Assembly (NCBI GenBank): GCA_902777385.1 | Contig: CACYTP010000003.1 | Span: forward strand, 1-64,000 | Source of the DNA: an uncultured bacterium | GTDB lineage: Bacteria; Cyanobacteriota; Vampirovibrionia; Gastranaerophilales; Gastranaerophilaceae | DNA: 64,000 bases | Direction of reading: 5' to 3' | Part shown: positions 1 through 64,000 of the stretch, in pieces | How positions within the stretch are numbered: position 1 is the stretch's first letter | Layout: every line of letters begins with the position of its first letter | Program-made: the position numbers and the translations under genes | Notes under the pieces: generated by a model | Databases searched by the model: none | What the model was told of the DNA's origin: nothing | The model's input: the letters and a program-made list of their open reading frames with translations, nothing else

Positions 1-999
1 AATGGTACAAAAATTCACGCACTTTCTTCAAACCCTAAAGGATTCCGTTCAAAGGGTGGAAAAGTTGTACTTGATGAATTCGCCTTTCACAAATCACCCA
101 TGGAACTATGGAAAGCGGCACGACCATGTATTACTTGGGGATACCCGTTGCGGATACTTTCGACACACAATGGGCAAAACTGCTTATATTATAAGTTCAT
201 TGACCAAGTATTAAAAGGAAAATTGAATTGGAGTCATCACAAAGTCCCGATCCAACTTGCAGTTGATGAAGGATTGGTTGATAAAATCTACGGAAGACAA
301 ACAACTCAAGAGGAAAGACAGGCATGGTTAGATGAACAATGCAGAGATTGTTTTGATGACTATACTTGGTTTCAAGAATACTGTTGTATTGCAATTGATG
401 AGGCTTGTGCATTCTTACCTTATGATTTGATTTCAACTTGTGAATCAACCGATGTTCTAAAATCGCTTGATGAAATAAAAGGCGATTTATATGTCGGAAT
501 TGATATCGGAAGAAGAAAAGACTTAACGGTTATATGGTGTATTGAAAGGTTTGAAAACAATAAATACACAAGAAAAGTTAAGGTTCTTGAAAAGACTCCG
601 TTCCATATCCAATACGAGATAATTTCAGAAATTCTGAAACATCCGAAATTAAGAAGGTGTTGCATAGATAGTACGGGAATTGGTATGCAATTAGCAGAGC
701 AAGCAGTCAGAGATTTTGGGCAATATCGTGTGGAAGCGGTTATGTTTACAAATAAATCCAAAGAGGAAATGGCATACAACCTCGAGCACGATATCCGAGA
801 AGATTTGCACTCAATATGTAAAACAACTACCAAAGCCGGCAATATTCGTTTTGATGCCGAGACCTCCGAAGTAAACGGACACGCCGACAGATTTTGGGCA
901 TTAGCATTGGCTTTAATTGCCTGTGGTACGCCATACACCCCAATTGATATCACAACTCGAAAAAGATATGAAACCTTAAAACTCATAGAATCGTTTTAG
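1..999 (+). CDS. Phage terminase large subunit, Mu gp28-like (5' truncated)
   Basis: The frame is open from base 1, so the N-terminus and Walker A lie outside the window and 332 residues remain. The start of the visible part carries the Walker B stretch VVLDEFAFH after an ALSSNPKGFR segment, typical of terminase ATPases. An RNase H-like nuclease domain follows, with LYVGIDIGRRKDLTVIW near residue 160, CCIDSTGIG, and a late acidic site in GHADRFWALALA. The enzyme cuts and pumps DNA into proheads. The next gene is a tail assembly chaperone, so the usual portal and capsid genes do not follow it here. Confidence 0.9.
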   Translation, partial: NGTKIHALSSNPKGFRSKGGKVVLDEFAFHKSPMELWKAARPCITWGYPLRILSTHNGQNCLYYKFIDQVLKGKLNWSHHKVPIQLAVDEGLVDKIYGRQTTQEERQAWLDEQCRDCFDDYTWFQEYCCIAIDEACAFLPYDLISTCESTDVLKSLDEIKGDLYVGIDIGRRKDLTVIWCIERFENNKYTRKVKVLEKTPFHIQYEIISEILKHPKLRRCCIDSTGIGMQLAEQAVRDFGQYRVEAVMFTNKSKEEMAYNLEHDIREDLHSICKTTTKAGNIRFDAETSEVNGHADRFWALALALIACGTPYTPIDITTRKRYETLKLIESF

Positions 1000-1131
1000 A
1001 GGCTCTTAAAAAAATCAACATGGTAACTTTATATTCCCCCGACCATAAAAATTTAATTACGAACCTGTTGAACACTTTTTGAACACTATAAAAACAAAAC
1101 TTGAATACAAAAATTTAAGAGGAGATAAAAA

Positions 1132-1425
1132 ATGACAAAAAAAATTACTTTACCATCAGGAAAAATTGCAACATTGAAAAAAGGAAGAGGTTTTGACCTC
1201 CTGCAAGCTCAACAAAAAGCAAAGACATCTGAAGAGATTCCTTATGCTTTAATTGCGGAACTTGCTGAAATAGACGGTCAGAAGTTGGTTTACGAAGATA
1301 TATTAGAACTTGACTTGGAAGACGTTATTGCTCTTCAGGCAGAAATATCGGGAAAGTTAACGGAGGCGAAAGTCACAGAGGTAAAGGAAGAAACTCAAAA
1401 ACCTCTCGAACAAATAATTGCATAG
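1132..1425 (+). CDS. Tail assembly chaperone (gp41/Phage_TAC-like), upstream frame
   Basis: A 97-residue acidic protein with an N-terminal beta segment (ITLPSGKIATLKKGRGFDLLQAQ), then helices (AELAEIDGQKLVYEDILELD). This is the pattern of small chaperones of the Mu gp41 / P2 gpE type, which coat the tape measure during tail assembly. A ribosome binding site (AGAGGAG) lies 7 bases upstream. The tape measure gene follows. A GGGAAAG slippery heptamer inside the gene can redirect ribosomes into the frame at 1356-1595. Confidence 0.75.
   Translation: MTKKITLPSGKIATLKKGRGFDLLQAQQKAKTSEEIPYALIAELAEIDGQKLVYEDILELDLEDVIALQAEISGKLTEAKVTEVKEETQKPLEQIIA
1350..1356 (+). promoter_or_regulatory. Programmed -1 ribosomal frameshift site (GGGAAAG)
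   Basis: The heptamer is read G GGA AAG in the chaperone frame, which is the canonical X XXY YYZ arrangement and the same heptamer used by lambda G/GT. Slipping back one base enters a frame that stays open until 1595 and encodes a GpE-like tail. Position relative to the tape measure gene matches the conserved phage arrangement. I cannot judge a downstream stimulatory structure by eye. Confidence 0.8.
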
Positions 1426-1595
1426 ATGTGTTGCCTGATTCTCAATCAATAATTCATCTGTGCAAAATAACGGGATGGCAGTATTCAGAAATTGGAAAAA
1501 TGTCCATCCCACAAATCGCATACTGGTGCAAAGAGGCTATTAAGTACACGAATAATCAAAATACGGAGTTAGAGGAACAATGCTCGACACTATGA
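1356..1595 (+). CDS. GpE-like frameshift extension of tail assembly chaperone
   Basis: This frame has no start of its own near its beginning, but it is open from before the slippery site to TGA at 1593-1595. It adds 79 residues to the first 75 of the chaperone, giving a fusion of about 154. Its conserved part, ITGWQYSEIGKMSIPQIAYW with a following KEA, has the WHxW-like, 'WxxSEI...L..W..EA' look of P2 GpE proteins. The stop overlaps the tape measure start at 1580, suggesting translational coupling. The fusion should be a minor product. Confidence 0.75.
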   Translation, partial: VNGGESHRGKGRNSKTSRTNNCIDVLPDSQSIIHLCKITGWQYSEIGKMSIPQIAYWCKEAIKYTNNQNTELEEQCSTL

Positions 1596-3946
1596 TGAAA
1601 GTATCATTAACTCTTGTAGCCATCGACAAAATGTCGAGGGTTATTCGTGATGCGGTTTCAAAATCTGAAACAGAGTTTGATAAACTTCAAAGGAAAATAA
1701 ATCAAACCTCTGAACGTTTGGATCATCTCGGTCAGAATATGGCAAAGGTCGGTGCAGGTTTAACTGCTGTCGGCACAGGAATTGCATATAAACTCGGAAT
1801 AACGGAAGCAATCCCGGAAGCGATTGCGTTGGAACATCAATTAAGAGAATTGGGAAACGTTGGGCAATTATCCGCAGAACAATTAAAAGAAATGGATGAG
1901 CGACTTGGCTCAATTTCAAGATATACAAATCAAATGCGTGGTGAAATTGCTGAAGGTTTGAATGTTCTTGTTGCATCAGGTATAGATCCAACCGCCGCAC
2001 TTGATTATATGAATGTAATCGGTCGAACCGCAACGGCGGCACAAGCAGAAATAGTTGATATTTCTAAAACTGCATTCTCCGTCACTGATAACTTAAAAGT
2101 CAATGTAAATGACCTCGCTAAAACAATGGATATTTTGGCACAAGCAGGAAAAGAGGGCAGATTTGAATTAAAAGATATGTCTGCCGCATTTCCAAGTTTG
2201 ACCGCAGGTGCGAGTATGCTCGGTATGAGAGGTGTGCCGGCTGTTGCTGAATTAGGTGCGGCACTTCAAGTTGCAATGAAAGGTGCAGGATCTGCTCCAG
2301 AAGCGGCAACAAATTTTGAAAGTTTCTTGCAAGCAATTACTTCACCAATGGCGGTTAATAGGTTTAAAGAATTGTATGGTGTAAATCTTCCGGCATTTCT
2401 TAATCAGGTTATTGCAGAAAATAAAGATCCGATTGAAGAGATGGTTGTTTTAATCAACCAGTTAACAGGCGGAGATGTATTTAAGGTTTCAGAAATTTTC
2501 AGGAATAAAACTGACTTGAACTTCCTTAAACCTATGATGCAAAACCTCGATGAATATCGAAGAATTAAAGCATCGGCTCTTGGTGCAGACGGTATTATGG
2601 ATGAGGACTTTAACCACATGTTGGAAACAACATCAGAGCAATTCAAACTCTTAAAAATCAATATGAAAGAGTTGGTGTTCCCTCATTTGCACAAACCAAT
2701 TGAAAAAATAAACGAACTTTTGACAAAGATAAATAAACATCCAATTCTTCAAAAAGGAATCTTCTCTGCGATTATCGGAACGATCGGTCTTGGAATAGTT
2801 CTCACAACACTTGGAACTGCCACGATGCTTGTCGGGAAACTTGTCAAAGGATATGGCACGTTTTTAGGTTATGCACGAGACTTAACTCCTGTTTTAGTTC
2901 AGAATTCAATTAAATTACTTGAATTTTTAGGATTAAACACGACTGCTCACAACCTTACTTTTGGCAGAAAAATTATGCAAGCCGGAAATCCTCTTGGCTT
3001 GGATATGAAAAACTTTTCACTTGGAAACGGCTTAATGGCTGACATTCGCAGAATAGATAATAATTTGCGTGAAGGCATAATTAAAGGCTTTAAGGAATTG
3101 CCTGCAAATATATCAAAGTCAGGAGTTGCTCTTAAGGATTGGACTGTTACTTCAATCAGGGCAATTCCTGCTAATTTTACAAGAGGTTTAATTGCGTTCA
3201 AAAACGGTTTTCTTGGCATACCGGGAATGATTAGTAAGGCAATTATGGCTTTCAGAGCATTTTCAGTTACACTTCTTACTTCCCCGATCGGTTGGATTGC
3301 TCTTGCAATTGGAGCTGTTGTATTTGTGATTTACAAGTATTGGAAACCTATAACGGCATTTTTCAGAGGTTTATGGAACGGATTAAAAGAGGGACTTCAA
3401 CCTTTAATGCCTTTATTTAAGAGATTAGCCGTTGCTCTTGAGCCTGTCCTTAAACCTATAAAAGCGATAATTGACTGGTTTAAGAAACTCATTAAGCCTG
3501 TTGAAGACACAGGTGGTAAAGCAGAATCAATGGGATTGAAGTTCGGAAAAGCAATCGCAAGTGTAATCGTGAAACTTGTCGAACTCGTAACCAAAGCGGC
3601 AGAGTTTGGCAGAAAAATAGGAGATATGCTCGCAGGAGGTATAATTTCAAAATTTGCAAAAGTCAAAGAAGCAATAGGGAAAATGACTCAAATTATTAGA
3701 GATCACCTCCCACATTCACCTGCGAAGACCGGCCCACTCAAAGACCTGAATAAATTAAAAATTATTGAAACCATTGTTTCGACAATGAAACCTGCTCCTT
3801 TGGTAAATGCAATGAATAAGAATTTAGGACTTATGATTGGCGGTATTAAAGGAAACATTGGAAGAGTCGGAATCGGAGGCGGTTCATCTTTTGTTGTTAA
3901 TTATTCCCCGAGACGAAGTTGTTGCGTTATTAAAAAGAGAATTTGA
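1580..3946 (+). CDS. Tail tape measure protein (C-terminus out of frame)
   Basis: The 788-residue product has a TP901-type tape measure core near residues 80-320, including the GLNVLVASGIDP and AALQVAMKGAG segments. Hydrophobic stretches lie near 395-420 and 575-595. It sets tail length and is threaded through the tube. The present stop gives a cysteine-rich tail SPRRSCCVIKKRI, unusual for the family. In the +1 frame the same DNA encodes DEVVALLKREFERKERLAY followed by TGA at 3969-3971 overlapping the next ATG. That looks like the ancestral end, so a one-base indel, a small deletion, or a +1 shift is likely near 3905-3911. Confidence 0.88.
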   Translation: MLDTMMKVSLTLVAIDKMSRVIRDAVSKSETEFDKLQRKINQTSERLDHLGQNMAKVGAGLTAVGTGIAYKLGITEAIPEAIALEHQLRELGNVGQLSAEQLKEMDERLGSISRYTNQMRGEIAEGLNVLVASGIDPTAALDYMNVIGRTATAAQAEIVDISKTAFSVTDNLKVNVNDLAKTMDILAQAGKEGRFELKDMSAAFPSLTAGASMLGMRGVPAVAELGAALQVAMKGAGSAPEAATNFESFLQAITSPMAVNRFKELYGVNLPAFLNQVIAENKDPIEEMVVLINQLTGGDVFKVSEIFRNKTDLNFLKPMMQNLDEYRRIKASALGADGIMDEDFNHMLETTSEQFKLLKINMKELVFPHLHKPIEKINELLTKINKHPILQKGIFSAIIGTIGLGIVLTTLGTATMLVGKLVKGYGTFLGYARDLTPVLVQNSIKLLEFLGLNTTAHNLTFGRKIMQAGNPLGLDMKNFSLGNGLMADIRRIDNNLREGIIKGFKELPANISKSGVALKDWTVTSIRAIPANFTRGLIAFKNGFLGIPGMISKAIMAFRAFSVTLLTSPIGWIALAIGAVVFVIYKYWKPITAFFRGLWNGLKEGLQPLMPLFKRLAVALEPVLKPIKAIIDWFKKLIKPVEDTGGKAESMGLKFGKAIASVIVKLVELVTKAAEFGRKIGDMLAGGIISKFAKVKEAIGKMTQIIRDHLPHSPAKTGPLKDLNKLKIIETIVSTMKPAPLVNAMNKNLGLMIGGIKGNIGRVGIGGGSSFVVNYSPRRSCCVIKKRI

Positions 3947-3970
3947 ACGGAAAGAGAGGTTGGCTTACTG

Positions 3971-4393
3971 ATGTTTGCACAACTTGGTGATATTCAATTC
4001 GATTTAATAACATACTTTGACGGAATATCCGACACAATAACCTATAACTATGCTGAACACGAGCGAATCAACAATAAAACCCTCTTACAGTTTATGGGCG
4101 AGAACCTGCAAGAGTTTACAATAAAACTAAACTTACACTCAAACTTTTGCGTGCCGGAAGAAGAGATTTTGAAAATCAGAGAGGAAGCAAAACTTGGAAA
4201 ACCTCTCAAATTCATAAAAGGGAATGGCGAATATATCGGAGCGTTCGTTATTTCACAAATACAAAAAACAACAGAACAAACAAGTCCTGAAGGTGACATT
4301 ATTGCGATTCAAGTTGAGCTCCAACTAAAAGAATACGCAGGAAAAATACCTGAAGATGAAGAAGAACAACAGGGATTAAAGAAAAAAGAATGA
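3971..4393 (+). CDS. Phage tail protein, P2 GpU-like
   Basis: The 140-residue protein starts MFAQLGDIQFDLITYFDG and has the EFTIKLNLHSNFC segment expected of P2 GpU-family proteins, which act at the tail/baseplate in contractile-tailed phages. It directly follows the tape measure gene, as in P2. Its ATG overlaps a TGA in the alternative reading of the tape measure end. The C-terminus is strongly acidic (PEDEEEQQGLKKKE). The next gene overlaps it by four bases. Confidence 0.82.
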   Translation: MFAQLGDIQFDLITYFDGISDTITYNYAEHERINNKTLLQFMGENLQEFTIKLNLHSNFCVPEEEILKIREEAKLGKPLKFIKGNGEYIGAFVISQIQKTTEQTSPEGDIIAIQVELQLKEYAGKIPEDEEEQQGLKKKE

Positions 4394-4605
4394 CGGAATA
4401 TTACTCATACATTACAAAAGACGGAGACAGGTGGGATTTAATCGCTAATAAGTTTTATAAAAACCCCTCAAAATATGAACCAATTATAAAAGCAAATCCC
4501 GATGTCCCAGTCACCCCAATTTTAGATTCAGGGATACATTTAAGAATTCCCGTCTTGGATGAATCCGAAACAATTAAGTTTACTTTACCCCCATGGAAAA
4601 AATAA
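4390..4605 (+). CDS. Tail protein X, LysM-like (GpX)
   Basis: A 71-residue protein with the pattern YITKDGDRWDLIANKFYKNP and a closing LRIPVLDE, matching the P2 GpX tail protein, which carries a LysM-like fold and attaches near the baseplate hub. It starts inside the end of the GpU-like gene (ATGA overlap) and is followed without a gap by the hub gene, so the three are probably translationally coupled. Confidence 0.85.
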   Translation: MTEYYSYITKDGDRWDLIANKFYKNPSKYEPIIKANPDVPVTPILDSGIHLRIPVLDESETIKFTLPPWKK

Positions 4606-5574
4606 ATGCTAACACCAATTTTTAAATTAGAATACAATCACAAAAATATAACCGATGACGTTTCGGATTACGTTCTCACTATTGAATATTCCGACTACGA
4701 GCAGGGACAAAGTGATGAAATTACGATCACTTTTGAAGATACAGAAGGACTTTGGAATGGTTCTTGGATACCTTCAAAGGGTGATGCTCTTCGTTTGTAT
4801 ATTGGTTATGCAGGGGAGAAATTGTTAAACTGCGGAATATTTGAGATTGATGAGATCGAATACAATTCCCCACCTGACATATTAATTGTTAAAGCACTTG
4901 CGACAGGAATCAAAAAAGCATTCCGTCAGCCAAACTCTGTCGGATACGAAAATAAAACATTAAAACAAATTGCAAATGAAATTGCCAAAAAGCACGAGTT
5001 AACTCTTGTAGGTGAAATTGACGATATCAAAGTCGAAAGGATAACTCAAAACCAAGAGAGAGATTTGTCTTTCCTGAAAAGATTATCAGAACAATATGGA
5101 TATATTTTCAAAATAGCAGATGGAAATCTTGTGTTCTATAAATCTGAAAAGTTAATCTCTGCTGATTCTGCGAAAATAATTTATAAATCAGATTTATCAA
5201 GTTTGCGTTTAACAGAAAAAACAAGCCACGCATATAAATCTGTTTCTGTAGCATATAGAAATCCAAAAACAGGAAAAGATGTAACTGCGACTGCTAAAAA
5301 TCCAAATTGTGTCAAAGGTGATACTCTTAAAATCTCTGTTAGAGCAGAGAATAAACAACAGGCTCTTTTACAGGCAAAGGCGGCACTTGCTAAAGGTAAC
5401 TATACCATTGAAGGTTCTTTATCAATGCCGGGAAACCCATATTTAATCGCAGGATTAAATACTGAACTTAAAGATCTCGGTTATTTTTCAGGGAAATATC
5501 ATATAACTGAAGCTCACCACATAATCGATAAAACTTCAGGTTATGCAACAAGTTTGGAGGTGAAATCGTGTTAA
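4606..5574 (+). CDS. Baseplate hub protein, late control D family (GpD)
   Basis: A 322-residue protein of the P2 gpD / Mu gp44 hub family. The N-terminal half (TDDVSDYVLTIEYSDYEQG, then DEITITFEDTEGLW) forms the first barrel, and QERDLSFLKRLSEQYGYIF near residue 160 is the typical central motif. The hub connects the tube tip to the spike. It starts one base after the GpX stop and overlaps the spike gene by seven bases. Confidence 0.87.
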   Translation: MLTPIFKLEYNHKNITDDVSDYVLTIEYSDYEQGQSDEITITFEDTEGLWNGSWIPSKGDALRLYIGYAGEKLLNCGIFEIDEIEYNSPPDILIVKALATGIKKAFRQPNSVGYENKTLKQIANEIAKKHELTLVGEIDDIKVERITQNQERDLSFLKRLSEQYGYIFKIADGNLVFYKSEKLISADSAKIIYKSDLSSLRLTEKTSHAYKSVSVAYRNPKTGKDVTATAKNPNCVKGDTLKISVRAENKQQALLQAKAALAKGNYTIEGSLSMPGNPYLIAGLNTELKDLGYFSGKYHITEAHHIIDKTSGYATSLEVKSC

Positions 5575-6077
5575 AGTTTGGAACTATAACTTCGATTAAT
5601 CCTCTGACCGCAAGAGCAAGAGTCCAATTCGCAGAAGATGGGATGAATTCGTATTGGCTAGCAGTCCTGCAAAACAGAACGTTGAACGATAAATTTTATT
5701 CTATGCCGACCGTAGGTGAACAAGTTGCGTGTCTTATGGATGAAAATTCAGAAGAAGGTGTGATTCTTGGTTCTATCTATACATCAGAGGATACTCCTGT
5801 TATTGAAACCGAAAAACAATATTCTGCAAATTTTGAAGATGGCACTTTTGCCAATGTCGATAAAGAGACTCAAACGCTCACTCTTTCATTCCCTAATATA
5901 CATTTGATCGGAAATATTACTCACGAGGGAACTCTTTCAAACACAGACGGCATAATTTCTCAGGCAGACATTACAGATAAAAAATCATCAATGCAAGTAA
6001 TGAGAGATATTTATAATCCGCACAAGCACACAGGAAATCAGGGAAGTCCAACTTCCACACCAGATCAGGAAATGTAA
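5568..6077 (+). CDS. Baseplate assembly protein V, tail spike (GpV)
   Basis: A 169-residue protein with an OB-fold start (FGTITSINPLTARARVQF) and MPTVGEQVACLMDENSEEGVILGS near residues 44-67. The C-terminus ends in HKHTGNQGSPTSTPDQ. That beta-helical tip with an HxH pair is typical of P2 gpV / Mu gp45 spikes, which bind iron at the apex and pierce the outer membrane. This implies a diderm host. The RBS (TTTGGAGG) lies inside the hub gene. Confidence 0.87.
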   Translation: MLKFGTITSINPLTARARVQFAEDGMNSYWLAVLQNRTLNDKFYSMPTVGEQVACLMDENSEEGVILGSIYTSEDTPVIETEKQYSANFEDGTFANVDKETQTLTLSFPNIHLIGNITHEGTLSNTDGIISQADITDKKSSMQVMRDIYNPHKHTGNQGSPTSTPDQEM

Positions 6078-6436
6078 TGACAAACATAAATGAAATAACA
6101 TATGTAGATTGGCAATGTAAACTCAACGGAATCGGTGGAGTCGCAGAGGGTGTTGAGGATATTAACCAATGCATCGCAATAATTTTACAAACTCAAAAAG
6201 GCTCTGATCCTCACAGACCTACATTCGGTTCAGACATTATGAAATATGTTGATTATCCGATTAATGTGGCAAAAGCAAATATAATTCGAGAAACAATAGA
6301 CGCCATAAATCTGTGGGAAACAAGAGTAAAAATTAATAAAACTGAAATTGAAATAAATGGCACAACCATTCTTATAAAAGTCGAATGGACATTGGCTAAC
6401 GGTAACACATCAGGAACTGCGGAGGTGACATTATGA
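6077..6436 (+). CDS. Baseplate wedge protein, GpW/gp25-like
   Basis: A 119-residue protein with GGVAEGVEDINQCIAIILQT and DPHRPTFGSDI, the signature of the T4 gp25 / P2 gpW lysozyme-like wedge family. It helps start sheath assembly on the baseplate. ATG overlaps the upstream stop by one base (TAATG) and the downstream gene overlaps it by four, so it sits in the standard V-W-J-I order. Confidence 0.87.
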   Translation: MTNINEITYVDWQCKLNGIGGVAEGVEDINQCIAIILQTQKGSDPHRPTFGSDIMKYVDYPINVAKANIIRETIDAINLWETRVKINKTEIEINGTTILIKVEWTLANGNTSGTAEVTL

Positions 6437-7542
6437 CTCAACTACCTGAACCGAATTTTATCGATAGAGATCCCGATATTATTACAAAAGAATGGATTGA
6501 AAGATTTGAAGAGAAATCTGGGAAAGTTTTACAACCTGCTCAAATTGAAAGGTTGATGATTGATGTCGGAGCATATCGTGAAACTGTTTTAAGAATGGAA
6601 ATTCAGGAAACAGCCAAGAAAAACCTTTTAAGTTATGCTCCTCTTGATATTCTTAAACACATTGGAGAACCTTTAGGTGTTGAACAATTAATTGCTAGTT
6701 GTTCAATAACAACACTTAAATTCAGTATTGAAAATGTACTTGATTTTGATTTTACAATTTCGAAAGGAACTGAAGTTGAAACAAAAGATGGTCTTTTTAT
6801 ATTTCAAACGGATCAAGATGTAATCATATATGCAGGTGCGAAAGATGCAACAGTAAAAGCAACATGTGAAACCGCAGGTGCGGCATCAAATAATTATATT
6901 ATCGGCTCAATAAACAATTTAATTACACCGTTGAGTTATATTTCAAAGGTTGAAAACACAACAATTTCATCTGGTGGTGCTGATGACGAGGAGGCTGATA
7001 ATTTAAGAGATAGAATTAGACAAGCTCCCGAAAAATTTTCAAACGCAGGAAGTCGTGGAGCATATCGCTATCATACATTATCCGCACACCAATCAATAAT
7101 TGATGTCGCAATAACATCACCGTCACCGGGTGTGGTTAATATTTATCCTTTAACTGATGACGGAAACCCAACACAGGATGTTTTGGATATTGTATTAAAT
7201 TATTTATCTGATGATAAAATAAGACCTTTAACAGATTATGTCCAAGTGCTATCACCTGTAAAACACGATTTTAATATTCGAGCAACAATTTATTTATATA
7301 AAGATGCTGATGAAACAAGCGTATTAACAACTATAAATGCAAAATTGGCAGAATATAAAAATCAACTATCCGCAAAACTTGGAAAAAGCGTTATTAAAAC
7401 GCAAATAATATCTATTTTGAACAGCGTTTATGGAGTCTTCAAAGTCGTGGTTGATATTCCTGATGATATAGAACTTCAGGAAAACGAATGGGCAAATTTA
7501 ACGAATTTTGAAATAACAGTCGGAGGTTATGCAAATGAGTAA
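6433..7542 (+). CDS. Baseplate protein J-like
   Basis: A 369-residue baseplate J family protein (P2 gpJ / Mu gp47). Visible landmarks are PDIITKEWIERFEEKSGK at the N-terminus, NYIIGSINNLITP with SGGADDEEADNLRDRIRQAP near residues 155-205, and GVVNIYPLTDDGNP. J and W form the wedges around the hub. The order V-W-J-I agrees with P2 and the reading frame is intact. Confidence 0.88.
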   Translation: MTQLPEPNFIDRDPDIITKEWIERFEEKSGKVLQPAQIERLMIDVGAYRETVLRMEIQETAKKNLLSYAPLDILKHIGEPLGVEQLIASCSITTLKFSIENVLDFDFTISKGTEVETKDGLFIFQTDQDVIIYAGAKDATVKATCETAGAASNNYIIGSINNLITPLSYISKVENTTISSGGADDEEADNLRDRIRQAPEKFSNAGSRGAYRYHTLSAHQSIIDVAITSPSPGVVNIYPLTDDGNPTQDVLDIVLNYLSDDKIRPLTDYVQVLSPVKHDFNIRATIYLYKDADETSVLTTINAKLAEYKNQLSAKLGKSVIKTQIISILNSVYGVFKVVVDIPDDIELQENEWANLTNFEITVGGYANE

Positions 7543-8077
7543 GTCTCTTGCACCAATTAATGACATTAATTTAAAAATATTTGATGAGATTTGCGAGGAA
7601 CGATTCAAAAATATTGATTTGGAATGTATTTTAATCTCAATAATCGACAATGTTCCTTCTGATGCTCTGCCGCATTTAGCAGAACAATATCACATAACAG
7701 GGAATGAAGGTTGGATTCAGGCTTTAAGTGATAACGAAAAACGAAACCTTATCAAATCCTCAATAAAAATGCACCGTTATAAAGGAACGAAGTTCGCTAT
7801 TGAAGAGATATTCAAAACCTTAAACATAGTCGGTAATGTTGAGGAATGGTTTAATTACGGCGGACAACCCTATTACTTCAAAGTTATTTTACAGATTTTC
7901 AACAGATCAATTAATGAAGAAACCGAAAACAAATTGATTGCTCTGATAAATGAATATAAAAATGAAAGGTCTTGGCTTGAGGAAATTCAATTCCACCTTT
8001 CATCCAAAACTAAAATGTATGCATATTCTGCATTAGTCGAAGAAGAAACAATAACAGTAAATTCAAGAGGATCATAA
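7535..8077 (+). CDS. Tail protein I
   Basis: About 180 residues in the position of P2 gpI / Mu gp48, with DALPHLAEQYHITGNEGW and KSSIKMHRYKGTKFAIEEI, both typical of the family, which joins baseplate to fibres. I choose the ATG at 7535 over 7529 because CGGAGG ends eight bases before it and only two before the other. It overlaps the J gene by eight bases. Confidence 0.84.
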   Translation: MSKSLAPINDINLKIFDEICEERFKNIDLECILISIIDNVPSDALPHLAEQYHITGNEGWIQALSDNEKRNLIKSSIKMHRYKGTKFAIEEIFKTLNIVGNVEEWFNYGGQPYYFKVILQIFNRSINEETENKLIALINEYKNERSWLEEIQFHLSSKTKMYAYSALVEEETITVNSRGS

Positions 8078-9454
8078 ATGGCTGACGAGTTTTATTCATT
8101 GGTCACCGATATTGGTGCAATTAAACAAATAGAAAGTGTGAGAGACGGAGTCCCGTTTGATGTTTATGAAATCGCTCTCGGCGATAGCAATGGAAGTTAT
8201 TACACCCCTCAAACTAATCAAACTGCTCTGCGTAATGAAGTATGGCGAGGTTTAATAGAACGTTGCGAATGGGTTGATAATAAATTTTATTGCGTTACAA
8301 CAGTTCCTGCCTCCGTTGGTGGTTTTACTGTAAGAGAAGCAGGTGTCTTTGATTCAGATAATAACTTAATAGTAATAACGAAATTCCCTGAAACAACAAA
8401 ACAAGACCCTGAAAGCGGAACTGTAAAACAATTAACAATCAGAATTGAATTAGAACTTTCAAATTCAGAACTTGCTGAGCTTGTTGTTAATCCAAATATT
8501 CAATTGGTTACAAAAGACGAACTGACAGAAACCCTGACCGAGATTGATGGAACATATCAGAAAGTGGAAGAAAAAGGACAGCCTTTAGGTTATGCTCCGC
8601 TTGATGAGAATAATAAAATTCCTTTTCCATTTATCCCTAAACTCGACACAAAGAGCATTTTAACACCGTTCTGTTTGAACTCATGCCGGTTGGATGCAAA
8701 AGGAAACCCGAATTTATTATCCTGTGAAACAGTAAAAGTAGATAAATATACATCAACAGGACTCGGAGTTTTTTATACAGAACTTGGATATAATTTTGAA
8801 AAAGACGGAATTGTATATGCCGATACGGAACTTACAATCCCAAAGGGTACAATAGTTGCGGTTGATACTTCAACGAATTATATAGCATTCGGGAATATTG
8901 AAACATTAACTGAAGATGAGAATAATCCAAATCATTATTCTGCAACTAACATTGGTGATTTTTATATACAAAGTACACTTGCTGTTGGGGTTCAATGTTT
9001 CTCTGATTCTGAATTTACAAATTTAATCGGTGTTGTAACATATCTGAATCTTACCAAAATATGTATAAGCGAAGATGAGAATTATACTTATGACGGACAT
9101 ATAACAACACATATTTATATAACTGCTCATGCACCATTCACTTATACTACAGCACAAAGTAAAACCCACGATGTTGGAGAAGATCTAATTTTGGATGTAG
9201 TTGATTTGTGTCCAGAAGCAGGTCAAACTAGAAACTTCAATCTATTTGTGGATAATGGGGATGACGGATATGAACTTATTGCGTTATCAAACACAATTTT
9301 TACTCAAATGATTGAACCTGATATTTATCAAACTGATGATATATGGTTTAAAGTTTTAGAGCCTTTGAATGGTTACATATATTCTAATGATATTTGGAAT
9401 GAAACAACGTCTGTACCTATTGGATATTTTTTACTTGAAGGAGGAGAAGAATAA
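8078..9454 (+). CDS. Tail fibre protein, P2 GpH-like N-terminus
   Basis: A 458-residue protein whose first 150 residues form the baseplate-binding domain of P2 gpH-type fibres (DUF3751-like): FYSLVTDIGAIKQIESV, GGFTVREAGVFDSDNNLI and SNSELAELVVNPNIQLVTK. The remaining 300 residues show no family I recognise and are presumably the shaft and an adhesive part. It is short for a fibre. Receptor contact may be shared with the collar-domain array downstream. It begins directly after the gene I stop. Confidence 0.8.
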   Translation: MADEFYSLVTDIGAIKQIESVRDGVPFDVYEIALGDSNGSYYTPQTNQTALRNEVWRGLIERCEWVDNKFYCVTTVPASVGGFTVREAGVFDSDNNLIVITKFPETTKQDPESGTVKQLTIRIELELSNSELAELVVNPNIQLVTKDELTETLTEIDGTYQKVEEKGQPLGYAPLDENNKIPFPFIPKLDTKSILTPFCLNSCRLDAKGNPNLLSCETVKVDKYTSTGLGVFYTELGYNFEKDGIVYADTELTIPKGTIVAVDTSTNYIAFGNIETLTEDENNPNHYSATNIGDFYIQSTLAVGVQCFSDSEFTNLIGVVTYLNLTKICISEDENYTYDGHITTHIYITAHAPFTYTTAQSKTHDVGEDLILDVVDLCPEAGQTRNFNLFVDNGDDGYELIALSNTIFTQMIEPDIYQTDDIWFKVLEPLNGYIYSNDIWNETTSVPIGYFLLEGGEE

Positions 9455-10023
9455 TGGATGTCAAATACTATTATAGTTTTAATTCAGAGGGTAATAGTTA
9501 TGTTGGGAAATATCCGGCATTAAAAAACCCACGAAGACAAACGGAGTATTTATTACCTGCAATGGCAACATTTAAAGAACCACCAATTACAAAAGAAAAT
9601 GAAGTTGCGGTTTGGAATGGTAATGATTGGAGAATTGAATCAGACTTCAGAGGTCAAACTCAAATAAATATTGAGACTCGTGATATTTCAAAGATTGATT
9701 ATATAGGATCTGTTAAATCAGGATTTCAAAAAGTAACAGAAGAAATTGCAAACGATATTCTTCAATTCCCTGATAAGTATAAACAAATTGATAATCAACT
9801 TGTCGATATTTCAGGCACAGAAGAATATAGGCAATACCTCCACGAAGAAGAAATCGCCGAGAGAAAATCTCAAATTGAATCAGAGCTTATAGAACTAGAT
9901 TCTAAAAGAATTCGTGCTATTTGCGAGCCTACAGTAAAAGATGAAGATACAGGTGAAACTTGGCTTGATTACTATAATAATCAGGTGTTACTTCTTCGAA
10001 ATGAATTAAGAGAATTAATATAA
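9454..10023 (+). CDS. Unknown phage protein, possible tail fibre assembly factor
   Basis: 189 residues. The N-terminal part has PAMATFKEPP and VAVWNGNDWRIESD, a common feature of fibre-assembly or fibre-associated proteins in this position. The C-terminal half is a charged helix (LHEEEIAERKSQIESELIEL) ending ETWLDYYNNQVLLLRNELREL. It overlaps the fibre gene by one base (TAATGG context), so production is coupled. The chaperone role is inferred from position only. Confidence 0.5.
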   Translation: MDVKYYYSFNSEGNSYVGKYPALKNPRRQTEYLLPAMATFKEPPITKENEVAVWNGNDWRIESDFRGQTQINIETRDISKIDYIGSVKSGFQKVTEEIANDILQFPDKYKQIDNQLVDISGTEEYRQYLHEEEIAERKSQIESELIELDSKRIRAICEPTVKDEDTGETWLDYYNNQVLLLRNELRELI

Positions 10024-10042
10024 TTGAAAAAATTAGCATCAA

Positions 10043-10567
10043 ATGGAAATTATAAATTTAGTCACAAATGAAGTTAATCAAAATGATTACCACTTCAACA
10101 AATTTACTCAAAATAAAATAGGAATTTTATACATAGCTCCGATAAATATCGTACCATACGATTGTTTAGCTTGTGATGGTTACGTTCTAAAAATTATTGA
10201 TTATAAAAAGTTATATTCAGTTATAGGTACTTTTTTTAATCAAGGCACAGAAGAGTCTGACGAATTTAGAATACCTGATTACAACATCTCAAAAAGGTTT
10301 CTTCAACCGGGAAAAGATGTTGGAACAATATATAATGCAGGACTCCCCAATATTTGGGGAGAATTCAATCTCGGAGATTCCAATAATGTTTGGGGAAGTG
10401 GTGCCTTTTATGCAACGGGAAGTGGTAATTGGAGGAACGGAGGAGGATCTTCTTCCTCTGAAAGATATATCGGATTCAATGCATCTCGTTGTTCAGGAAT
10501 TTATGGATCATCCTCAACAGTTCAACCACCCTCACAAATTGTACATTACTGTATCAAATATAAATAA
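10043..10567 (+). CDS. Tail-collar domain protein, paralogue 1 of 4
   Basis: 174 residues. The N-terminal 95 residues hold a phage tail-collar domain (IGILYIAPINIVPYDCLACD, EFRIPDYNISKRFLQPG). The centre is a Gly/Ser/Asn-rich stretch unique to this copy, and the C-terminus ends GSSSTVQPPSQIVHYCIKYK, nearly shared with the other three. Upstream there is only a weak RBS. Likely role: adhesive fibre tip or receptor-binding subunit, with the centre as the exposed variable part. Confidence 0.72.
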   Translation: MEIINLVTNEVNQNDYHFNKFTQNKIGILYIAPINIVPYDCLACDGYVLKIIDYKKLYSVIGTFFNQGTEESDEFRIPDYNISKRFLQPGKDVGTIYNAGLPNIWGEFNLGDSNNVWGSGAFYATGSGNWRNGGGSSSSERYIGFNASRCSGIYGSSSTVQPPSQIVHYCIKYK

Positions 10568-10572
10568 GAAAA

Positions 10573-11073
10573 ATGGAAATTTTAAATCTAATATCTAATC
10601 AATTAAATCAAAATGGTTATTCAAAAAATATGCAAACCAAAGGAAAAATAGGAGCTATTTATATATTCCCTACCTATTATACCCCTGATGATTGTTTTGC
10701 TTGTGAAGGCTATTCTCTATTAATTGTAGATTATCAAGATCTGTACAACGTTGTTGGAACAAAATTTAATAAAACTGACGATCCTGAAGGAACTTTTAGA
10801 ATTCCAGATTACAACTTAACAAAAAGATTTTTACAACCGGGAACAGAAGTTGGAACTCAAATTGAAGCAGGATTACCCGATCATAATCATACAGTTACAG
10901 CTTTTTGGTGGGATGGTTCAGGTGTTGCTGAAGAAGGAAGAGGAAATCCAGATTATGGACACCACCGAGTTCTTACAACAAATAATGCTTCAGCAAGTAA
11001 TGGAATATATGGAGGATCAACAACAGTTCAACCTCCATCGCAGATTGTACATCTTTGCATTAAATACAAGTAG
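10573..11073 (+). CDS. Tail-collar domain protein, paralogue 2 of 4
   Basis: 166 residues with the same frame: CFACEGYSLLIVDYQDLYNV, FRIPDYNLTKRFLQPG, and an end YGGSTTVQPPSQIVHLCIKYK-like. This copy diverges most in the collar half and has the shortest centre, carrying a His-rich GLPDHNHTV segment that in other fibres binds metal at trimer interfaces. It starts five bases after copy 1 with almost no RBS (TAAGAAAAATGG), so it may rely on reinitiation. Confidence 0.72.
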   Translation: MEILNLISNQLNQNGYSKNMQTKGKIGAIYIFPTYYTPDDCFACEGYSLLIVDYQDLYNVVGTKFNKTDDPEGTFRIPDYNLTKRFLQPGTEVGTQIEAGLPDHNHTVTAFWWDGSGVAEEGRGNPDYGHHRVLTTNNASASNGIYGGSTTVQPPSQIVHLCIKYK

Positions 11074-11080
11074 GTAAATA

Positions 11081-11611
11081 ATGAAAGTTAAAAGTATAAA
11101 AACAAATACTCTAAATCAGAATAATTACAATACTAATAAATTCACCCCAGATCAGGTTGGTTCTCTTGTTGTTTATCCTGTCGATTATACACACGAAAAC
11201 ACTTTATCCTGTGACGGATATGTCCTTTTAATTGACGATTACCCTTTGCTTTATTCTGTAATCGGCAAAAAATTTAATACAGGTTCAGAAACTGAAACCG
11301 AATTTAGAATACCTGATTACAACATAACAGGAAATTTTTTACAACCCGGCACTAATGTGGGAAATAAGATTAATGCAGGTCTCCCAAACATTTCAGGATA
11401 TTTTACTGGTGGAAATAATTATTCAGGTTGCATTGCCGGAGGAGCATTTACATATCGAGGTGATACAGGATCTGTTAATCCCGGAAACGGTCGTTCTTAT
11501 GGAGATAAACAATATAACTTTAATGCATCGAATTCAAATTCTTTATATGGCAAATCTTCAACAGTACAACCACCATCTCAGATTGTGCATGTATGCATCA
11601 GATATAAGTAG
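11081..11611 (+). CDS. Tail-collar domain protein, paralogue 3 of 4
   Basis: 176 residues. The collar half is closest to copy 4 (NTLNQNNYNTNKFTPDQVGS, YPVDYTHENTLSCDGYVLLI). The centre is a Gly/Asn-rich stretch (GGNNYSGCIAGGAFTYRGD) unrelated to the others, before the conserved C-terminus. The short junction TAGGTAAATAATG is repeated in front of copy 4, as expected from recent tandem duplication. Confidence 0.72.
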   Translation: MKVKSIKTNTLNQNNYNTNKFTPDQVGSLVVYPVDYTHENTLSCDGYVLLIDDYPLLYSVIGKKFNTGSETETEFRIPDYNITGNFLQPGTNVGNKINAGLPNISGYFTGGNNYSGCIAGGAFTYRGDTGSVNPGNGRSYGDKQYNFNASNSNSLYGKSSTVQPPSQIVHVCIRYK

Positions 11612-11618
11612 GTAAATA

Positions 11619-12155
11619 ATGGAAATTAAAAATATAAAAACAAATACCCTAAACCAAAATAGCTACACTATAAATAGACTAACTCCCGATCAGATTGGAT
11701 CTCTTATCATCTACCCAGTTAGTTATACTCATGAAAACACTTTACCCTGTGATGGCTATGTACTTTTAATAGAAGATTATCAATTACTTTATTCAGTAAT
11801 TGGCAAGCAATTTAATACAGGATCAGAACAAGAAAATGAATTTAGAATACCTGACTATAATATTTCCGGTCGTTTTCTTCAACCTAGTTCTAGTCCTGTA
11901 ACTAAAAAAGAGGCTGGTTTACCTAATATTACAGGTCAATGGCACAACGTTGGAGTTGAGCCGGGAGCAGCAGGAGTTAGTGGTGCAATTGTAAATCACA
12001 ATTGGGGAGGAAGTTTTTACTACCACGCAAGCGGTCGTGGTGGCAACTTGGGAGGTTTTGACCTTAATGCATCAAGAAGTTCAGGAGTTTATGGTGCATC
12101 TTCAACCGTTCAACCGCCATCACAGGGCGTTCATGTATGTATTCGTTATAAATAA
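11619..12155 (+). CDS. Tail-collar domain protein, paralogue 4 of 4
   Basis: 178 residues. N-terminal collar domain nearly matches copy 3 (YPVSYTHENTLPCDGYVLLI). The centre (GQWHNVGVEPGAAGVSGAIV, HNWGGSFYYHASGRGG) is again unique. The end is VYGASSTVQPPSQGVHVCIRYK-like. It is the last of the array and is followed by the endolysin gene after an AAGGAG site. Confidence 0.72.
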   Translation: MEIKNIKTNTLNQNSYTINRLTPDQIGSLIIYPVSYTHENTLPCDGYVLLIEDYQLLYSVIGKQFNTGSEQENEFRIPDYNISGRFLQPSSSPVTKKEAGLPNITGQWHNVGVEPGAAGVSGAIVNHNWGGSFYYHASGRGGNLGGFDLNASRSSGVYGASSTVQPPSQGVHVCIRYK

Positions 12156-12166
12156 AGGAGATTAAT

Positions 12167-12718
12167 ATGACATCATTAAATAAAATTTGTTTGCATTGGA
12201 CAGCGGGCAGTAATTCACCCTGCAACACAGATATAAAAGCATACCATTTTTTAATAGATTCTAACGGTCGGATTTATCCGGGGACACACAAACCTGAAGA
12301 TAATTTGAACTGTAAAGATGGAAATTATGCGGCACATTGCGGAGGCGGAAATACAGGATGCATCGGTTTATCTGTTTGTGGAATGGCAGGCTTTATCCTA
12401 AATAAAAAAGAAACAAAATACCCTCTTACTCAAAAGCAAGTCGAAACCCTATGCTGTCTTACGGCTTACTTAACTTTGAAATATGGAATTTTGATTGGTG
12501 AAAAAACTGTATTTACCCACTATGAATTTGACCAAAAAAAAGCAAAGCCTGAAGGCAAAATAGATATTACTTATCTGCCGTACTTGCCGAATTTACAAAT
12601 AATCAGGATCGGCGGTTATCTGCGAAACAAAGCCGAATGGTACAGAAAAAAGATAAAAGAAGGAAAGTATAAGTTAGAAAAGAAAGGAAGTTATTATGAA
12701 TTTATTTGCGTTTGTTAA
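12167..12718 (+). CDS. Endolysin, N-acetylmuramoyl-L-alanine amidase (Amidase_2)
   Basis: 183 residues of a PGRP/T7-lysozyme-like amidase that cuts the MurNAc to L-alanine bond for host lysis. Seen: CLHWTAG (first zinc histidine) near residue 7, YHFLIDSNGRIYPGT, GNTGCIGLSVCG, and FTHYEFDQKKAKPEGKIDIT with the second histidine and the usual K-x-D region. AAGGAG precedes the ATG. The last 22 bases overlap the next gene. Confidence 0.88.
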   Translation: MTSLNKICLHWTAGSNSPCNTDIKAYHFLIDSNGRIYPGTHKPEDNLNCKDGNYAAHCGGGNTGCIGLSVCGMAGFILNKKETKYPLTQKQVETLCCLTAYLTLKYGILIGEKTVFTHYEFDQKKAKPEGKIDITYLPYLPNLQIIRIGGYLRNKAEWYRKKIKEGKYKLEKKGSYYEFICVC

Positions 12719-12986
12719 ATCTTGGAAAGATTTTAGTTTTTTGTGGAGTCTTCTTCAACCGTTTATTTTGAAACTTTTGAAAAAGAATGTTCCGACATCA
12801 ATTACAAAGTTGTATGAAAATCTTGCGAAATACACTCAGCCGGCAATCGACAGTTTGTATAAATTAAAAGCCAAGATTAAAGAAACACCGACTGAAGTTG
12901 ACGATTATTGTTTCGATCAGGGTGTAACAGCTATTGAAACCTTTGCTAATTATTTGTTAGGTGAAGTCCAAAATTTAAGAGCATAA
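12696..12986 (+). CDS. Small unknown phage protein in lysis position
   Basis: 96 residues beginning inside the end of the endolysin gene with a good RBS (AAGGAAG). The N-terminus is aromatic and hydrophobic (MNLFAFVKSWKDFSFLWSLL) and could lie on a membrane as an amphipathic helix. There is no clear transmembrane segment, so calling it a holin is not justified. The rest is helical and charged. Confidence 0.5.
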   Translation: MNLFAFVKSWKDFSFLWSLLQPFILKLLKKNVPTSITKLYENLAKYTQPAIDSLYKLKAKIKETPTEVDDYCFDQGVTAIETFANYLLGEVQNLRA

Positions 12987-12996
12987 GGAGGATTTA

Positions 12997-13626
12997 ATGA
13001 CTTGGCGAGATTTATTAAATGTTCAAAACGTTGAAAAGGGATTTTTTCGCTCCTCAAACACCTACGGGATACCCGACATCAGAAAGGATGAGTTCGATAT
13101 AAAAGAACTCATCCCATATCGGGTGGACAAAAACAGAAAAGGAACGGCACACTTCTTTCTTGATGATTACAGATTTGAACGTTGTTGGAAATGGGCAGAC
13201 TCACAAATCCCTGAATTAAGAAAATATGACGGGGTTTTATCTCCTGATTTTTCAATGTACATAACATACCCGAAAGCATTCCAAATATGGCAGGTTTATA
13301 GAAACAGGTGGTGTGCCGCATTTTGGCAAGCACATGGAATTAAAGTTATTCCGACAATAAGTTGGTCTACCGAGGATAGTTACGACTTTGCCTTTTTAGG
13401 AGTTGAAAAAGGCTCTGTGGTGGCTGTCGGAACGGTCGGTGTGCTAAATGATGAGTATGCTAAAAAGTTGTTCTTGGATGGCTTTAAAGAAATGGTGAAA
13501 AGACTTGAACCGAAAGAGATTTTGGTTTATGGAAACATGCTGACCGAACTTGATGAATATAAAAATGTCAGATGGTTCGAGCCGTACATGAATAAATTTA
13601 ACGATATAAAAAAGAAAGGAGCATAA
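12997..13626 (+). CDS. DUF4417 domain protein
   Basis: 209 residues resembling DUF4417 phage/mobile-element proteins: NTYGIPDIRKDEFDIKELIPY at the start, AHFFLDDYRFERCW, LSPDFSMYITYPKAFQIWQV, and GIKVIPTISWSTEDSYDFAF. The family often sits beside proteins with a glycine-rich MGGRG start, as here. No function is established to my knowledge. AAGGAGG precedes the ATG. Confidence 0.75.
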   Translation: MTWRDLLNVQNVEKGFFRSSNTYGIPDIRKDEFDIKELIPYRVDKNRKGTAHFFLDDYRFERCWKWADSQIPELRKYDGVLSPDFSMYITYPKAFQIWQVYRNRWCAAFWQAHGIKVIPTISWSTEDSYDFAFLGVEKGSVVAVGTVGVLNDEYAKKLFLDGFKEMVKRLEPKEILVYGNMLTELDEYKNVRWFEPYMNKFNDIKKKGA

Positions 13627-13627
13627 C

Positions 13628-14290
13628 ATGGGCGGAAGAGGTTCCGGCGGTGGTAAAGGCGGTGGCGGAGGCGGTGCCGCTAAAAAAATACCAACAGGTG
13701 AAGGCATCACCGATAAAAACGAACTAATCAATTTATATAATAGTATTTCAGGCAATTCCAATTTATCTGTTGAACAGCGTGTAAAAGCGATGCACTATAT
13801 TGAAGAGAGGATTAAGGAATTAGATGCTAAAAAACAGGCAGACCTAAAACAAAAACGACTTGATGCACTTGCCAAAGCACGTGCAAAGCGTGCCGAAAAT
13901 AAAAAGAATGGCATAAAACCTGAAAAGAAAGAAAAAGATCCAAAAAGAACAAAAGCTAAAATGTCTATGGACAGCACAGTTTCAGACCTTAAATATAATT
14001 TAAGGCGTGGTGTCGATTCAGACGGATATATTTCAAGTTCTGACTTTAGAGTTGAAGACTATGGTGATTCCGTAAGTGTTCAAGTTAGATATTTAGGTAA
14101 ATGGAAAAATCCATCACACGCACGCTACGAGGAAGATTACGATTGGCAAGTTTTGCATAAATCAAGCGGAAAACAGATCGATAAGGTTGTAAAGAAAATG
14201 GCAAGACAGTCAGGTCGTAAAATTACTTGGAGTGCAAGTGAAAAGAATTGGATTGATATAGATATACCAAAAATGCGAGGTGATAAATAA
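13628..14290 (+). CDS. Unknown protein with glycine-rich MGGRGSGGG N-terminus (copy 1)
   Basis: 220 residues. The first 20 are almost only glycine (MGGRGSGGGKGGGGGGAAKK). A lysine-rich helix follows (residues 55-120), and the C-terminal third looks folded (DFRVEDYGDSVSVQVRYLGK, WQVLHKSSGKQID). The same N-terminus starts the next gene, so it may be a shared tag for packaging or localisation. I recognise the N-terminal pattern from phage late regions but not a function. Confidence 0.55.
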   Translation: MGGRGSGGGKGGGGGGAAKKIPTGEGITDKNELINLYNSISGNSNLSVEQRVKAMHYIEERIKELDAKKQADLKQKRLDALAKARAKRAENKKNGIKPEKKEKDPKRTKAKMSMDSTVSDLKYNLRRGVDSDGYISSSDFRVEDYGDSVSVQVRYLGKWKNPSHARYEEDYDWQVLHKSSGKQIDKVVKKMARQSGRKITWSASEKNWIDIDIPKMRGDK

Positions 14291-14895
14291 TGGGTGGTCG
14301 TGGTTCAGGAGGCGGCAGATCCGGCGGAGGTGGTGGTGCATCATCCCAACAGGATCACGAAGTAAAACTCCGCAGTCTTAATGAAATATATCAGGAAAAA
14401 TATTCCCAAATGACAGATTCAGAGTTGAATCGGGCATTGACTAATGCTAAAAATCAAATGAATAAAGAACAAGCAAAAGTCTTGCACGAACAACAGAAAC
14501 TTCAAAAAATGGTGGATGAATTTAAAAAAATGAAAGACACCGATCCGGGAGTTGATGAAAAATGGAATGCCATCGATAAACAAACTGGCGTTTTGAATGA
14601 TGCACGTTCACGATTAGATATCAGGTCACAGGCATATTATTTAGGTATTAATGAAAAGCACAATGTTAGAGGGAAATATACCGCAAACGACATTAAAAAT
14701 ATGTCTAACGGTCAATTAAATTCTTTCTATAATAATTCATACAAAGAAAGTTCCAAAGCTCGCAGACGTATTGAAAACACATCAAATCCCAAAACGAGAG
14801 CCAAATATCAAAAAATATACGATACTCAAAACGATTATTTCAATAAAGCAACTGCCGAAAAAAATATCCGGGGACTTGATGGAAAAGGTTGGTAA
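14290..14895 (+). CDS. Unknown protein with glycine-rich MGGRGSGGG N-terminus (copy 2)
   Basis: 201 residues starting MGGRGSGGGRSGGGGGASSQ, then predominantly helical and coiled (KQVLHEQ-like heptads near residues 60-90, YNNSYKESSKARRRIEN). Beyond the glycine-rich start it is unlike copy 1. ATG overlaps the previous stop by one base. It is followed by the first copy of the repeated leader element. Confidence 0.55.
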   Translation: MGGRGSGGGRSGGGGGASSQQDHEVKLRSLNEIYQEKYSQMTDSELNRALTNAKNQMNKEQAKVLHEQQKLQKMVDEFKKMKDTDPGVDEKWNAIDKQTGVLNDARSRLDIRSQAYYLGINEKHNVRGKYTANDIKNMSNGQLNSFYNNSYKESSKARRRIENTSNPKTRAKYQKIYDTQNDYFNKATAEKNIRGLDGKGW

Positions 14896-14898
14896 TTG

Positions 14899-14962
14899 TG
14901 TCTGAATGATACAAAACTACGCTCAATGACTTTAATTAAAGCCTGTTTAGAGTGATGAATGT
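14899..14962 (+). repeat. Repeated leader element, copy 1
   Basis: Shares TGTCYGAATGATACAAAA, CAATGACTTTAATT and GAGTGATGAATGT with 15810-15872, in the same order and spacing. A short stem CGCTC/GAGTG (14920-14924 with 14950-14954, one G-U pair) corresponds to the longer stem in copy 2. It lies directly after a stop codon and 28 bases before a gene. It could be a promoter/activator site or a structured leader; the function is unknown. Confidence 0.6.
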
Positions 14963-14990
14963 GTTTGTACACATTAAAAAGGAGATCATT

Positions 14991-15806
14991 ATGACTACAA
15001 TCACAGCAGAACAAGCTCTAAAGAGCAAACAGAATTTTTCAGAATTCTTGGAAAACAACACTCCCGTTCAGGTAACTTCAACCATAGCGGATTACCAAGC
15101 AAAGAGCGGAAAAGTTGTTGTAACCCTTACGGATTTAACACAAAACTTCGACACTTTCGTTGATGTTGTAAATGATCCAACAGTTTTAGAATTACCTCAA
15201 AAACCATACTTCGCTTGGATAGTTACAACTCCAAAAGAACGAATTATGAATGTTTTAAGAACGATCAATGATGGTTCAACAGGCGATTTAGGAATTTTTG
15301 TTTTTAAGGCATTTTTGAACGGCGATAAAATGGACTTTGAATGCCTTTTGAAACCTGAATTAAAAGAAAAGCAAAAGCGAGAAAAGACAATAACCAAAAC
15401 AGGCGGTATTCAATATGATTATTGGAAAGTTTATTCGGAAGTATGCGATGAAATGGGCGAGGGCGATTATCAGATAAAGCCTGCATCACAACATTACCAA
15501 AATATACCGATTGGACTCAAAGGTGCATACATTAAACAAACAATGAGTGTAAAAGACAATTATATAGCATCAGAATTATTTATTGGAGATAATAAGCAAC
15601 TCTTCGCTGACCTTAAAGAACACGAAAAAGAAATCGAAAAAGAACTCGGAGCAATGACTTGGGATTGTAAGGATTCAAATAAAAGTTGCTTTATAAGAAG
15701 AACAATATTTGTTGATTTTACAAATCCTGACCGATACGCAGAATTCGCAAAACAACAAATTGAATTAGCCATAAAAGTCAGAGAAACATTTTTCAAATAC
15801 ATATAA
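14991..15806 (+). CDS. DUF4268-like domain protein (accessory phage gene)
   Basis: 271 residues from the ATG at 14991, chosen for its AAGGAG site; an earlier ATG at 14952 lies inside the repeated leader. The C-terminal 140 residues (GGIQYDYWKVYSEVCDEM, GLKGAYIKQTMSVKDNYIAS, FADLKEHEKEIEKELGAMTW) resemble DUF4268, found beside or fused to nuclease domains in restriction-like proteins. The N-terminal part (VTSTIADYQAKSGKVVVTL) is unknown. The gene is bracketed by the two leader repeats, as a moron cassette would be. Confidence 0.5.
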   Translation: MTTITAEQALKSKQNFSEFLENNTPVQVTSTIADYQAKSGKVVVTLTDLTQNFDTFVDVVNDPTVLELPQKPYFAWIVTTPKERIMNVLRTINDGSTGDLGIFVFKAFLNGDKMDFECLLKPELKEKQKREKTITKTGGIQYDYWKVYSEVCDEMGEGDYQIKPASQHYQNIPIGLKGAYIKQTMSVKDNYIASELFIGDNKQLFADLKEHEKEIEKELGAMTWDCKDSNKSCFIRRTIFVDFTNPDRYAEFAKQQIELAIKVRETFFKYI

Positions 15807-15809
15807 ATA

Positions 15810-15872
15810 TGTCCGAATGATACAAAATCACTCACAATGACTTTAATTTAATGTTGTTGTGAGTGATGAATG
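15810..15872 (+). repeat. Repeated leader element, copy 2, with 11-bp stem
   Basis: Second copy of the element at 14899. Here ATCACTCACAA (15827-15837) and TTGTGAGTGAT (15857-15867) form a perfect 11-bp stem with a 19-base loop holding the conserved ATGACTTTAATT. No T-run follows, so it is not a normal terminator. It precedes the gene at 15904. Confidence 0.6.
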
Positions 15873-15903
15873 TTAATGCAGATTAAAAAAAGGAGCAATA
15901 AAT

Positions 15904-16128
15904 ATGGGAATTATGACAAATGACAAAGAAGAAAGAAACTACCAAGCATTTATGAATGAACTTGAAAAATTATCGAAAAAATATGGCATCGGAATTTCAG
16001 GATGCGGTGTATTTGATTATTGGGATGAAAACGGATTCAAAGAAATCAAGTACAGAAAAGATTCCTCAAGCGGTGATTTAAGAATTGAAAAACTTGTATT
16101 TTCAGACGGCACTTCATTAGACGATTAA
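15904..16128 (+). CDS. Small unknown phage protein
   Basis: 74 residues, charged, with YGIGISGCGVFDYWDENGFK and a strong AAGGAG site before the ATG at 15904. No family recognised. It is the first of three short genes, closely spaced, at the end of the late arm. Confidence 0.55.
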   Translation: MGIMTNDKEERNYQAFMNELEKLSKKYGIGISGCGVFDYWDENGFKEIKYRKDSSSGDLRIEKLVFSDGTSLDD

Positions 16129-16138
16129 GGAGCTGACA

Positions 16139-16366
16139 ATGATTGAATTGAACGGTATTTACAAACTAAAACAAATTAAAGGATTAAACAGCAACACAGA
16201 TTATGAATATAAAGTAATCGCAATAAATAAAGAAAAAACAATGGTTTGTTGCGAGCAAATAGAAGGATTTGATGCCGGCGAACGATTTGTATTTATGATC
16301 GAATGCTTGCTTGATCCTGAAAAACCTGATGATATTTACTTCGGTGAAATAATAAGAAAGGACTAA
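16139..16366 (+). CDS. Small unknown phage protein
   Basis: 75 residues, beta-rich in appearance (NTDYEYKVIAINKEKTMVCC, GERFVFMIECLL). AAGGAG precedes the ATG. No family recognised. The next gene starts four bases after its stop. Confidence 0.55.
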   Translation: MIELNGIYKLKQIKGLNSNTDYEYKVIAINKEKTMVCCEQIEGFDAGERFVFMIECLLDPEKPDDIYFGEIIRKD

Positions 16367-16369
16367 AAA

Positions 16370-16837
16370 ATGACAAAAAAAGTTTTAGGAAGCGAAAACA
16401 CACAGTACGGATTTTATGGAACTATTAACAGTTACAATTCCGCAGAAGAAACAGAACAAAAATGGGCAGAAGCATTTACAACCCTGCTTGATTTATCAGG
16501 CTTGTCTCCTGTTGAAATCAGAACTTATCTTGATAGCAGAAGCGGTCGTAAATTGGCAGATTGTTGTAATGATGCAAAGAACGATGTAAAAACAGAAATT
16601 TTAAGACTGTATTTTAACTGGATTGAAGATGATTTATATGAATGCAGAGTTAAAGAACTTCAGAACCCAAGCAGAATTTTATTTGGAACTGTAATGAAAG
16701 ATGAGATAAGAAAACAAAATGTTGTAATATTGTGTGAAGGAGATAAAAAATACAGAAAAGAGAAATATTTTAAGGTTATCGACCAAGACGAAAATATTTA
16801 TATTACAAGAATGGATTTTTTAACCTCGATTGATTAA
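16370..16837 (+). CDS. Unknown phage protein, last gene of the late arm
   Basis: 155 residues. The N-terminal part is helical (TEQKWAEAFTTLLDLSGLSP, VEIRTYLDSRSGRKLADCC) and the C-terminal 45 residues look beta (NVVILCEGDKKYRKEKYFKV, IDQDENIYITRMDFL), similar in style to the 75-residue product before it. No family recognised. A strong terminator follows at 16867. Confidence 0.55.
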   Translation: MTKKVLGSENTQYGFYGTINSYNSAEETEQKWAEAFTTLLDLSGLSPVEIRTYLDSRSGRKLADCCNDAKNDVKTEILRLYFNWIEDDLYECRVKELQNPSRILFGTVMKDEIRKQNVVILCEGDKKYRKEKYFKVIDQDENIYITRMDFLTSID

Positions 16838-16866
16838 CTGAAGTGACTTATAATAATTTTCTATAA

Positions 16867-16897
16867 AAAGAAACGCTATTTGTGATAGCGTTTCTTC
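16867..16897. terminator. Bidirectional terminator between late and early arms
   Basis: AAGAAACGCTAT, loop TTGTG, ATAGCGTTTCTT: a 12-bp perfect stem with A-rich and T-rich flanks, placed between genes that converge on it. It can end transcription from both sides. Confidence 0.85.
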
Positions 16898-16914
16898 AAT
16901 CTTTCACGTTAATT

Positions 16915-17313
16915 TTAATCATTTTTTAATTGATCAAGAACTGATGATATTTCACATATATTGCTTATAATTTCTACAGCAGTTTTATCATCTAATTTTG
17001 CCAAAGCAGTGCGTGTATTAATTTCTAAATTATACATTGATCTTGATTCAGGATGTAACTTTATTAATTCTTCTCTTTCAGCAAGCATATTTTCATGCAT
17101 TTTATCTAATAACATCTTTAAATTATCAAAATTTTTTTGACAATCTTTTGGTATATATTTAAAATGTATTCCCGGTTCTGTAAAACTAGAAAATCCTAAT
17201 TTATCAAATAATTCTGCTAATGCTTCTCCTCTTGATAAAGTTGATTCTGCCAATATATCAACAGCAGCTTTATATTTTTGAGCTATGTATCTAAGTGTAT
17301 TTTTATCTTTCAT
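16915..17313 (-). CDS. Unknown protein, last gene of the early arm
   Basis: About 132 residues from the ATG at 17313, chosen because AAGGAGGT lies eight bases upstream; a longer frame starts at 17364. The protein is helical and charged (KNTLRYIAQKYKAAVDILAE, FTEPGIHFKYIPKDCQKNFD). Its start resembles the 'LRYIAEKAGI' segment of the Mor-like protein upstream, but I cannot claim homology. No family recognised. Confidence 0.55.
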   Translation of the reverse strand: MKDKNTLRYIAQKYKAAVDILAESTLSRGEALAELFDKLGFSSFTEPGIHFKYIPKDCQKNFDNLKMLLDKMHENMLAEREELIKLHPESRSMYNLEINTRTALAKLDDKTAVEIISNICEISSVLDQLKND

Positions 17314-17390
17314 ATTTAATACCTCCTTAATCTCAATAATAATGTAAAAAAAATCCCAATGCAATTAACATTGAGATATAGAAGTGATGT

Positions 17391-17699
17391 TTAACTTGTT
17401 TTATTAAGCCTTTTCTGCTTTTTTAAGTGATTAGAGATAATTCTATAAATTTGTCTTTGAGATAAATCACATTCAATTGCCAATCGGTTAATTGTGAATC
17501 TTGAGCCGTCATATTCATTGATTACATACGTTTCTTTTAATTTTTTGAGTGAGTTTTTTGGAATATAAATACTTAATCCGGCTAAAAGGAATATCAACAT
17601 CAGTGCATGTTTTATCCCTGCCTTTTCAGCAATGTATCTTAAATCTTCATTTGGCATATCTTTATGTGATACTTTTTCCATCCATGGCTCGAATTGCAT
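17391..17699 (-). CDS. Mor/C-type transcription activator
   Basis: 102 residues with the Mor family layout: dimerisation part LRYIAEKAGIKHALMLIFLL, then LSIYIPKNSLKK, then a helix-turn-helix FTINRLAIECDLSQRQIYRI. In Mu, Mor switches on the middle promoter that leads to late transcription, so this protein probably activates a phage promoter. Its start codon lies 14 bases after a hammerhead ribozyme (17714-17778), with GAGGAG between as RBS. Confidence 0.82.
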   Translation of the reverse strand: MQFEPWMEKVSHKDMPNEDLRYIAEKAGIKHALMLIFLLAGLSIYIPKNSLKKLKETYVINEYDGSRFTINRLAIECDLSQRQIYRIISNHLKKQKRLNKTS

Positions 17700-17713
17700 A
17701 CTTCTCCTCTTAT

Positions 17714-17778
17714 GGTCTCATCAGTTGGAGCACTACTCCAAGACGAGCAGATTGCACTGTTATCCGCTCGTTTCGACC
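17714..17778 (-). ncRNA. Type II hammerhead self-cleaving ribozyme, upstream of Mor-like gene
   Basis: Read on the minus strand: GGTC, GAA, stem III ACGAGC/GCTCGT, then C at the cleavage site (GTC), stem I TTGGAG-TAGTG-CTCCAA, the core CTGATGA, then GACC closing a 4-bp stem II with GGTC. Every invariant core base is present, and the open helix is stem II, hence type II. Predicted cut between 17742 and 17741. It starts five bases after the upstream stop codon and ends 14 bases before the next start. Stems differ from the copy at 18108 by compensatory changes. Confidence 0.93.
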
Positions 17779-17783
17779 TGATA

Positions 17784-18089
17784 TTAATATTTGTTTTTAG
17801 GAATAAATTTTTCTTCTGGAGAATCTGATTTGTGCTCTAATAAGTGTAATAAAAGAGAAATTTCATCTTTGACAGAGTTTGCACATTCATAACTTACCAA
17901 TAATTCAACAATTTCATCCCAGTCACTTGATGTTTCACTATAATCAAGTAATCCAATTCCTTCAGTTGTACTAATTTTATGGTTTTTAATAAATAATTCT
18001 GCTATCGCAATTTTTGAGCAATAGATATCTTCATCAGCCTGATCTAATCGTTCTTTTAGTAGTTTCCTAAAATCATCATTTTTTTTCAT
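17784..18089 (-). CDS. Unknown small early phage protein between two ribozymes
   Basis: 101 residues, acidic and helical (KLLKERLDQADEDIYCSKIA, SSDWDEIVELLVSYECANSV). No family recognised. It is bracketed by hammerhead ribozymes at 18108-18167 (upstream) and 17714-17778 (downstream), so cleavage at both would release it as a monocistronic RNA. Confidence 0.6.
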   Translation of the reverse strand: MKKNDDFRKLLKERLDQADEDIYCSKIAIAELFIKNHKISTTEGIGLLDYSETSSDWDEIVELLVSYECANSVKDEISLLLHLLEHKSDSPEEKFIPKNKY

Positions 18090-18107
18090 CTTTCTAATCC
18101 TATATTT

Positions 18108-18167
18108 GGTCTCATCAGTTAACGCCTTACGTTAAGACGGTCAGCACGCAAGCCGACCGTTTCGACC
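18108..18167 (-). ncRNA. Type II hammerhead self-cleaving ribozyme, second copy
   Basis: Minus strand: GGTC, GAA, stem III ACGGTC/GACCGT (extendable by GGC/GCT), C at the cleavage site, stem I TTAACG-TAAGG-CGTTAA, core CTGATGA, GACC. All catalytic core positions match the consensus; predicted cut between 18136 and 18135. Compared with the copy at 17714, stem I and stem III sequences differ but pair perfectly in both. It starts five bases after the stop of 18173-18514 and ends 18 bases before the ATG at 18089. Confidence 0.93.
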
Positions 18168-18172
18168 TGTCA

Positions 18173-18514
18173 TTACATGGAATGTGGAGGGGTAAACATA
18201 CATTCAAAGTCGTTTTCTAATTTTGAAAGAATAGCCATTTGACCTTCAATAACCTTACAATCAACTTCTCTCTCGTATTTTCCACTCCAATTATCCTTTT
18301 CCAAGGCTACGTCGGCATATCTTAATTTTGCTTCCCTTAAATCTTCTTCAAGAATAAGCATTTGGTTTTTAATTAACCCAATAACCGCACATTCCGGCAT
18401 TTCGTTCATTTTTTTAGGTGTAGCTGTCATTTCAGAATCCATTGATTCTTTCATTGAATTTTCCATTGTGTCTTGCATTGGCATAGACATTTCCATTGTT
18501 TTTTCTTCTTGCAT
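18173..18514 (-). CDS. Unknown small early phage protein, Met-rich N-terminus
   Basis: 113 residues. The first 40 are unusually rich in Met, Glu and Ser (MEMSMPMQDTMENSMKESMD); the rest is helical (IKNQMLILEEDLREAKLRYA, VIEGQMAILSKLENDFECMF) and may form a coiled coil. No family recognised. AAGGAG precedes the start. A hammerhead ribozyme follows its stop. Confidence 0.55.
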   Translation of the reverse strand: MQEEKTMEMSMPMQDTMENSMKESMDSEMTATPKKMNEMPECAVIGLIKNQMLILEEDLREAKLRYADVALEKDNWSGKYEREVDCKVIEGQMAILSKLENDFECMFTPPHSM

Positions 18515-18540
18515 TTTTTTCTCCTTATTTTTTATACTAA

Positions 18541-18987
18541 CTAGAGAGCGGCCGCACTCTTTTCTAATTTTTGTTTAATTGCTTTTATAGCTTGGATTAC
18601 TTTAATTGCCTTAGTTTTAGTAAGGAAATTAATGTCATCTACTTTAAATTTTGTTTTTAAGAATTTTCTTAGAGATTTATTAGCGAATTCGTTATTATCG
18701 AAATAACAAATCTCTCTCCATAAACCCTTTATCATTCTTAATTGTGGTGGGGTTGCCATTTTACTGTCTCGATTCAAGTCCTCATAAGGTTTAGGCATTC
18801 TTTTCCATAGATTCCGTTCTTCAGCTCTTGTTTCTAAAATATCAAGCATTACAGATGCTTCTGTAAAAGTTAAATCTTTAGAAGAACAAACTCCAAAAGA
18901 CATCAGCATTTCACGATAAAGATCATCGTCTAAACCGAGTAATGACTTTAAAATATGAATTCTTTTAATCTGTGAAGGTGTAGCCAT
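18541..18987 (-). CDS. GemA/gp16-like protein (DUF1018)
   Basis: 148 residues. TPSQIKRIHILKSLLGLDDD near the start, then LYREMLMSFGVCSSKDLTFT and ATPPQLRMIKGLWREIC, match the phage GemA/gp16 family (DUF1018). In Mu, GemA affects host DNA gyrase and gene expression. The gene lies between the B-like gene and Mor, as in Mu. Its start overlaps the end of the 58-residue gene upstream. Confidence 0.8.
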   Translation of the reverse strand: MATPSQIKRIHILKSLLGLDDDLYREMLMSFGVCSSKDLTFTEASVMLDILETRAEERNLWKRMPKPYEDLNRDSKMATPPQLRMIKGLWREICYFDNNEFANKSLRKFLKTKFKVDDINFLTKTKAIKVIQAIKAIKQKLEKSAAAL

Positions 18988-19141
18988 ATTTAATACTTAA
19001 ATCCTCAAGCTCTAATGCTCGCCCATGTTTAATTCCGACTTGCACTCCAAAAATAAAGATGGCAAGAGCGATTAAAAATACATAAAAAGCGGTTTCACCG
19101 GGTCGGAATGGAGGCTTACCGAGCGATTTATCTACTAACAT
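18965..19141 (-). CDS. Small single-span membrane protein
   Basis: 58 residues, MLVDKSLGKPPFRPGETAFY followed by a hydrophobic helix VFLIALAIFIFGVQVGI and an acidic tail. A strong RBS (GGAGGG) lies seven bases before the ATG at 19141, and the stop TAA overlaps the GemA-like gene by 23 bases, both arguing for real translation. Early Mu-like regions often hold small membrane proteins, but I cannot assign a role. Confidence 0.65.
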   Translation of the reverse strand: MLVDKSLGKPPFRPGETAFYVFLIALAIFIFGVQVGIKHGRALELEDLSIKYGYTFTD

Positions 19142-19153
19142 AATTAATCCCTC

Positions 19154-20032
19154 CTATGCCATCAGCATTTTTGAAGTTTGTTTAATCACAGTAGAATCGA
19201 CCTTTTCAATGCCATTAAATTTGGCAATGCTAATACTGTGAGTAATTAAATGTTCTAACTTTCTTGTATTTCCATCAGAATAGAAAAGAAAAGTTTCTGC
19301 TAAATCAGGATCTAATCCTGCCGCATTTAAAATTTTTGTTACATCTTGAATGAGCAATCTATCAAGTAATTTGTGATATTTCACTCTTGAATAAAGTTGA
19401 TCATATTGATTGTTATAACCTCGCAAATTCTCAAATAAAACATTTCTTCCTACTAGCAGAACTCCAATCCCTGTTTTATCGTGAATTCTGCGTGTAATTT
19501 CTAACGCTCTATATGGCAAATTTTCTGCCTCATCTACTATTAATAATCTGCCTGAATTATTTAATTTATTTACTACTTCATTCATTAAGTCATAAGCACA
19601 GCCTTTACCTGAAAGACCGAGTCTTTTATGAATTTCAAGAAGTAAAGATTTGGCTGTATATCCTGAATCGCTTTCTATTAAAATTGCATCTAAAAAGTTT
19701 TTCGTATATTCTTTTACAGCCACAGTTTTACCGAGTCCTGCTCTGCCGGCACAAACACCAATCTTGCCTTTCGTATGACAAAGTCTGCCGATTTCTGAAA
19801 TATACCTGTTAATTGAAATATCCACAAATGGAATTTCATCATTATTACGTTCTTTTTCTCTTTGAATAAAATTGTTTATTCTATCTGTAATACGGGAATT
19901 GTCACCTTTATAAGTGCCGTTAATCCACATACTTACGGTTGATTTTGCTACACCAATGGCAGTGGCTACAAAATTCACAGATAATCCTTTTGATTCCATT
20001 AAGGTTTTTAAATCATTTCTAATATCCGCCAT
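19154..20032 (-). CDS. MuB-like transposition ATPase with N-terminal HTH
   Basis: 292 residues. N-terminal helix-turn-helix (LSVNFVATAIGVAKSTVSMW) near residues 17-37, Walker A GRAGLGKT near 98, Walker B RLLIVDEAE near 165, and an AAA+ C-terminal lid with SDGNTRKLEHLI. This is the MuB layout: DNA-binding ATPase that chooses targets and stimulates the transposase. It overlaps the end of the transposase gene by 14 bases with AAGGAG inside that gene. Confidence 0.88.
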   Translation of the reverse strand: MADIRNDLKTLMESKGLSVNFVATAIGVAKSTVSMWINGTYKGDNSRITDRINNFIQREKERNNDEIPFVDISINRYISEIGRLCHTKGKIGVCAGRAGLGKTVAVKEYTKNFLDAILIESDSGYTAKSLLLEIHKRLGLSGKGCAYDLMNEVVNKLNNSGRLLIVDEAENLPYRALEITRRIHDKTGIGVLLVGRNVLFENLRGYNNQYDQLYSRVKYHKLLDRLLIQDVTKILNAAGLDPDLAETFLFYSDGNTRKLEHLITHSISIAKFNGIEKVDSTVIKQTSKMLMA

Positions 20033-21989
20033 TAGCGACTCCTTTCAATTCTTCATCAAGAATTAAATCTGTTTCAAATAAATACAAATCCTCTTCTTTT
20101 TGTGTCTCATCAGGCATAAACATTGTTAAATCGTTCTTGCCAAATGCTTCCATATCTTTGTTTTTTCGTATTGCTTTATCCATTGGGGTGTTAGCAATAA
20201 TAGTAACTTTTGGTTTTGATTCCTTCTCTTTTTTGGCATATGCCAATTTATAGTTATTGCATTGCTCTTCAATAGGAATCATTTCTAAATTATCCAAGTA
20301 AGCCTTTGTCAGTTTTAAACTATGCTTTTTAATAGCCAAAGCATCTTTAAATTCTTCTTTTGAGACTTCATTTGCGTGTAGTGCGGCAACTGCTTTTACT
20401 GCTGTGCACTTTCCTAAAAATTCATCATTATCTAATCTAAATACCCACGCTTCTTTGTAATTTTCAGGATCTCTGCGGAGATAAACTTTAACAGACATCT
20501 GTGAAATCATCCAATCTGCCCAATAAGTAATTTCTAATTGGCGATCCTTAATACCATTTCTAGCAATAGTAAAATTGCGTGAAGTTCTTGTGCAGAAAAG
20601 TTTTAATGCCTCACGAGTTGGTTTAATGATTTCATTAAACTCATTATCAAAAAGCTCATCAGGGCTTAATCCATTGTGATTTTTACCATCAGATGGTTTT
20701 TTATTTAAAACATTAATAATATAGTCATTAAATACTGTTTTAAATCTTTCAAAATCATAAATTTTATTTGTCTTTATTTCTTGAGCAAGACGTTCAGGTC
20801 TTTCTACAACATTTCCACCTCTATAACCATATACGTGTTTAGACAGGATTTCTTTTAATTTTAGAAAATCTCTTTCTATTGGTTTTGTTTGAGCGTTATA
20901 TGGCAAAGCAAAATGCACATTTACATTTAATTCATCAAGCATTGATGAAGTTTTATTTGTATCATTTTGAATTTTAATTTTTTCTATTTTTCTGCCGCCG
21001 GCAAAATCTTTGCATCGATAATCCTTACCGTTATCAATAATTACATCTTCAGGTAAACCAAACTTTTCTGCCGCATAATAAAATGCCTGAAATATTCTGT
21101 CGGAATTAGGACTTCCACATTGTAAAATCCAACCTAACCATTTCCCTGATTTGTAATCTCTCCAAGCAGTAACCCAAGGAAATACTACATTCCCTTCTGG
21201 ATCAAATACCGCCACATCAATTTGTGCGTGGTCTGATACCCAAACTTTTCCGCAGGATATTGTCGAATAATCTCTTTCAATATAGTTTTCAAATTTTCTT
21301 TTATAAGCCGATGCACCATATCTTGCAAGATATATAGCTTGAACAGGCATTTCTTTTTCTAATCTTCTTTTAAATGCCATGTGACTTGGGAATGTGCATT
21401 TATCAATAGTTGAATCGATTGATAAAGCGTGTCCCAATGTTTGGTCTCGACAAGATCTTAACGAAGGAGCACCCTCAACTAAATATAAATTCTTAAAATA
21501 ATCAAAATCGGCTTGTTTTACGGTCGAACGATTCAAACCATTTGAACCGTAGTTTGCTAATAAACCGTTTATACCGTATTTATTATATCTTTTTCTCATT
21601 TTTATAATAGATGAATAAGATGTTTGAAAATTAGTATGGGTGAGGTTAAAATTGGCAACAAAATCCCTCAATGCCGAACCTTTCAGCTTTAATGATGCTT
21701 TTATAATAGGCAAATATTTATCCGCTTGAGCTTTTGCCCAATTTGGAACTTCTGAATATTTCTTATCAGAAAATTTGCTAGTAAATCCTTTAATAAAAAG
21801 TTCGGGTAATGAATCCTTATTGATAAAATAATTACTCTTATTGCCGTTTTTAATAATTTTGTAATTTAGTTGATTTAAATAACATTTATTTTTTAATGTT
21901 TTATAACTGATATTTAATAATTCACACGCAGTTTTAGCATCAACCCAAGATGCTTGTTGGCTGTTCATGTTCAGCTCTGTCATAATCAT
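20019..21989 (-). CDS. MuA-like DDE transposase (phage)
   Basis: 656 residues. N-terminal DNA-binding part (WVDAKTACELLNISYKTLKN), a second helical domain, then the RNase H-like core with DDE residues in VWVSDHAQIDV, EDVIIDNGKDY and NAQTKPIERDFLKLKE. A beta-barrel and a charged C-terminus that would contact the ATPase follow. It cuts and joins phage ends during integration and replication. The start at 21989 has AAAGG upstream and overlaps the HTH gene by 50 bases. Confidence 0.9.
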   Translation of the reverse strand: MIMTELNMNSQQASWVDAKTACELLNISYKTLKNKCYLNQLNYKIIKNGNKSNYFINKDSLPELFIKGFTSKFSDKKYSEVPNWAKAQADKYLPIIKASLKLKGSALRDFVANFNLTHTNFQTSYSSIIKMRKRYNKYGINGLLANYGSNGLNRSTVKQADFDYFKNLYLVEGAPSLRSCRDQTLGHALSIDSTIDKCTFPSHMAFKRRLEKEMPVQAIYLARYGASAYKRKFENYIERDYSTISCGKVWVSDHAQIDVAVFDPEGNVVFPWVTAWRDYKSGKWLGWILQCGSPNSDRIFQAFYYAAEKFGLPEDVIIDNGKDYRCKDFAGGRKIEKIKIQNDTNKTSSMLDELNVNVHFALPYNAQTKPIERDFLKLKEILSKHVYGYRGGNVVERPERLAQEIKTNKIYDFERFKTVFNDYIINVLNKKPSDGKNHNGLSPDELFDNEFNEIIKPTREALKLFCTRTSRNFTIARNGIKDRQLEITYWADWMISQMSVKVYLRRDPENYKEAWVFRLDNDEFLGKCTAVKAVAALHANEVSKEEFKDALAIKKHSLKLTKAYLDNLEMIPIEEQCNNYKLAYAKKEKESKPKVTIIANTPMDKAIRKNKDMEAFGKNDLTMFMPDETQKEEDLYLFETDLILDEELKGVANGGY

Positions 21990-22185
21990 TGACCTTTATA
22001 TTGAATATCTGCTCAATAAAAAAGAGGTCTAGTTCATTTGATTTCCTTTCACCTGCGAGATATTTACTTACAAGGCTTTCAGACAAATCTAATTCTCTTG
22101 CAAGTTCTGAGGGCTTAAGATTTAATACTGTTAAAACTAGTCTTACAATAATTTTTTTTTGGCAATAAGCACAAATCTTCATCAT
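21940..22185 (-). CDS. Small HTH regulator at head of early operon
   Basis: 81 residues: a CAYC pair near the N-terminus, then an XRE-type helix-turn-helix (LKPSELARELDLSESLVSKY). It sits where Mu carries ner and could repress or time the early promoter. No separate c repressor gene is visible between it and the nested transposon. GAGAGGA precedes the ATG. Inverted repeats at 22201-22222 and 22252-22271 are candidate binding sites. Confidence 0.7.
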   Translation of the reverse strand: MMKICAYCQKKIIVRLVLTVLNLKPSELARELDLSESLVSKYLAGERKSNELDLFFIEQIFNIKVNDYDRAEHEQPTSILG

Positions 22186-22390
22186 TTACAATTCCTCTCT
22201 GATATAGTCGACCTTTCTATATCTAGCAGTAACGATTTTTTTTAATATTTTAATCAGTGAATTGGGTGATTTTTAGCATAACAATATAACCCAACAGGGG
22301 TATTGTTGTGCCTCAAATCTATCGTTCCCAATCACTTTATAATTTAATTATATTTATATCAAAATATTTGAAAAGACCTATCAGAAAGCA
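22186..22390. promoter_or_regulatory. Early-operon control region with dyad repeats
   Basis: No gene fits in the gap between the HTH gene and the second transposition module. Seen: GATATAG/CTATATC (22201-22222, 9-base spacer including TCGACC) just upstream of the RBS; a 20-base dyad AATCA...AATT...TGATT at 22252-22271; and a related half-site CCCAATCAC at 22329-22337. A TTATATTGTTATGCTAA stretch on the minus strand near 22275-22292 may hold a -10. These look like operators for the HTH protein or a phage repressor. Confidence 0.5.
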
Positions 22391-22413
22391 TTTTGTCAAT
22401 TTCTGTACAAAAC
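22391..22413 (+). repeat. Transposon end site L1
   Basis: TTTTGTCAATTTCTGTACAA and following bases; inverted relative to the sites at 25981 and 26003 with two mismatches. Taken as the outer left end. Confidence 0.7.
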
Positions 22414-22514
22414 AAAAACTCAAAAATCAGTAATATTCATAAGCAAAAAAATAAAATATTAAATAAAAAAATTTTTTTATTTAATATTCATAATACTTTG
22501 AGGTAAATTTATAA

Positions 22515-22531
22515 AATTGTACAGGAATTGC
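22515..22531 (-). repeat. Transposon internal end site L2
   Basis: AATTGTACAGGAATTGC, the opposite orientation to L1 and matching the right-end sites over 14 bases. It lies just past the stop of the winged-helix gene. Confidence 0.55.
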
Positions 22532-23224
22532 TTAACAAATGTTAAGCAAATTTTGTTTTAAATCAGTATATAAATACTCGTATTCTCTGTCTTTTCGCCA
22601 TATATATTCCGATAATCTATGAAACATATATGATTCGTTAACATTGTGACTTTCTACTCTTCTTAAAAAACTATATGTGATTGAGAGTTTTCTTATGTCT
22701 GATTTTGAATAATTTTTCTCTTTTTTACCTCTCAAAATTTTATCAGTTACAAAAACGTAGTTATTATAAACATAAAAAAATGCATTCTTATCATAAAACT
22801 GACGGTATCGTGCAATTTGTGGCTTTTCAAAAAAATGTTTTTTCAATTCTTTTAATTGCCTTTCATACAACATTCTCCTAAAAATCAAATAGTAATTACA
22901 AATGCAACTTTTATTAAGCCTTAATAATATTGCAACTTTTTGAGGTGGAATTTCTAAACAAAAACTTTTCATAATAATTTCTTTTTCGTAATCTTCCCTA
23001 AATTCAAACATTGTTTCGATTCTTTTGGTTTCAATTCTTTTTTGTTTAAGATTTTTAGCTGAAAGGTACACAACTAAATCTCCATTTATAGAAATCGCAC
23101 CTTCATTTTTTAATTCTGATATGCATTTTTTTATTATATTAGTATCAATTTCTAGAATTGAAACTAATTCGTTAAGCGTAGTTTTTTTGAGCCGGCGGCA
23201 TAATTTTAATACTTGGTCTTTCAT
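22532..23224 (-). CDS. Winged-helix DNA-binding protein, third gene of transposition module
   Basis: 230 residues. An N-terminal winged helix (KKTTLNELVSILEIDTNIIK, ISELKNEGAISINGDLVVYL), then a second HTH-like region (LEIPPQKVAILLRLNKSCIC) and a basic aromatic C-terminus. It starts 53 bases inside the ATPase gene, so the three genes form one unit. Its position matches accessory targeting factors (TniQ/TnsD), but I see no zinc motifs and no DDE, so the role is open. Confidence 0.55.
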   Translation of the reverse strand: MKDQVLKLCRRLKKTTLNELVSILEIDTNIIKKCISELKNEGAISINGDLVVYLSAKNLKQKRIETKRIETMFEFREDYEKEIIMKSFCLEIPPQKVAILLRLNKSCICNYYLIFRRMLYERQLKELKKHFFEKPQIARYRQFYDKNAFFYVYNNYVFVTDKILRGKKEKNYSKSDIRKLSITYSFLRRVESHNVNESYMFHRLSEYIWRKDREYEYLYTDLKQNLLNIC

Positions 23225-23906
23225 TGAACCTTCCTTTCAATATTTCTTCTGTTATTACATTAAATTTATTAGTTCTTGCTTGTTTTTCCAACTGTTCCAA
23301 AGTCTGAACAATTTTTCTGAACTGGTTGGTGCGTGTTGCAAGATATGTTATTGCATCTTCACTAAATTCAAGATCTGTTATTTGATTAAGAATATCTCTT
23401 AAATCTTCTTCGTTATAATGTTCAAACCTTAACTTTTTAAATAATCTATCGTCAAAATGTTTTAATCTTGATATTTTTTTATCAACGAATCCCATTCCTG
23501 AAAGTATAATTGGCGAACCTGTGTTATCTTGAATATCTCTTAAAATTTCAATGGCATTTTTATAACCAAATAAATAATCAACTTCATCAACTATAATAAT
23601 TTTAGGATTAAATCTTAATTGCTTTAAAATTGCATTAAAATTATCTTGCATACTAAAATAAGGATTTATTTCCAACTCCTCCATAATCAGTTTTAATAAA
23701 CCATTTTGAGTAATATCATTATTTGCTCTAATATAAATGGCATCATTTTTCGTAGCCCACCATAATAATGTTTTAGTTTTACCTATTCCATGGTCACCGT
23801 AAACAAGTGCTAGTTTTGGAATATTTGGCGGAAGTTTTTTTAAATCTTCCATTAGTCCGACAAACTTTTTGACGTTTTTTGTTTTAACAAATACATTTGC
23901 TTTCAT
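23172..23906 (-). CDS. AAA+ transposition ATPase (MuB/TniB/TnsC type)
   Basis: 244 residues: Walker A YGDHGIGKTKTLLWW near residue 40, Walker B PKIIIVDEVDYLFG near 112, sensor-type SPIILSGMGFVDKK, and an arginine-rich lid. No N-terminal HTH, unlike the phage ATPase at 19154, so the two are distinct. It starts three bases after the transposase stop. It should recruit target DNA for the 664-residue transposase. Confidence 0.85.
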   Translation of the reverse strand: MKANVFVKTKNVKKFVGLMEDLKKLPPNIPKLALVYGDHGIGKTKTLLWWATKNDAIYIRANNDITQNGLLKLIMEELEINPYFSMQDNFNAILKQLRFNPKIIIVDEVDYLFGYKNAIEILRDIQDNTGSPIILSGMGFVDKKISRLKHFDDRLFKKLRFEHYNEEDLRDILNQITDLEFSEDAITYLATRTNQFRKIVQTLEQLEKQARTNKFNVITEEILKGRFNERPSIKIMPPAQKNYA

Positions 23907-23909
23907 CTG

Positions 23910-25904
23910 CTACCCTCCATATAAGTTGTAGTATTCATCACTTCTAATATAATTTGCGAGCCATTTCCTATCTTCAGGATTGGTGCATCCGTTATTTATT
24001 AACCACTCGTATTTTTCAAAATCAGAATCAAACATAGGTTTATTCATCTGTTTTTCACGAGGGGTTAATTTATGTTCACGAACAGTTTTTTCAGGTTCAA
24101 ATTGTTCAATTTCAAGTGCCGGTTCAGGAGCAACATCTAAAACCTGAAGTTCCTCTTTTGGGAATGTTTTCTTTATTCGTTTTACTAATCTATTCTTAAT
24201 TTTTTGTTGCTTTTCATATTGATACTTGTATTCTTCCATATCTTTTACTGTTCCAAGAACACGAGCCATAGGGTGTACTTTTTGAACTCTGTGAGCAACA
24301 CATAAAAACTCCCCTTTTGTGGAATATACGTTAACTTTTGATAAATCAAACAGACTGTATCTAATATTTACTTTATCCCGGATTCCAAGAATTGCCTCGC
24401 TTCTGTAATGCATATTTAAGAATGTAATTCCATGTTTATTAATTGTTCTGCCTTCGGTTTTCATCATCAAATCATCGAGTCTTTGAACATCAATATTTTG
24501 TTTTTGAACGCTATTTAAACACTCTTTGATTGTTTTATTTCTATCGTTCGGGCAGGGTTGATTATTATGAAATTCAATCCAACTATTAATATATTTACTT
24601 GCTTCCGAAACTGTCGGAATATGATTATTAGTTAATTTTTGATGCCATTGTGCGTGGAGTTTTTCACCTCTTTTTAACCACGCCGGCTTATCTTCAATTG
24701 AAGTTCCAATGTAGCTCGGCATTCCTTTTTCAAGTTCTTCTTGAAATTCCCGGAAAAATCTTTCTATTACTTTGGCTCTTGCATTGTATGGTTTTGCAAA
24801 AACTGAATGTATATTTAAGTTTGCATAAACTCCGTTAAACAAATCTTCTTCAAAGTCTACATTTTGGAAGAATCGAGATTTGAAAGCTTTTCCGTTATCC
24901 TGATAGACAACTTTCGGAATTAAACCTAAATTTATAATTGCATTTCTTAAAGCTGATGCAATACATTGAGTGCTTTCAGTCATCATAATTTCATATCCGA
25001 CAAGTGCTGTTGATTTCCAATCTAAAAAACCGACAAGAGTTGCTCTTGTCGGTCTGCCGGTGAATGGATTTATAACTTGAAAGTTTAGAACGTGTCCGTC
25101 TGCGACTAATACATCCCCAACTTCAATTTTGGAAATATCTCTTTCAATATATGGTTCAACTTTATCGTGGTATGCTTTCATACCTTCTCGTCTCAAAACC
25201 CACTCTGCGTAGTTGTTTTTTCTGAAGTTCTCTGCATATCTTTTAAATGATAAATCGCAGGGAAGAGATTCATAACCTCGTTTTTTTAATATCTCTTTTG
25301 TTAATTTAATTGCTTTCCCATAATTATATTTGCTTGGGTGAAGTAATAAGGTTAATAATATTTGCCGCATCTCATCATTCAGAATTGAATTATACTCTCC
25401 CTGTTTTGTATATTTATAATTTGGTTGTAAACATTCCGCACATTCATGCTTTTCATATTTCCTTAACCAACGGTGGAGAGTTCCAATAGAAATTGCTCCA
25501 ATAAATCGATATGCTTTTGGAAGATATAACCCTGAGTTATATAAATCCAAAAAATCAGAATCAGCTTGTTTTTTAGTCGTATATTTTTTTCTGAATTTAA
25601 TTAATGCCAACACAATATTTATTCTAAAATTCGCAGTAATTTTTGCATTATCTGATACAAACTGCTGTGGCTGATAATTTAATGGAACAAGTTCCGTAGA
25701 TTTATTTTCATGCTTTCTTAATTTATCCTGAAGTTCAGGTTCTAAACTTGAAAACAATATTTCATAACTCGTGCCGCCATTAACCTGAACCTCTCTTGAG
25801 ATATATTTGCTTTCGGTTTTATTTAATTCCAAACGAAGTGATCGGGTACTTTTTAAACCCTTGGCTTCTGCTACATCTTTTATATTTATATATATATTAT
25901 TCAT
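23910..25904 (-). CDS. Mu-type DDE transposase (second module)
   Basis: 664 residues. Helical DNA-binding N-terminus, integrase core with DDE residues in GDVLVADGHVLNF, PKVVYQDNGKAF and ARAKVIERFFREFQEE, then a Mu-type C-terminal barrel. The last 40 residues (PMFDSDFEKYEWLINNG, EDRKWLANYIRSDEYYNLYG) are typical of MuA-family ends that bind the ATPase. GAGGTAAT precedes the ATG. Similarity to the phage transposase at 20019 seems limited to the fold. Confidence 0.88.
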   Translation of the reverse strand: MNNIYINIKDVAEAKGLKSTRSLRLELNKTESKYISREVQVNGGTSYEILFSSLEPELQDKLRKHENKSTELVPLNYQPQQFVSDNAKITANFRINIVLALIKFRKKYTTKKQADSDFLDLYNSGLYLPKAYRFIGAISIGTLHRWLRKYEKHECAECLQPNYKYTKQGEYNSILNDEMRQILLTLLLHPSKYNYGKAIKLTKEILKKRGYESLPCDLSFKRYAENFRKNNYAEWVLRREGMKAYHDKVEPYIERDISKIEVGDVLVADGHVLNFQVINPFTGRPTRATLVGFLDWKSTALVGYEIMMTESTQCIASALRNAIINLGLIPKVVYQDNGKAFKSRFFQNVDFEEDLFNGVYANLNIHSVFAKPYNARAKVIERFFREFQEELEKGMPSYIGTSIEDKPAWLKRGEKLHAQWHQKLTNNHIPTVSEASKYINSWIEFHNNQPCPNDRNKTIKECLNSVQKQNIDVQRLDDLMMKTEGRTINKHGITFLNMHYRSEAILGIRDKVNIRYSLFDLSKVNVYSTKGEFLCVAHRVQKVHPMARVLGTVKDMEEYKYQYEKQQKIKNRLVKRIKKTFPKEELQVLDVAPEPALEIEQFEPEKTVREHKLTPREKQMNKPMFDSDFEKYEWLINNGCTNPEDRKWLANYIRSDEYYNLYGG

Positions 25905-25957
25905 GGCACAACAACATTACCTCTGAAGATAAAAAATTGGAACACGACTTCCGACCA

Positions 25958-26024
25958 TTGTGTCAATTTGTATCCTAAAATTTTGTACAGGAATTGACAA
26001 GATTTTGTACAGGATTTGACAAAA
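25958..26024 (-). repeat. Transposon right-end sites
   Basis: Two tandem 22-base copies, TTTTGTACAGGAATTGACAA and TTTTGTACAGGATTTGACAA, at 25981 and 26003, with a weaker inverted copy TGTCAATTTGTATCC just inside. The outer copy ends TTGACAAAA, the complement of the left TTTTGTCAA. Confidence 0.7.
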
Positions 26025-26333
26025 TTCCCAAAGTGGACTCTTCCCGAAATAATCAAACTAACCGTACAACTCAAACAACACGCTAAAATGCAGATATATC
26101 AATTAACAGAAACTAAAAAACCCGAATAATACAACTAACCGTACAGTCCGCAAAATGAGAAATTTAGTCCTGTTAGTGTACGGTTAGTTTTACTTTTTCC
26201 GACCACTTAAACTCAAACAACGAGCGAACTTGCCCGAATAGTAACACTACCCGTACAAGTCAAAACGGTCATTAAAATACACTTACCAAAATCCTCAACT
26301 CGCAAAAAACGAATCAAACCCACTATCTCTGTC
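26025..26333. repeat. Gene-free region with four copies of an AACTAACCGTACA repeat
   Basis: No convincing gene. Direct copies of CCCGAA-(6-8)-AACTAACCGTACA lie at 26043, 26121 and 26233 (third with CACTACCCGTACA), and an inverted copy at 26177-26203. A degraded fifth copy may start at 26309. Multiple oriented sites near a prophage edge suggest binding sites for the phage transposase or repressor, outside the nested transposon. The sequence core differs from the ends of that transposon. Confidence 0.6.
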
Positions 26334-26336
26334 CAT

Positions 26337-26368
26337 AAAAAAGACTCATCTAATGATGAGTCTTTTTT
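26337..26368 (-). terminator. Terminator downstream of tRNA-Gly
   Basis: AAAAAAGACTCATC, loop TAAT, GATGAGTCTTTTTT: a 14-bp symmetrical stem with A/T runs, directly after the tRNA on the minus strand. It can act in both directions and also shields the chromosome from prophage transcription. Confidence 0.85.
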
Positions 26369-26369
26369 A

Positions 26370-26444
26370 TGGAGCGGGAGACGAGGCTCGAACTCGCGAC
26401 ATCCTCCTTGGCAAGGAGGCATTCTACCACTGAATTACCCCCGC
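26370..26444 (-). tRNA. tRNA-Gly (GCC)
   Basis: Minus-strand GCGGGGG pairs with CTCCCGC (one G-U), D arm AATTCAGTGGTAGAATG, anticodon stem CTCCTTGCCAAGGAG with GCC in the loop, T arm GCGAGTTCGAGCCTCGT, discriminator T and an encoded CCA at 26370-26372. 75 bases. It is the first chromosomal gene after the prophage. Confidence 0.95.
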
Positions 26445-26564
26445 ATATCTCGGGTACTTTTCTATTATTACATGCTGAATTTTTAAATGCAAGTATTTTC
26501 TTGTACTAGCAATTTTTTTTTTGTTCATGTTTTGTTTGTGATATATATTTTTAGGGAAATGTCT

Positions 26565-27407
26565 ATGTCTTTTATTAACAAGATTTCATCAAAAGTTGAA
26601 AATGTTATAGCAGGAAACCGAATTAAGCTTCCGAACAGATTTACTATGGAAAGTGATTTCCTTAATATCGGTGCTGTATCTATAAAACCAAGAGCCAACT
26701 CTCAGGAGGAAATTCTCTATTCTCTTAAAGCTTATGCTAAAGATAATGCGGAGATTGCAGACTTTCTTGAACATCTTGATGAGATGGATAATAAGTATCT
26801 CGGCTTAGCTCACGATATTGTTGATCTTTCAAATTGTAATGAAGGCTTAATCGGCAGCATTAATATGCTTGATAAAGCGAATGAAAATCACTCATTTATG
26901 GGACATATACTTAGCATGCTCCCTATTGTCAGCAAAAAAAATCCTGCCGCTCTTGATTTATCACAATCTGTTATTAACAACTCGGATGTCATAAATGCTA
27001 AATATTTCCTTATAAATTTATTCGGTTTTGATTTACATAAAATGAGCGGACTTTCTGAACAATTTAAAGCCGTTAAAGAGGTTATTCCTGTTATTGCCAG
27101 AGATACTTTATCAGGCGGATACCTGATGGATTACAAAAAAAATAAAGAATTTTTTGAGTTTGTAAAATTTCTTGCATCGTCTGATGCAAAACCGGAAAAT
27201 GTCAAAATGCTTAATGAAATTATGACAGTCATACAAACATTATGCAAAAAAACGCAACCGCTATGTGATTTGGGTTCAATTAAAACAGCAAACACTGCAA
27301 CTTTGAAAAAAAATCTCGAAGCACTCCCTTATTACATTGAAAATGCAGAAGCACAGAAACAAGCAACAGTTAAAGTTTCCGATTTTCTGACAAAATCTGC
27401 TGAATAA
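26565..27407 (+). CDS. Hypothetical helical protein
   Basis: 280 residues from the ATG at 26565, seven bases after AGGGA. Entirely helical in appearance, with LAHDIVDLSNCNEGLIGSIN and ENHSFMGHILSMLPIVSKKN in the middle. Its N-terminus (KVENVIAGNRIKLPNRFTME) and overall style recall other lineage-specific proteins in this window. No family recognised, no signal peptide. It converges on dnaE with a 6-base gap. Confidence 0.6.
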   Translation: MSFINKISSKVENVIAGNRIKLPNRFTMESDFLNIGAVSIKPRANSQEEILYSLKAYAKDNAEIADFLEHLDEMDNKYLGLAHDIVDLSNCNEGLIGSINMLDKANENHSFMGHILSMLPIVSKKNPAALDLSQSVINNSDVINAKYFLINLFGFDLHKMSGLSEQFKAVKEVIPVIARDTLSGGYLMDYKKNKEFFEFVKFLASSDAKPENVKMLNEIMTVIQTLCKKTQPLCDLGSIKTANTATLKKNLEALPYYIENAEAQKQATVKVSDFLTKSAE

Positions 27408-27413
27408 CAAACC

Positions 27414-30400
27414 CTATGCAACAGGCTCTTCAGTAACTTTTGAATCCATAGATTTGACGTTTATACTTATACGATCTTTAAAAGTTTTACTTAATGTATT
27501 AATCAAATCGTTAGAGGCATTAACCCAGAACATTGATGCTGTCAGGATTTTTGCCTCAAGTCCGTCATCATCAACTTTTAGCATAACAGGATCCGAGCCT
27601 TGAAATTCACACAATTTATTCTTTAAAAATACTAATTCCTCAAATTTAAAATCATTTTCTAACTTTATAGTCAGAATATTTGAATTATCTACGGTCTTTA
27701 CAGTATCAATTATTATAACGGGCTGTTCATCACCTTCTCGTTTACTGATTTTTCCGGAAACAATCACCCTCTGTTCACTTTGAAGATACTCTCCATACTC
27801 GGCAATTTTTGAATTAAACGCAATTGTCTCAGCCTTACCTGTTAAATCCTCAATAGTCACAAAACGTATAAACTTTGTAGGATCTTTCTTCGTAGGTATC
27901 TGCTTCGTTGCCGTAATAAGTCCGCAAATAGTAACAACTTTGTCATTAGGTAAATTACTGAGTTCCGAAACTTTATGTGTCATTAAAAAAGGTAATTTAT
28001 CTCTGATTGTTGAAAGCGGATGACTTGTTACATAAAAGCCCAAAAACTCCTTTTCCAAAATTTGGATTTCACGTTCGCCATACTCTTCATCTGAACCTGC
28101 AAGCTGAAACTTTGCATCCTGCACGGCAGAAGAATCATCAAGCACATCAAACAAACTTGTTTGACCTGATTCCTTCTGTTTTGCTTCTTTTGAGGCTGTT
28201 GCCGTAATATATTCTATATTATCCCATAACTGCTTACGACTTTTCTCGAGAGAAGCAAAAGCCCCTGATTTAATAAGTCCTTCAAGAGTCTTTCTGTTAG
28301 AACATTTTGTATCAAGGCGTTTTACATAATCATAAATTGATTTAAAAGGACCATTTTCATTACGTTCTCTAATAATTTCTTCAATTACGCCTTCACCAAC
28401 CTGCTTAATTGATGCAAGACCAAAACGAATATTCCCGCTATCAGGCGTGAAAGTTGCATAAGAATGGTTAATATCAGGCGGAAGAACTTTTATGCCCTTT
28501 TTCTGAGCTTCTTCCATATACAACTGGGTTTTATCCTGATCGCCCGCAACACTTGATAACAAGGCAGATAAATATTCTACAGGATAATGACATTTCAAAT
28601 ACGCAGTCTGGTATGCAACGAAAGCATAAGCGGCAGAATGGCTTCGGTTAAAACAGTATGAAGCGAATGCTAATATCTGGTTAAACAAATTTGTTGCGGC
28701 TTCAGACGTCATTCCATGCTGAGCAGAACGTTCAATAAATTTACCTTTCTGCTTTTCCATTTCATCAACTTTTTTCTTACCCATCATACGGCGAACCATA
28801 TCCGCTTGACCGAGGGAATAATCGGCAAGCACCTGAAACACCTGCATAATCTGTTCCTGATAAACAATTGTGCCGTAAGTATCCTTCAAAACGGGTTCCA
28901 GCAAAGGATGTGCATAAGTGATTGCCTGACGACCATGTTTTCTTTCAACGAAATCATCTACCATGCCTGAATCTAACGGTCCGGGTCTGAATAACGCAAC
29001 TAACGCGCCTAAATCTTCAAATACGTCCGGTTTTAATTTCTTTACCAGATTTTTCATACCCTGAGATTCAAGCTGAAATACACCGTCAGTATCACCTGTC
29101 ATCAACATATCATATACAGGCTTATCATCAAGAGGAATATTGTTTATATCTACATCTATACCCTGCTGTTCTTTAATCATATCAACAGTTTTATAGATAG
29201 TTGTAATATTTCTCAAGCCCAAAAAGTCCATCTTCAACAGGCTTAATACTTCAGTAACATCGTGAGGAGGATAACCGGTCTGAATAATACCATCCTTCGA
29301 AGGCTGTACAGGCAAAATATTATCTAACGGTTCAGGTGCAATAATAACACCGGCAGCATGAGTTCCTGTATTATTCTTTATTCCCTCTATTCCAACCGCC
29401 AGATCGATAATTTTTTTCATACCGACGGTCTTACCTTCCATAGGATCACCAACAGGAATTTGAGCATCCTCATCATACAAAGTTCTTAATTCAGAACCCT
29501 CATACTGCATAGCTTGCTTTAAGGTTTTAGCCTTGTCATCAATACTTTGTGCAAGTTCTATAGCCGGATCAATAAGACCTGCCAGTCGATTACTTTCAGA
29601 AAACGGAACTTTCAAAATTCTTGCAATACCCTTGAATGCAGCCTTCGCCGCATAAGTTCCGAAGGTGATAATCTGACAAACTCTATCCTCACCATACTTT
29701 CTTGTTACATAATCAATTACTTCACCACGACGTTCAATACAAAAGTCTATATCTATATCGGGCATCGTAAAACGTTCAGGATTTAAAAATCTTTCAAACA
29801 AGAGTTTATGCTTAATAGGATCCAAATCCGTTATTTCAAGTGCATAAGCTACAATTGAACCGGCTGCAGAACCACGCCCAGGACCTACAGGGATACCATT
29901 CGTTTTCGCGTAGTGTATAAAGTCCCACGTTATCAGAAAGTACGCAGTAAATCCCATCTGCTCAATTACGCCGATTTCATAATTTACACGTTCTTTTAAA
30001 CTATCGGTAATCTCACCATATCTCTTTTTGATACCCTCAAATACAAGGTATTCAAAATATGATTCCGTAGTATGACCTGCCGGAACCTTATATTCAGGCA
30101 AAGGACTCTTGCCAAGCTCTATCATCAGATGGCATTTTTCAGCAATACTAACAGTATTTTGAATACACCTGTCAAATGTATCAGAATCCATCCATTTAAA
30201 AGAATCTCTAAGTTGTTCTGCAGTTTTTACATAAAACTCGTTATTTGGGAAATGAAAACGATTAGGATCATCCTTATCACTATTTGTCTGCATACAAAGA
30301 AGGGTATCATGCATATCTGCATCTTCCCTGCGTAAATAGTGAGAGTCGTTTGTGATAACCATCTCGATGTTTAGGTCTTTTGCTATTTGTATCAATTCGG

Positions 30401-30962
30401 GATTTGTTCTTTTTTGTTCATCTAACCCGTGATCTTGTAATTCAATATAATAATCATCACCAAACAATTCCTTATACTGCTTTGCTATAGCTCGGGCTTT
30501 TTCTTTATCACCCTTTAAAAGGTGCTGTAGAATTTCGCCGCCAAGACAAGCTGAAAGACATATAAGCCCCTCGTGGTGTTTTTCAATTAATTCCCAATTA
30601 ATTCTTGGATGGACATATTTCCCTTTACACCACGCAGCAGACACGAGTTTTATAAGATTTTTATATCCTGTTTTATCCTTAGCTAACAATATTAAGTGAT
30701 AGCAGGGATTATGTAACTTATTTTTTTCTTCCAAATCACCGTCATGCACATAAAATTCACAACCCAAAATAGGTTTCACACCGTTTTCTTTTGCAGTAGT
30801 GTATAATTCCATATCACCATACATCACTCCGTGATCAGTCAGAGCAACTGCAGGCATGTCATTTTCTTTGGCAAAATTTACCAAATCCTTAATTCTTATC
30901 GCACCATCCAAAAGAGAATATTCACTATGGAGATGCAGTGGTACATACGGTTTATTAGTCAT
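27414..30962 (-). CDS. dnaE: DNA polymerase III subunit alpha
   Basis: 1182 residues, full length. PHP domain at the N-terminus (PLHLHSEYSLLDGA, ALTDHGVMYG), palm catalytic acidic motif PDIDIDFCIERR near residue 405, fingers and tHhH with FRPGPLDSG, and a C-terminal OB fold (VTICGLITATKQIP, RFVTIEDLTGKAE). It is the replicative polymerase. Single gene, divergent from the gene at 31095, with no strong RBS before the ATG. Confidence 0.96.
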   Translation of the reverse strand: MTNKPYVPLHLHSEYSLLDGAIRIKDLVNFAKENDMPAVALTDHGVMYGDMELYTTAKENGVKPILGCEFYVHDGDLEEKNKLHNPCYHLILLAKDKTGYKNLIKLVSAAWCKGKYVHPRINWELIEKHHEGLICLSACLGGEILQHLLKGDKEKARAIAKQYKELFGDDYYIELQDHGLDEQKRTNPELIQIAKDLNIEMVITNDSHYLRREDADMHDTLLCMQTNSDKDDPNRFHFPNNEFYVKTAEQLRDSFKWMDSDTFDRCIQNTVSIAEKCHLMIELGKSPLPEYKVPAGHTTESYFEYLVFEGIKKRYGEITDSLKERVNYEIGVIEQMGFTAYFLITWDFIHYAKTNGIPVGPGRGSAAGSIVAYALEITDLDPIKHKLLFERFLNPERFTMPDIDIDFCIERRGEVIDYVTRKYGEDRVCQIITFGTYAAKAAFKGIARILKVPFSESNRLAGLIDPAIELAQSIDDKAKTLKQAMQYEGSELRTLYDEDAQIPVGDPMEGKTVGMKKIIDLAVGIEGIKNNTGTHAAGVIIAPEPLDNILPVQPSKDGIIQTGYPPHDVTEVLSLLKMDFLGLRNITTIYKTVDMIKEQQGIDVDINNIPLDDKPVYDMLMTGDTDGVFQLESQGMKNLVKKLKPDVFEDLGALVALFRPGPLDSGMVDDFVERKHGRQAITYAHPLLEPVLKDTYGTIVYQEQIMQVFQVLADYSLGQADMVRRMMGKKKVDEMEKQKGKFIERSAQHGMTSEAATNLFNQILAFASYCFNRSHSAAYAFVAYQTAYLKCHYPVEYLSALLSSVAGDQDKTQLYMEEAQKKGIKVLPPDINHSYATFTPDSGNIRFGLASIKQVGEGVIEEIIRERNENGPFKSIYDYVKRLDTKCSNRKTLEGLIKSGAFASLEKSRKQLWDNIEYITATASKEAKQKESGQTSLFDVLDDSSAVQDAKFQLAGSDEEYGEREIQILEKEFLGFYVTSHPLSTIRDKLPFLMTHKVSELSNLPNDKVVTICGLITATKQIPTKKDPTKFIRFVTIEDLTGKAETIAFNSKIAEYGEYLQSEQRVIVSGKISKREGDEQPVIIIDTVKTVDNSNILTIKLENDFKFEELVFLKNKLCEFQGSDPVMLKVDDDGLEAKILTASMFWVNASNDLINTLSKTFKDRISINVKSMDSKVTEEPVA

Positions 30963-31094
30963 AATTCTATGTTATCACAGCAAAAAGTAAATTATATTTA
31001 TTGTTAATTTTTATTTAGGTAAATATTTATAAAGAGCATTTTTTTTAGCAGGAATGTTTTTATATTACTAAGTGTAATGAACAGGTAGTATTTT

Positions 31095-31865
31095 ATGACG
31101 TCATCACAAAAAGTAAATTTTAATGCTCCATATCTGAGAGTACAGCAAGGTACTATTCAAAATCCTTCAAGCAGCAATTCTGCTTCTTCACCACTATATA
31201 TTCCTCCGCAAAATAATAGTGACGTGTGTGATTTTTCATCGGATATGAGTGCTAATTTAAAATTTGATGCAGAACAATCTGTAGCAGGACCTGTATACAG
31301 CGGAAAAATAAATTCTAAGGCGGCAATATTTAAGATTATTGATGAAGATGAATTAGCACCGTTATACTATGAAGGCTTTATTGATAATAAAAAATTACAG
31401 CTAGAATCACTGAACAACATTTGCAAAGGGAAATATGGTGACAAAGAGTTTGAATTGGCGGTAGAATACAATGAACCATCCAAGATTTCTAACTTCTTTA
31501 ATCACACCATTATGGGTAAAAGTTTCAAACCTGATTTTTACAATGTAAAAGGCAAAGTCGGAGATAAAGAAGTAGAAATTAATTTACCTAATGCCAAAAC
31601 TCCGGATGATGAAGATGTCAAAGACATTTTGTCACTTATGCTATTTTCTAACGGACTTGAAGTCAGAACATACGATGATGAAATAGTAGCTTTGGATTAT
31701 TCAAATCTTAAAAGAAGCGACATTAGAAAATCCCTGAAAAAACGCAGCGAAAGATACAATGAGGATGTTAAACCCCTGATTTCGCAAGCAATAAGTACAG
31801 CCTCAGGTATTATAATAGGTGCTGTTATGACAACACTGCTGGGAAAACTTAAATTACATAAATAA
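31095..31865 (+). CDS. Hypothetical protein with C-terminal membrane helix
   Basis: 256 residues: a low-complexity Ser/Asn/Pro N-terminus (NPSSSNSASSPLYIPPQNNS), a beta-rich middle with Gly-Lys turns (VKGKVGDKEVEINLP), and a C-terminal hydrophobic helix ISTASGIIIGAVMTTLLG as a tail anchor. No family recognised. It converges on the gene at 31870 with a 4-base gap. Confidence 0.6.
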   Translation: MTSSQKVNFNAPYLRVQQGTIQNPSSSNSASSPLYIPPQNNSDVCDFSSDMSANLKFDAEQSVAGPVYSGKINSKAAIFKIIDEDELAPLYYEGFIDNKKLQLESLNNICKGKYGDKEFELAVEYNEPSKISNFFNHTIMGKSFKPDFYNVKGKVGDKEVEINLPNAKTPDDEDVKDILSLMLFSNGLEVRTYDDEIVALDYSNLKRSDIRKSLKKRSERYNEDVKPLISQAISTASGIIIGAVMTTLLGKLKLHK

Positions 31866-31869
31866 TAAT

Positions 31870-33747
31870 TTACTTTCTTAAAGCTACCTTTAAAAGTGGC
31901 GAAATTATATAGCTATTCAGTTTTTTGTCAGCTGAAATCAGATTTTTTGCCAAAAGTTCTAATGCGTCATTCCATTTTGTATTTTTTTCAATATAATCTC
32001 TTGCCACATCAGAACTGCCACTAAGCTGAATTCTAACGGCATCTTCCAGCATTTCTCTGGAATCCTGAATAACTTTCTTATAATCAATAAGCATTTTACC
32101 CTCAGGAGAAACAGTTATAGCACCGCTATCAAGGAACTTATTATACTGAAGCATTCTGCTGACTTGATGTGCTTCTGAAATATCATGACCTTTTGCAACA
32201 TATCCGGTCAGGTATGAAATTACGCATTCTTTCTCTTGCCTTAGAGTATAAAACCCTTTTTTACGCAACTCATCAAACATTACAAAAGCTCCACTGTCAG
32301 CTTTAAATTCCTCGATTTTATTTTTGTATATACCAAGACCTTCAAGTCCGGCTTTAGGTCCCAGAGAATGTACATTTTCGTGCAAAATGCAGAAATCATG
32401 AATTCCCTGAGTATTAAAATACTCATGCTGTGACAAATCTAATAGTGCATCCAAGCGTTTTTGCATAGTATTTCCGCCAATATATTTTGAATCTCTAATT
32501 TGCTTATGATACACCATTCGGCGTCCTCCGCCTGTTTTTACGGAAAGTTTATCCTCATTAGGTAAATTTGAAGCAATAGTAATACTTCCTCTATATTCCG
32601 CAAAATCACCTGAAACATGAGCAACATCAATATCTACCATAGATGAATTCGTTTTTTTACCTGCATCAAAATGCTGCTCGTAATTTTCTCGTAATGGCAT
32701 TTTTGATGCCATAAAGCTTAGCAACTCTTTCATTTTTAAAAGGTAATCCGTACCTGCACGATTAACAATACCAACCCTTGCACCAATGGTATCTTTTGCG
32801 TATGCAGTAATTCCAAGTTTATTTAACATTGCTTGTAACTCAGGATTTCTTGTAACCGTAGGAGTCATTTCATCAGTATAACATTCCCTACTGATTGTAA
32901 ATTCCAGTGGAGTATCTTGCATTTTTGCCCACAAGGTATCAGCTTTACAATCTAAGTTTACATCATTTACTTTTAGAGCAGCAGCCTGATTTGATAAATA
33001 TTCGGCGAACAGAGGATTTGTTGAAGTTTTTGCTCCTTCTTCCAATTCAGCTGCGGCTTTTGAAAATTCATCTTTAAAATATTCGGTATAATCAACAGCT
33101 TTCAATTTTTCGCCATTTCTTATAACAATAGAACGCTGATTCAAAATATTTTCTACTTCATTTGCTTCCCCATTTTCGAGCATGTTTTTTACAATTTTAT
33201 GGAATTCATCAACGGACAAATCCTCAGGATAAAATCCTTTACCCGGAAGTTCTTCAAATCCTTTTGCCAAAATTACAGGATTTCTTTGTGTGTCAAGTCC
33301 AATAATCCCCTTTTGTCCATCATACAACTTTTTTGTAAGATATGCACGCATACTCCCCTTTTTAATCAAATTATCCAAATAGTTCTCAAATTCAATATTA
33401 TGAGGGTTATCCATTTTCTTAAAAACAGGATCAAGATATTCAGCAGCACGAATCAGATGTTTTAAGGTTTCCTTATCGCCCTGTGCCAAACCCTTATACG
33501 CTTCAGAACTCTCATCAATCAATTGAATAGGTATAAACTTCTCGACTGAAGTTCTGTCTTTTAACTCAGCTTCGCTAAGATTTAGTTCAAACGATTTACC
33601 TGTTCCTGCAAATGACGGCATATAGAACGCCGGCTTAAACTCTGCTACAAAATTAGAACTGTTTACAGATTTATTTGATGATTGATTATTTACCTGTAAA
33701 AGTAATTCATTTTTAATTGGCTGACTGCAAATAGGTAATACTTTCAT
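31870..33747 (-). CDS. Putative zinc metallopeptidase, M49-like
   Basis: 625 residues. Near residue 450 is DFCILHENVHSLGPKAG, an HExxH zinc site, followed about 25 residues later by IEEFKADSGAFVMF, whose acidic residue would be the third ligand. HExxH with a downstream E-x-KAD is the arrangement of dipeptidyl-peptidase III (M49)-like proteins. An N-terminal 40-residue low-complexity part ends AFYMPSFAGTG. No signal peptide. The family link is by motif only. Good AAGGAG site. Confidence 0.6.
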   Translation of the reverse strand: MKVLPICSQPIKNELLLQVNNQSSNKSVNSSNFVAEFKPAFYMPSFAGTGKSFELNLSEAELKDRTSVEKFIPIQLIDESSEAYKGLAQGDKETLKHLIRAAEYLDPVFKKMDNPHNIEFENYLDNLIKKGSMRAYLTKKLYDGQKGIIGLDTQRNPVILAKGFEELPGKGFYPEDLSVDEFHKIVKNMLENGEANEVENILNQRSIVIRNGEKLKAVDYTEYFKDEFSKAAAELEEGAKTSTNPLFAEYLSNQAAALKVNDVNLDCKADTLWAKMQDTPLEFTISRECYTDEMTPTVTRNPELQAMLNKLGITAYAKDTIGARVGIVNRAGTDYLLKMKELLSFMASKMPLRENYEQHFDAGKKTNSSMVDIDVAHVSGDFAEYRGSITIASNLPNEDKLSVKTGGGRRMVYHKQIRDSKYIGGNTMQKRLDALLDLSQHEYFNTQGIHDFCILHENVHSLGPKAGLEGLGIYKNKIEEFKADSGAFVMFDELRKKGFYTLRQEKECVISYLTGYVAKGHDISEAHQVSRMLQYNKFLDSGAITVSPEGKMLIDYKKVIQDSREMLEDAVRIQLSGSSDVARDYIEKNTKWNDALELLAKNLISADKKLNSYIISPLLKVALRK

Positions 33748-33938
33748 GACTGCTCCTTAATAATAAATAATAAAAAATAATTTAATCGCTATGTTCACCA
33801 TTAAACATCAAGATTAGAGAAAAAGATAGTTTGATACACTAAATTTATACAAATGTTACAAATTTATGAAATATTGAAATCGGACAGAATAGATTTTTTT
33901 TATAAAGACAGGTGTTATTAAATTAATAGGTGTGTGAA

Positions 33939-34112
33939 ATGGAAATGATGATGAAAACTATGGAAGAAACAAAAAATTATGCGGGGTATCCCATGTGCAA
34001 GGAGGAAATGTTAATCGCAGAAATCAGAATGAAAGTTTTAAAAACAAGGATAGCTGAAGCTTTAAGAATTCAAAAAATGTATATGCAAATTACTTCGGGG
34101 AAACTAAGTTAA
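33939..34112 (+). CDS. Small Met-rich helical protein
   Basis: 57 residues from the ATG at 33939, eight bases after AGG; a GTG at 33930 would add three residues. MEMMMKTMEETKNYAGYPMC, then a charged helix MLIAEIRMKVLKTRIAEALR. No family recognised. It is followed by a good terminator, which supports a real transcript. Confidence 0.45.
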   Translation: MEMMMKTMEETKNYAGYPMCKEEMLIAEIRMKVLKTRIAEALRIQKMYMQITSGKLS

Positions 34113-34132
34113 ACATTATAGGATTTAAGCAT

Positions 34133-34165
34133 AAAAAAGCCTCCACTAAATGCGGAGGCTTTTTA
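34133..34165. terminator. Bidirectional terminator
   Basis: AAAAAAGCCTCC, 9-base loop, GGAGGCTTTTT between the convergent small gene and the aquaporin gene. Stem GCCTCC/GGAGGC with A and T runs on both sides. Confidence 0.85.
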
Positions 34166-34173
34166 TATGTCAA

Positions 34174-34815
34174 CTATTCAGCATCTGTTTTATCAACAAA
34201 TTTAAATACAAGACCTGCACAAAGACCTGCAACAAGATTAACAATAACTGTAATCCAAGCAATCTTACAGCAGCAAGTAGCACCTAAAACAAAAGCGGAT
34301 AATGCAACAGCCGGATTAAAAGCACCAAGACAAATTCCGCCAACGGCAAAAGCACCAGCCATTACTGTTGAACCAATTGCAAGACCATAGTAGCTGTTTC
34401 CTTCTGTCCTTTTTGAAGTAGCCGTTAAAAGAACTACATAACATAATGCAAAAGTGAACAGGAATTCTGCAATAATTACATGTGATAATTTAAATACTGC
34501 TGAGCTTTCCATAACTCCGCCAGCCATCCAAACAATTAATGAAGCAGCAGCAATACCGCCTAAAACTTGAAATATTGCGTATGGTAGCCATTGTTTAGCA
34601 TCTAATGCACCTCTTACAACAGCCGCAAGAGAAACAGCCGGATTGTAATGACCGCCTGAAATATAGCCGCCGGCATAAACCATAACCATTAATACAAATC
34701 CGATTGCAAGCGGTGCAATTACTCCTTCACCGCCAAAAGCTATGGTTGCACCTATTGTGAATACAAGAAAGAATGTTCCGATAAACTCAACAAGGTACTT
34801 TCTTAAATTGTCCAT
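34174..34815 (-). CDS. Aquaporin family (MIP) channel
   Basis: 213 residues, six membrane spans and the two half-helix motifs GGHYNPAVSLA (residues 54-64) and GAFNPAVALSA (near 165). The channel conducts water or small neutral solutes across the inner membrane. Odd point: the second NPA is normally followed by arginine (selectivity filter), but here it is valine, so the pore may be wider or less selective. AGGAGGG precedes the ATG. Monocistronic. Confidence 0.9.
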   Translation of the reverse strand: MDNLRKYLVEFIGTFFLVFTIGATIAFGGEGVIAPLAIGFVLMVMVYAGGYISGGHYNPAVSLAAVVRGALDAKQWLPYAIFQVLGGIAAASLIVWMAGGVMESSAVFKLSHVIIAEFLFTFALCYVVLLTATSKRTEGNSYYGLAIGSTVMAGAFAVGGICLGAFNPAVALSAFVLGATCCCKIAWITVIVNLVAGLCAGLVFKFVDKTDAE

Positions 34816-35064
34816 TCTAAAACCCTCCTAATATTTATTGAAAAATACTACCTGTATTTTTCACCTAACGACTCTTATATATTATAATATGTTTTTAAAT
34901 TTGTAAACTTATTAAGTTGTTTAATGTATAGCAGGCTAGCCTGCCTTTAGAGATGCTTCGCTCGTAGGACGCAATGATTTGTCGTGATACAAATAAAAGA
35001 GTTGCGAAAGTTAAAAAATATGTTATAATAATAGTGTGAATACAAAACAGCGGAGGATATTGCG
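34816..35064. promoter_or_regulatory. Intergenic region with promoter for the transcript entering the pseudopilin gene
   Basis: A divergent control region. On the plus strand TTGCGA (35002) and TATAAT (35024-35029), 16 bases apart, form a clear promoter, followed by GGAGG at 35052. On the minus strand a TATTATAAT near 34880 may drive the aquaporin gene. A fragment of the genome's palindromic repeat (GCTTCGCTCGTAGGACGCAA) lies near 34957. No gene seen. Confidence 0.65.
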
Positions 35065-35097
35065 ATGAGCGAATTTTCACCTATGGGGGGGGGGTAA
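35065..35097 (+). other. Mini-ORF with a ten-G tract, candidate phase-variable start of pseudopilin gene
   Basis: ATG at 35065 follows a promoter and GGAGG. It reads MSEFSPMGGG and stops at TAA because of ten G bases at 35085-35094. Removing one G, or adding two, puts the frame through without a stop into the pseudopilin frame at 35168 and beyond. Homopolymeric G tracts slip during replication, so this could switch translation. A homopolymer sequencing error would look the same. Confidence 0.5.
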
Positions 35098-35146
35098 AAT
35101 CCTCTTATGCAAGGGTTTACAGGGTTTTAATAATATTAAACCATGT

Positions 35147-35293
35147 CATTACGAGCAAATCAAAGGCTTGATTTGCGAAGTAATCCAGCCATTTAATTAC
35201 CAAAATTTAAAAAGAACTACCAAGCTGAAATTTACAAACTTTGCTAAAAAGCTGGATTGCTTCGTCGCAAAGCCATTTGCTCCTCGCAATGAC
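35147..35293 (+). repeat. Palindromic repeat (REP/RPE-like) within or before the pseudopilin gene
   Basis: The left arm GTCATTACGAGCAAAT...GAAGTAATCCAG and right arm CTGGATTGCTTCGTCGC...CTCGCAATGAC are imperfect complements, separated by about 70 bases. The CATTGCGAG/GCAATCCAG type is a widespread dispersed palindrome in several bacterial groups. It ends just before the ATG at 35294 and keeps an open frame through it. Confidence 0.7.
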
Positions 35294-36274
35294 ATGAAAC
35301 GAAAAGCTGCATTTACACTTGCTGAAGTTTTAATCACCCTCGGTATTATCGGAGTTGTAGCGGCGATAACGTTACCTGCATTAATTGATAGCGTTACGGA
35401 GAGAAAAAACTCCGAACGCCATGCAAATATAGTATATAAAGTTACACAGGCAATGGAAATGATGAAAGTCCATGGTGAATTAGGCAGACGTTATGATACG
35501 ACAGAAGCCTTTGTAGATGAATTACAGAAGTATCTAAAAATATCCAAAAGATGTGATGCAAATCATATAGCCGACTGTTGGCCGACCGATAAAGTAACAG
35601 ACGGTGAGGGTAATGAATTTGAAATAAGTAAAGCTAAAACCGGCAAGAATTTATCCTTACAATCAAGCACAAACAACGTAGGTTTGATACTGGGTGATGG
35701 TGCATCAATAATCTTAAACTACAATCCCGATAGCGGAATAGTAGATGAAACAGATGCGATAGTAGCTGTAAAAAAATCACTACCTGTCGGCGGTGGAAGA
35801 AGTAAAGAATTTGTTTATACATCAAATGCAACCGCTTCAATTGATTTTATAACAGACGTAAACGGCTCGGCTGCCCCAAACGCTGAAACATCAAATAACG
35901 TATACCACGATATAAGAAACCTGACCGCCGCAAGATTTACAAAAGGCTGTGCAGGAGTTGAACTTCCCGGTATGGGTTGTGTAGTGAATGTCGGAACAAG
36001 CTATGATTGCGTGAGCTCGTCAGCGTATAGTTGCGATTATTGGGCAGGAGCGAAGAAGAAGTGTGAGAGTTTAGGCATGACCTTACCTGATTTTGGAACA
36101 TTAAAGAACATAGCTGCCCAAAAAGCAAGCATCCCTAACCTACCTCAGTCAGGCTGGTTCTGGTCTTCCTCAGATTACACTTTACTCACCGCATGGGGCA
36201 TTAATTTCAGTAATGGAAACAATGGCTACTACATCAAGGGCACTCAGGGCGGGGTTTTTTGTGTAGGTAATTAA
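35294..36274 (+). CDS. Type IV pseudopilin-like protein with lectin-like C-terminus
   Basis: 326 residues from the ATG at 35294. A type III/N-methylation signal, KRKAAFTLAEVLITLGIIG then VVAAITLP, is followed by a pilin-like helix. The C-terminal 90 residues carry paired cysteines and CESLGMTLPDFGTLKNIAAQ then GWFWSSSDYTLLTAWGINFS, like DUF1566/lectin-type adhesion domains. The ATG has no RBS; the only good promoter and RBS lie upstream at 35002-35065, with the palindrome and G tract between. The frame is also open from 35168. Confidence 0.75.
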   Translation: MKRKAAFTLAEVLITLGIIGVVAAITLPALIDSVTERKNSERHANIVYKVTQAMEMMKVHGELGRRYDTTEAFVDELQKYLKISKRCDANHIADCWPTDKVTDGEGNEFEISKAKTGKNLSLQSSTNNVGLILGDGASIILNYNPDSGIVDETDAIVAVKKSLPVGGGRSKEFVYTSNATASIDFITDVNGSAAPNAETSNNVYHDIRNLTAARFTKGCAGVELPGMGCVVNVGTSYDCVSSSAYSCDYWAGAKKKCESLGMTLPDFGTLKNIAAQKASIPNLPQSGWFWSSSDYTLLTAWGINFSNGNNGYYIKGTQGGVFCVGN

Positions 36275-36307
36275 GGTACTACGCATAAAATAAATATTGC
36301 CAAAAGG

Positions 36308-36396
36308 CAATCCGGTCGGTCGGGAAAATAATGCAGTAATATTCATACTTATTATTTTTGATCCTCCAAGATGTCTGACCACCGGATTGTTTTTTG
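36308..36396 (+). terminator. Long-loop inverted repeat with T run, after pseudopilin
   Basis: CAATCCGGT plus GGTC (36308-36321) pairs with GACC plus ACCGGATTG (36377-36389), with one bulged base and a 55-base loop, followed by six T. Likely a terminator; the long loop is unusual. Confidence 0.5.
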
Positions 36397-36511
36397 TTTA
36401 TAAAAATTTAATAGGTGTTGTATCTGTGCGTTTTAGAACTCCCCTGTCGGTTAATAGTTTTATTAAATTTTTCCTTTATGATAATATTGTTTTATCCTTT
36501 GGAGGTTTATC

Positions 36512-36904
36512 ATGAAGAAAAATCTTATTATAGTTTTGTTTATATTTCTTGTTCCTTTAATTGTGTATTTCGGACTAAGTTCATTTAACGGTTCAAATAT
36601 TGCAAGTGCAGATGCAAAAACTTCAAAACCGCAAATAGTAAAATTCACATCTGTAATGTGTTTGGATTGTCAGACAATGAATAAAATCATAAAAGAAATT
36701 TATCCTAATTATAAAGATGGTATTGAACTTATAGAAATAAATGTTCAGGACAACAACCCAAATAACGACTCATGGATTAAAAAATACAACGTAACTCTTG
36801 TTCCGACTATCATACTAATTAACTCAAACGGGAATCAGGTCAAACGTATTGAAGGTGCAATCGAAAAAGACCAAATGGATAAATATTTACAGGATTTAAA
36901 ATAA
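36512..36904 (+). CDS. Membrane-anchored thioredoxin-like protein
   Basis: 130 residues: an N-terminal membrane segment (LIIVLFIFLVPLIVYFGLSS), then a thioredoxin fold with the redox pair in VMCLDCQTMNK near residue 50 and the cis-proline region NVTLVPTIILIN. It should act outside the inner membrane in disulfide reduction. The next gene starts at its stop codon and encodes a CcdA/DsbD-type electron carrier, the natural partner. GGAGG precedes the ATG. Confidence 0.85.
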   Translation: MKKNLIIVLFIFLVPLIVYFGLSSFNGSNIASADAKTSKPQIVKFTSVMCLDCQTMNKIIKEIYPNYKDGIELIEINVQDNNPNNDSWIKKYNVTLVPTIILINSNGNQVKRIEGAIEKDQMDKYLQDLK

Positions 36905-37608
36905 TGAATAACATAGCTGAACTATTTACAACAGGCAATAATATAGCAATGCTGTACGGATTATCATTTTTGGGCGGCATAATAGCCTCTGTTTCTCCGT
37001 GTTCACTGGCAATGCTGCCTATAATAGTGGGATTTATCGGAGGTTATTCGAAAGAAAAACCGTCAAAAACATTTATTCAAATGATATTCTTCGTAGCCGG
37101 CTCAGCCGTTATTTTTTCAATAATCGGAATAATTTGTGCCTTAACAGGTAAAGTATTTGTAGCATTTGCAGGCGGATACTTCGGACTTGTTATGGCAAGT
37201 ATAATAATGATAATGGGACTGAAACTTGTCGGAGTATTAGACTTTGAATTACCTGTAATAATAAAGGAAATGCCAAATAACAACGGAACTCACACTTATA
37301 TTTATCCGTTTATACTCGGCGGCGTAGTCGCTCTTGCAGGAACGCCGTGTTCAACCCCAATATTAGCATCAATAATGGCATTTGCTGCATTATCTGCAAG
37401 CCTTATACAATCAGTATTTATGTTATTTTTGTTTGCAATAGGACAGGGCTTGATATTAATCCTTGCAGGGGTAATAACTTCTAAAGTAAAAACATCGGAA
37501 AACTTTTATAAATTTTCGGATTTGCTTTTAAAATTTAGCGGAGTTCTGCTTATATTGACTTCAATATATATTTTTTATAAGATTTTCGCTCCTCTGCTTG
37601 TAAAATAG
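36904..37608 (+). CDS. CcdA/DsbD-type thiol electron transporter
   Basis: 234 residues, six or more membrane spans. The two redox cysteines lie in [12 protein letters not shown] (near residue 33) and [12 protein letters not shown] (near 146), the inverted-repeat signature of CcdA/DsbD. It carries electrons from cytoplasmic thioredoxin to the periplasmic thioredoxin-like partner encoded upstream. The genes overlap by one base (TAATG). Confidence 0.9.
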
Positions 37609-37660
37609 AGCCGATTGTAGTACAATGGAATGGGTATTAAGAGGATATGTGGAGAAAATT

Positions 37661-38122
37661 ATGAATACATACGAAGGACAACTTGTAGCAGGAGATGAAA
37701 AATTTTGTATAATACTTTCTCGTTTTAACGATTTTATCGGCTCTAAATTATTGGCAGGTGCGGTTGATGAATTAAGAAGACATGGGGTTAATCCTGAAAA
37801 TATTGATTTAGTCAGAGTTCCCGGGGCTTTTGAAATTCCTCTTGCAGCTTTAAAATGTGCTAAAACACAAAAGTACAACGCTATAATAACTTTAGGTGCT
37901 ATCATAAAAGGAGCAACAGCTCATTTTGATTACGTTAGTGCAGAATTGTCAAAGGGTATTGCAAATGTTAGTCTGCAAACTGAAGTACCCGTTATATTTG
38001 GCGTTTTGACAACAGAAAACATTGAACAGGCTATAGAAAGAGCAGGCACTAAAGCCGGTAATAAAGGGGCTGATGCTGCGAAATCTGCTATTGAAATGGC
38101 AAACTTAATGAAGCAGTTTTAA
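37661..38122 (+). CDS. ribH: 6,7-dimethyl-8-ribityllumazine synthase
   Basis: 153 residues from the ATG at 37661, preceded by GGAGA; an upstream ATG at 37625 lacks a site. [30 protein letters not shown] and [14 protein letters not shown] (catalytic histidine) are the lumazine synthase landmarks. It makes the riboflavin precursor in the penultimate step. No other rib gene is nearby. Confidence 0.95.
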
Positions 38123-38165
38123 TTCAACATAGTGATGAGTTTATCAGTACAGTAAGGAGTTTTAT

Positions 38166-39059
38166 ATGAGTGAAGTTATTACCGAATACAGAAACGAAAA
38201 CACAAAAAACATTGATATTCTGCCAACAATTGATATGGTCAGAAAGATGAACGAAGAGGATAAACTTGTCGCTCTTGCCGTAGAAGATGCCTCCGAACAA
38301 ATCGCAGAAGCTATAGATATGATTGCAAAGCAATTTTTAAGAGGCGGAAGGCTTATTTATTTTGGGGCAGGAACATCAGGCAGATTAGGTATCCTTGATG
38401 CTTCAGAGTGCCCGCCTACATTCAGTGTAGATACGGACATGGTTCAGGGGATAATAGCTGGCGGTGATGCCGCTATAAGAACTTCTGTTGAGGGTGCGGA
38501 AGACAACTTTGATGCCGGCAAAAAAGATGCGGAAATTCTAAAACCTGAAGACGTGGCTGTTGTTATTTCAGCAAGCGGTAATCCTAAATATTTACTTGGA
38601 GTTTTGGAGAAAGCTGATGAAATCAACTGCAAAACAATAGGTATCACTTGCAATTCACAAGGAAGAATCGCGGAAGAAGCCGGGTTGGTTATATGTGTAG
38701 AAGTAGGTCCTGAAGTTATTGCAGGCTCAAGCAGGCTGAAAGCTGGTACTGCACAAAAAATGATACTTAATATGCTTACAACAGGTTCAATGATAAAAAT
38801 AGGCAAAACCTATGAGAATTTCATGATTGATTTGCAGGCTGTTAACGAGAAACTTAAAGATAGAGCTATCAGAATTGTCGCTCAAATATCCGGAGTTTCT
38901 CATAGTGAAGCTTTATCTGCATTATTAAAATCAAATTGGGAGATAAAGACAGCAATTGTATCACTTGAATTAAATTCGGATGTAGAAACATCAAGAAAAG
39001 AACTAAGAAAACATGGCGGAGTACTGAGAAAACTTTTGGCGTCAAAATCAGCAGTATAG
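38166..39059 (+). CDS. murQ: N-acetylmuramic acid 6-phosphate etherase
   Basis: 297 residues, SIS-fold enzyme. Signature GAGTSGRLGILDASECPPTF near residue 62, ISASGNPKYLLGVL, and a C-terminal helix-rich UBA-like part (GVSHSEALSALLKSN). It splits MurNAc-6-phosphate into GlcNAc-6-phosphate and lactate for wall recycling. AAGGAG precedes the ATG; gpsA follows after 15 bases. Confidence 0.95.
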   Translation: MSEVITEYRNENTKNIDILPTIDMVRKMNEEDKLVALAVEDASEQIAEAIDMIAKQFLRGGRLIYFGAGTSGRLGILDASECPPTFSVDTDMVQGIIAGGDAAIRTSVEGAEDNFDAGKKDAEILKPEDVAVVISASGNPKYLLGVLEKADEINCKTIGITCNSQGRIAEEAGLVICVEVGPEVIAGSSRLKAGTAQKMILNMLTTGSMIKIGKTYENFMIDLQAVNEKLKDRAIRIVAQISGVSHSEALSALLKSNWEIKTAIVSLELNSDVETSRKELRKHGGVLRKLLASKSAV

Positions 39060-39074
39060 AAAGAGAGATTACAG

Positions 39075-40076
39075 ATGAAATTAACGGTATTGGGAGCAGG
39101 ATGTTGGGGGCTTACACTGGCATGGCTTTTAACAAATAATTTTGATGAAGTGACTGTTTGGGGCAGAGATTGTGATTTATCCGATGATTTGAAGATAAAT
39201 AAACATACGTCCAAACCACTGGAAGTACAGCTTGATAAAAAAATAGAAATCACATCAGACTTATCAGCTGCTATAAATAATGCTGATATTATACTTTCTG
39301 TGATTGCTACCTCAGGGACAAGAGATGTTTGCGAAAATCTTAAAAAGTCAGGAATTAAATCAGAACAGATTTTAGTTAATGCTTCCAAGGGTATTGAATT
39401 ACCATCATTAATGAGAATGTCTCAGGTAATAAAAGAAGTATTGCCGGAACAGAAATTAGTTATACTTTCAGGGCCGACTCTTGCACGAGAAGTTCTTGCA
39501 GGGAAACCAACAGCAGCATGTGCTGCGAGCGATGATATGGCGGCAGCAGAATTTATACAAAGAACCTGTACTGTTCCGGGCAAATTCAGATTATACACAA
39601 ACAGCGACGTAATAGGGGTTGAACTTGGCGGCAGTCTGAAAAACGTTATCGCAATAGCATCAGGTTTTGCTCACGAAATGGGGCTTGGGGACAATTGTGC
39701 AGGAACTCTGCTTACAAGAGGTATGGCAGAAATTGTCAGAATCAGCATTAAGCTGGGTGCAAATCCGTCAACATTGTATGGCTTATCAGGTATGGGAGAC
39801 CTCATTGCGACTTGCTCCAGTCCGCTTTCCAGAAATTATACAGTCGGTTCTATGCTTGGGAAAGGCAAAAAAATTAACGATATCCTATCTGAATTAGGCT
39901 CGGTTGCGGAAGGTGTAAAGACATCCAAAGCCATTTGTGAACTTGCTAAGAAATTTGATATAGATGTTCCGGTTTCGAATGCGATATATGAAGCGGTTTA
40001 CACAGATATTACACCACAGGAACTCTTAGACAAACTTATGAATAGAAAACTCAAAGAAGAAGAAAGATATATTTAA
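39075..40076 (+). CDS. gpsA: Glycerol-3-phosphate dehydrogenase [NAD(P)+]
   Basis: 333 residues. N-terminal Rossmann site VLGAGCWGLTLAWLL, then LVNASKGIE, LSGPTLAREV and the catalytic-domain stretch LGGSLKNVIAIASGFAHEMG, with GLSGMGDLIATCSSPLSRNY. It reduces dihydroxyacetone phosphate to sn-glycerol-3-phosphate for phospholipids. Its stop overlaps the ricT start (TAATG). Confidence 0.95.
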   Translation: MKLTVLGAGCWGLTLAWLLTNNFDEVTVWGRDCDLSDDLKINKHTSKPLEVQLDKKIEITSDLSAAINNADIILSVIATSGTRDVCENLKKSGIKSEQILVNASKGIELPSLMRMSQVIKEVLPEQKLVILSGPTLAREVLAGKPTAACAASDDMAAAEFIQRTCTVPGKFRLYTNSDVIGVELGGSLKNVIAIASGFAHEMGLGDNCAGTLLTRGMAEIVRISIKLGANPSTLYGLSGMGDLIATCSSPLSRNYTVGSMLGKGKKINDILSELGSVAEGVKTSKAICELAKKFDIDVPVSNAIYEAVYTDITPQELLDKLMNRKLKEEERYI

Positions 40077-41002
40077 TGAAATATGCTGTAAAATATATAA
40101 AAAACACATTTTATCCGCTGATTGTCCCTGATGCATTATCATTAGAAGAAGGGCAATTGGTGCTTGTAAGGACTGAAAAAGGCGAAGAAGCATTGAAAGT
40201 TGAACTTGTTAACAGCCAAATTTCCGAGCAATGGGAAAAGTCCAAAAATAAACCTGATCCCCTGACCGTTATCAGAGTTTTGACACAGCGAGATTTGCAA
40301 ACTCTTGACGACATAAAAAAAGAAGAAGTGCAAGCTTTTTTTAAATGTCAGGCACTTATTAACCAGCATAAATTGGTTATGAGTTTAGTACAGTGCAGAA
40401 TTACATTTGACAGAAGAAAAATTACTTTTTACTACACTGCACCTGAAAGGGTTGATTTTAGGGCATTACTGAAAGATTTAACACAAGTATTTACCAGAGT
40501 GAGAATTGATTTAAGACATATCGGAGTTCGTGACGAGACCTCTTTAGTAGATGGTGTCGGAATCTGCGGACGACCATTTTGCTGTTCATCATATCTGAGA
40601 AAATTTGCGACAATAAACGTAAAGCTGGCTAAAGATCAGGGGATGCCTATTGCTCCGGGTAAAATATCAGGAACATGCGGTAGATTGCTTTGCTGTTTGA
40701 CCTATGAATACGAAAGCTATATTGATGCCGCAAAAGGTATGCCGCCAATTGGTTCTTCTGTTATGACGTCAGAAGGTTTGGGCAAAGTTTGTTATTTAAA
40801 CTTTATGAGTGGAACAGTTGCTGTTAAAATGGAAGACGGTAAAGTTAAAGAATTTCCTAAATCCGATATCGAAATGGTTGATGCTGATGTCAACGTTGAG
40901 ATTGATGTACCTGTAATCAATAATGCTTATGATGACGATTCGAGCGGAATTGATATCAAACAGCTTGAAGATGACAGAAACAGCTCAACAGGGAATGTAT
41001 AA
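40076..41002 (+). CDS. RicT/YaaT-type PSP1 domain protein
   Basis: 308 residues with the PSP1 core: FDRRKITFYYTAPERVDFRA, then cysteine-rich VGICGRPFCCSSYLRKF and KISGTCGRLLCCLTYEYESY. In Bacillus the RicT protein, with RicA and RicF, binds Fe-S clusters and assists mRNA processing by RNase Y. The conserved cysteines for the cluster are present. The acidic tail (DDDSSGIDIKQLEDDRN) is likely disordered. Confidence 0.88.
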   Translation: MKYAVKYIKNTFYPLIVPDALSLEEGQLVLVRTEKGEEALKVELVNSQISEQWEKSKNKPDPLTVIRVLTQRDLQTLDDIKKEEVQAFFKCQALINQHKLVMSLVQCRITFDRRKITFYYTAPERVDFRALLKDLTQVFTRVRIDLRHIGVRDETSLVDGVGICGRPFCCSSYLRKFATINVKLAKDQGMPIAPGKISGTCGRLLCCLTYEYESYIDAAKGMPPIGSSVMTSEGLGKVCYLNFMSGTVAVKMEDGKVKEFPKSDIEMVDADVNVEIDVPVINNAYDDDSSGIDIKQLEDDRNSSTGNV

Positions 41003-41020
41003 CATTCAGGGATTTTCTTG

Positions 41021-42652
41021 TTATGACATTTTATCATTAACTTTTTTTATGTGTCTTTGAATAATATCAAGGATTTCGCCTAATCCTGAACGGGCAATTT
41101 CCTCCTGCGTATAATAATATATATTTCTATCATAGTGAGGTTTCATCCCAAGCCATTTTGCATCAAATTTAACCATTTTGCCATCAATTATATGGTATGT
41201 CTTCTCGATTGTATCGTTATTCACAACAAGAATTTGGACTGCACCATTACCCTTTGCTTTTGCAAATTTTATCTGTATTGTTTTTCTGTCAGGAGTTATA
41301 TCTCTCAGATAAATTTTCGTAGGATTGCCTTGGTAAGTTACGACCTCGGTATCATTTATCTTTTTGAACCTTGCTTTAGAATTCACATCAGGGAAAGCAG
41401 TTTTTATTCTCGTAACAAAGAGCTTTAAATTTTCATATATATCGTTTATTATTCCGCTATATTCTTCAACTGAGCCAATTTGTGTATTTGAATGATATTT
41501 CTTAAAGTCATTCAAGTTATTAATCTTATCATCTACAAATTCCAAATATTTACTAAGGTTTTCCTGCAGCAGTTTCAATATCATTTTGAAATTTGTTGAA
41601 TCAATTTCCTCCTGAGAGTAAAACGTAAACGGGGTACGGGACTTTCTATTTTCAGAATCTCTCAAAATACTGGTCGGAATACTCTTAAACACTTCATTTT
41701 CGGGAGTTATAACAATTATTCTGTCAGGAGCACCGTATTCATTGGTTTTTATTACAAGATTTCTTTTATAGTGGTCATTAATAAAATTTACTGATATTGT
41801 TTTGATATACGGATGGTTTGTCTTAAATTCAAGAACCTTTGAGCCTGCAACTCCTTTTAAAATATCTGAATATCCATTCTTAATTAAATTCCTTGTAACA
41901 GAATTTTTAACGGACTTTAGCTTTTCATGTACAAGACTAAAGTTTTGCGTAATATCATTTACCAATTCGATATCCTGTTCATTTAATAATCCGTGAGGTT
42001 CCTGCTGTTTTTCAGTTTTAATCGTTTTGTTTTTCTTTGTACGGGCTGCTTTTGTTGAATTTGAGCAAGAAGTTTTTTTAAGTTTTTTATTATTTGCCTC
42101 CGATTCAGTCAAAACGGGAGTTTTTGATGACGGTTTTGCAGGCATCGGCGTTGATGCGGAATTAGTTGAAATAATATCTGTATTCTGAATGAGCTTCCTG
42201 CACTTTAAGATACTATAATCAGCAACATCAATAATTTCTTTTAATATAGCTTCTTTTTCTTTTAAATTAACCTTGAAATTAAAAAATTCAACATTTTTAG
42301 GAATGAAAGAAGTCGTATCAGTCCTTGCTATTTTATCGTTTACCAAATAAATACTGTCTTCAATTCTTTTTGTATCCGGATTTTGGATACGAATCCACAG
42401 CGAATTTTCAGTCGGAACAACTAAAAAATCCTTTTTGTCAGATTTAAAAACAAAACCATCTTCTAAATTTTCAGGTACTCGTTTTACGCCAAACGCTTCA
42501 AGAATATCCGGACTTACTTTTTTTAATTTGGCATGCAAAAGTTTTACGGTTTTAACAAAAACCCTTATTTGTTCGTAAAGCTTTTTATCAATTACCGCAC
42601 TATAATTGGATGATGTAAATGGTATTTTATAGCTGCAAGTCTCAGTTTTCAC
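41021..42652 (-). CDS. Hypothetical protein with three repeats of one domain
   Basis: 543 residues with a probable GTG start at 42652. It seems to contain three diverged copies of a 140-residue unit: each has a helical start (LLHAKLKKVSPDIL; VHEKLKSVKNSVTR; FVTRIKTAFPDVNS), a beta part and an aromatic end (FTFYSQEEI; IYYYTQEEI) leading to a helix such as LGEILDIIQRHIKKVNDK. A Lys/Ser/Thr-rich linker lies near residues 165-205. No family recognised, no signal peptide. Confidence 0.6.
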   Translation of the reverse strand: MKTETCSYKIPFTSSNYSAVIDKKLYEQIRVFVKTVKLLHAKLKKVSPDILEAFGVKRVPENLEDGFVFKSDKKDFLVVPTENSLWIRIQNPDTKRIEDSIYLVNDKIARTDTTSFIPKNVEFFNFKVNLKEKEAILKEIIDVADYSILKCRKLIQNTDIISTNSASTPMPAKPSSKTPVLTESEANNKKLKKTSCSNSTKAARTKKNKTIKTEKQQEPHGLLNEQDIELVNDITQNFSLVHEKLKSVKNSVTRNLIKNGYSDILKGVAGSKVLEFKTNHPYIKTISVNFINDHYKRNLVIKTNEYGAPDRIIVITPENEVFKSIPTSILRDSENRKSRTPFTFYSQEEIDSTNFKMILKLLQENLSKYLEFVDDKINNLNDFKKYHSNTQIGSVEEYSGIINDIYENLKLFVTRIKTAFPDVNSKARFKKINDTEVVTYQGNPTKIYLRDITPDRKTIQIKFAKAKGNGAVQILVVNNDTIEKTYHIIDGKMVKFDAKWLGMKPHYDRNIYYYTQEEIARSGLGEILDIIQRHIKKVNDKMS

Positions 42653-42757
42653 AACTCTTATAAAAGCCGTGAATTTTAATTTTTGCTCATTAAATGTCTA
42701 CAAAAATATATAGCAATTTTTATCATACAATTCTATAATTATATTTATAAAAATATC

Positions 42758-44155
42758 TTATTTTTGCTCAGTAACATAATTAAGCAAAGTTCTGACACCT
42801 ATACCTGTTGAACCATAAATAAATATACCTTTAGGTTTTTCAAGGAAGGCTGTACCAGCTACATCAATATGTACCCATTTAACATTTGATACAAATTCTT
42901 TAAGAAATACTCCTGCCGCAGAAGCACCACCATATCTGGAACCTGTATTTTTCATATCGGCAATGTCAGATTTTAGGCTGTCTTTATATTCTTCAAACAT
43001 TGGAAGTTCCCAATATTTCTCGCCACTAACCTTTGCTGTTTCAATGACATCTTTTATCATTTTGTCATCATTTCCCATGACACCTGAAGCAACAGAGCCA
43101 AGAGCTACCACACAAGCACCCGTTAAAGTAGCGATATCAATAACTTCATCTACACCGAGTTCTGACGCATAGCATAAAGCATCAGCAAGAGTTAATCTTC
43201 CTTCTGCATCGGTATTATCAACCTCAATAGTTTTCCCGTTCTTTGCAGTTAAAATATCACCCGGTTTATAAGCATTTTGTCCAGGCATATTTTCACAAGC
43301 TGCAACAATACCGTGAATTTCAATATCCTGAGGTTTTAATTTATTCAATGCACTCATAACACCAAGAATACAAGCAGCTCCTGACATATCATCTCTCATG
43401 GTTAACATAGAAGACGCAGGTTTTAAATCCATACCGCCGCTATCAAAACATAACCCCTTACCGATTAGGGCAATTCTCTTTTTAGGATTGCCGTTTGAAT
43501 ATTTCATGTGAATAAACTTTGGAGGTTCGGCACTGCCTCTGGCAACGGCAAGATATGCACCCATATCCATCTTTTTAATTTCATCTCTGTCGTATATTTT
43601 TGTATCCAAACCTTCCAGATGAGAAGCAATCTCTGCAAGTTTTGCAGGGGTTGCATATTCTGCAGGTTCATTTGCAATATTACGGGTTAAATTCATTGCT
43701 TCAGCAAAAATTTTGCCTTCCTCAATATCTTTCTCCGCAAAATTAACAAATCCTAAATTTTCAATATGGAAATCTTTTTCTGATTTATATTTATCAAAAG
43801 AATAATCACCTATATAAGCACCGATAACTGCCTCTTTACCGAATTCTGACAATCCGTCAAAATTAAACACAGCCTTTTTCGCTTTTATTTGTCTTAATTT
43901 TTTTACTGCTTTAGCCGCAGCTTCTGTCATCTTAACGTTATTAAATTGTTCTCTTTTACCTAAGCCGACAACAAGGATTTTATCTGCCGGTATTTTCCCG
44001 TATGTATGTAAAAGATAAGTTTCTCCAAACTTACCTTCAAAACCGTCTTTCTCAACTGCATAAGTATTTGCAAGTTCTTGATTTGTATTTTCATTTTCGA
44101 ATTTACCAATAACAATAACTTCTGTGTCTAAATCTTGCGTAATCTTAATTTCCAT
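42758..44155 (-). CDS. pepA: Leucyl aminopeptidase (M17)
   Basis: 465 residues. The C-terminal catalytic domain has the two-metal site residues in IGKGLCFDSGGMDLKP, MRDDMSGAACILG and the signature NTDAEGRLTLADAL. N-terminal macrodomain-like part is present. It removes N-terminal amino acids in peptide turnover. GGAGA precedes the ATG. Divergent from gmk. Confidence 0.95.
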   Translation of the reverse strand: MEIKITQDLDTEVIVIGKFENENTNQELANTYAVEKDGFEGKFGETYLLHTYGKIPADKILVVGLGKREQFNNVKMTEAAAKAVKKLRQIKAKKAVFNFDGLSEFGKEAVIGAYIGDYSFDKYKSEKDFHIENLGFVNFAEKDIEEGKIFAEAMNLTRNIANEPAEYATPAKLAEIASHLEGLDTKIYDRDEIKKMDMGAYLAVARGSAEPPKFIHMKYSNGNPKKRIALIGKGLCFDSGGMDLKPASSMLTMRDDMSGAACILGVMSALNKLKPQDIEIHGIVAACENMPGQNAYKPGDILTAKNGKTIEVDNTDAEGRLTLADALCYASELGVDEVIDIATLTGACVVALGSVASGVMGNDDKMIKDVIETAKVSGEKYWELPMFEEYKDSLKSDIADMKNTGSRYGGASAAGVFLKEFVSNVKWVHIDVAGTAFLEKPKGIFIYGSTGIGVRTLLNYVTEQK

Positions 44156-44196
44156 TGTTCTCTCCTTATTTACAAACTTATTGTAGCACTTTTTTA

Positions 44197-44230
44197 TTGC
44201 ATTGTAAATTTTTATTGTATAATCAATCTA
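44197..44230 (+). promoter_or_regulatory. Promoter giving a probable leaderless gmk mRNA
   Basis: TTGCAT at 44197 and TATAAT at 44218-44223 stand only six bases before the ATG at 44230. Transcription would start at or next to the A of the start codon. No RBS is visible before this ATG. Confidence 0.65.
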
Positions 44231-44793
44231 TGGAAAATAATACAGACAAAAAACTATATGTAATTTCAGGTTCGTCAGGTGTAGGGAAAGGCACTGTATT
44301 AAAAGGTTTTATGGAAAAGCATCCGGACTTTATGCTCTCTGTTTCCTGCACGACAAGAAAACCAAGAGAAGGTGAACAAGACGGAGTAAATTACTTTTTC
44401 TTATCAAAAGAAGAATTTACGAAAAATATAGAAGAAGACAAGTTCCTTGAATGGGCAGAATTTGCAGGTAATTATTACGGAACTAAGAAAAAATACATTA
44501 AACAATGTCTTGATAACGGAATGAACGTAATTTTGGAAATTGAGACAAACGGAGCATTACAGGTTAAGAAAAAAATGCCTGAAGCAGTATTAATATTTAT
44601 AGCTCCACCTTCTCTGGACGAATTAGAACATCGACTTCGCGGCAGACATACCGAAGACGAAGCTACAATTCAAAAACGTCTGGGAGAAGTTAAAAAAGAA
44701 CTTGAATGTGCAAAAAAATATGATTACACAGTTATAAATGATACGGTAGAAAATGCTATTAACTGTATAGAAAAAATTATTTCAGGAGAATAA
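44230..44793 (+). CDS. gmk: Guanylate kinase
   Basis: 187 residues from the ATG at 44230. P-loop SGSSGVGKGT at residue 14, SCTTRKPREGEQDGVNYFF and LEIETNGALQVKKKMPEAV are family marks. It phosphorylates GMP to GDP. A longer frame from TTG at 44155 would run through the promoter, so I reject it. coaBC follows after three bases. Confidence 0.95.
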   Translation: MENNTDKKLYVISGSSGVGKGTVLKGFMEKHPDFMLSVSCTTRKPREGEQDGVNYFFLSKEEFTKNIEEDKFLEWAEFAGNYYGTKKKYIKQCLDNGMNVILEIETNGALQVKKKMPEAVLIFIAPPSLDELEHRLRGRHTEDEATIQKRLGEVKKELECAKKYDYTVINDTVENAINCIEKIISGE

Positions 44794-44795
44794 AA

Positions 44796-46016
44796 ATGCT
44801 AAGCGGGAAAAATATATTAATAGGGATTACCGGTGGAATTGCCGCTTATAAAATTTGTGAATTAATAAGAATGTACAAACGGGCAAATGCAAATGTAAGA
44901 GTTGTATGTACTCCCAATGCACTGAATTTCGTTACAAAACTTACACTGCAAAACCTTAGTCAAAATGAAGTAGGAATTGAAGAATTTAATACAGATAATT
45001 ACAAACCTGAACATATATCTTACGCAGATGAAGCAGATATTATGGTTATAGCTCCTGCAACGGCAAATACAATAGGCAAAATTGCAAATGGAATTTGTGA
45101 TAATCTTTTAACATCAGTTGCCTGTGCATTTAAAAAACCAATGATTATCTGTCCTGCAATGAATTGCGGAATGTGGGATAACACCTTCGTTCAGAATAAT
45201 ATTTCTAAATTATCAGAAAACGGGGTTTACATACTTGAACCGGATGAAGGGTTTTTAGCTTGCGGCTATAATGGTAAAGGCAGACTCTGCGATTTAGAAA
45301 AAATATTCAAACAAACAGAAGAGATTTTAAACAAAGAACAAAAACTTTTCGGCAAAAAAATTGTTATTACCGCCGGCGGAACAATTGAACAAATTGATAC
45401 GGTAAGGTATATTTCAAATTATTCTTCAGGGAAAATGGGAATAGCGTTAGCGGATGCCGCCTATAATATGGGGGCAGACGTCATTTTAATAAGTACTGTT
45501 AATACCCAAAAACCATACGGGGTAATTAGCGTAAAATCTGCAATCGACATGCAACAGGCTGTAGAAAACGAATTTGACAACACAGACTGCATAATTATGG
45601 CGGCCGCGGTAGCTGACTTCAGGGCAACAGAAATTGCAGATTACAAAATGAAAAAGACCGATAATACTGAAACCATAACAATTGAACTTGTAAAAAATCC
45701 TGATATACTTCAATCATTATGCAAAAAGAAAAAACAGGTACTTGTGTCTTCAGCAGGGAATGAAACCTTATCTAAAGCTCCTGTAATCGTCGGATTCTGT
45801 GCCGAAAGTGAAAATTTAATTAATAATGCAAAAGATAAAATTTCAAAAAAGGGATGCGACTACTTGATTGCAAACGACATATCAAGAAAAGATATAGGTT
45901 TCTCAAGTGATTATAACGAAGTATCAATACTGAAAAAAGATGGCACTATTAAACATCTTGAAAGAGCTTCAAAGCAGGAAATCGCATATAAAATTTTTGA
46001 GGAAATCTATGGATAA
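44796..46016 (+). CDS. coaBC: Bifunctional phosphopantothenoylcysteine decarboxylase/synthetase
   Basis: 406 residues. CoaC half: GITGGIAAYKICELIR and ICPAMNCGMWDN with the substrate-binding PAMN motif, plus a cysteine-bearing LACGYNGKGRL. CoaB half: TAGGTIEQIDTVRYISNYSS and MAAAVADFR. It carries out two consecutive steps of coenzyme A synthesis. It sits between gmk and the NIF3 gene and overlaps the latter by eight bases. Confidence 0.95.
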   Translation: MLSGKNILIGITGGIAAYKICELIRMYKRANANVRVVCTPNALNFVTKLTLQNLSQNEVGIEEFNTDNYKPEHISYADEADIMVIAPATANTIGKIANGICDNLLTSVACAFKKPMIICPAMNCGMWDNTFVQNNISKLSENGVYILEPDEGFLACGYNGKGRLCDLEKIFKQTEEILNKEQKLFGKKIVITAGGTIEQIDTVRYISNYSSGKMGIALADAAYNMGADVILISTVNTQKPYGVISVKSAIDMQQAVENEFDNTDCIIMAAAVADFRATEIADYKMKKTDNTETITIELVKNPDILQSLCKKKKQVLVSSAGNETLSKAPVIVGFCAESENLINNAKDKISKKGCDYLIANDISRKDIGFSSDYNEVSILKKDGTIKHLERASKQEIAYKIFEEIYG

Positions 46017-46704
46017 GTATCAAATTGTCCAAAAAATTGAAGATTTTGCACCGTCTGAAACAGCAGAAAGCTGGGATTGCTCCGGTTGGTTAGTTGAGAC
46101 AAACAAATCCGAAATAAATAAAATAATGTTAGCTTTAACAGTAACGGATAACATTATAAAACAGGCAAAAATACAAGGCTGTGATATGATTATTTCTCAT
46201 CATCCGATGTTTTCTGTTCCAACAGATTATAGAGATATTGATATTTACTGTGCTCATACCAATATGGATTTAGCTGACGGGGGAACGACAGACAGTCTTA
46301 TTTCAAAAATCGAACAATACGGAGTTAAAATTAAATCAATTGAAAAACCTGAAGGATTCGTAAGATACATTAACACAGATATTTCACACGAAAACTTATG
46401 CAGCATACTTTCTCATATTTCAACAAATTTCAGATACATTAAACCTGAAAAAAACTACAAAAAAATTGCACTATGTGCCGGAAGCGGCTCTGAATTTATC
46501 AAAGAAGCATGTGAATATGGGGCAGACTGTTACATTACGGGAGATATGAAATTCCATACAGCACTGGACAGCCGGATAACTGTTTTTGATATTGGGCATT
46601 TTGAAAGCGAAATCCAGATTTTAGATGTTTTTAAAAACATTATCGGAGATGAAATTACAACAGTTAAAGCCGAAGAGAAAAGCCCATTTATATATTTTTC
46701 GTGA
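46009..46704 (+). CDS. NIF3/DUF34 family metal-binding protein
   Basis: 231 residues from the ATG at 46009, with GAGGA upstream. SETAESWDCSGWLVE, MIISHHPMFSVP and near the end FDIGHFESEIQILD hold the histidines and glutamate that bind two metals in NIF3 proteins. Often annotated GTP cyclohydrolase I type 2, but the role is uncertain. It lacks the long insert seen in some homologues. Confidence 0.88.
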   Translation: MDKYQIVQKIEDFAPSETAESWDCSGWLVETNKSEINKIMLALTVTDNIIKQAKIQGCDMIISHHPMFSVPTDYRDIDIYCAHTNMDLADGGTTDSLISKIEQYGVKIKSIEKPEGFVRYINTDISHENLCSILSHISTNFRYIKPEKNYKKIALCAGSGSEFIKEACEYGADCYITGDMKFHTALDSRITVFDIGHFESEIQILDVFKNIIGDEITTVKAEEKSPFIYFS

Positions 46705-46717
46705 TATAATCCGTATA
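46702..46717 (+). promoter_or_regulatory. Extended -10 promoter giving a probable leaderless mutS2 mRNA
   Basis: TGATATAAT (TATAAT at 46705-46710) lies six bases before the ATG at 46717, the same spacing as at gmk. It overlaps the last codons of the upstream gene. No RBS is visible. Confidence 0.6.
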
Positions 46718-49086
46718 TGGATATACTATCGGACAGTCTTAAAGCATTAGAATTTGATAAAATCAGGGAACAACTTTCAGGGTATGCAAAATGTTCGCAA
46801 AGCCGTGAATTGTGCCTGAGTATTCTTCCCTCAGAAAATATTGAAGAAGTCATGTCTGCTCAAAAATACACCTGTGAAGCCAAGAAGGTTCTTGATCAAC
46901 CAAATGATATTCCCTTGGATTATGTAGCAGACATAAAATCCATTGAAAATAATTCTCTGCTAAGCTATTTGAACGAACAGGAGCTGATTGATATTGCAAA
47001 AACCTTTAGAACATCAAGGCTTGTTCGCAACTTCATGAATGAAAATACTGAGCTTACTTCCGGCTTAAATACACTTGCAAGGAACTTAACCTCAGAAAAA
47101 GAGCTTGAAAACAGAATTTTTGAAACCTTTGATGACAATATGGAAATCAAAAAGGATGCGACACCTGAATTAAAAGGGCTGTACGCATCACTAAGAGAAA
47201 CCGAGAAAGCAATCCGTGCAAAAGTCGGAGATTTATTAAATTCAACCGATTTTGTAAAACACCTGCAAGAAGCTATATATACAACTCGTGATGAAAGAAT
47301 TGTATTTCAGGTCAAAGCTTCCGATAAAAGCAAAGTAAACGGCATTGTACACGACGTTTCAGCAACAAACAAAACCTTTTATATTGAACCGGAAAGCCTT
47401 GTTCCGCTAAATAATAAATTAAGAGAAACTCGGTCACAAATTCACGCTGAATGTGTCAGAATATTATCCGAATTAACTCAGGCTGTAAAATTTCACTTTC
47501 CGTCACTTAAAAAATCTGAACAAATACTGGCAGAAATAGATTTTCATTTTGCAAAAGCAAGATATGCCGTAAAACAGCACGCAATAGAGCCTGAAATATT
47601 GATCGACAGAAAAGAACTTGTTATTGAAAAAATGAAGCATCCGCTCCTTATCGGAACAGTAGAAAACATTATTACAAATGATTTTTCAATAGGTAAAGAT
47701 TACAAATCTGTTATTGTAACCGGTTCTAATACGGGCGGTAAAACCGTAACACTAAAAACTATAGGATTGTACATTCTGATGACTAGAGCAGGAATGTTTC
47801 TGCCATGCACAGCTGCTAAAATTTATCCTTTTAAAAAAGTATTTGCCGATATTGGTGATGCCCAAAGTATTTTGCAAAGCTTATCAACATTTTCATCACA
47901 CATGAAAAATATAATTGATGTAGTTAATAAAAGTGATAATGAAAGTTTTGTTCTGCTTGATGAAATATGTGCCGGGACAGATCCTGTAGAGGGTGCAGTC
48001 CTTGCAAGAAGCATTCTCGCTCATCTTGCGGGCAAAGATGTATTTTCAACCGTAACAACACACTACGGAGAACTTAAAGAACTTGAATATTCAAATCCAT
48101 ACTTCAAAAATGCTTCAGTAGAATTCAATACAGAAACACTTAAACCTACATACAGGCTTCTGCTTGGTATTCCCGGTTTGAGTAACGCAATAGCTATATC
48201 TGCAAATCTGGGATTAGACAACTCTATTATCAATGATGCCAAAAATACATTGACAACACAGAAAGATCCTTCAGCCCTTATAGTTGAAAAATTACAGGAA
48301 ACTCAGCAAAAATTAAATGATACACTCTCCGAAACCGAACAGCTTAAAGAAGATGCTCTGAAGATAAAAGAAGATTATGAAAAGAAATTAAACGAAGTTA
48401 AAAATGATAAGAAAAAAACCATAAAAGATATTAAAAGGAAATTTGACGGAGAACTGTTAAAAGCAAAAGCCGAAATTAAAGACGTTTTGGATGAATTAAG
48501 AAAAGAGAAGTCGGAAAAAATTGCAAGACGTGCTTATTCCAGACTTGGCAAGTTAGAAAACGGATATATTGATGAAGTATCTAAACATGAAGACATTGAA
48601 ACATACGGAGAAATAAACTGGAATACCGTAAAAGTAAATGACAAGCTCATTTTAAAAGATATTCACCAGCCTGTAACAGTACTGGAATTACCTGATAAAA
48701 AAGGGAACATTTTAGTTCTTATGGGTGGAATGAAAGCTAAAATGAAAACAGATAAACTTGCACCGTACAACAAATCTTATGAGAGCAAAGCTCCTGTATA
48801 TTCACCTTCAAAGCTGACAAGTTTTAACCTGCACAAAACAGATATTTCTAACAGACTTGATTTAAGAGGGGTAAGAGTAGAAGATGCACTGGATAAATTG
48901 GATGTCTACCTTGATAAAGCCAGTCTTGCCAATCTTTCACCCGTAACAATCATTCACGGACATGGAACAGGTGCAATGAAAGCAGCCGTCAGAGATTACC
49001 TGTCAACATCACCTTATGTAAGTGAATTCCGTCCGGGCAACGACACAGAAGGCGGAGATGGTGTCTCTGTTGTTGATATAAAATAA
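46717..49086 (+). CDS. mutS2: Endonuclease MutS2
   Basis: 789 residues. ATPase domain with Walker A VTGSNTGGKTVTLKTIG near residue 338 and Walker B VLLDEICAGTDPVEGA near 412, a long coiled coil (residues 510-620), and a C-terminal Smr nuclease domain with LDLRGVRVEDALDKLD and IIHGHGTGAMKAAV. It lacks the MutS mismatch-binding domain. Suppresses recombination or rescues collided ribosomes in other bacteria. Confidence 0.95.
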   Translation: MDILSDSLKALEFDKIREQLSGYAKCSQSRELCLSILPSENIEEVMSAQKYTCEAKKVLDQPNDIPLDYVADIKSIENNSLLSYLNEQELIDIAKTFRTSRLVRNFMNENTELTSGLNTLARNLTSEKELENRIFETFDDNMEIKKDATPELKGLYASLRETEKAIRAKVGDLLNSTDFVKHLQEAIYTTRDERIVFQVKASDKSKVNGIVHDVSATNKTFYIEPESLVPLNNKLRETRSQIHAECVRILSELTQAVKFHFPSLKKSEQILAEIDFHFAKARYAVKQHAIEPEILIDRKELVIEKMKHPLLIGTVENIITNDFSIGKDYKSVIVTGSNTGGKTVTLKTIGLYILMTRAGMFLPCTAAKIYPFKKVFADIGDAQSILQSLSTFSSHMKNIIDVVNKSDNESFVLLDEICAGTDPVEGAVLARSILAHLAGKDVFSTVTTHYGELKELEYSNPYFKNASVEFNTETLKPTYRLLLGIPGLSNAIAISANLGLDNSIINDAKNTLTTQKDPSALIVEKLQETQQKLNDTLSETEQLKEDALKIKEDYEKKLNEVKNDKKKTIKDIKRKFDGELLKAKAEIKDVLDELRKEKSEKIARRAYSRLGKLENGYIDEVSKHEDIETYGEINWNTVKVNDKLILKDIHQPVTVLELPDKKGNILVLMGGMKAKMKTDKLAPYNKSYESKAPVYSPSKLTSFNLHKTDISNRLDLRGVRVEDALDKLDVYLDKASLANLSPVTIIHGHGTGAMKAAVRDYLSTSPYVSEFRPGNDTEGGDGVSVVDIK

Positions 49087-49247
49087 GATATTTACACCAC
49101 CGCTATAATTTTCATTTACCTTTAATTATTAAGAAATATTAACAAAAATCAATTTGTCATGCAATTCCGCTAACTGAAATGTTTTTATATAAATGTAGGT
49201 TAGTTAAAGGTTAGTTACAAAATTAATGATAAGGTAGGGGTAAGATT

Positions 49248-49772
49248 ATGTTTTTAACAGCAAATTTTATGACTGGTAATCTTATACAGCAGAAAAACGA
49301 TTACGAATACCAGTTATCAAAAATCAAACAGGAAATTCAAGACCTGAAAACGTATGCCGAAAACATAGCTGATGGAGGTATCTCTATAGGAGAAATGCTA
49401 GGAACACCATCTACAATGTACGGCAGGCAATTGATGTATATGAATGCAGCATCACAATATTGTCAGGTCAGTGCACAAAATCAAATGCAACAGTTAATGC
49501 AGACGCCATATTATCAGAATATGATGGCTCAACAGCAGGCAGATGTACAACAATCATACCAGAGTTTGATGTACAAGAGTTTTTATGATCAGGCTCAAGC
49601 ACAGTTTGCAAAATATGAAAAGAAACTTCTTCACGAAAAAGAAAAAGCTCTTGAACAGAAACAACAAACGATTATGACAAATCTTGAAATTTGTAAAACT
49701 CAACTGAGTGAATTTAAACAGAAATCTAAAGAAGGTATAAATGATTTCTTTGGCAACGGAAACCGTGGCTAG
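49248..49772 (+). CDS. Hypothetical Gln-rich coiled-coil protein
   Basis: 174 residues: an N-terminal coiled coil (QQKNDYEYQLSKIKQEIQDL), a Gln/Met-rich middle (AQNQMQQLMQTPYYQNMMAQ) and a second coiled coil (YEKKLLHEKEKALEQKQQTI). No family recognised. It stands alone, preceded by 160 bases containing a GGTTAGTTA direct repeat (49197-49217) and followed by a terminator, which fits an abundant structural protein. Confidence 0.6.
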   Translation: MFLTANFMTGNLIQQKNDYEYQLSKIKQEIQDLKTYAENIADGGISIGEMLGTPSTMYGRQLMYMNAASQYCQVSAQNQMQQLMQTPYYQNMMAQQQADVQQSYQSLMYKSFYDQAQAQFAKYEKKLLHEKEKALEQKQQTIMTNLEICKTQLSEFKQKSKEGINDFFGNGNRG

Positions 49773-49840
49773 CAATTTAAGTTTATACCTTGATAAAAAA
49801 ATATAATCCTAAAATCCTTAATCCTTAAATCCTTAATGTT

Positions 49841-49868
49841 AAGCTCCGTTCCCCTGCGGAGCTTTTTA
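49841..49868 (+). terminator. Intrinsic terminator
   Basis: AGCTCCG, loop TTCCCCTG, CGGAGCT followed by TTTTTATTT. Just upstream, CCTTAA occurs three times at 49817-49835, a simple repeat of no clear role. Confidence 0.85.
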
Positions 49869-49959
49869 TTTGTATTTTTTTTTACAATTTGAAATCGGAA
49901 TGAACAAAATGTATAATATAGTCGTTAATATAATGTGACCAATACTTGAGGATAATATA

Positions 49960-51417
49960 TTGAAATTTTATAATAACCTTTTGAAAGGGTTAATTTTAGG
50001 GATTATAATTATACTTACATCCGATATTGCAGGTGCATTTGAATCCAATGCTTCACTTATAAAAGCAGGAGCAAAATTAACTTTATCAGACTGCATACAG
50101 ATAGCTCTGGATAACAGTCCCAACATAAAAAAGGCCGCTTTTAACTACAAAATATCTAAAAATGATGTCAGTTTGGCAAAAACAGCTTTTTTCCCCACTA
50201 TAGGCATAGGAACCGGTTATTACTTTAACGGGAGCTACAACAGAAACAGAGATACTCATTCTAATTATTATAACCTGAGTACAAATCTTAATCAGCTTAT
50301 CTGGAATTTTGGAAAAACCAATTCGCAGATTAAAATGCAAAAATTCAAAAGTATAGCTTCTTTATACACATTTGACAATACTGTACTGGATACTATTTTT
50401 GCGGTAAAAACCAATTATTTTGGGGTACTTGCTGCAAAAGCAGCTATGGATATTAATCGAGCAAATGTACAGATTAATGAAAGAAACTATCAAAGGACCA
50501 AAGCATTTTTTGATGAAGGTATCCGTTCAAAAATTGATTTAGTGAATGCGGAAGTTTATTTAAGTGATTCAAAAATAAAATATGTTCAGGCAGTCAAAGC
50601 ATATCAAAATGCACTGGTAAAACTTAACAACTCAATGTTTGTGGCACACACTCCGGCTTATGAAATAGCAAACACCGAGTTATTCAACTATGATAACAAA
50701 GAAATTCCGGTTAATCTGGATAAAATTTCTGACACAAAAGATTTGAGCAATCCTCCAAAAGCAGTTTCAGACGCAGTTTTAACATCAAGAGTTGAGCAAT
50801 TGGCTATATTAGAAAACTACAAATTTCAACCGTTTAAATATACATTTGAAGAATGCGAACAACTAGCACTTAAAAACAGACCTGATTTAAAAGCTTATGA
50901 AGCCACATTGGAAGCAATGAAGCAATCGCTGAAATACATTAAAAGAGAATATCTACCTGACATAACGGGTTCTGTAGGATATGGATTCAGAGATCATATC
51001 AGTACCAATTCAATTAATGCAAGCATCGGTCTGCAAACAAACCTTAATATTGCTCAGGAAAAATTTAAAATTGATAATGGGAAATTACAGATTCAACTTG
51101 CAGAAAATGACATTGAACTGATAAAACAAAATATCTATTTCGATATCCAAAATGCCTATGTAAACATGGTACAACTGGAAGAGGAAATTCCGCTAATGGC
51201 AGTCAAAGTAAGACAAACAAGAGAAAACTTTGAACTTGCCGATGGCAGATATGCCGTTGGACTGGGCGATTATATCGAATTACAGGATGCAAAACAGAAC
51301 TACAATACAGCACAAAATTCTTATGTACAGACCGTATATAACTACAGCGTAGCAAGAGCAAATCTTGAGAGATTGATTGCCCTTCCGCAGCAAATAACTA
51401 TAACCGTAGAGGATTAA
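49960..51417 (+). CDS. TolC-type outer membrane efflux protein
   Basis: 485 residues with an N-terminal signal peptide (LLKGLILGIIIILTSDIAGAF) and two OEP repeats: LTLSDCIQIALDNSPNIKKA near residue 40 and YTFEECEQLALKNRPDLKAY near 295. The start is TTG at 49960, seven bases after GAGGA. It forms the outer membrane duct for the MacA/MacB-type genes that follow at 4-10 base spacing, and it proves a diderm envelope. Confidence 0.92.
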   Translation: MKFYNNLLKGLILGIIIILTSDIAGAFESNASLIKAGAKLTLSDCIQIALDNSPNIKKAAFNYKISKNDVSLAKTAFFPTIGIGTGYYFNGSYNRNRDTHSNYYNLSTNLNQLIWNFGKTNSQIKMQKFKSIASLYTFDNTVLDTIFAVKTNYFGVLAAKAAMDINRANVQINERNYQRTKAFFDEGIRSKIDLVNAEVYLSDSKIKYVQAVKAYQNALVKLNNSMFVAHTPAYEIANTELFNYDNKEIPVNLDKISDTKDLSNPPKAVSDAVLTSRVEQLAILENYKFQPFKYTFEECEQLALKNRPDLKAYEATLEAMKQSLKYIKREYLPDITGSVGYGFRDHISTNSINASIGLQTNLNIAQEKFKIDNGKLQIQLAENDIELIKQNIYFDIQNAYVNMVQLEEEIPLMAVKVRQTRENFELADGRYAVGLGDYIELQDAKQNYNTAQNSYVQTVYNYSVARANLERLIALPQQITITVED

Positions 51418-51421
51418 TTAT

Positions 51422-52594
51422 ATGAATATTAAAAAGAGATATGTAATAACAGCAGCAGTAATTATAGCCATTGTGGGAATTGGGCTTACACATACCCACA
51501 TTAAAACTAAAGTGAAATATGAAACGCAAAAGCTTGATACTTGTACTATTACTCAAGTTGTAGAAGCCTCAGGAACTATTAATCCGGTAAACACAGTCAG
51601 TGTTGGTTCAACTGTATCCGGATTGATTAAAGCAATCTATGTAGACTACAATTCTCAGGTAAAAAAAGGACAGCTGTTAGCACAAATAGATCCTGCAAAT
51701 TTTGAAGCTACCGTTCGCCAGAATGAAGCTCAGATAAACTCGGCAGAAGCAGATTTAGCGAAACTTAATGCCGTTACGGAAATGTCCAGAAAAACTTATA
51801 CAAGATATAAAAACCTTTATGCCAAAAATTTTGTAGCAAAAAGCGAACTGGATCAGGCAGAAAGTGACTATTTGGCAAATCTCGCACAGGTTAAAGCTGC
51901 AAAGGCGAAAATTTCACAACAAAGAGCTACTTACCAGACTGCATTAACAAACCTTGGTTATACAAAGATTATTGCACCTGTTGACGGTACGGTTATTGCA
52001 AGAAAGATTGACCTTGGACAGCCGGTTGCAGCGAGTTTTCAGGCACCTGAACTTTTTACAATAGCTCAAGATTTAACCAAAATGCAGATTGAAGTAAACG
52101 TTTCAGAAGCTGATATCGGGAAAGTAAAAGAAGGACAAGAGGTTACATACACCCTTGACGGGTATCCTGACAGCGTATTTGACGGCAAAGTAACGCAGGT
52201 AAGATTAGAACCTACAACGGTATCAAATGTTGTAACTTATTCTGTAATTGTAGAAGTAGATAATGAAGATTTAACATTAAAACCGGGAATGACAGCTAAC
52301 GTTTCGATTATAACAAGCAAGAGTCAGGATATACTGTGTGCTCCAACAGTTGCCCTAAAATTTACACCTGATGCAGAAGGGCATACAAAGTATAAGACTC
52401 AGGGATTATGGATACTTGAAGACAAAAAGCCTAAACGTGTAGATATTGAAACAGGTGCAAGCGATGATACCAGAGTAGAAATTGTATCTTCAAAAGGTTT
52501 AAAAGTTGGGGACAAAGTAATAGTAAGTGCATCTAACGGAAAAAAGAAAAGTAAAGGGGCTAATCAAAGGAGAAAACCGCCGGGTATGTTCTAA
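51422..52594 (+). CDS. Periplasmic adaptor (HlyD/MacA family)
   Basis: 390 residues. One membrane anchor (YVITAAVIIAIVGIGL), then a biotinyl-lipoyl part (VEASGTINPVNTVSVGSTVS), a coiled-coil hairpin (residues 95-175), and beta-barrel regions (VDGTVIARKIDLGQPV; NEDLTLKPGMTANVSI). It links the MacB-type pump with TolC. The C-terminus is basic. Start overlaps the region of the tolC stop, with GAGGA five codons before. Confidence 0.92.
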   Translation: MNIKKRYVITAAVIIAIVGIGLTHTHIKTKVKYETQKLDTCTITQVVEASGTINPVNTVSVGSTVSGLIKAIYVDYNSQVKKGQLLAQIDPANFEATVRQNEAQINSAEADLAKLNAVTEMSRKTYTRYKNLYAKNFVAKSELDQAESDYLANLAQVKAAKAKISQQRATYQTALTNLGYTKIIAPVDGTVIARKIDLGQPVAASFQAPELFTIAQDLTKMQIEVNVSEADIGKVKEGQEVTYTLDGYPDSVFDGKVTQVRLEPTTVSNVVTYSVIVEVDNEDLTLKPGMTANVSIITSKSQDILCAPTVALKFTPDAEGHTKYKTQGLWILEDKKPKRVDIETGASDDTRVEIVSSKGLKVGDKVIVSASNGKKKSKGANQRRKPPGMF

Positions 52595-52609
52595 AATAAG
52601 GATTTGAAT

Positions 52610-53653
52610 ATGGATATAAATGAAAAAAACTTATACAGACAAAAATTCAAACAAGCATATTATGATATATTACCCAAATTACAAAAACTCGAAAAGCAAA
52701 GAAAAAAGATAGTACTTATAAAATATTTTACTATTATAATTGCACATATAATATACTTTTTTGTAATGAAACTGCTGGGTACTATTTTCCTAAATACAGG
52801 ACTAATAATATTTTTCGGAATTCTGTGTTATGCTCCGGTTATTGGAATAGTACTAGCAATAAATTATGGAAAGAAATTTTCTAAAAATGTAAAAAAAGCT
52901 TGCATTTGGCAGCTTATAAAAGCATTTGATTTTATAAATATAGGTATAGATCAAAAATTTTATAAAGAAATAATAGGAGAGTTACACTATCAAGCAGCAA
53001 TTGATGACGTGTTTTCCGGATTATACAAAGATGTAAAATTTAATATTGCCGAAGTTTATAACGGAACATCAATGAACAAAGAAGACTGGCATGGAGTTAT
53101 ACTTGAAATTCAAATGAATAAAAAAATATCTGATAACATATATATTAAGCCCAAAATGATTAATAATATACTCTTGCTGAATGCTATAATACCAATACTA
53201 CTAATAATAATTTTTCTATACATCAATTTTGTGATAATTGGTGACATGCTGACAATTCTAAATGCAGGTATGTTAGCTCTGTTAATCGTATTTATATTTT
53301 ATCTGGTTAATAAAATTTATAATAAGAGAAAAATCAGTTTGGAAAATTCTAATTTTGAAAATAAATTTTACACTGAGTGTGATAATCAGATAGAAGCAAG
53401 ATACATTCTTACTCCCGCATTTATGGAAAGATTGAATAATCTAAAGACAGCATTTAAATCCGGCAACTATTGGGTACAAATTACGAGAGGAAAAATAAAA
53501 TTTACGTTTGAAACAAAAGATGATTTATTTGAAATTGGGAATATAAAATACAAAATCAATGACATACGACAAGCGGAACAGTTCTTTAATGAAATAATGG
53601 CAATTACAGATATAATTGATCATTTTAAATTATACGAAAAAACGGGGCTATAA
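52610..53653 (+). CDS. DUF3137-like membrane protein, copy 1
   Basis: 347 residues from the ATG at 52610, seven bases after AAGGA. Two pairs of membrane helices (IIIAHIIYFFVMKLLG; IPILLIIIFLYINFVIIG) separate cytoplasmic parts with HYQAAIDDVFSGLYKDVKFN and DNQIEARYILTPAFMERLNN, typical of DUF3137. A second member lies at 54419 on the other side of the ATPase gene. Function unknown; being inside the export operon suggests a link with the pump. Confidence 0.7.
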   Translation: MDINEKNLYRQKFKQAYYDILPKLQKLEKQRKKIVLIKYFTIIIAHIIYFFVMKLLGTIFLNTGLIIFFGILCYAPVIGIVLAINYGKKFSKNVKKACIWQLIKAFDFINIGIDQKFYKEIIGELHYQAAIDDVFSGLYKDVKFNIAEVYNGTSMNKEDWHGVILEIQMNKKISDNIYIKPKMINNILLLNAIIPILLIIIFLYINFVIIGDMLTILNAGMLALLIVFIFYLVNKIYNKRKISLENSNFENKFYTECDNQIEARYILTPAFMERLNNLKTAFKSGNYWVQITRGKIKFTFETKDDLFEIGNIKYKINDIRQAEQFFNEIMAITDIIDHFKLYEKTGL

Positions 53654-53655
53654 TT

Positions 53656-54372
53656 ATGCATTTAATAGAAGTAAAAAACGCAATAAAAACATATCAAACA
53701 GGCGACACAAGTTTCAACGCACTGAATAATGTATCGCTTAACATTGATAAAGGTGAATTTGTTGCAATTATGGGAACGTCAGGTTCAGGAAAATCTACTT
53801 TTATGAACATGCTTGGAACACTCGACAAACCGACGTCCGGCAGTTATTTTCTTGACGGGGAAGATATGCTGTCAATGGATGCCAATCACCTTGCAATGGT
53901 CAGATGCGAAAAAATAGGTTTTATATTTCAGGGCTTTAACCTTATTTCAAGGACCTCAGCCTTAGATAACGTTTGTTTGCCAATGATATATAAAGGAATT
54001 CCGGAATCTGAAAGAATTGAACGTGCAAAATGGGCATTAAACATTGTCGGACTTAAAAACAGAGAAGATCACATGCCAAATCAAATGTCCGGCGGACAAC
54101 AACAGCGTGTCGCAATAGCAAGAGCCATAGTTAATGATGCACCATTGATTTTGGCAGATGAACCTACAGGGAATCTTGATACCAGAACCAGTATTGAGGT
54201 TATGGAATTCTTTATTAAACTTAATGAAGAAATGGGTAAAACTATTGTTCTGGTTACTCATGAACCTGATATTGCAGAATACACAAAACGTGTTGTAAAA
54301 TTCAAAGACGGAAATATTGTACTTGATATGCCAAAACAAGAATGGCAAAAACACCGAAACAGAGAGACCTAG
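53656..54372 (+). CDS. MacB/LolD-type ABC transporter ATP-binding protein
   Basis: 238 residues: Walker [14 protein letters not shown] near 40, Q-loop [10 protein letters not shown], signature [15 protein letters not shown] near 140, Walker [15 protein letters not shown], and switch histidine [11 protein letters not shown]. It powers the permease encoded at 55556. In MacB of E. coli both are one chain; here they are separate, with a DUF3137-like gene between. Confidence 0.94.
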
Positions 54373-54418
54373 CACCGTAACATAGAACAAGATATGACTA
54401 TAGGAACTAAAACAGTAT

Positions 54419-55534
54419 ATGGAGTTAACATCAGAAAAATTAAAATCTGACTTTATAAACAAAATAACGGAACGTATGCAAGTTTATGAAAAAGACAGGA
54501 TTATCAGATTTTCAAAGCTTGTTATCAGAGAACTTTTTGTATTTTGTGTTTTATTCTTTTTAATTAAGTGTTTTATGATTTGTCTGGATGATTTTGATGC
54601 CTCATTCTGGTTCGGAGTCATGATATGCAGCGTTATTTATTATTCTTACTATGATATTACACATTCAAATAAACTCTTTAAACAATTTATAAAGTCAAAG
54701 TGTGACAGTATAATTTCAGATTTAATCTATCACGACTGCTATCCCCTGTCCTCTAATATACTGAATAGAAGTAATTTATTCGGATATTTTCAGGATGTAA
54801 ATGTAGATGATGGTTTTCGGGGCTCTTATAATACAGTGGAATATCGAATTCTGGAAGCTTTACTTACTGCGAAATCGCCAAAGGGCTTTGATATAAAGAT
54901 ATTTAAAGGTTTGATTGTATTGTTTGAATTTAATAAGAAAATACTCAAAGATACTATTATTACCAGAAAAAGGGAGGATAATATACGACAAAATTTACAT
55001 GGTCTAAACATAAAAAGATTTATGATTCCTTTCAGTTCTATCATTTTATTTATGATAATCTCACTATCTTTTTATAATTCAAAGTTCGATATTCAGGCTT
55101 TTAAATTTGCTTGTATGGTACTACTGCCGGGCTTCTTTTTTATTATATTAATTCTTGTGTTGCCGACTTATATTTTGCATATTATTCAGCAACGGAAAAA
55201 ACCAATGACTGATACCCACATGGAAGATATCGTTTTTAATAAGGATTATGTGGTACATACCAATGATAATGTAGAAGCTCGATATTTGATTACTACATCA
55301 TTTATAGAAAGATTTATGAAATTACAAAAAATATTCAAAACCAAAAATATTAAATGCTCATTTTTTGATAATAAAATAATGATTGCAATACCTGCCGGGA
55401 AAGATTTATTTGAATTATGCAGTTTATTTGTACCTTTAAGTAGTACAATATACATAAATCGATTTTATGATGAACTCTCTGAAATACTAAAAGTTATAGA
55501 TATATTAAAACTCAATATCAGAACAGGATTATAA
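54419..55534 (+). CDS. DUF3137-like membrane protein, copy 2
   Basis: 371 residues. Two helix pairs (LFVFCVLFFLIKCFMICLDD region; VLLPGFFFIILILVLPTYIL) and the same end as copy 1: DNVEARYLITTSFIERFMKL, then a beta segment and ELSEILKVIDILKLNIRTGL. Similarity to copy 1 is weak in the centre. It lies between the ATPase and permease genes of the MacAB-type operon. Confidence 0.68.
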   Translation: MELTSEKLKSDFINKITERMQVYEKDRIIRFSKLVIRELFVFCVLFFLIKCFMICLDDFDASFWFGVMICSVIYYSYYDITHSNKLFKQFIKSKCDSIISDLIYHDCYPLSSNILNRSNLFGYFQDVNVDDGFRGSYNTVEYRILEALLTAKSPKGFDIKIFKGLIVLFEFNKKILKDTIITRKREDNIRQNLHGLNIKRFMIPFSSIILFMIISLSFYNSKFDIQAFKFACMVLLPGFFFIILILVLPTYILHIIQQRKKPMTDTHMEDIVFNKDYVVHTNDNVEARYLITTSFIERFMKLQKIFKTKNIKCSFFDNKIMIAIPAGKDLFELCSLFVPLSSTIYINRFYDELSEILKVIDILKLNIRTGL

Positions 55535-55555
55535 ATAATATAAAGGGAAAAAACA

Positions 55556-56785
55556 ATGCTTGACTTTAAATCTATATTAAAAATGGCTACTATATCATTA
55601 AAAATAAATAAAATGCGTTCAATGCTCACGAGTTTAGGTATTATTATCGGAGTCAGTGCGGTTATAATAATGCTTGCAGTGGGTTCAGGAGCGAGTAAAA
55701 AGATTGCTAAAGATATGGAATCTATGGGTTCAAATCTGCTTATGGTAAGATCCGCTTCTGCAAATTCCGGCGGTGTCAGAATGGGTTTTGGAACAAAACC
55801 GACATTAACGCTAAAAGATGCGGAAGCTATTGAAAAAAATGCCCGTGGAATTTTAGCGGTTGCACCATATTCTTCCGAGAGCAAGCAGTTAACCTATGGT
55901 AACCAAAACTGGTCAACGACAATCGGAGGAACAACTGCATCATATTTATTTATAAGAAATTATGAAATATCAAGCGGCAGAAACTTTGTGCAGGAAGATA
56001 ATAAAAATAATTCTAAAGTAGCAATTATCGGAAACACAGTAGCAACAGAACTTTTTGGTGATGTCGATCCTATAAATAAAACAATGCGTATCGGGAATAT
56101 TCCTTTTAAAATTATCGGACTGCTAAAAACTAAAGGGCAAAGCGGAATGGGAATGGATCAGGATGACTTGGTATTTATTCCGATTACAACAGCTCAAAAG
56201 AAAGTTTTTGGTACAGATTTTCCGGGTACGGTAAAAATGATAAACGTAAAGGCAACAGACTCTGAAATTTTAGATACAACGCAAGCAGATATTACAGAAA
56301 TACTGAAACAACGCCATCATATAGGAAAAACTCAGGAAAATGATTTTGAGATAAGAAACCTTGCAGAAATGCAGGAAACTATAAAATCTTCTGCCAAAAC
56401 AATGTCCATATTACTGGGAGCAATCGCTTCCGTATCTCTTTTGGTTGGCGGAATAGGGATTATGAACATTATGCTTGTATCAGTAACTGAAAGAACAAAA
56501 GAAATAGGTATCAGAATGGCTATCGGGGCAAAAGCAAGCGATATAAGAATACAATTTTTAATAGAATCGTTTTTACTTTCAATCATAGGAGGCATCATTG
56601 GCGTCATATTTGGCATATTATGCTCGAAAGCCATAGAAACATTCTCGTCAATGAGCATAGCCATATCAGGATTTTCCATAGCCTTATCGCTCGGTTTTTC
56701 AGGTGCTATCGGAGTAATATTCGGATATTATCCTGCATACAAAGCATCTTTACTAAATCCTATAGATGCCCTCAGATACGAGTAG
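55556..56785 (+). CDS. MacB-type ABC transporter permease (FtsX fold)
   Basis: 409 residues. N-terminal span SMLTSLGIIIGVSAVIIMLA, a large periplasmic domain (residues 50-280), then three C-terminal spans including SLLVGGIGIMNIMLVSVTER and TKEIGIRMAIGAKASDIRIQ. This is a mechanotransmitting type VII ABC permease that drives substrates from periplasm through TolC. AGGGAA precedes the ATG. Last gene of the operon. Confidence 0.93.
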   Translation: MLDFKSILKMATISLKINKMRSMLTSLGIIIGVSAVIIMLAVGSGASKKIAKDMESMGSNLLMVRSASANSGGVRMGFGTKPTLTLKDAEAIEKNARGILAVAPYSSESKQLTYGNQNWSTTIGGTTASYLFIRNYEISSGRNFVQEDNKNNSKVAIIGNTVATELFGDVDPINKTMRIGNIPFKIIGLLKTKGQSGMGMDQDDLVFIPITTAQKKVFGTDFPGTVKMINVKATDSEILDTTQADITEILKQRHHIGKTQENDFEIRNLAEMQETIKSSAKTMSILLGAIASVSLLVGGIGIMNIMLVSVTERTKEIGIRMAIGAKASDIRIQFLIESFLLSIIGGIIGVIFGILCSKAIETFSSMSIAISGFSIALSLGFSGAIGVIFGYYPAYKASLLNPIDALRYE

Positions 56786-56788
56786 ATT

Positions 56789-56995
56789 TTACCTTTTTAC
56801 ATCACAATCTTTAGGGGTATCCGTATCAGGATTACATGCCGCATTAGACGGAATAATTTTTACCTGCAAAGGCTTAGATTTTGTAGTTCTGTAGTAAAAT
56901 ATTTTTCTGATTTTTTGAGCAAACGTTAACTCATTAGCATAACAAGCAAAACTATGAAATATTAGTACTAAAAAAATAATAAATAAGCGTTTCAT
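56789..56995 (-). CDS. Small secreted protein
   Basis: 68 residues from the ATG at 56995: a signal peptide KRLFIIFLVLIFHSFACYAN-like, then a basic segment IRKIFYYRTTKSKPLQVKII and a cysteine pair in ACNPDTDTPKDC. The promoter TATAAT at 57003-57008 is seven bases before the ATG, so the mRNA may be leaderless. No family recognised. It converges on the pump operon with a four-base gap. Confidence 0.55.
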   Translation of the reverse strand: MKRLFIIFLVLIFHSFACYANELTFAQKIRKIFYYRTTKSKPLQVKIIPSNAACNPDTDTPKDCDVKR

Positions 56996-57030
56996 ACAAA
57001 ATATTATACTACATTTAAAATTGTACGCAA
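56996..57030 (-). promoter_or_regulatory. Promoter of the small secreted protein gene
   Basis: Minus strand TTGCGT near 57030 and TATAAT at 57008-57003, spaced 16 bases, with the start codon seven bases after the -10. A third case of the leaderless layout in this window. Confidence 0.55.
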
Positions 57031-57074
57031 AAAATTTTTTGTCTTGTTTTTCAATATATATATTGGAGAAATTT

Positions 57075-57485
57075 ATGCATAATTTTAGTATTACATCCCC
57101 ACGACAAAGGTTCATACATAAGCACATAAATGCTATGAAAAAATTAACGGAAACACATTTAAACGCTGAAATTTACGCAAAAGACGTTAATTATACAATA
57201 GCTGAAGAAAAAATGTACAGCTACATGGATAAACAGCTTAAATCAAGTTCTGTAATACTAAAAAGTGCAAAAAAAGCATTCAAATATTACAAGAAAAAAT
57301 ATGGACAAGAAGGTGTATCCAAAATTGCAGAAAAATACACCCAATCACTACCGTTTATGAGATTACGGGTTTTTCAGAGATTAATATTTTCAACTGATGA
57401 GTTATTAGACAGATACGTTGACAATATTGCCGAACTTGTATTAAAAAATCAGAGTGGTGCAAAAATTATAAATATGATAAAATAA
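57075..57485 (+). CDS. Hypothetical helical protein
   Basis: 136 residues from the ATG at 57075, with GGAGA before it. Entirely helical and basic (HKHINAMKKLTETHLNAEIY, VILKSAKKAFKYYKKKYGQE). No family recognised, no signal. The next gene follows after 31 bases with its own RBS. Confidence 0.55.
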   Translation: MHNFSITSPRQRFIHKHINAMKKLTETHLNAEIYAKDVNYTIAEEKMYSYMDKQLKSSSVILKSAKKAFKYYKKKYGQEGVSKIAEKYTQSLPFMRLRVFQRLIFSTDELLDRYVDNIAELVLKNQSGAKIINMIK

Positions 57486-57516
57486 ACAACGTTAACAAAA
57501 GAAGAGGATTTTATAT

Positions 57517-57828
57517 ATGTATCAAAATGGAATCAAAATGTTAATCTTAACAGTTTTTGCACTATTATTTGTTGTCGGAGGTTTGTTCTTTGGATTAGAC
57601 GGACAGACAAAACATCCTGACTACTCAGCATGTGAGTTAGGAGATTTGGTCGGAGATGACGTTGAACGCATACAATACGACGGCTATAATCTGGATTATC
57701 ATACTAAAGATTTTACAAATGAGAAAGTAATTAACTTTGCACGCAGATGTATAAATGAAAAAGTATCAAACCAATATGAAATGGATTGCTGCTTAACATA
57801 TAAAATGTATCCGAAATCTTACAGATAG
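57517..57828 (+). CDS. Hypothetical membrane-anchored small protein
   Basis: 103 residues: a membrane helix at the N-terminus (MLILTVFALLFVVGGLFFGL), then an exported acidic domain with four cysteines (SACELGDL; RRCINEKV; DCCLTYKM). No family recognised. AGAGGA precedes the ATG. Confidence 0.55.
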   Translation: MYQNGIKMLILTVFALLFVVGGLFFGLDGQTKHPDYSACELGDLVGDDVERIQYDGYNLDYHTKDFTNEKVINFARRCINEKVSNQYEMDCCLTYKMYPKSYR

Positions 57829-57857
57829 ACTTCGGATACAAAATTTCACTTTTAAAT

Positions 57858-59099
57858 TTAGAGGATGGCACCTTTCGGTACAACAGTCACACCGCCTGCG
57901 GAAACATGAAATCCTCGGCGTTCATCTTCTTCCCTGTTAAAACCTATTCTGGTGTTTGGCGGAATGATAACATTCTTATCAATTATAGCTCGTCTGATTT
58001 TAGAATATCTGCCAACCTCAACATTTTCCATTAATATACTTTCATAAACCTGAGAATAACTGTTTATTCTAACCTTTGGTGAAAGTACGCATCTGGATAT
58101 GCTGCCTCCGGAAACAATACACCCTTCTGATACCATAGAGTTAGTTGCCATACCAACCCTGTCACCTTCTTGCCAGATAAATTTTGCAGGTGGGTAATTA
58201 TAATTGAATGTTCTTAATGGCCAATCTTTTGAATAAAGATTTAATTCAGGATTTGCAGACAGTAAATCCATATTTGCCTGCCAATAAGCATCAATACTAC
58301 CTACGTCCCTCCAATAACCTTTTTCCGCATCCGTAATCCCCGGGAATTCATTATTCGCAAAATTGTAAATATATATAGGCTTACCTTCATTTAATAACAT
58401 AGGAATAACATTTTTACCGAAATCATGATTTGAGTTTTCTAGTTTTGCATCTCTTTCAAGAGCATCGAGCAAAATGTCTTTATTAAATATATAATTCCCC
58501 ATAGAAGCAAGACACATATCCGGATTTCCCGGAATAGACTTAGGCTTATATTGAGGTTTTTCGACAAAGTTTGTCAATTTCCAATCATCATCAACTTCTA
58601 TAATTCCAAATTCAGATGCCTCTTCAATAGGTATAGGAATTGCCGAGATAGTTAATGCAGCATTCTTATCTTTATGAAAAGCCAGCATTTGAGTTACGTC
58701 CATCTTGTATATGTGGTCACCGCCAAAAATACATACATAATCAGGGTCCTCATCTTTTATGTGAAATATATTCTGATATATTGCATCTGCTGTTCCCTTA
58801 TACCAGTCTTGTCCCGTTCGCATTTGTGCAGGAGCTAAATCTACATACTGATTTAAAAACGGAGATAATGCCCAACCTCTTGTAATATGCTTGTTCAGGG
58901 AATCCGATTTATATTGTGTAAGAACTTTAATTTTAAAGAAACCTGAGTTAATAAAATTATTCAATACAAAATCGACAATTCTGTATCTTCCGCCAAACGG
59001 TACAGCAGGCTTAGCTCTGTCCTGTGTTAAAGGCAACAATCTTCTACCTTCGCCGCCGGCAAGTATCATAACCAAAGCATCATCAATAGACATACTCAT
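57858..59099 (-). CDS. glgC: Glucose-1-phosphate adenylyltransferase
   Basis: 413 residues. N-terminal pyrophosphorylase with [35 protein letters not shown] and [16 protein letters not shown], then a left-handed beta-helix end ([20 protein letters not shown]). It makes ADP-glucose for glycogen. Start is ambiguous between 59099 and 59093; AGGAG fits the second better by spacing. No other glg gene is adjacent. Confidence 0.95.
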
Positions 59100-59166
59100 A
59101 GGCTCCTATATAACATAACCTTATGGCTAAATTATACATGAAATTATAATTTCCCGCAAGTATAAT

Positions 59167-59967
59167 TTATATAGATTGTTTAGATTTTTTATATAATATA
59201 CAAATCCCCGCAACACCAACAATAAACATTATAACTGAAACTATTTGAGCAATTGGAACTCCGAATACATTTAAAGCACTATCAATTCTGACTTGTTCAA
59301 TTAGAAATCTAACCGCTCCGTATAACATCAAATACGCAAAAAACGCGATTCCTGAACATTTGTATGATATTTTTTTTATAACAGAAAGTAAAATAAAGAA
59401 AATACATAAATCTAAAATACTTTCATACAGGAATGTCGGATGATAATATTCAACACTTATAAACTCTAAAGGTCTGTGTTCAACAGGAATATAAAGTTTC
59501 CAAGGTAAATTTGTAGGAGAGCCAAAGGCTTCCGAATTAAAGAAATTTCCCCATCTGCCTATACTTTGAGCAATTGCTGTTCCACAGGCGAATACATCCA
59601 ATACTTTTAATATACCTAATTTATACTTGTTTGCAAAAACAATCAGCAAAAAGATTCCTAAAAGCAACCCACCATGAATTGATAATCCCCCGCCTCTTAT
59701 ATCTAAAATTTCCAACGGATGCTCTGAATAATATGAAAAGTTTAGTAAACAAAAATATAATCTGGCACCTAAAATTCCACCTATCAAGGAATATGCCGAG
59801 AAATCCCATATTTTTTCAGCTAAAGATTTCGAGTAAAAATTTTTATATAGGAAATATGCGGTAATAACACCTGCAAGACAAGCCAAAGCAACTATAATAC
59901 CATATTTGTATATTGGTATATCATTTGCTATGTAAAAAAGCACATCTCCGGTTGATTGTAAAACCAT
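59167..59967 (-). CDS. lgt: Prolipoprotein diacylglyceryl transferase
   Basis: 266 residues, seven membrane spans, with IGGILGARLYFCLLN, RGGGLSIHGGLLLG and the Lgt signature IGRWGNFFNSEAFG near residue 140. It transfers diacylglycerol to the lipobox cysteine of prelipoproteins. The start lies two bases past the stop of the TPR protein gene upstream, indicating coupling. Confidence 0.95.
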   Translation of the reverse strand: MVLQSTGDVLFYIANDIPIYKYGIIVALACLAGVITAYFLYKNFYSKSLAEKIWDFSAYSLIGGILGARLYFCLLNFSYYSEHPLEILDIRGGGLSIHGGLLLGIFLLIVFANKYKLGILKVLDVFACGTAIAQSIGRWGNFFNSEAFGSPTNLPWKLYIPVEHRPLEFISVEYYHPTFLYESILDLCIFFILLSVIKKISYKCSGIAFFAYLMLYGAVRFLIEQVRIDSALNVFGVPIAQIVSVIMFIVGVAGICILYKKSKQSI

Positions 59968-59969
59968 AA

Positions 59970-60605
59970 CTACTCGGCTTCTGCAGGAGTTTCCTGTACT
60001 GATGGTTGTTCAGCTTTTTCTTCCACCGGATCAATTTTTTCTTCCAAAGACGCTATATGTTTCTTTACCTCATCAACATCATCAGCATTCTCGGTTTTAG
60101 ATAAGTACAGATTATAATTTTTTACCGCATCTTTTAGCAATGTTTTTATATAAACTTTCTCTGCGTCTGTAAGAACAACATTACCTGCTGATGAAACATC
60201 TTCTTCGTCCGTATCTTTATACTCAATTTTTTTTAATTCACCATCATCATCCAACACCAACGCACCTGATTTTAAATCCGTCGCCAGATTTTCCTCTGCA
60301 ACAGCAAGAGAATAATAACTGTCTGCAAACTCAGGTTTAATTGTAATTGCCTTCTGGTAGGATTTCATTGCATTTACATAATCTTCAGTTTTTGTGTAAG
60401 CAACTGCTAAATTGTAGTGGGATTCAAAAATAGAATCATCTAAATCGACACTGGATTTAAGTCTTTCAATTGCAGCGTTATAATCACCCTGCTCCATAAA
60501 TTTCATGGCCTTTGTATTAAGCTCCTGAACTGCTAAATTGTTTATGCAAGCTGTTGTAATAACAGATATTGTCAGTATGCAAACTAACAAAAATGCTTTT
60601 TTCAT
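59970..60605 (-). CDS. TPR protein, probable lipoprotein
   Basis: 211 residues: a signal sequence ending VITTAC at residue 20, a reasonable lipobox although position -3 is Thr, then two or three TPR units (ALKFMEQGDYNAAIERLKSS-like; HYNLAVAYTKTEDYVNAMKS; FADSYYSLAVAEENL) and an acidic Pro/Glu-rich tail. Coupling to lgt fits lipid anchoring. A protein-protein scaffold in the periplasm is likely. Confidence 0.75.
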   Translation of the reverse strand: MKKAFLLVCILTISVITTACINNLAVQELNTKAMKFMEQGDYNAAIERLKSSVDLDDSIFESHYNLAVAYTKTEDYVNAMKSYQKAITIKPEFADSYYSLAVAEENLATDLKSGALVLDDDGELKKIEYKDTDEEDVSSAGNVVLTDAEKVYIKTLLKDAVKNYNLYLSKTENADDVDEVKKHIASLEEKIDPVEEKAEQPSVQETPAEAE

Positions 60606-60777
60606 ATATAACTAACCCTCATTTACTCTCAAGAATGATAAAATAATACAATAATAAACATATTAAGTCAAATCATTTACATAACAAGAATTTTTGACAT
60701 TTATTTAATTAAATTAATTTTTGTGATATAATCAACTTGTAAGCTTTGGACAATGATATAAAGGCAAGGAGAATACT

Positions 60778-61044
60778 ATGTCTGACGATAAAGTGGTCAA
60801 ATTAGGAGCAAAAAGAGAAAAACTGCATGAAGAAGAATCTTCTGAAAATAAAGAAAATGATTTAGTTTATTGCAGTTTTTGTCATCGTCCGAATACTCAG
60901 GTTTTAAAAATGGTAAAAGGTCCCGGAGTAAATATATGTTCTGAATGTGCAATGATAGCCGTTCAATATCTCATTTTAAATGACAGAATGCCATCTGCAG
61001 AAGCTCAGCAAATACTGGACGCATTCTGGGGAAAGGCCAGATAA
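60778..61044 (+). CDS. Stand-alone ClpX-type C4 zinc finger protein
   Basis: 88 residues. YCSFCHRPNTQVLKMVKGPG followed by NICSECAMIAVQYLI is the four-cysteine zinc domain of ClpX, but no AAA+ domain follows; the protein ends 40 residues later. It may recruit substrates or regulate Clp. An extended -10 (TGTGATATAAT, 60721-60731) and AAGGAG lie upstream. Genes to 63343 follow in the same direction. Confidence 0.85.
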   Translation: MSDDKVVKLGAKREKLHEEESSENKENDLVYCSFCHRPNTQVLKMVKGPGVNICSECAMIAVQYLILNDRMPSAEAQQILDAFWGKAR

Positions 61045-61050
61045 CAAAAC

Positions 61051-62649
61051 ATGCTTTTAAATCCGTTTGAAATTAAAGCAGAAATATTGACTATTATTGA
61101 GGATTGTCAGGATGAAAACAATCCCGATATATTGTCGGAACGAGTAGCTCGGCTTGACGAGCAATCCGATAAACAGACCATTGAGAAAATTCTTTTTAAA
61201 GAGTTGTTGCACGCAAACACTTCTAAAGAAAGAATAATAAGGTTTTTACTGCAAAGATATGTTCAAAAAGACAGACTTGTAGAACAGTTATGGGCTATTC
61301 TAAAAAATAACATGACCTCAAGTGAAGTCAAAATTATCGTATTAAGCTATTTGAGAGAACTTGAAACAGACTGGAAATATGAAGACTTCAATAATGTTAT
61401 GGAAAACGACAATGAACTTGTGGATGCCGACACAAAAACACTACTCAATCAGGCAATTGTAAATCCTGAAGTTCAAATAGATTTTCTTGATTTTTTGGCT
61501 TCGGTTGAAGAAAAAGACAGATTGCTGTTAATACAATCTCTGGGTGACGATTATCAAGAGGATGCTCTTGCTAACATTTTAATTCCGGTATTTTTATCTG
61601 CTCCGGAATCAGCAACCGGCAAAGAAGCATTAAACTTGCTTGGAACATCAAGATCACAACTTGCGTATCACGCATTGAATACGAGTTATGAGTATGTTAG
61701 TGATACTCTGAAACCGCTTGTAAAGAAGAATTTGAATATACTTAAATTGGCAGGCATTAGAGAGGATAATTCTAAAGAATTTTATAAAAAACTGCTTTCG
61801 GAATCGAAACCCTACAGATGCTGTGCTACATATCCCGACGGACAAGGTAATCAGGCATTAATATTTTCCAGAAAAAACTTAAAAACAGGAAAGGTTCAGT
61901 TTGTTGCAATTGTTATAAATGATTACACAGGAATTAGAGACTGTTTTGGCTTTAATGAAATTTCAGAATTTGAATGTGACAAAATAATTGAAAGATTTTA
62001 TAAAGACGAAAGGAATATTCCGTTACCTCCTGCCGCTCTTAAAACTCTAATCATGTATGGTGAAAAAATATCAAAGGAAAAAACTTCCGGTTGGTTACTC
62101 CCTTATGAATATGTATGCTGGAAAAATCTTCTGGTAGATATAGATTCTGATAATATAAATTTTGAGCAATACTTTAGCGAAAAATTTTCTAGGAAAAATA
62201 TAACTGAAAAAGAATTTGAAGAAATAACAGCCTCAGATTTTACGGAACATTGGTTTTTAGATTATCATTACAGCAGTGAATTTGAAGTCTTTACGGAAAT
62301 CCTCGATAATGAAGTACTGGCAGGGAACTACGATTTTGACAATCTAATAGAAGACTATTTGGCAAAAATTTTCTACAAAGACGAATATGAAACTTGGCAT
62401 AAACGGCTGTTAGTATGTGCCTATATGGAATTTAACAGTGGTTCGGAGCATAATGCCGAATTAATACTGAATATTTATTTTGATAAAAACAAATATGACG
62501 AATTTCTAAAATTCGTATTGAAAAAAAGCATTTACGAATATTACTTTTCGTTAAAATTTAACACTGAGGACAATCAAAATAAATTTACATTGAAGCAACT
62601 TGATGATATTATAACCGTAATAGAGAAAAGATGGGTAAAAAATGTATAA
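61051..62649 (+). CDS. Hypothetical protein, HEAT-like helices at N-terminus
   Basis: 532 residues. The first 230 are regular helices (KQTIEKILFKELLHANTSKE; EVKIIVLSYLRELETDWKYE) like HEAT-type repeats. The middle has a beta part with YRCCATYPDGQGNQALIFSR and KVQFVAIVINDYTGIRDCFG. C-terminal part helical and acidic. No family named with certainty. Start has a weak RBS; ruvX overlaps its end by eight bases. Confidence 0.65.
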   Translation: MLLNPFEIKAEILTIIEDCQDENNPDILSERVARLDEQSDKQTIEKILFKELLHANTSKERIIRFLLQRYVQKDRLVEQLWAILKNNMTSSEVKIIVLSYLRELETDWKYEDFNNVMENDNELVDADTKTLLNQAIVNPEVQIDFLDFLASVEEKDRLLLIQSLGDDYQEDALANILIPVFLSAPESATGKEALNLLGTSRSQLAYHALNTSYEYVSDTLKPLVKKNLNILKLAGIREDNSKEFYKKLLSESKPYRCCATYPDGQGNQALIFSRKNLKTGKVQFVAIVINDYTGIRDCFGFNEISEFECDKIIERFYKDERNIPLPPAALKTLIMYGEKISKEKTSGWLLPYEYVCWKNLLVDIDSDNINFEQYFSEKFSRKNITEKEFEEITASDFTEHWFLDYHYSSEFEVFTEILDNEVLAGNYDFDNLIEDYLAKIFYKDEYETWHKRLLVCAYMEFNSGSEHNAELILNIYFDKNKYDEFLKFVLKKSIYEYYFSLKFNTEDNQNKFTLKQLDDIITVIEKRWVKNV

Positions 62650-63046
62650 AGTTATGGCTCTTGACATTGGTACAAAGCGGATAGGAATTGCTCTTAGCGA
62701 TTTTCTTCTGGTAATGGCGTCCGGACATTCTTATATACAGAGAAACCCTGAGCAGGAAGCTCTTAAACAAATACAAAATATTGCAGCAGAAAACAAAGTA
62801 GAAAAGATTGTTGTCGGAATTCCCATAAATATGGATGGCACAAAAGGGTTTCAGGCAGAAGATTGCTTGGAATTTTCAAAAAAAATTGCCGGATATGAAA
62901 TAATATACGAAGATGAAAGACTAACATCAGATACTGCGGAAGAAAATTTAAGAGAAAGAAAAATTGACTTTAGAAAAGAAAAAGGTCTTGTTGATGTTGA
63001 AAGTGCAAGATTAATACTGGAACAATATTTATCAAGAAAACAATAA
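62642..63046 (+). CDS. ruvX: Putative pre-16S rRNA nuclease / Holliday junction resolvase homolog
   Basis: 134 residues, RNase H-fold YqgF family: MALDIGTKRIGIALSD at the N-terminus, VVGIPINMDGTKG near residue 65, YEDERLTSDTAEENL and VDVESARLILEQYL near the end with the acidic residues. Thought to finish the 5' end of 16S rRNA. Encoded between a hypothetical gene and DUF1292, a pairing also seen in Firmicutes. Confidence 0.92.
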   Translation: MYKVMALDIGTKRIGIALSDFLLVMASGHSYIQRNPEQEALKQIQNIAAENKVEKIVVGIPINMDGTKGFQAEDCLEFSKKIAGYEIIYEDERLTSDTAEENLRERKIDFRKEKGLVDVESARLILEQYLSRKQ

Positions 63047-63063
63047 ACAGAAAGAGGTTAAAA

Positions 63064-63342
63064 ATGGAAAACGAAGAAAATCAATTAATTGAAACTGTTG
63101 ATGAAGATGGCAACGTAATTAATTTTGAGTTGTACGATATCGTTGAAGTTGACGGACAAGAATATGCACTGCTGCTTCCTGCTGAAGAAGAGGATGAAAG
63201 TGATGAAGCAGAAATCGTCATCATGAGATTAACAAAAGATGGTGAAGACTACATCTTTGAAACTATCGATGAAGATGACGAATTCAACAAAGTAGCAGAA
63301 TATGTTGAAAGTTTGACAGACGAAGAAGACGAGGAAGAATAA
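63064..63342 (+). CDS. DUF1292 family acidic protein
   Basis: 92 residues, very acidic: LIETVDEDGNVINFELYDIV, VDGQEYALLLPAEEEDESDE and a Glu/Asp-rich end. This fits DUF1292 (YrzB-like), commonly beside ruvX, with unknown function. AGAGG precedes the ATG. The clp gene starts at the base after its stop. Confidence 0.88.
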   Translation: MENEENQLIETVDEDGNVINFELYDIVEVDGQEYALLLPAEEEDESDEAEIVIMRLTKDGEDYIFETIDEDDEFNKVAEYVESLTDEEDEEE

Positions 63343-64000
63343 TTGTTTGAACGTTTTACGGAAAAGGCACTAAATGTTGTAACAAAGGCTCAGGAAATAG
63401 CCTGCTCAATGAATTCTGAAAATATTTTGTCAGAGCATCTTTTGTTAGCTTTGGTTTCAGAGGCTAAGGGGGTTTCGCTAAAAATTTTCAGAATGTACGG
63501 AATTACTTATGAGAAGTTGTATGATGAAATTACATCTGTAATGGAATTCAAAAAAGCAAAACATCCTGATGATATATCAGGCTTTTCTCATCATGTAAAA
63601 ATTCTGTTGAAAGATACTTTGGATTTAGCGGTTAAGTCAGGTAATCCAAGTATATTATATGAACACTTGTTCCTTACCGTAATAAATGATAAATATTCAA
63701 ACAACGTTAGAACTCTCGAAAAGCTCGGCTTTGATGTAAAAACTGCGAGAGCTTTACTGCAAAAGCTTGTTCAGAGAAAAACAAAAAGATTCATGCATCC
63801 TGAAACAGATAATTCAGCAGAGAAAATTGCAGATAAGAGTGAAGAAACGGATTCGCTTTTGTTTGACAGCGAAGAATCCAAAAAGGTTTTTGAGCGTGCT
63901 GTTGCTAAATTATCAGCCTCTAATTATGAAATACTTGGAACCGAACAAATAATATCTTCAATTCTGGAAGATAAAGACGCTCAACTTACCGATATACTTG
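63343..64000 (+). CDS. ClpC-type Clp N-domain protein (3' truncated by window)
   Basis: 219 residues remain open to the window edge. TTG start at 63343 with GAGGA about seven bases upstream, directly following the DUF1292 stop. FERFTEKALNVVTKAQEIAC and NILSEHLLLALVSEAKG are the first Clp N repeat; GNPSILYEHLFLTVINDKYS is the second. A linker (residues 140-185) and another helical segment resembling SEESKKVFERAVAKLSA with GTEQIISSIL follow. An AAA+ part is expected downstream but not seen. Confidence 0.85.
   Translation, partial: MFERFTEKALNVVTKAQEIACSMNSENILSEHLLLALVSEAKGVSLKIFRMYGITYEKLYDEITSVMEFKKAKHPDDISGFSHHVKILLKDTLDLAVKSGNPSILYEHLFLTVINDKYSNNVRTLEKLGFDVKTARALLQKLVQRKTKRFMHPETDNSAEKIADKSEETDSLLFDSEESKKVFERAVAKLSASNYEILGTEQIISSILEDKDAQLTDIL

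Follow-up and report, generated by a model that had tools for sequence, protein, structure and literature searches.

What does a self-cleaving RNA do directly in front of the gene for a phage late transcription activator? The question arises in the window, by which we mean the whole 64,000-nucleotide stretch of DNA analysed here, where two hammerhead motifs, HH1 and HH2, lie in a block of phage-like early genes on the minus strand. The features of this block are:

17353..17377, minus strand: terminator-like hairpin with a U run, just 3' of mor
17391..17699, minus strand: mor-like late transcription activator, 102 aa (PF08765)
17700..17713, minus strand: spacer from HH2 to the mor start, with Shine-Dalgarno-like GAGGAG at 17709-17704
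17714..17778, minus strand: HH2, the mor-proximal ribozyme (type II hammerhead), with a predicted cut at 17742/17741
17784..18089, minus strand: 101-aa ORF between the two ribozymes, variable cassette gene
18108..18167, minus strand: HH1, the other type II hammerhead, with a predicted cut at 18136/18135
18173..18514, minus strand: 113-aa ORF upstream of HH1, conserved small early protein
18541..18987, minus strand: GemA-like protein (Mu gp16; PF06252)
19154..20032, minus strand: MuB-like AAA protein (MuB-like ATPase)
20019..21989, minus strand: MuA-like transposase (PF02914)

In the direction of transcription, the order is MuA-like, MuB-like, GemA, 113-aa ORF, HH1, 101-aa ORF, HH2, Mor and the terminator-like hairpin. 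Since a MuA-like transposase, a MuB-like ATPase, GemA and Mor are encoded together on one strand, the element is, by its gene content, a Mu-like prophage, and its host is a gut bacterium of the Gastranaerophilales. The predicted product of 17391..17699 matched PF08765 (E = 7e-7, 29.6 bits versus a cut-off of 24.9) and the PHROG "late transcriptional activator" (E = 4e-11), and its assignment as Mor-like is sound. The GemA-like protein had no match among named phages. The early operon of phage Mu (NC_000929) has the same order of transposase, B, gemA and mor, but there gemA runs into mor with a 4-nt overlap in the annotation, whereas two small genes and the ribozymes lie between them in the window. 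Just upstream of the early block, at 23172-25904, a second transposase-like protein (Mu-transpos_C, rve) is encoded beside a TniB/AAA protein. Elsewhere, at 10043-12155, four similar ORFs of 166-178 aa lie in tandem; the two that were tested carry a Phage Tail Collar domain, and the four are probably duplicated tail-fibre genes.

Read directly on the minus strand from 17778 to 17714, HH2 consists of GGTC-GAAA-CGAGC...GCTCG-TC^TTGGAG-TAGTG-CTCCAA-CTGATGA-GACC, where the stretch between GAAA and TC^TTGGAG is CGAGCGGATAACAGTGCAATCTGCTCG. Three stems surround C3UGANGA9, G12AA14, A15.1-U16.1 and H17, and the core is canonical throughout: C3 U4 G5 A6 N7 G8 A9, G12 A13 A14, A15.1-U16.1 and H17 = C, with C17 at 17742 and N1.1 at 17741. 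HH1 has the same core and stem II, with TTAACG/CGTTAA as stem I and CGGTC/GACCG as stem III. In both motifs, stems I and III are closed by loops and the open helix is stem II; since this 4-bp stem is the open one, the topology of HH2 is the type II (GSC) permutation. The minimum-free-energy RNA fold coincides with this structure for both HH2 and HH1 (z = -3.3 and -3.6). The direct reading thus bears out the claim of the earlier note that the two copies share a core and a 4-bp stem II while stems I and III differ and remain fully paired. By sequence and structure HH2 is a perfect type II hammerhead ribozyme, and self-cleavage 3' of H17 is predicted.

Could such a motif be a chance or inactive look-alike hairpin? 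In 7,242 simulated windows with the dinucleotide frequencies of the real one, a strict type II descriptor (stems of at least 4/6/6 bp) matched once, and a loose type II descriptor 61 times; the real window holds two strict matches. A chance origin of HH2 and HH1 is excluded. An alignment of 31 distinct related hammerhead sequences combined an invariant core with compensatory stem changes, as befits hammerheads: 98.8% of its pair cells were paired (73.7% when shuffled), 16 of the 19 pairs showed changes on both sides, these both-sided changes filled 126 cells versus 29.4 in shuffled data, and pairing fell to 29-44% in slid versions of the alignment. Covariation had been argued earlier from the two copies of the window, which by themselves are thin evidence; with 31 distinct sequences the evidence becomes overwhelming. 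One observation in favour of a look-alike is that an Rfam search of the window gave no hammerhead match at HH2 or HH1, at the gathering cut-off or with E up to 10. Set against it are the rarity of strict matches in simulated windows, the stem covariation and the synteny with mor, and the miss itself is consistent with an absent pseudoknot. A look-alike is therefore extremely improbable.

The Rfam miss points to the way in which this family departs from known type II hammerheads, most of which have been described with a pseudoknot (PMC3088659). The gathering cut-off of RF02276 (Hammerhead_II) was not reached at the HH2 locus; a weak match of 31.4 bits (cut-off 37) occurred in one other genome, G271, at a ribozyme away from mor. 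At least four Watson-Crick pairs between loop I and the 3' tail were possible in 5 of 54 cases, versus 7.0 expected from permuted tails. Since this complementarity is no higher than in permuted tails, a pseudoknot of loop I with the 3' tail is ruled out as a general feature of the mor-linked hammerheads. Loop I mostly has the sequence UNANG; of 50 cases, all have an A immediately 5' of stem II and 44 have one immediately 3' of it. In place of the pseudoknot, this loop and the flanking A may make a non-Watson-Crick contact, and Rfam probably misses the family because the pseudoknot is absent and another loop I contact is used. About ten distinct sequences, with stems intact, carry an extra U directly after CUGAUGA (L051, L069, L087, L095, L113/L142, L115/L143, L141/L158 and L154); these are possibly a natural variant of the hammerhead core.

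We then asked how firmly the ribozyme is tied to mor. An exact pattern of core plus stem II matched 8 IMG/VR contigs, 28 of 383 family genomes and, in GTDB genomes, 41 contig stretches, mostly of Gastranaerophilales. Host-family genomes, 288 in all, were scanned with a covariance model built from the 31 sequences and, independently, for Mor proteins. There, 55 of 63 ribozyme matches had a Mor gene at most 700 nt downstream on their own strand; this fraction comes from a model built on pattern-selected loci, hence biased to the mor-linked subfamily, and from sequences many of which are close relatives. Seen from the protein, 23 of 25 close Mor homologues had a ribozyme directly upstream (at most 160 nt), even where the preceding gene differed. 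The same held in more divergent prophages: Mu Gam (PF07352) or another ORF precedes the ribozyme, stem II is GTCC/GGAC or GACC/GGTC, and a Mor-like gene still follows. More distant Mor genes, including two others in the window's own genome, mostly had no ribozyme. Among IMG/VR Mor contigs, all six at 34% identity or more had the ribozyme and the 25 at 32% or less did not; a search of IMG/VR with the GTCC/GGAC stem II pattern found nothing. The placement of a hammerhead directly before the Mor-like start, as first described for the window, thus recurs across many genomes. One of the close homologues without a ribozyme, L108, carries in the same gap, about 65-40 nt ahead of mor, the perfect hairpin AGTGCAGGGAA/TTCCCTGCACT, perhaps an alternative mark of this boundary. 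In the same bacterial family, type II hammerheads that are related to these but have other stem II sequences lie beside non-mor genes (L149, L150, L151, L152, L153 and L154).

The position within this gap is narrowly set. In 49 cases, the distance from the end of the upstream stop codon to the ribozyme ranged from -1 to 18 nt (median 2). The Mor start lies 14-32 nt 3' of the ribozyme, for a predicted 5'-OH leader of 42-60 nt. In the window, 14 nt containing GAGGAG separate the end of HH2 from the mor ATG at 17699, and the predicted cut would leave a leader of 42 nt (17741-17700). These coordinates agree with the predicted cut site, the gap with its ribosome-binding site and the leader length given in the earlier note. 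A simple occlusion switch is unlikely, because the Shine-Dalgarno-like stretch is unpaired in the predicted fold. A regulated switch of another kind would have HH2 cleavage controlled by a factor or RNA on the stem III loop, or by ribosomes that terminate at the nearby upstream stop codon and cover GGUC-GAAA, and Mor would thereby be timed. The loop (11 nt, UAACRGUGCAA; about 17752-17762 in the window) fits this idea in that 23 of 26 unique mor-proximal copies retain it, compared with 4 of 13 upstream copies (Fisher p = 5e-4), while the stem beneath it varies; the close stop codon also fits. However, such spacing is ordinary for compact phage genomes, a nearby search found no conserved complement to the loop, L077 carries the long loop on its other copy and L085 has a different loop. 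We therefore consider a regulated switch unlikely. The same low standing is given to its wider form, in which regulated HH2 cleavage would set the amount of Mor and the timing of late genes and the ribozyme blocks would double as joints for cassette exchange. The role in timing the early-to-late switch that had been proposed for HH2 is possible but unsupported: a ribozyme that cleaves constitutively would process the transcript and time nothing, and two of the 25 close Mor homologues do without a ribozyme.

Processing of the early transcript is the reading we favour: HH2 and HH1 probably cut the early transcript into separate hairpin-capped mRNAs, so that the mor message is protected and uncoupled from the upstream genes. 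No promoter-like site was found on the minus strand from 18838 to the mor start, in a scan that phage-specific promoters would escape, and mor RNA therefore probably runs through both ribozymes. HH2 would self-cleave this polycistronic transcript between the preceding small gene and mor, and HH1 would do so one gene earlier. Hammerhead cleavage leaves a cyclic phosphate on the upstream product and a 5'-OH on the downstream one. Here, the 3' end of the upstream product would be the stem III hairpin bearing a 2',3'-cyclic phosphate, and the downstream product would start, with a 5'-OH, in the stem I hairpin itself; with stem II open and the cut placed between hairpins III and I, both would be hairpin-capped. 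The predicted products are a separate mor mRNA of about 395 nt (from 17741 to the terminator near 17350) and a separate cassette mRNA of 394 nt. The mor message would be shielded from 5'-end-dependent decay by its hairpin-capped 5'-OH end, and its expression would be uncoupled from that of the upstream genes. The tight fit between the stop codon and the mor start, the terminator just 3' of mor and the persistence of the ribozyme with mor where the upstream gene is Mu Gam all support processing. Many related viruses share the arrangement, so that cleavage of the viral message into distinct pieces is probable. Tandem prophage hammerheads cut at the expected places in vitro, and a triple set cut in E. 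coli (PMC3088659). Against this reading, a ribozyme is missing at two of the 25 close Mor homologues and at most of the distant ones. Direct observation covers sequence, structure, covariation, placement, conservation and host gene content, whereas we infer that the RNA is cleaved in the cell, what its ends are, that the message is stabilised and that the lytic programme benefits.

Whether the cut would stabilise or destabilise the mor message depends on the decay enzymes of the host. RNase E/G is present (328 bits), the best match to RNase J reached 24 bits versus a cut-off of 400 bits (one family model, one draft genome), and no RtcB was found in the 99.95% complete genome. A circular RNA made by host RtcB, a further candidate, was ruled out on this last ground. 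The 5'-tethered route of RNase E requires a monophosphate, and 5' hairpins impede end conversion (PMC3997798). A host with RNase E/G and no recognisable RNase J or RtcB favours a protected 5'-OH mor message; the protection is uncertain, since RNase E can also enter 5'-OH RNAs directly (PMC2948425). The opposite outcome, in which loss of the 5' triphosphate on cleavage reduces Mor and makes the lytic switch dependent on strong early transcription, has a precedent in B. subtilis, where RNase J1 degrades the 5'-OH glmS mRNA (PMC3997798). The host RNase J match is below cut-off, however, and the leader opens with a 6-bp hairpin, which makes a destabilising leader quite unlikely. Of the two outcomes left side by side in the earlier note, the enzyme content of the host leans to the protected message.

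Comparison of close relatives revealed a second property of these loci. The window and L003 are 98-99% identical on both sides of a difference in which L003 has neither the 101-aa ORF nor one of the ribozymes (L003 region near 5922-5986, window 17784-18167), and the joint falls inside the shared GGTCGAAACG. In L052 and L067, identical ribozymes with flanks about 98-100% identical enclose different ORFs, and identity resumes two bases before the mor-proximal ribozyme. Together with further pairs of relatives with and without a cassette, these cases indicate that single-gene cassettes are gained, lost and replaced with joints at or beside the ribozymes; most loci, though, have one ribozyme and lack a cassette. 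That the genes between tandem prophage hammerheads vary was already reported (Perreault et al., PMC3088659). Two further ideas were dropped. The cassette ORF is not claimed as a tandem duplicate of the upstream ORF, as the similarity is weak (hhalign probability 31%), and the notion that paired copies keep distinct stems against mispairing or recombination was rejected (same stem I in 4 of 16, versus 3.4 expected).

The gain or loss between the window and L003 and the ORF swap between L052 and L067 could suggest that the ribozymes are kept chiefly as recombination joints of a selfish or exchangeable cassette of ORF plus ribozyme, with RNA cleavage secondary. But any conserved repeat could host such joints, DNA recombination needs neither covarying stems nor an intact catalytic core, most loci carry one ribozyme and lack a cassette, and the stems of paired copies are no more alike than expected. 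We regard this explanation as very unlikely, and processing of the early transcript remains our preferred reading.

Type II hammerheads, their tandem copies flanking prophage genes and their association with Mu-like phages are already known (PMC3088659, PMC10085705, PMC6155905). The family described here shares the core, the type II topology and the tandem copies flanking prophage genes with the bacterial and prophage hammerheads of Perreault et al. 2011 (PMC3088659; RF02276), and presumed phage-transcript processing is common to both. It differs in lying below the Rfam threshold, with no excess of loop I/3'-tail pairs over permuted ones, and in its UNANG loop I, invariant A 5' of stem II and fixed position before mor. 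The association of hammerhead and twister ribozymes with Mu-like phages (PMC10085705) likewise places hammerheads beside Mu-like early genes, whereas the linkage here is to one gene, mor, which earlier lists may also name. HHphage of haloviruses HF1 and HF2 (PMC3088659) is also found upstream of a start codon, at 13 nt, but has a core insertion near C3, a helicase gene and an archaeal host. The glmS ribozyme (PMC3997798) is another self-cleaving bacterial 5' leader RNA that leaves a 5'-OH; it has another fold, depends on a ligand and leads to decay via RNase J1, which the window's host apparently lacks. A literature search found nothing that names both "hammerhead ribozyme" and "Mor transcription activator"; the primary Mu-association papers were outside its scope. 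The fixed linkage to mor, the pseudoknot-less form missed by Rfam, the cassette joints at ribozymes, the extra core U and the mor-proximal stem III loop are new, though parts may be in that primary literature.

The role of prophage hammerheads is still called open (PMC6155905, PMC10085705). Here, type II hammerheads of a family overlooked by the standard Rfam model are tied, across many related prophages, to a single gene whose role is probable, that of the late activator. Natural comparisons are offered by Mor genes that lack a ribozyme, by nearly identical phages that differ in carrying the cassette, and by variants of the core. Thus, with the linkage to mor and these comparisons at hand, the role of a prophage hammerhead becomes directly testable.

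Follow-up and report, generated by a model that had tools for sequence, protein, structure and literature searches.

Early operon of the prophage

The window, by which we mean the whole 64,000-nucleotide (64-kb) stretch of Gastranaerophilaceae DNA analyzed here, carries on its minus strand an early operon with the order MuA-MuB-GemA-Y-HH1-X-HH2-Mor, as annotated with Pfam and PHROGs. MuA, MuB, GemA and Mor occur together in this one operon, which identifies the element as a Mu-like phage. HH1 and HH2 are two type II hammerheads in the gaps between its last genes. The features are as follows.

20019..21989, minus strand: MuA-like DDE transposase (Pfam, PHROGs)
19154..20032, minus strand: MuB-like AAA ATPase (Pfam, PHROGs)
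18541..18987, minus strand: GemA (PF06252)
18173..18514, minus strand: ORF Y, 113 aa, conserved, without a family, just upstream of HH1
18108..18167, minus strand: HH1, type II hammerhead ribozyme (sequence, fold, independent model R1)
17784..18089, minus strand: ORF X, 101 aa, without a family, between HH1 and HH2
17714..17778, minus strand: HH2, second type II hammerhead (sequence, fold, model R1)
17391..17699, minus strand: Mor-like transcription activator (Pfam PF08765), directly downstream of HH2
17353..17377, minus strand: terminator-like stem-loop and T tract just past mor (consensus match only)

Judging from its sequence, the terminator-like site probably marks the end of the early transcript. 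From Y to mor, neither a promoter-like nor a terminator-like site was called on the minus strand. The gemA-mor order is the same as in phage Mu, where the two genes overlap and close the early operon, whereas in the window prophage Y and the ribozymes intervene between them. The first-pass annotation of this DNA had reported a transposable phage with a type II hammerhead in its early operon. The calls for MuA, MuB, GemA and Mor and the conservation of the site in related prophages bear out this description, except that the operon holds two hammerheads flanking the 101-aa gene and not one. As for a possible origin of X by duplication of Y, a profile comparison gave only 17% probability over 34 columns, which is suggestive, and we do not claim it.

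Ahead of MuA, the minus strand carries a second transposition module (22532-25904) encoding a TnsB-like protein of 664 aa, a TniB-like protein of 244 aa and a family-less protein of 230 aa, and a tRNA-Gly gene lies near this module (26373-26444). Homologues of the TnsB-like gene are found in 10 of 12 relatives (L361-L372), most of them with a tRNA gene (Met, Ser or Ala) a few hundred bases beyond. Possibly, this is a Mu-like phage with a tRNA-adjacent insertion module. On the plus strand, four tandem paralogous proteins of ~170 aa (10043-12155) look like tail-collar or fibre-tip proteins in which the C-terminus is conserved and the middle varies, and two neighbouring proteins (13628-14895) both start with MGGRGSGGG and have glycine-rich N-termini.

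Anatomy of the two hammerheads

The elements of HH1, in the order in which they are transcribed, are listed below.

18167-18164/18111-18108, minus strand: stem II, GGTC/GACC, 4 bp
18163-18161, minus strand: GAA
18160-18152/18145-18137, minus strand: stem III, ACGGTCGGC/GCTGACCGT, 9 bp including one G.U
between ACGGTCGGC and GCTGACCGT, minus strand: loop III, ttgcgt
18136, minus strand: C17
18135-18130/18124-18119, minus strand: stem I, TTAACG/CGTTAA, 6 bp, with loop UAAGG at 18129-18125
18118-18112, minus strand: CUGAUGA
18135..18136, minus strand: predicted cleavage site, from hammerhead chemistry and the position of the core

Read from 18167 to 18108, the minus strand is GGTC GAA ACGGTCGGC ttgcgt GCTGACCGT C TTAACG taagg CGTTAA CTGATGA GACC. 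The whole invariant core (CTGATGA, GAA, A15.1-U16.1 and a cleavable C17) is present on this strand at the coordinates given in the first-pass annotation, and stems I and II were found where it had placed them. Stem III is also present, with a length of 9 bp including the G.U pair and not the 6 bp originally given. Stems I and III are closed by loops and stem II is the open helix, as had been proposed, which is the type II permutation. The position of the core agrees with the proposed cleavage between 18136 and 18135, and the cut would leave a 2',3'-cyclic phosphate on C17 (18136) and a 5'-OH on 18135. The spacing was likewise described correctly: HH1 starts 5 bases past the stop of the ORF at 18173-18514 and ends 18 ahead of the ATG at 18089. 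The minimum free energy (MFE) structure of the isolated HH1 68-mer is the exact hammerhead fold (-25.0 kcal/mol, z = -3.1).

HH2 sits in the next intergenic gap, one gene downstream of HH1, and its core is complete.

17778-17775/17717-17714, minus strand: stem II, GGTC/GACC
17774-17772, minus strand: GAA
17771-17762/17752-17743, minus strand: stem III, ACGAGCGGAT/ATCTGCTCGT, with loop aacagtgca
17742, minus strand: C17
17741-17736/17730-17725, minus strand: stem I, TTGGAG/CTCCAA, with loop UAGUG
17724-17718, minus strand: CUGAUGA
17741..17742, minus strand: predicted cleavage site, placed as in HH1

Its order is GGTC GAA ACGAGCGGAT aacagtgca ATCTGCTCGT C TTGGAG tagtg CTCCAA CTGATGA GACC. The core is identical in HH1 and HH2 while the letters of the stems differ, so compensatory changes are already seen between the two copies. 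In a rival predicted fold of HH2, the 5' flank UAUCAG pairs with the ribozyme's own core CUGAUG (window 17784-17714, minus strand), and in a long context the MFE structure differs from the active fold. Because of this competing fold HH2 may cut only partially, and the predicted structures make its efficiency less sure than that of HH1.

Detection with covariance models

A strict pattern scan gave two matches in the 64-kb window, whereas 60 Mb simulated with the trinucleotide make-up of the window gave none. A degenerate pattern scan of viral contigs retrieved at least 120 stretches, and among the matches listed 117 fold as complete type II hammerheads. From 26 of these phage hammerheads, none of them from the window's host group, we built a covariance model (R1). 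In the 64-kb window R1 matched HH1 with 61.6 bits (E = 1.9e-16) and HH2 with 58.6 bits (E = 1.5e-15), and no third match was found up to E=10. Neither phage Mu (first 14 kb) nor BalMu-1 nor phiRTG5 was matched by R1, and searches of the phage collection with the HH1 region (blastn) and with GemA (tblastn) gave no match.

The first-pass annotation had also proposed a search with the Rfam hammerhead models as a check and had named the absence of a hit as a refutation, an outcome that is formally obtained with Rfam. These models matched neither HH1 nor HH2, no gathering match was obtained in the window, and RF02276 (Hammerhead_II, gathering threshold 37 bits) returned nothing with E<=10 in the 501 nt around HH1, which R1 does match. 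Only weak matches, all elsewhere than HH1 and HH2, were obtained in an Rfam search of the genome itself. In RF02276, stem II has 2 bp and is followed by a tail. It reaches its threshold on only 2 of ~12 hammerheads in one array (L066), and gave no threshold match in ten further hammerhead-rich loci. Because RF02276 misses most phage hammerheads of the same geometry, we take its failure on HH1 and HH2 as a limit of the model. Rfam-based annotation misses this form of hammerhead and such elements are therefore probably under-counted.

Conservation and covariation in related prophages

Contigs that share the hammerhead sequence are mostly named Candidatus Gastranaerophilales / Melainabacteria, and judged by these relatives the host belongs to Candidatus Gastranaerophilales. 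MuA relatives are encoded in 104 of the 191 genomes of the bacterial family, and R1 matches occur in 25 of the 191 (14 of 41 genera). Nearly all of the R1-matched ribozymes in the family stand at the same place, GemA-Y-HHR-(X-HHR)-Mor, where HHR is a hammerhead. Related prophages carry either one ribozyme (GemA-Y-HHR-Mor) or two (GemA-Y-HHR-X-HHR-Mor), and the X position holds diverged, helical-looking proteins of ~90-100 aa or is empty. As far as we could check, the Y-HHR-(X-HHR)-Mor synteny in Gastranaerophilales prophages has no prior description.

Across 15 distinct related prophage copies, 99.3% of the helix cells are paired and 9 pairs are changed on both sides. None of 500 shuffles of these copies reached the observed level of covariation, and sliding the partners destroyed the signal. 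The wider phage set has 13 doubly changed pairs, and in it stem II, which is invariant within the prophage family, shows compensatory changes. The unpaired core of the related prophages is fixed except at N7 (U/C) and H17 (C/A), which are the positions that hammerheads allow to vary. Covarying stems together with a fixed core indicate that both the helices and the hammerhead core are under selection as RNA, and a mere hairpin would not give such a pattern. At the phage loci, the three-stem geometry was seen at 174 places, 169 of them with a perfect core, and G17 is absent from all 169 (viral loci were fetched with core patterns, prophage loci without).

Some prophages depart from this pattern at the orthologous site. 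One has a hammerhead with an extra stem-loop inserted in loop III (L172:3760-3879), another on its minus strand has a hammerhead with a ~100-nt insert in stem I (L185), and a third has a damaged hammerhead (L166:3637-3700). L174 has an unrelated perfect hairpin (AGTGCAGGGAAAATTCCCTGCACT) and no hammerhead at this site, and in L176 nothing comparable to a hammerhead was found there. Given these absences, damage and insertions, the ribozyme is not essential to this type of Mu-like phage.

A hammerhead and its gene as a unit

Comparison of two related prophages, L160 and L162, shows an extra stretch of 353 bp in one of them that corresponds exactly to a single HHR+X unit, with the boundary at the hammerhead. 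Their flanks are 98-99% identical (623/638 upstream and 330/333 downstream). The sequence of X diverges widely between phages, while the hammerhead sequence is common to both positions. Together, the presence-absence difference and the diversity of X suggest that the ribozyme travels with the small gene or supplies homology for its exchange. In related prophages the HHR+gene pair is thus gained and lost as a unit.

A similar arrangement is seen more widely. Among 255 distinct phage hammerheads with enough flanking sequence, 93% lie between a stop and a start on the same strand, compared with 31% for random places and 36% for the opposite strand. They begin a median of 3 nt past the stop and end a median of 25 nt ahead of the start, and they precede genes of many kinds. 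In loci with multiple hammerheads, all copies are on one strand in 46 out of 46 cases, with a median spacing between neighbours of 415 nt, about one small gene. One-strand arrays of 5 to ~11 type II hammerheads, about one per small gene, occur in L066:2224-7239, L042:9152-12752, L017 and L074.

Geometry of the form

The core and the stem-II-open permutation of HH1 and HH2 are the same as in the type II hammerheads of PMC3088659. The consensus of that study includes a pseudoknot between loop I and the 3' tail, whereas HH1, HH2 and most sampled relatives give no pseudoknot signal. Instead, stem I of HH1, HH2 and most sampled relatives is 6 bp long and closed by a 5-nt loop that begins with U, and their stem II has 4 bp and is flanked by A, in contrast to the 2-bp stem II of RF02276. 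Among the matches listed, which include 172 distinct phage examples, stem I and its loop span 17 nt (6 bp and a 5-nt loop) in 148, the first base of loop I is U in 99%, and an A precedes stem II in 98% and follows it in 80%. Stem II has 4 bp in nearly all 172 of the matches listed, a regularity that is partly imposed by the search pattern.

By eye, no 4-bp pseudoknot match was found between the HH1 loop UAAGG and its tail AAAUAUAGG, or between the HH2 loop UAGUG and its tail AUAAGAGG. Among the matches listed, 138 relatives of the same geometry gave 11 runs of at least 4 bp between loop I and tail, compared with 9.0 when the tails were re-paired, which is no clear excess. A contact of the loop U with the flanking A is a plausible substitute for the pseudoknot. 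Pseudoknot-type elements do occur in a Mu-like phage from human faeces (L356, MT835795), in which two type II hammerheads in tandem (241-305 and 895-961) lie directly upstream of the MuA-like gene.

Many phage hammerheads have a tail complementary to their own core. In the first scan, made without selection for the tail, RTCAG directly follows stem II in 31 of the 172 matches listed (~18%), compared with ~1.3 in shuffled tails. Over two scans, NTCAG after stem II, complementary to C3-U4-G5-A6-N7, was present in 100 of 276 distinct hammerheads among the matches listed; the second viral scan selected for the tail, with a pattern that left both N7 and the tail base free. In these 100 cases the combinations of N7 and tail base were T7/A (59), C7/G (40) and T7/G (1, a wobble), with no others (Fisher p 3e-27), and both versions are present together in two contigs. 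Examples are L015:10410-10463, L061, L074, L102, L288 and L322. The tail-core hairpin forms in the predicted downstream product in 99 out of 100 cases. Because this hairpin cannot coexist with the active core, the tail may possibly act as a post-cleavage latch or an off-switch, as modeled from predicted folds. HH1 and HH2 have no such tail. Our literature search, a weak test, found no description of it.

Relation to known ribozymes

Perreault et al. 2011 (PMC3088659) described natural type II hammerheads in bacteria and prophages, where a single gene often has several of them around it. In that study, tandem arrays from Clostridium scindens, Azorhizobium and Agrobacterium were shown to cleave, and the hammerheads were proposed to process long phage transcripts into mRNAs of gene length. 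Hammerhead and twister ribozymes are enriched near Mu-like phage genes and near each other, for a reason given as unknown in the introduction of PMC10085705 (its refs 25 and 26). The first-pass annotation had stated that no role is known for a hammerhead in a transposable phage early operon; the association with Mu-like phage genes had already been published. Relative to the association as described there, the present case gives the exact place, which is the Y-mor interval that closes the early operon. Prokaryotic hammerheads also flank small non-conserved ORFs (review PMC6155905). Those cases and the window pair alike have two hammerheads around a small gene, and here the cassette is present or absent in near-identical prophages. 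To the extent that we could check, the novelty lies in the exact placement, in stems that covary within a single prophage family, in the cassette that distinguishes near-identical prophages, and in the failure of Rfam to see this form.

Proposed role

We think it probable that both HH1 and HH2 are true type II hammerheads, which cleave in cis and thereby mature the early mRNA of the Mu-like prophage. Each would fold from its own 60-65 nt as RNA polymerase passes, with stem II closing last, and would cut once, co-transcriptionally, after C17 (18136 in HH1 and 17742 in HH2). The early polycistron would be divided into a MuA...GemA-Y piece, a 394-nt X message (18135-17742) with ORF X as its only ORF, and a mor message. 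In the upstream RNA, the newly made 3' terminus would be folded into the stem III hairpin. The downstream RNA would open with a 5'-OH and the stem I hairpin, followed immediately past the ribozyme by the ribosome-binding region and the start codon. These hairpins form in the predicted folds of the cleavage products. Because stem II is the open helix, stems III and I would stay as hairpins and both new RNA ends would be shielded, and because the downstream RNA has no 5' phosphate, decay that depends on a 5'-monophosphate should attack it poorly. Decay and translation of the mor and X messages would then likely be uncoupled from those of the long transposase message. We infer catalysis, an effect on stability and a benefit to the timing or dose of Mor.

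Of the three circular permutations, only type II would by its topology cap both new ends with a closed hairpin; in types I and III one new end would be single-stranded. The protection of both ends, together with the 5'-OH, is offered as a simple reason for the use of type II by phages. The glmS ribozyme is, as proposed for HH1 and HH2, cis-cleaving in a bacterial 5' leader, although its fold is different. It needs a metabolite and its cleavage marks the mRNA for decay, unlike what we propose for HH1 and HH2.

The best surviving alternative, which we nevertheless regard as unlikely, is that the ribozymes are regulated switches in which a ligand, a protein or the ribosome turns cleavage on or off and thereby times the production of Mor. 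The location just ahead of the middle activator gene, the competing fold at HH2 and the core-complementary tail of many phage relatives are all consistent with regulation. However, no additional conserved domain is joined to HH1 or HH2, the window copies are tail-less, and the element precedes genes of many kinds.

A slightly weaker candidate is that the hammerheads are kept mainly as recombination homology for swapping small genes in the early operon, with catalysis incidental or selfish. Such a function would fit the exact one-unit difference between L160 and L162 and an X that varies widely across phages while the positions share hammerhead sequence, but DNA homology alone needs neither an invariant unpaired core nor covarying stems, and single copies persist without the cassette.

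We consider it improbable that the paired ribozymes excise the X message and that its ends are joined into a circular RNA of ~394 nt, as in retrozymes or viroids. The two hammerheads are on the same strand with predicted cleavage sites 394 nt apart, and hammerheads accompany circular RNAs in viroids and retrozymes (PMC6155905). Nevertheless, no RtcB ligase gene was found in the host genome (99.95% complete), making rejoining or circularization by RtcB unlikely; many relatives have a single hammerhead, the excised RNA is protein-coding with its own start region, and a search in PMC3088659 for products of tandem phage hammerheads that were circular or spliced found none.

Finally, strong stems III and the unrelated strong hairpin at the same place in L174 could suggest merely protective or terminating hairpins whose likeness to hammerheads is irrelevant, but the unpaired core nucleotides are invariant save N7 and H17, no T tract follows and no terminator was called at the ribozyme sites, so this reading is very improbable.

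Implications

Extending the proposed mRNA maturation beyond this prophage, we suggest tentatively, with less conviction than for the window pair itself, that the type II hammerhead of tailed phages is a standard mRNA-maturation module, a unit gained or lost whole that frees hairpin-ended messages. A large subset would refold via the core-complementary tail, and the window pair would be a tail-less form placed at the early-to-middle switch, upstream of mor. For the window, maturation predicts RNAs that begin with a 5'-OH at 18135 and at 17741, as well as a stable, hairpin-capped mor RNA, which can be looked for by RNA sequencing.

Since at least 2011 it has been asked what hammerheads do in phages. 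The two ribozymes at a constant site ahead of the middle-gene activator, and the near-identical prophages differing by one HHR+gene unit, provide natural experiments. If phages use hammerheads as self-acting mRNA processing sites, these would be a protein-free counterpart of operon processing by RNase III or RNase E.
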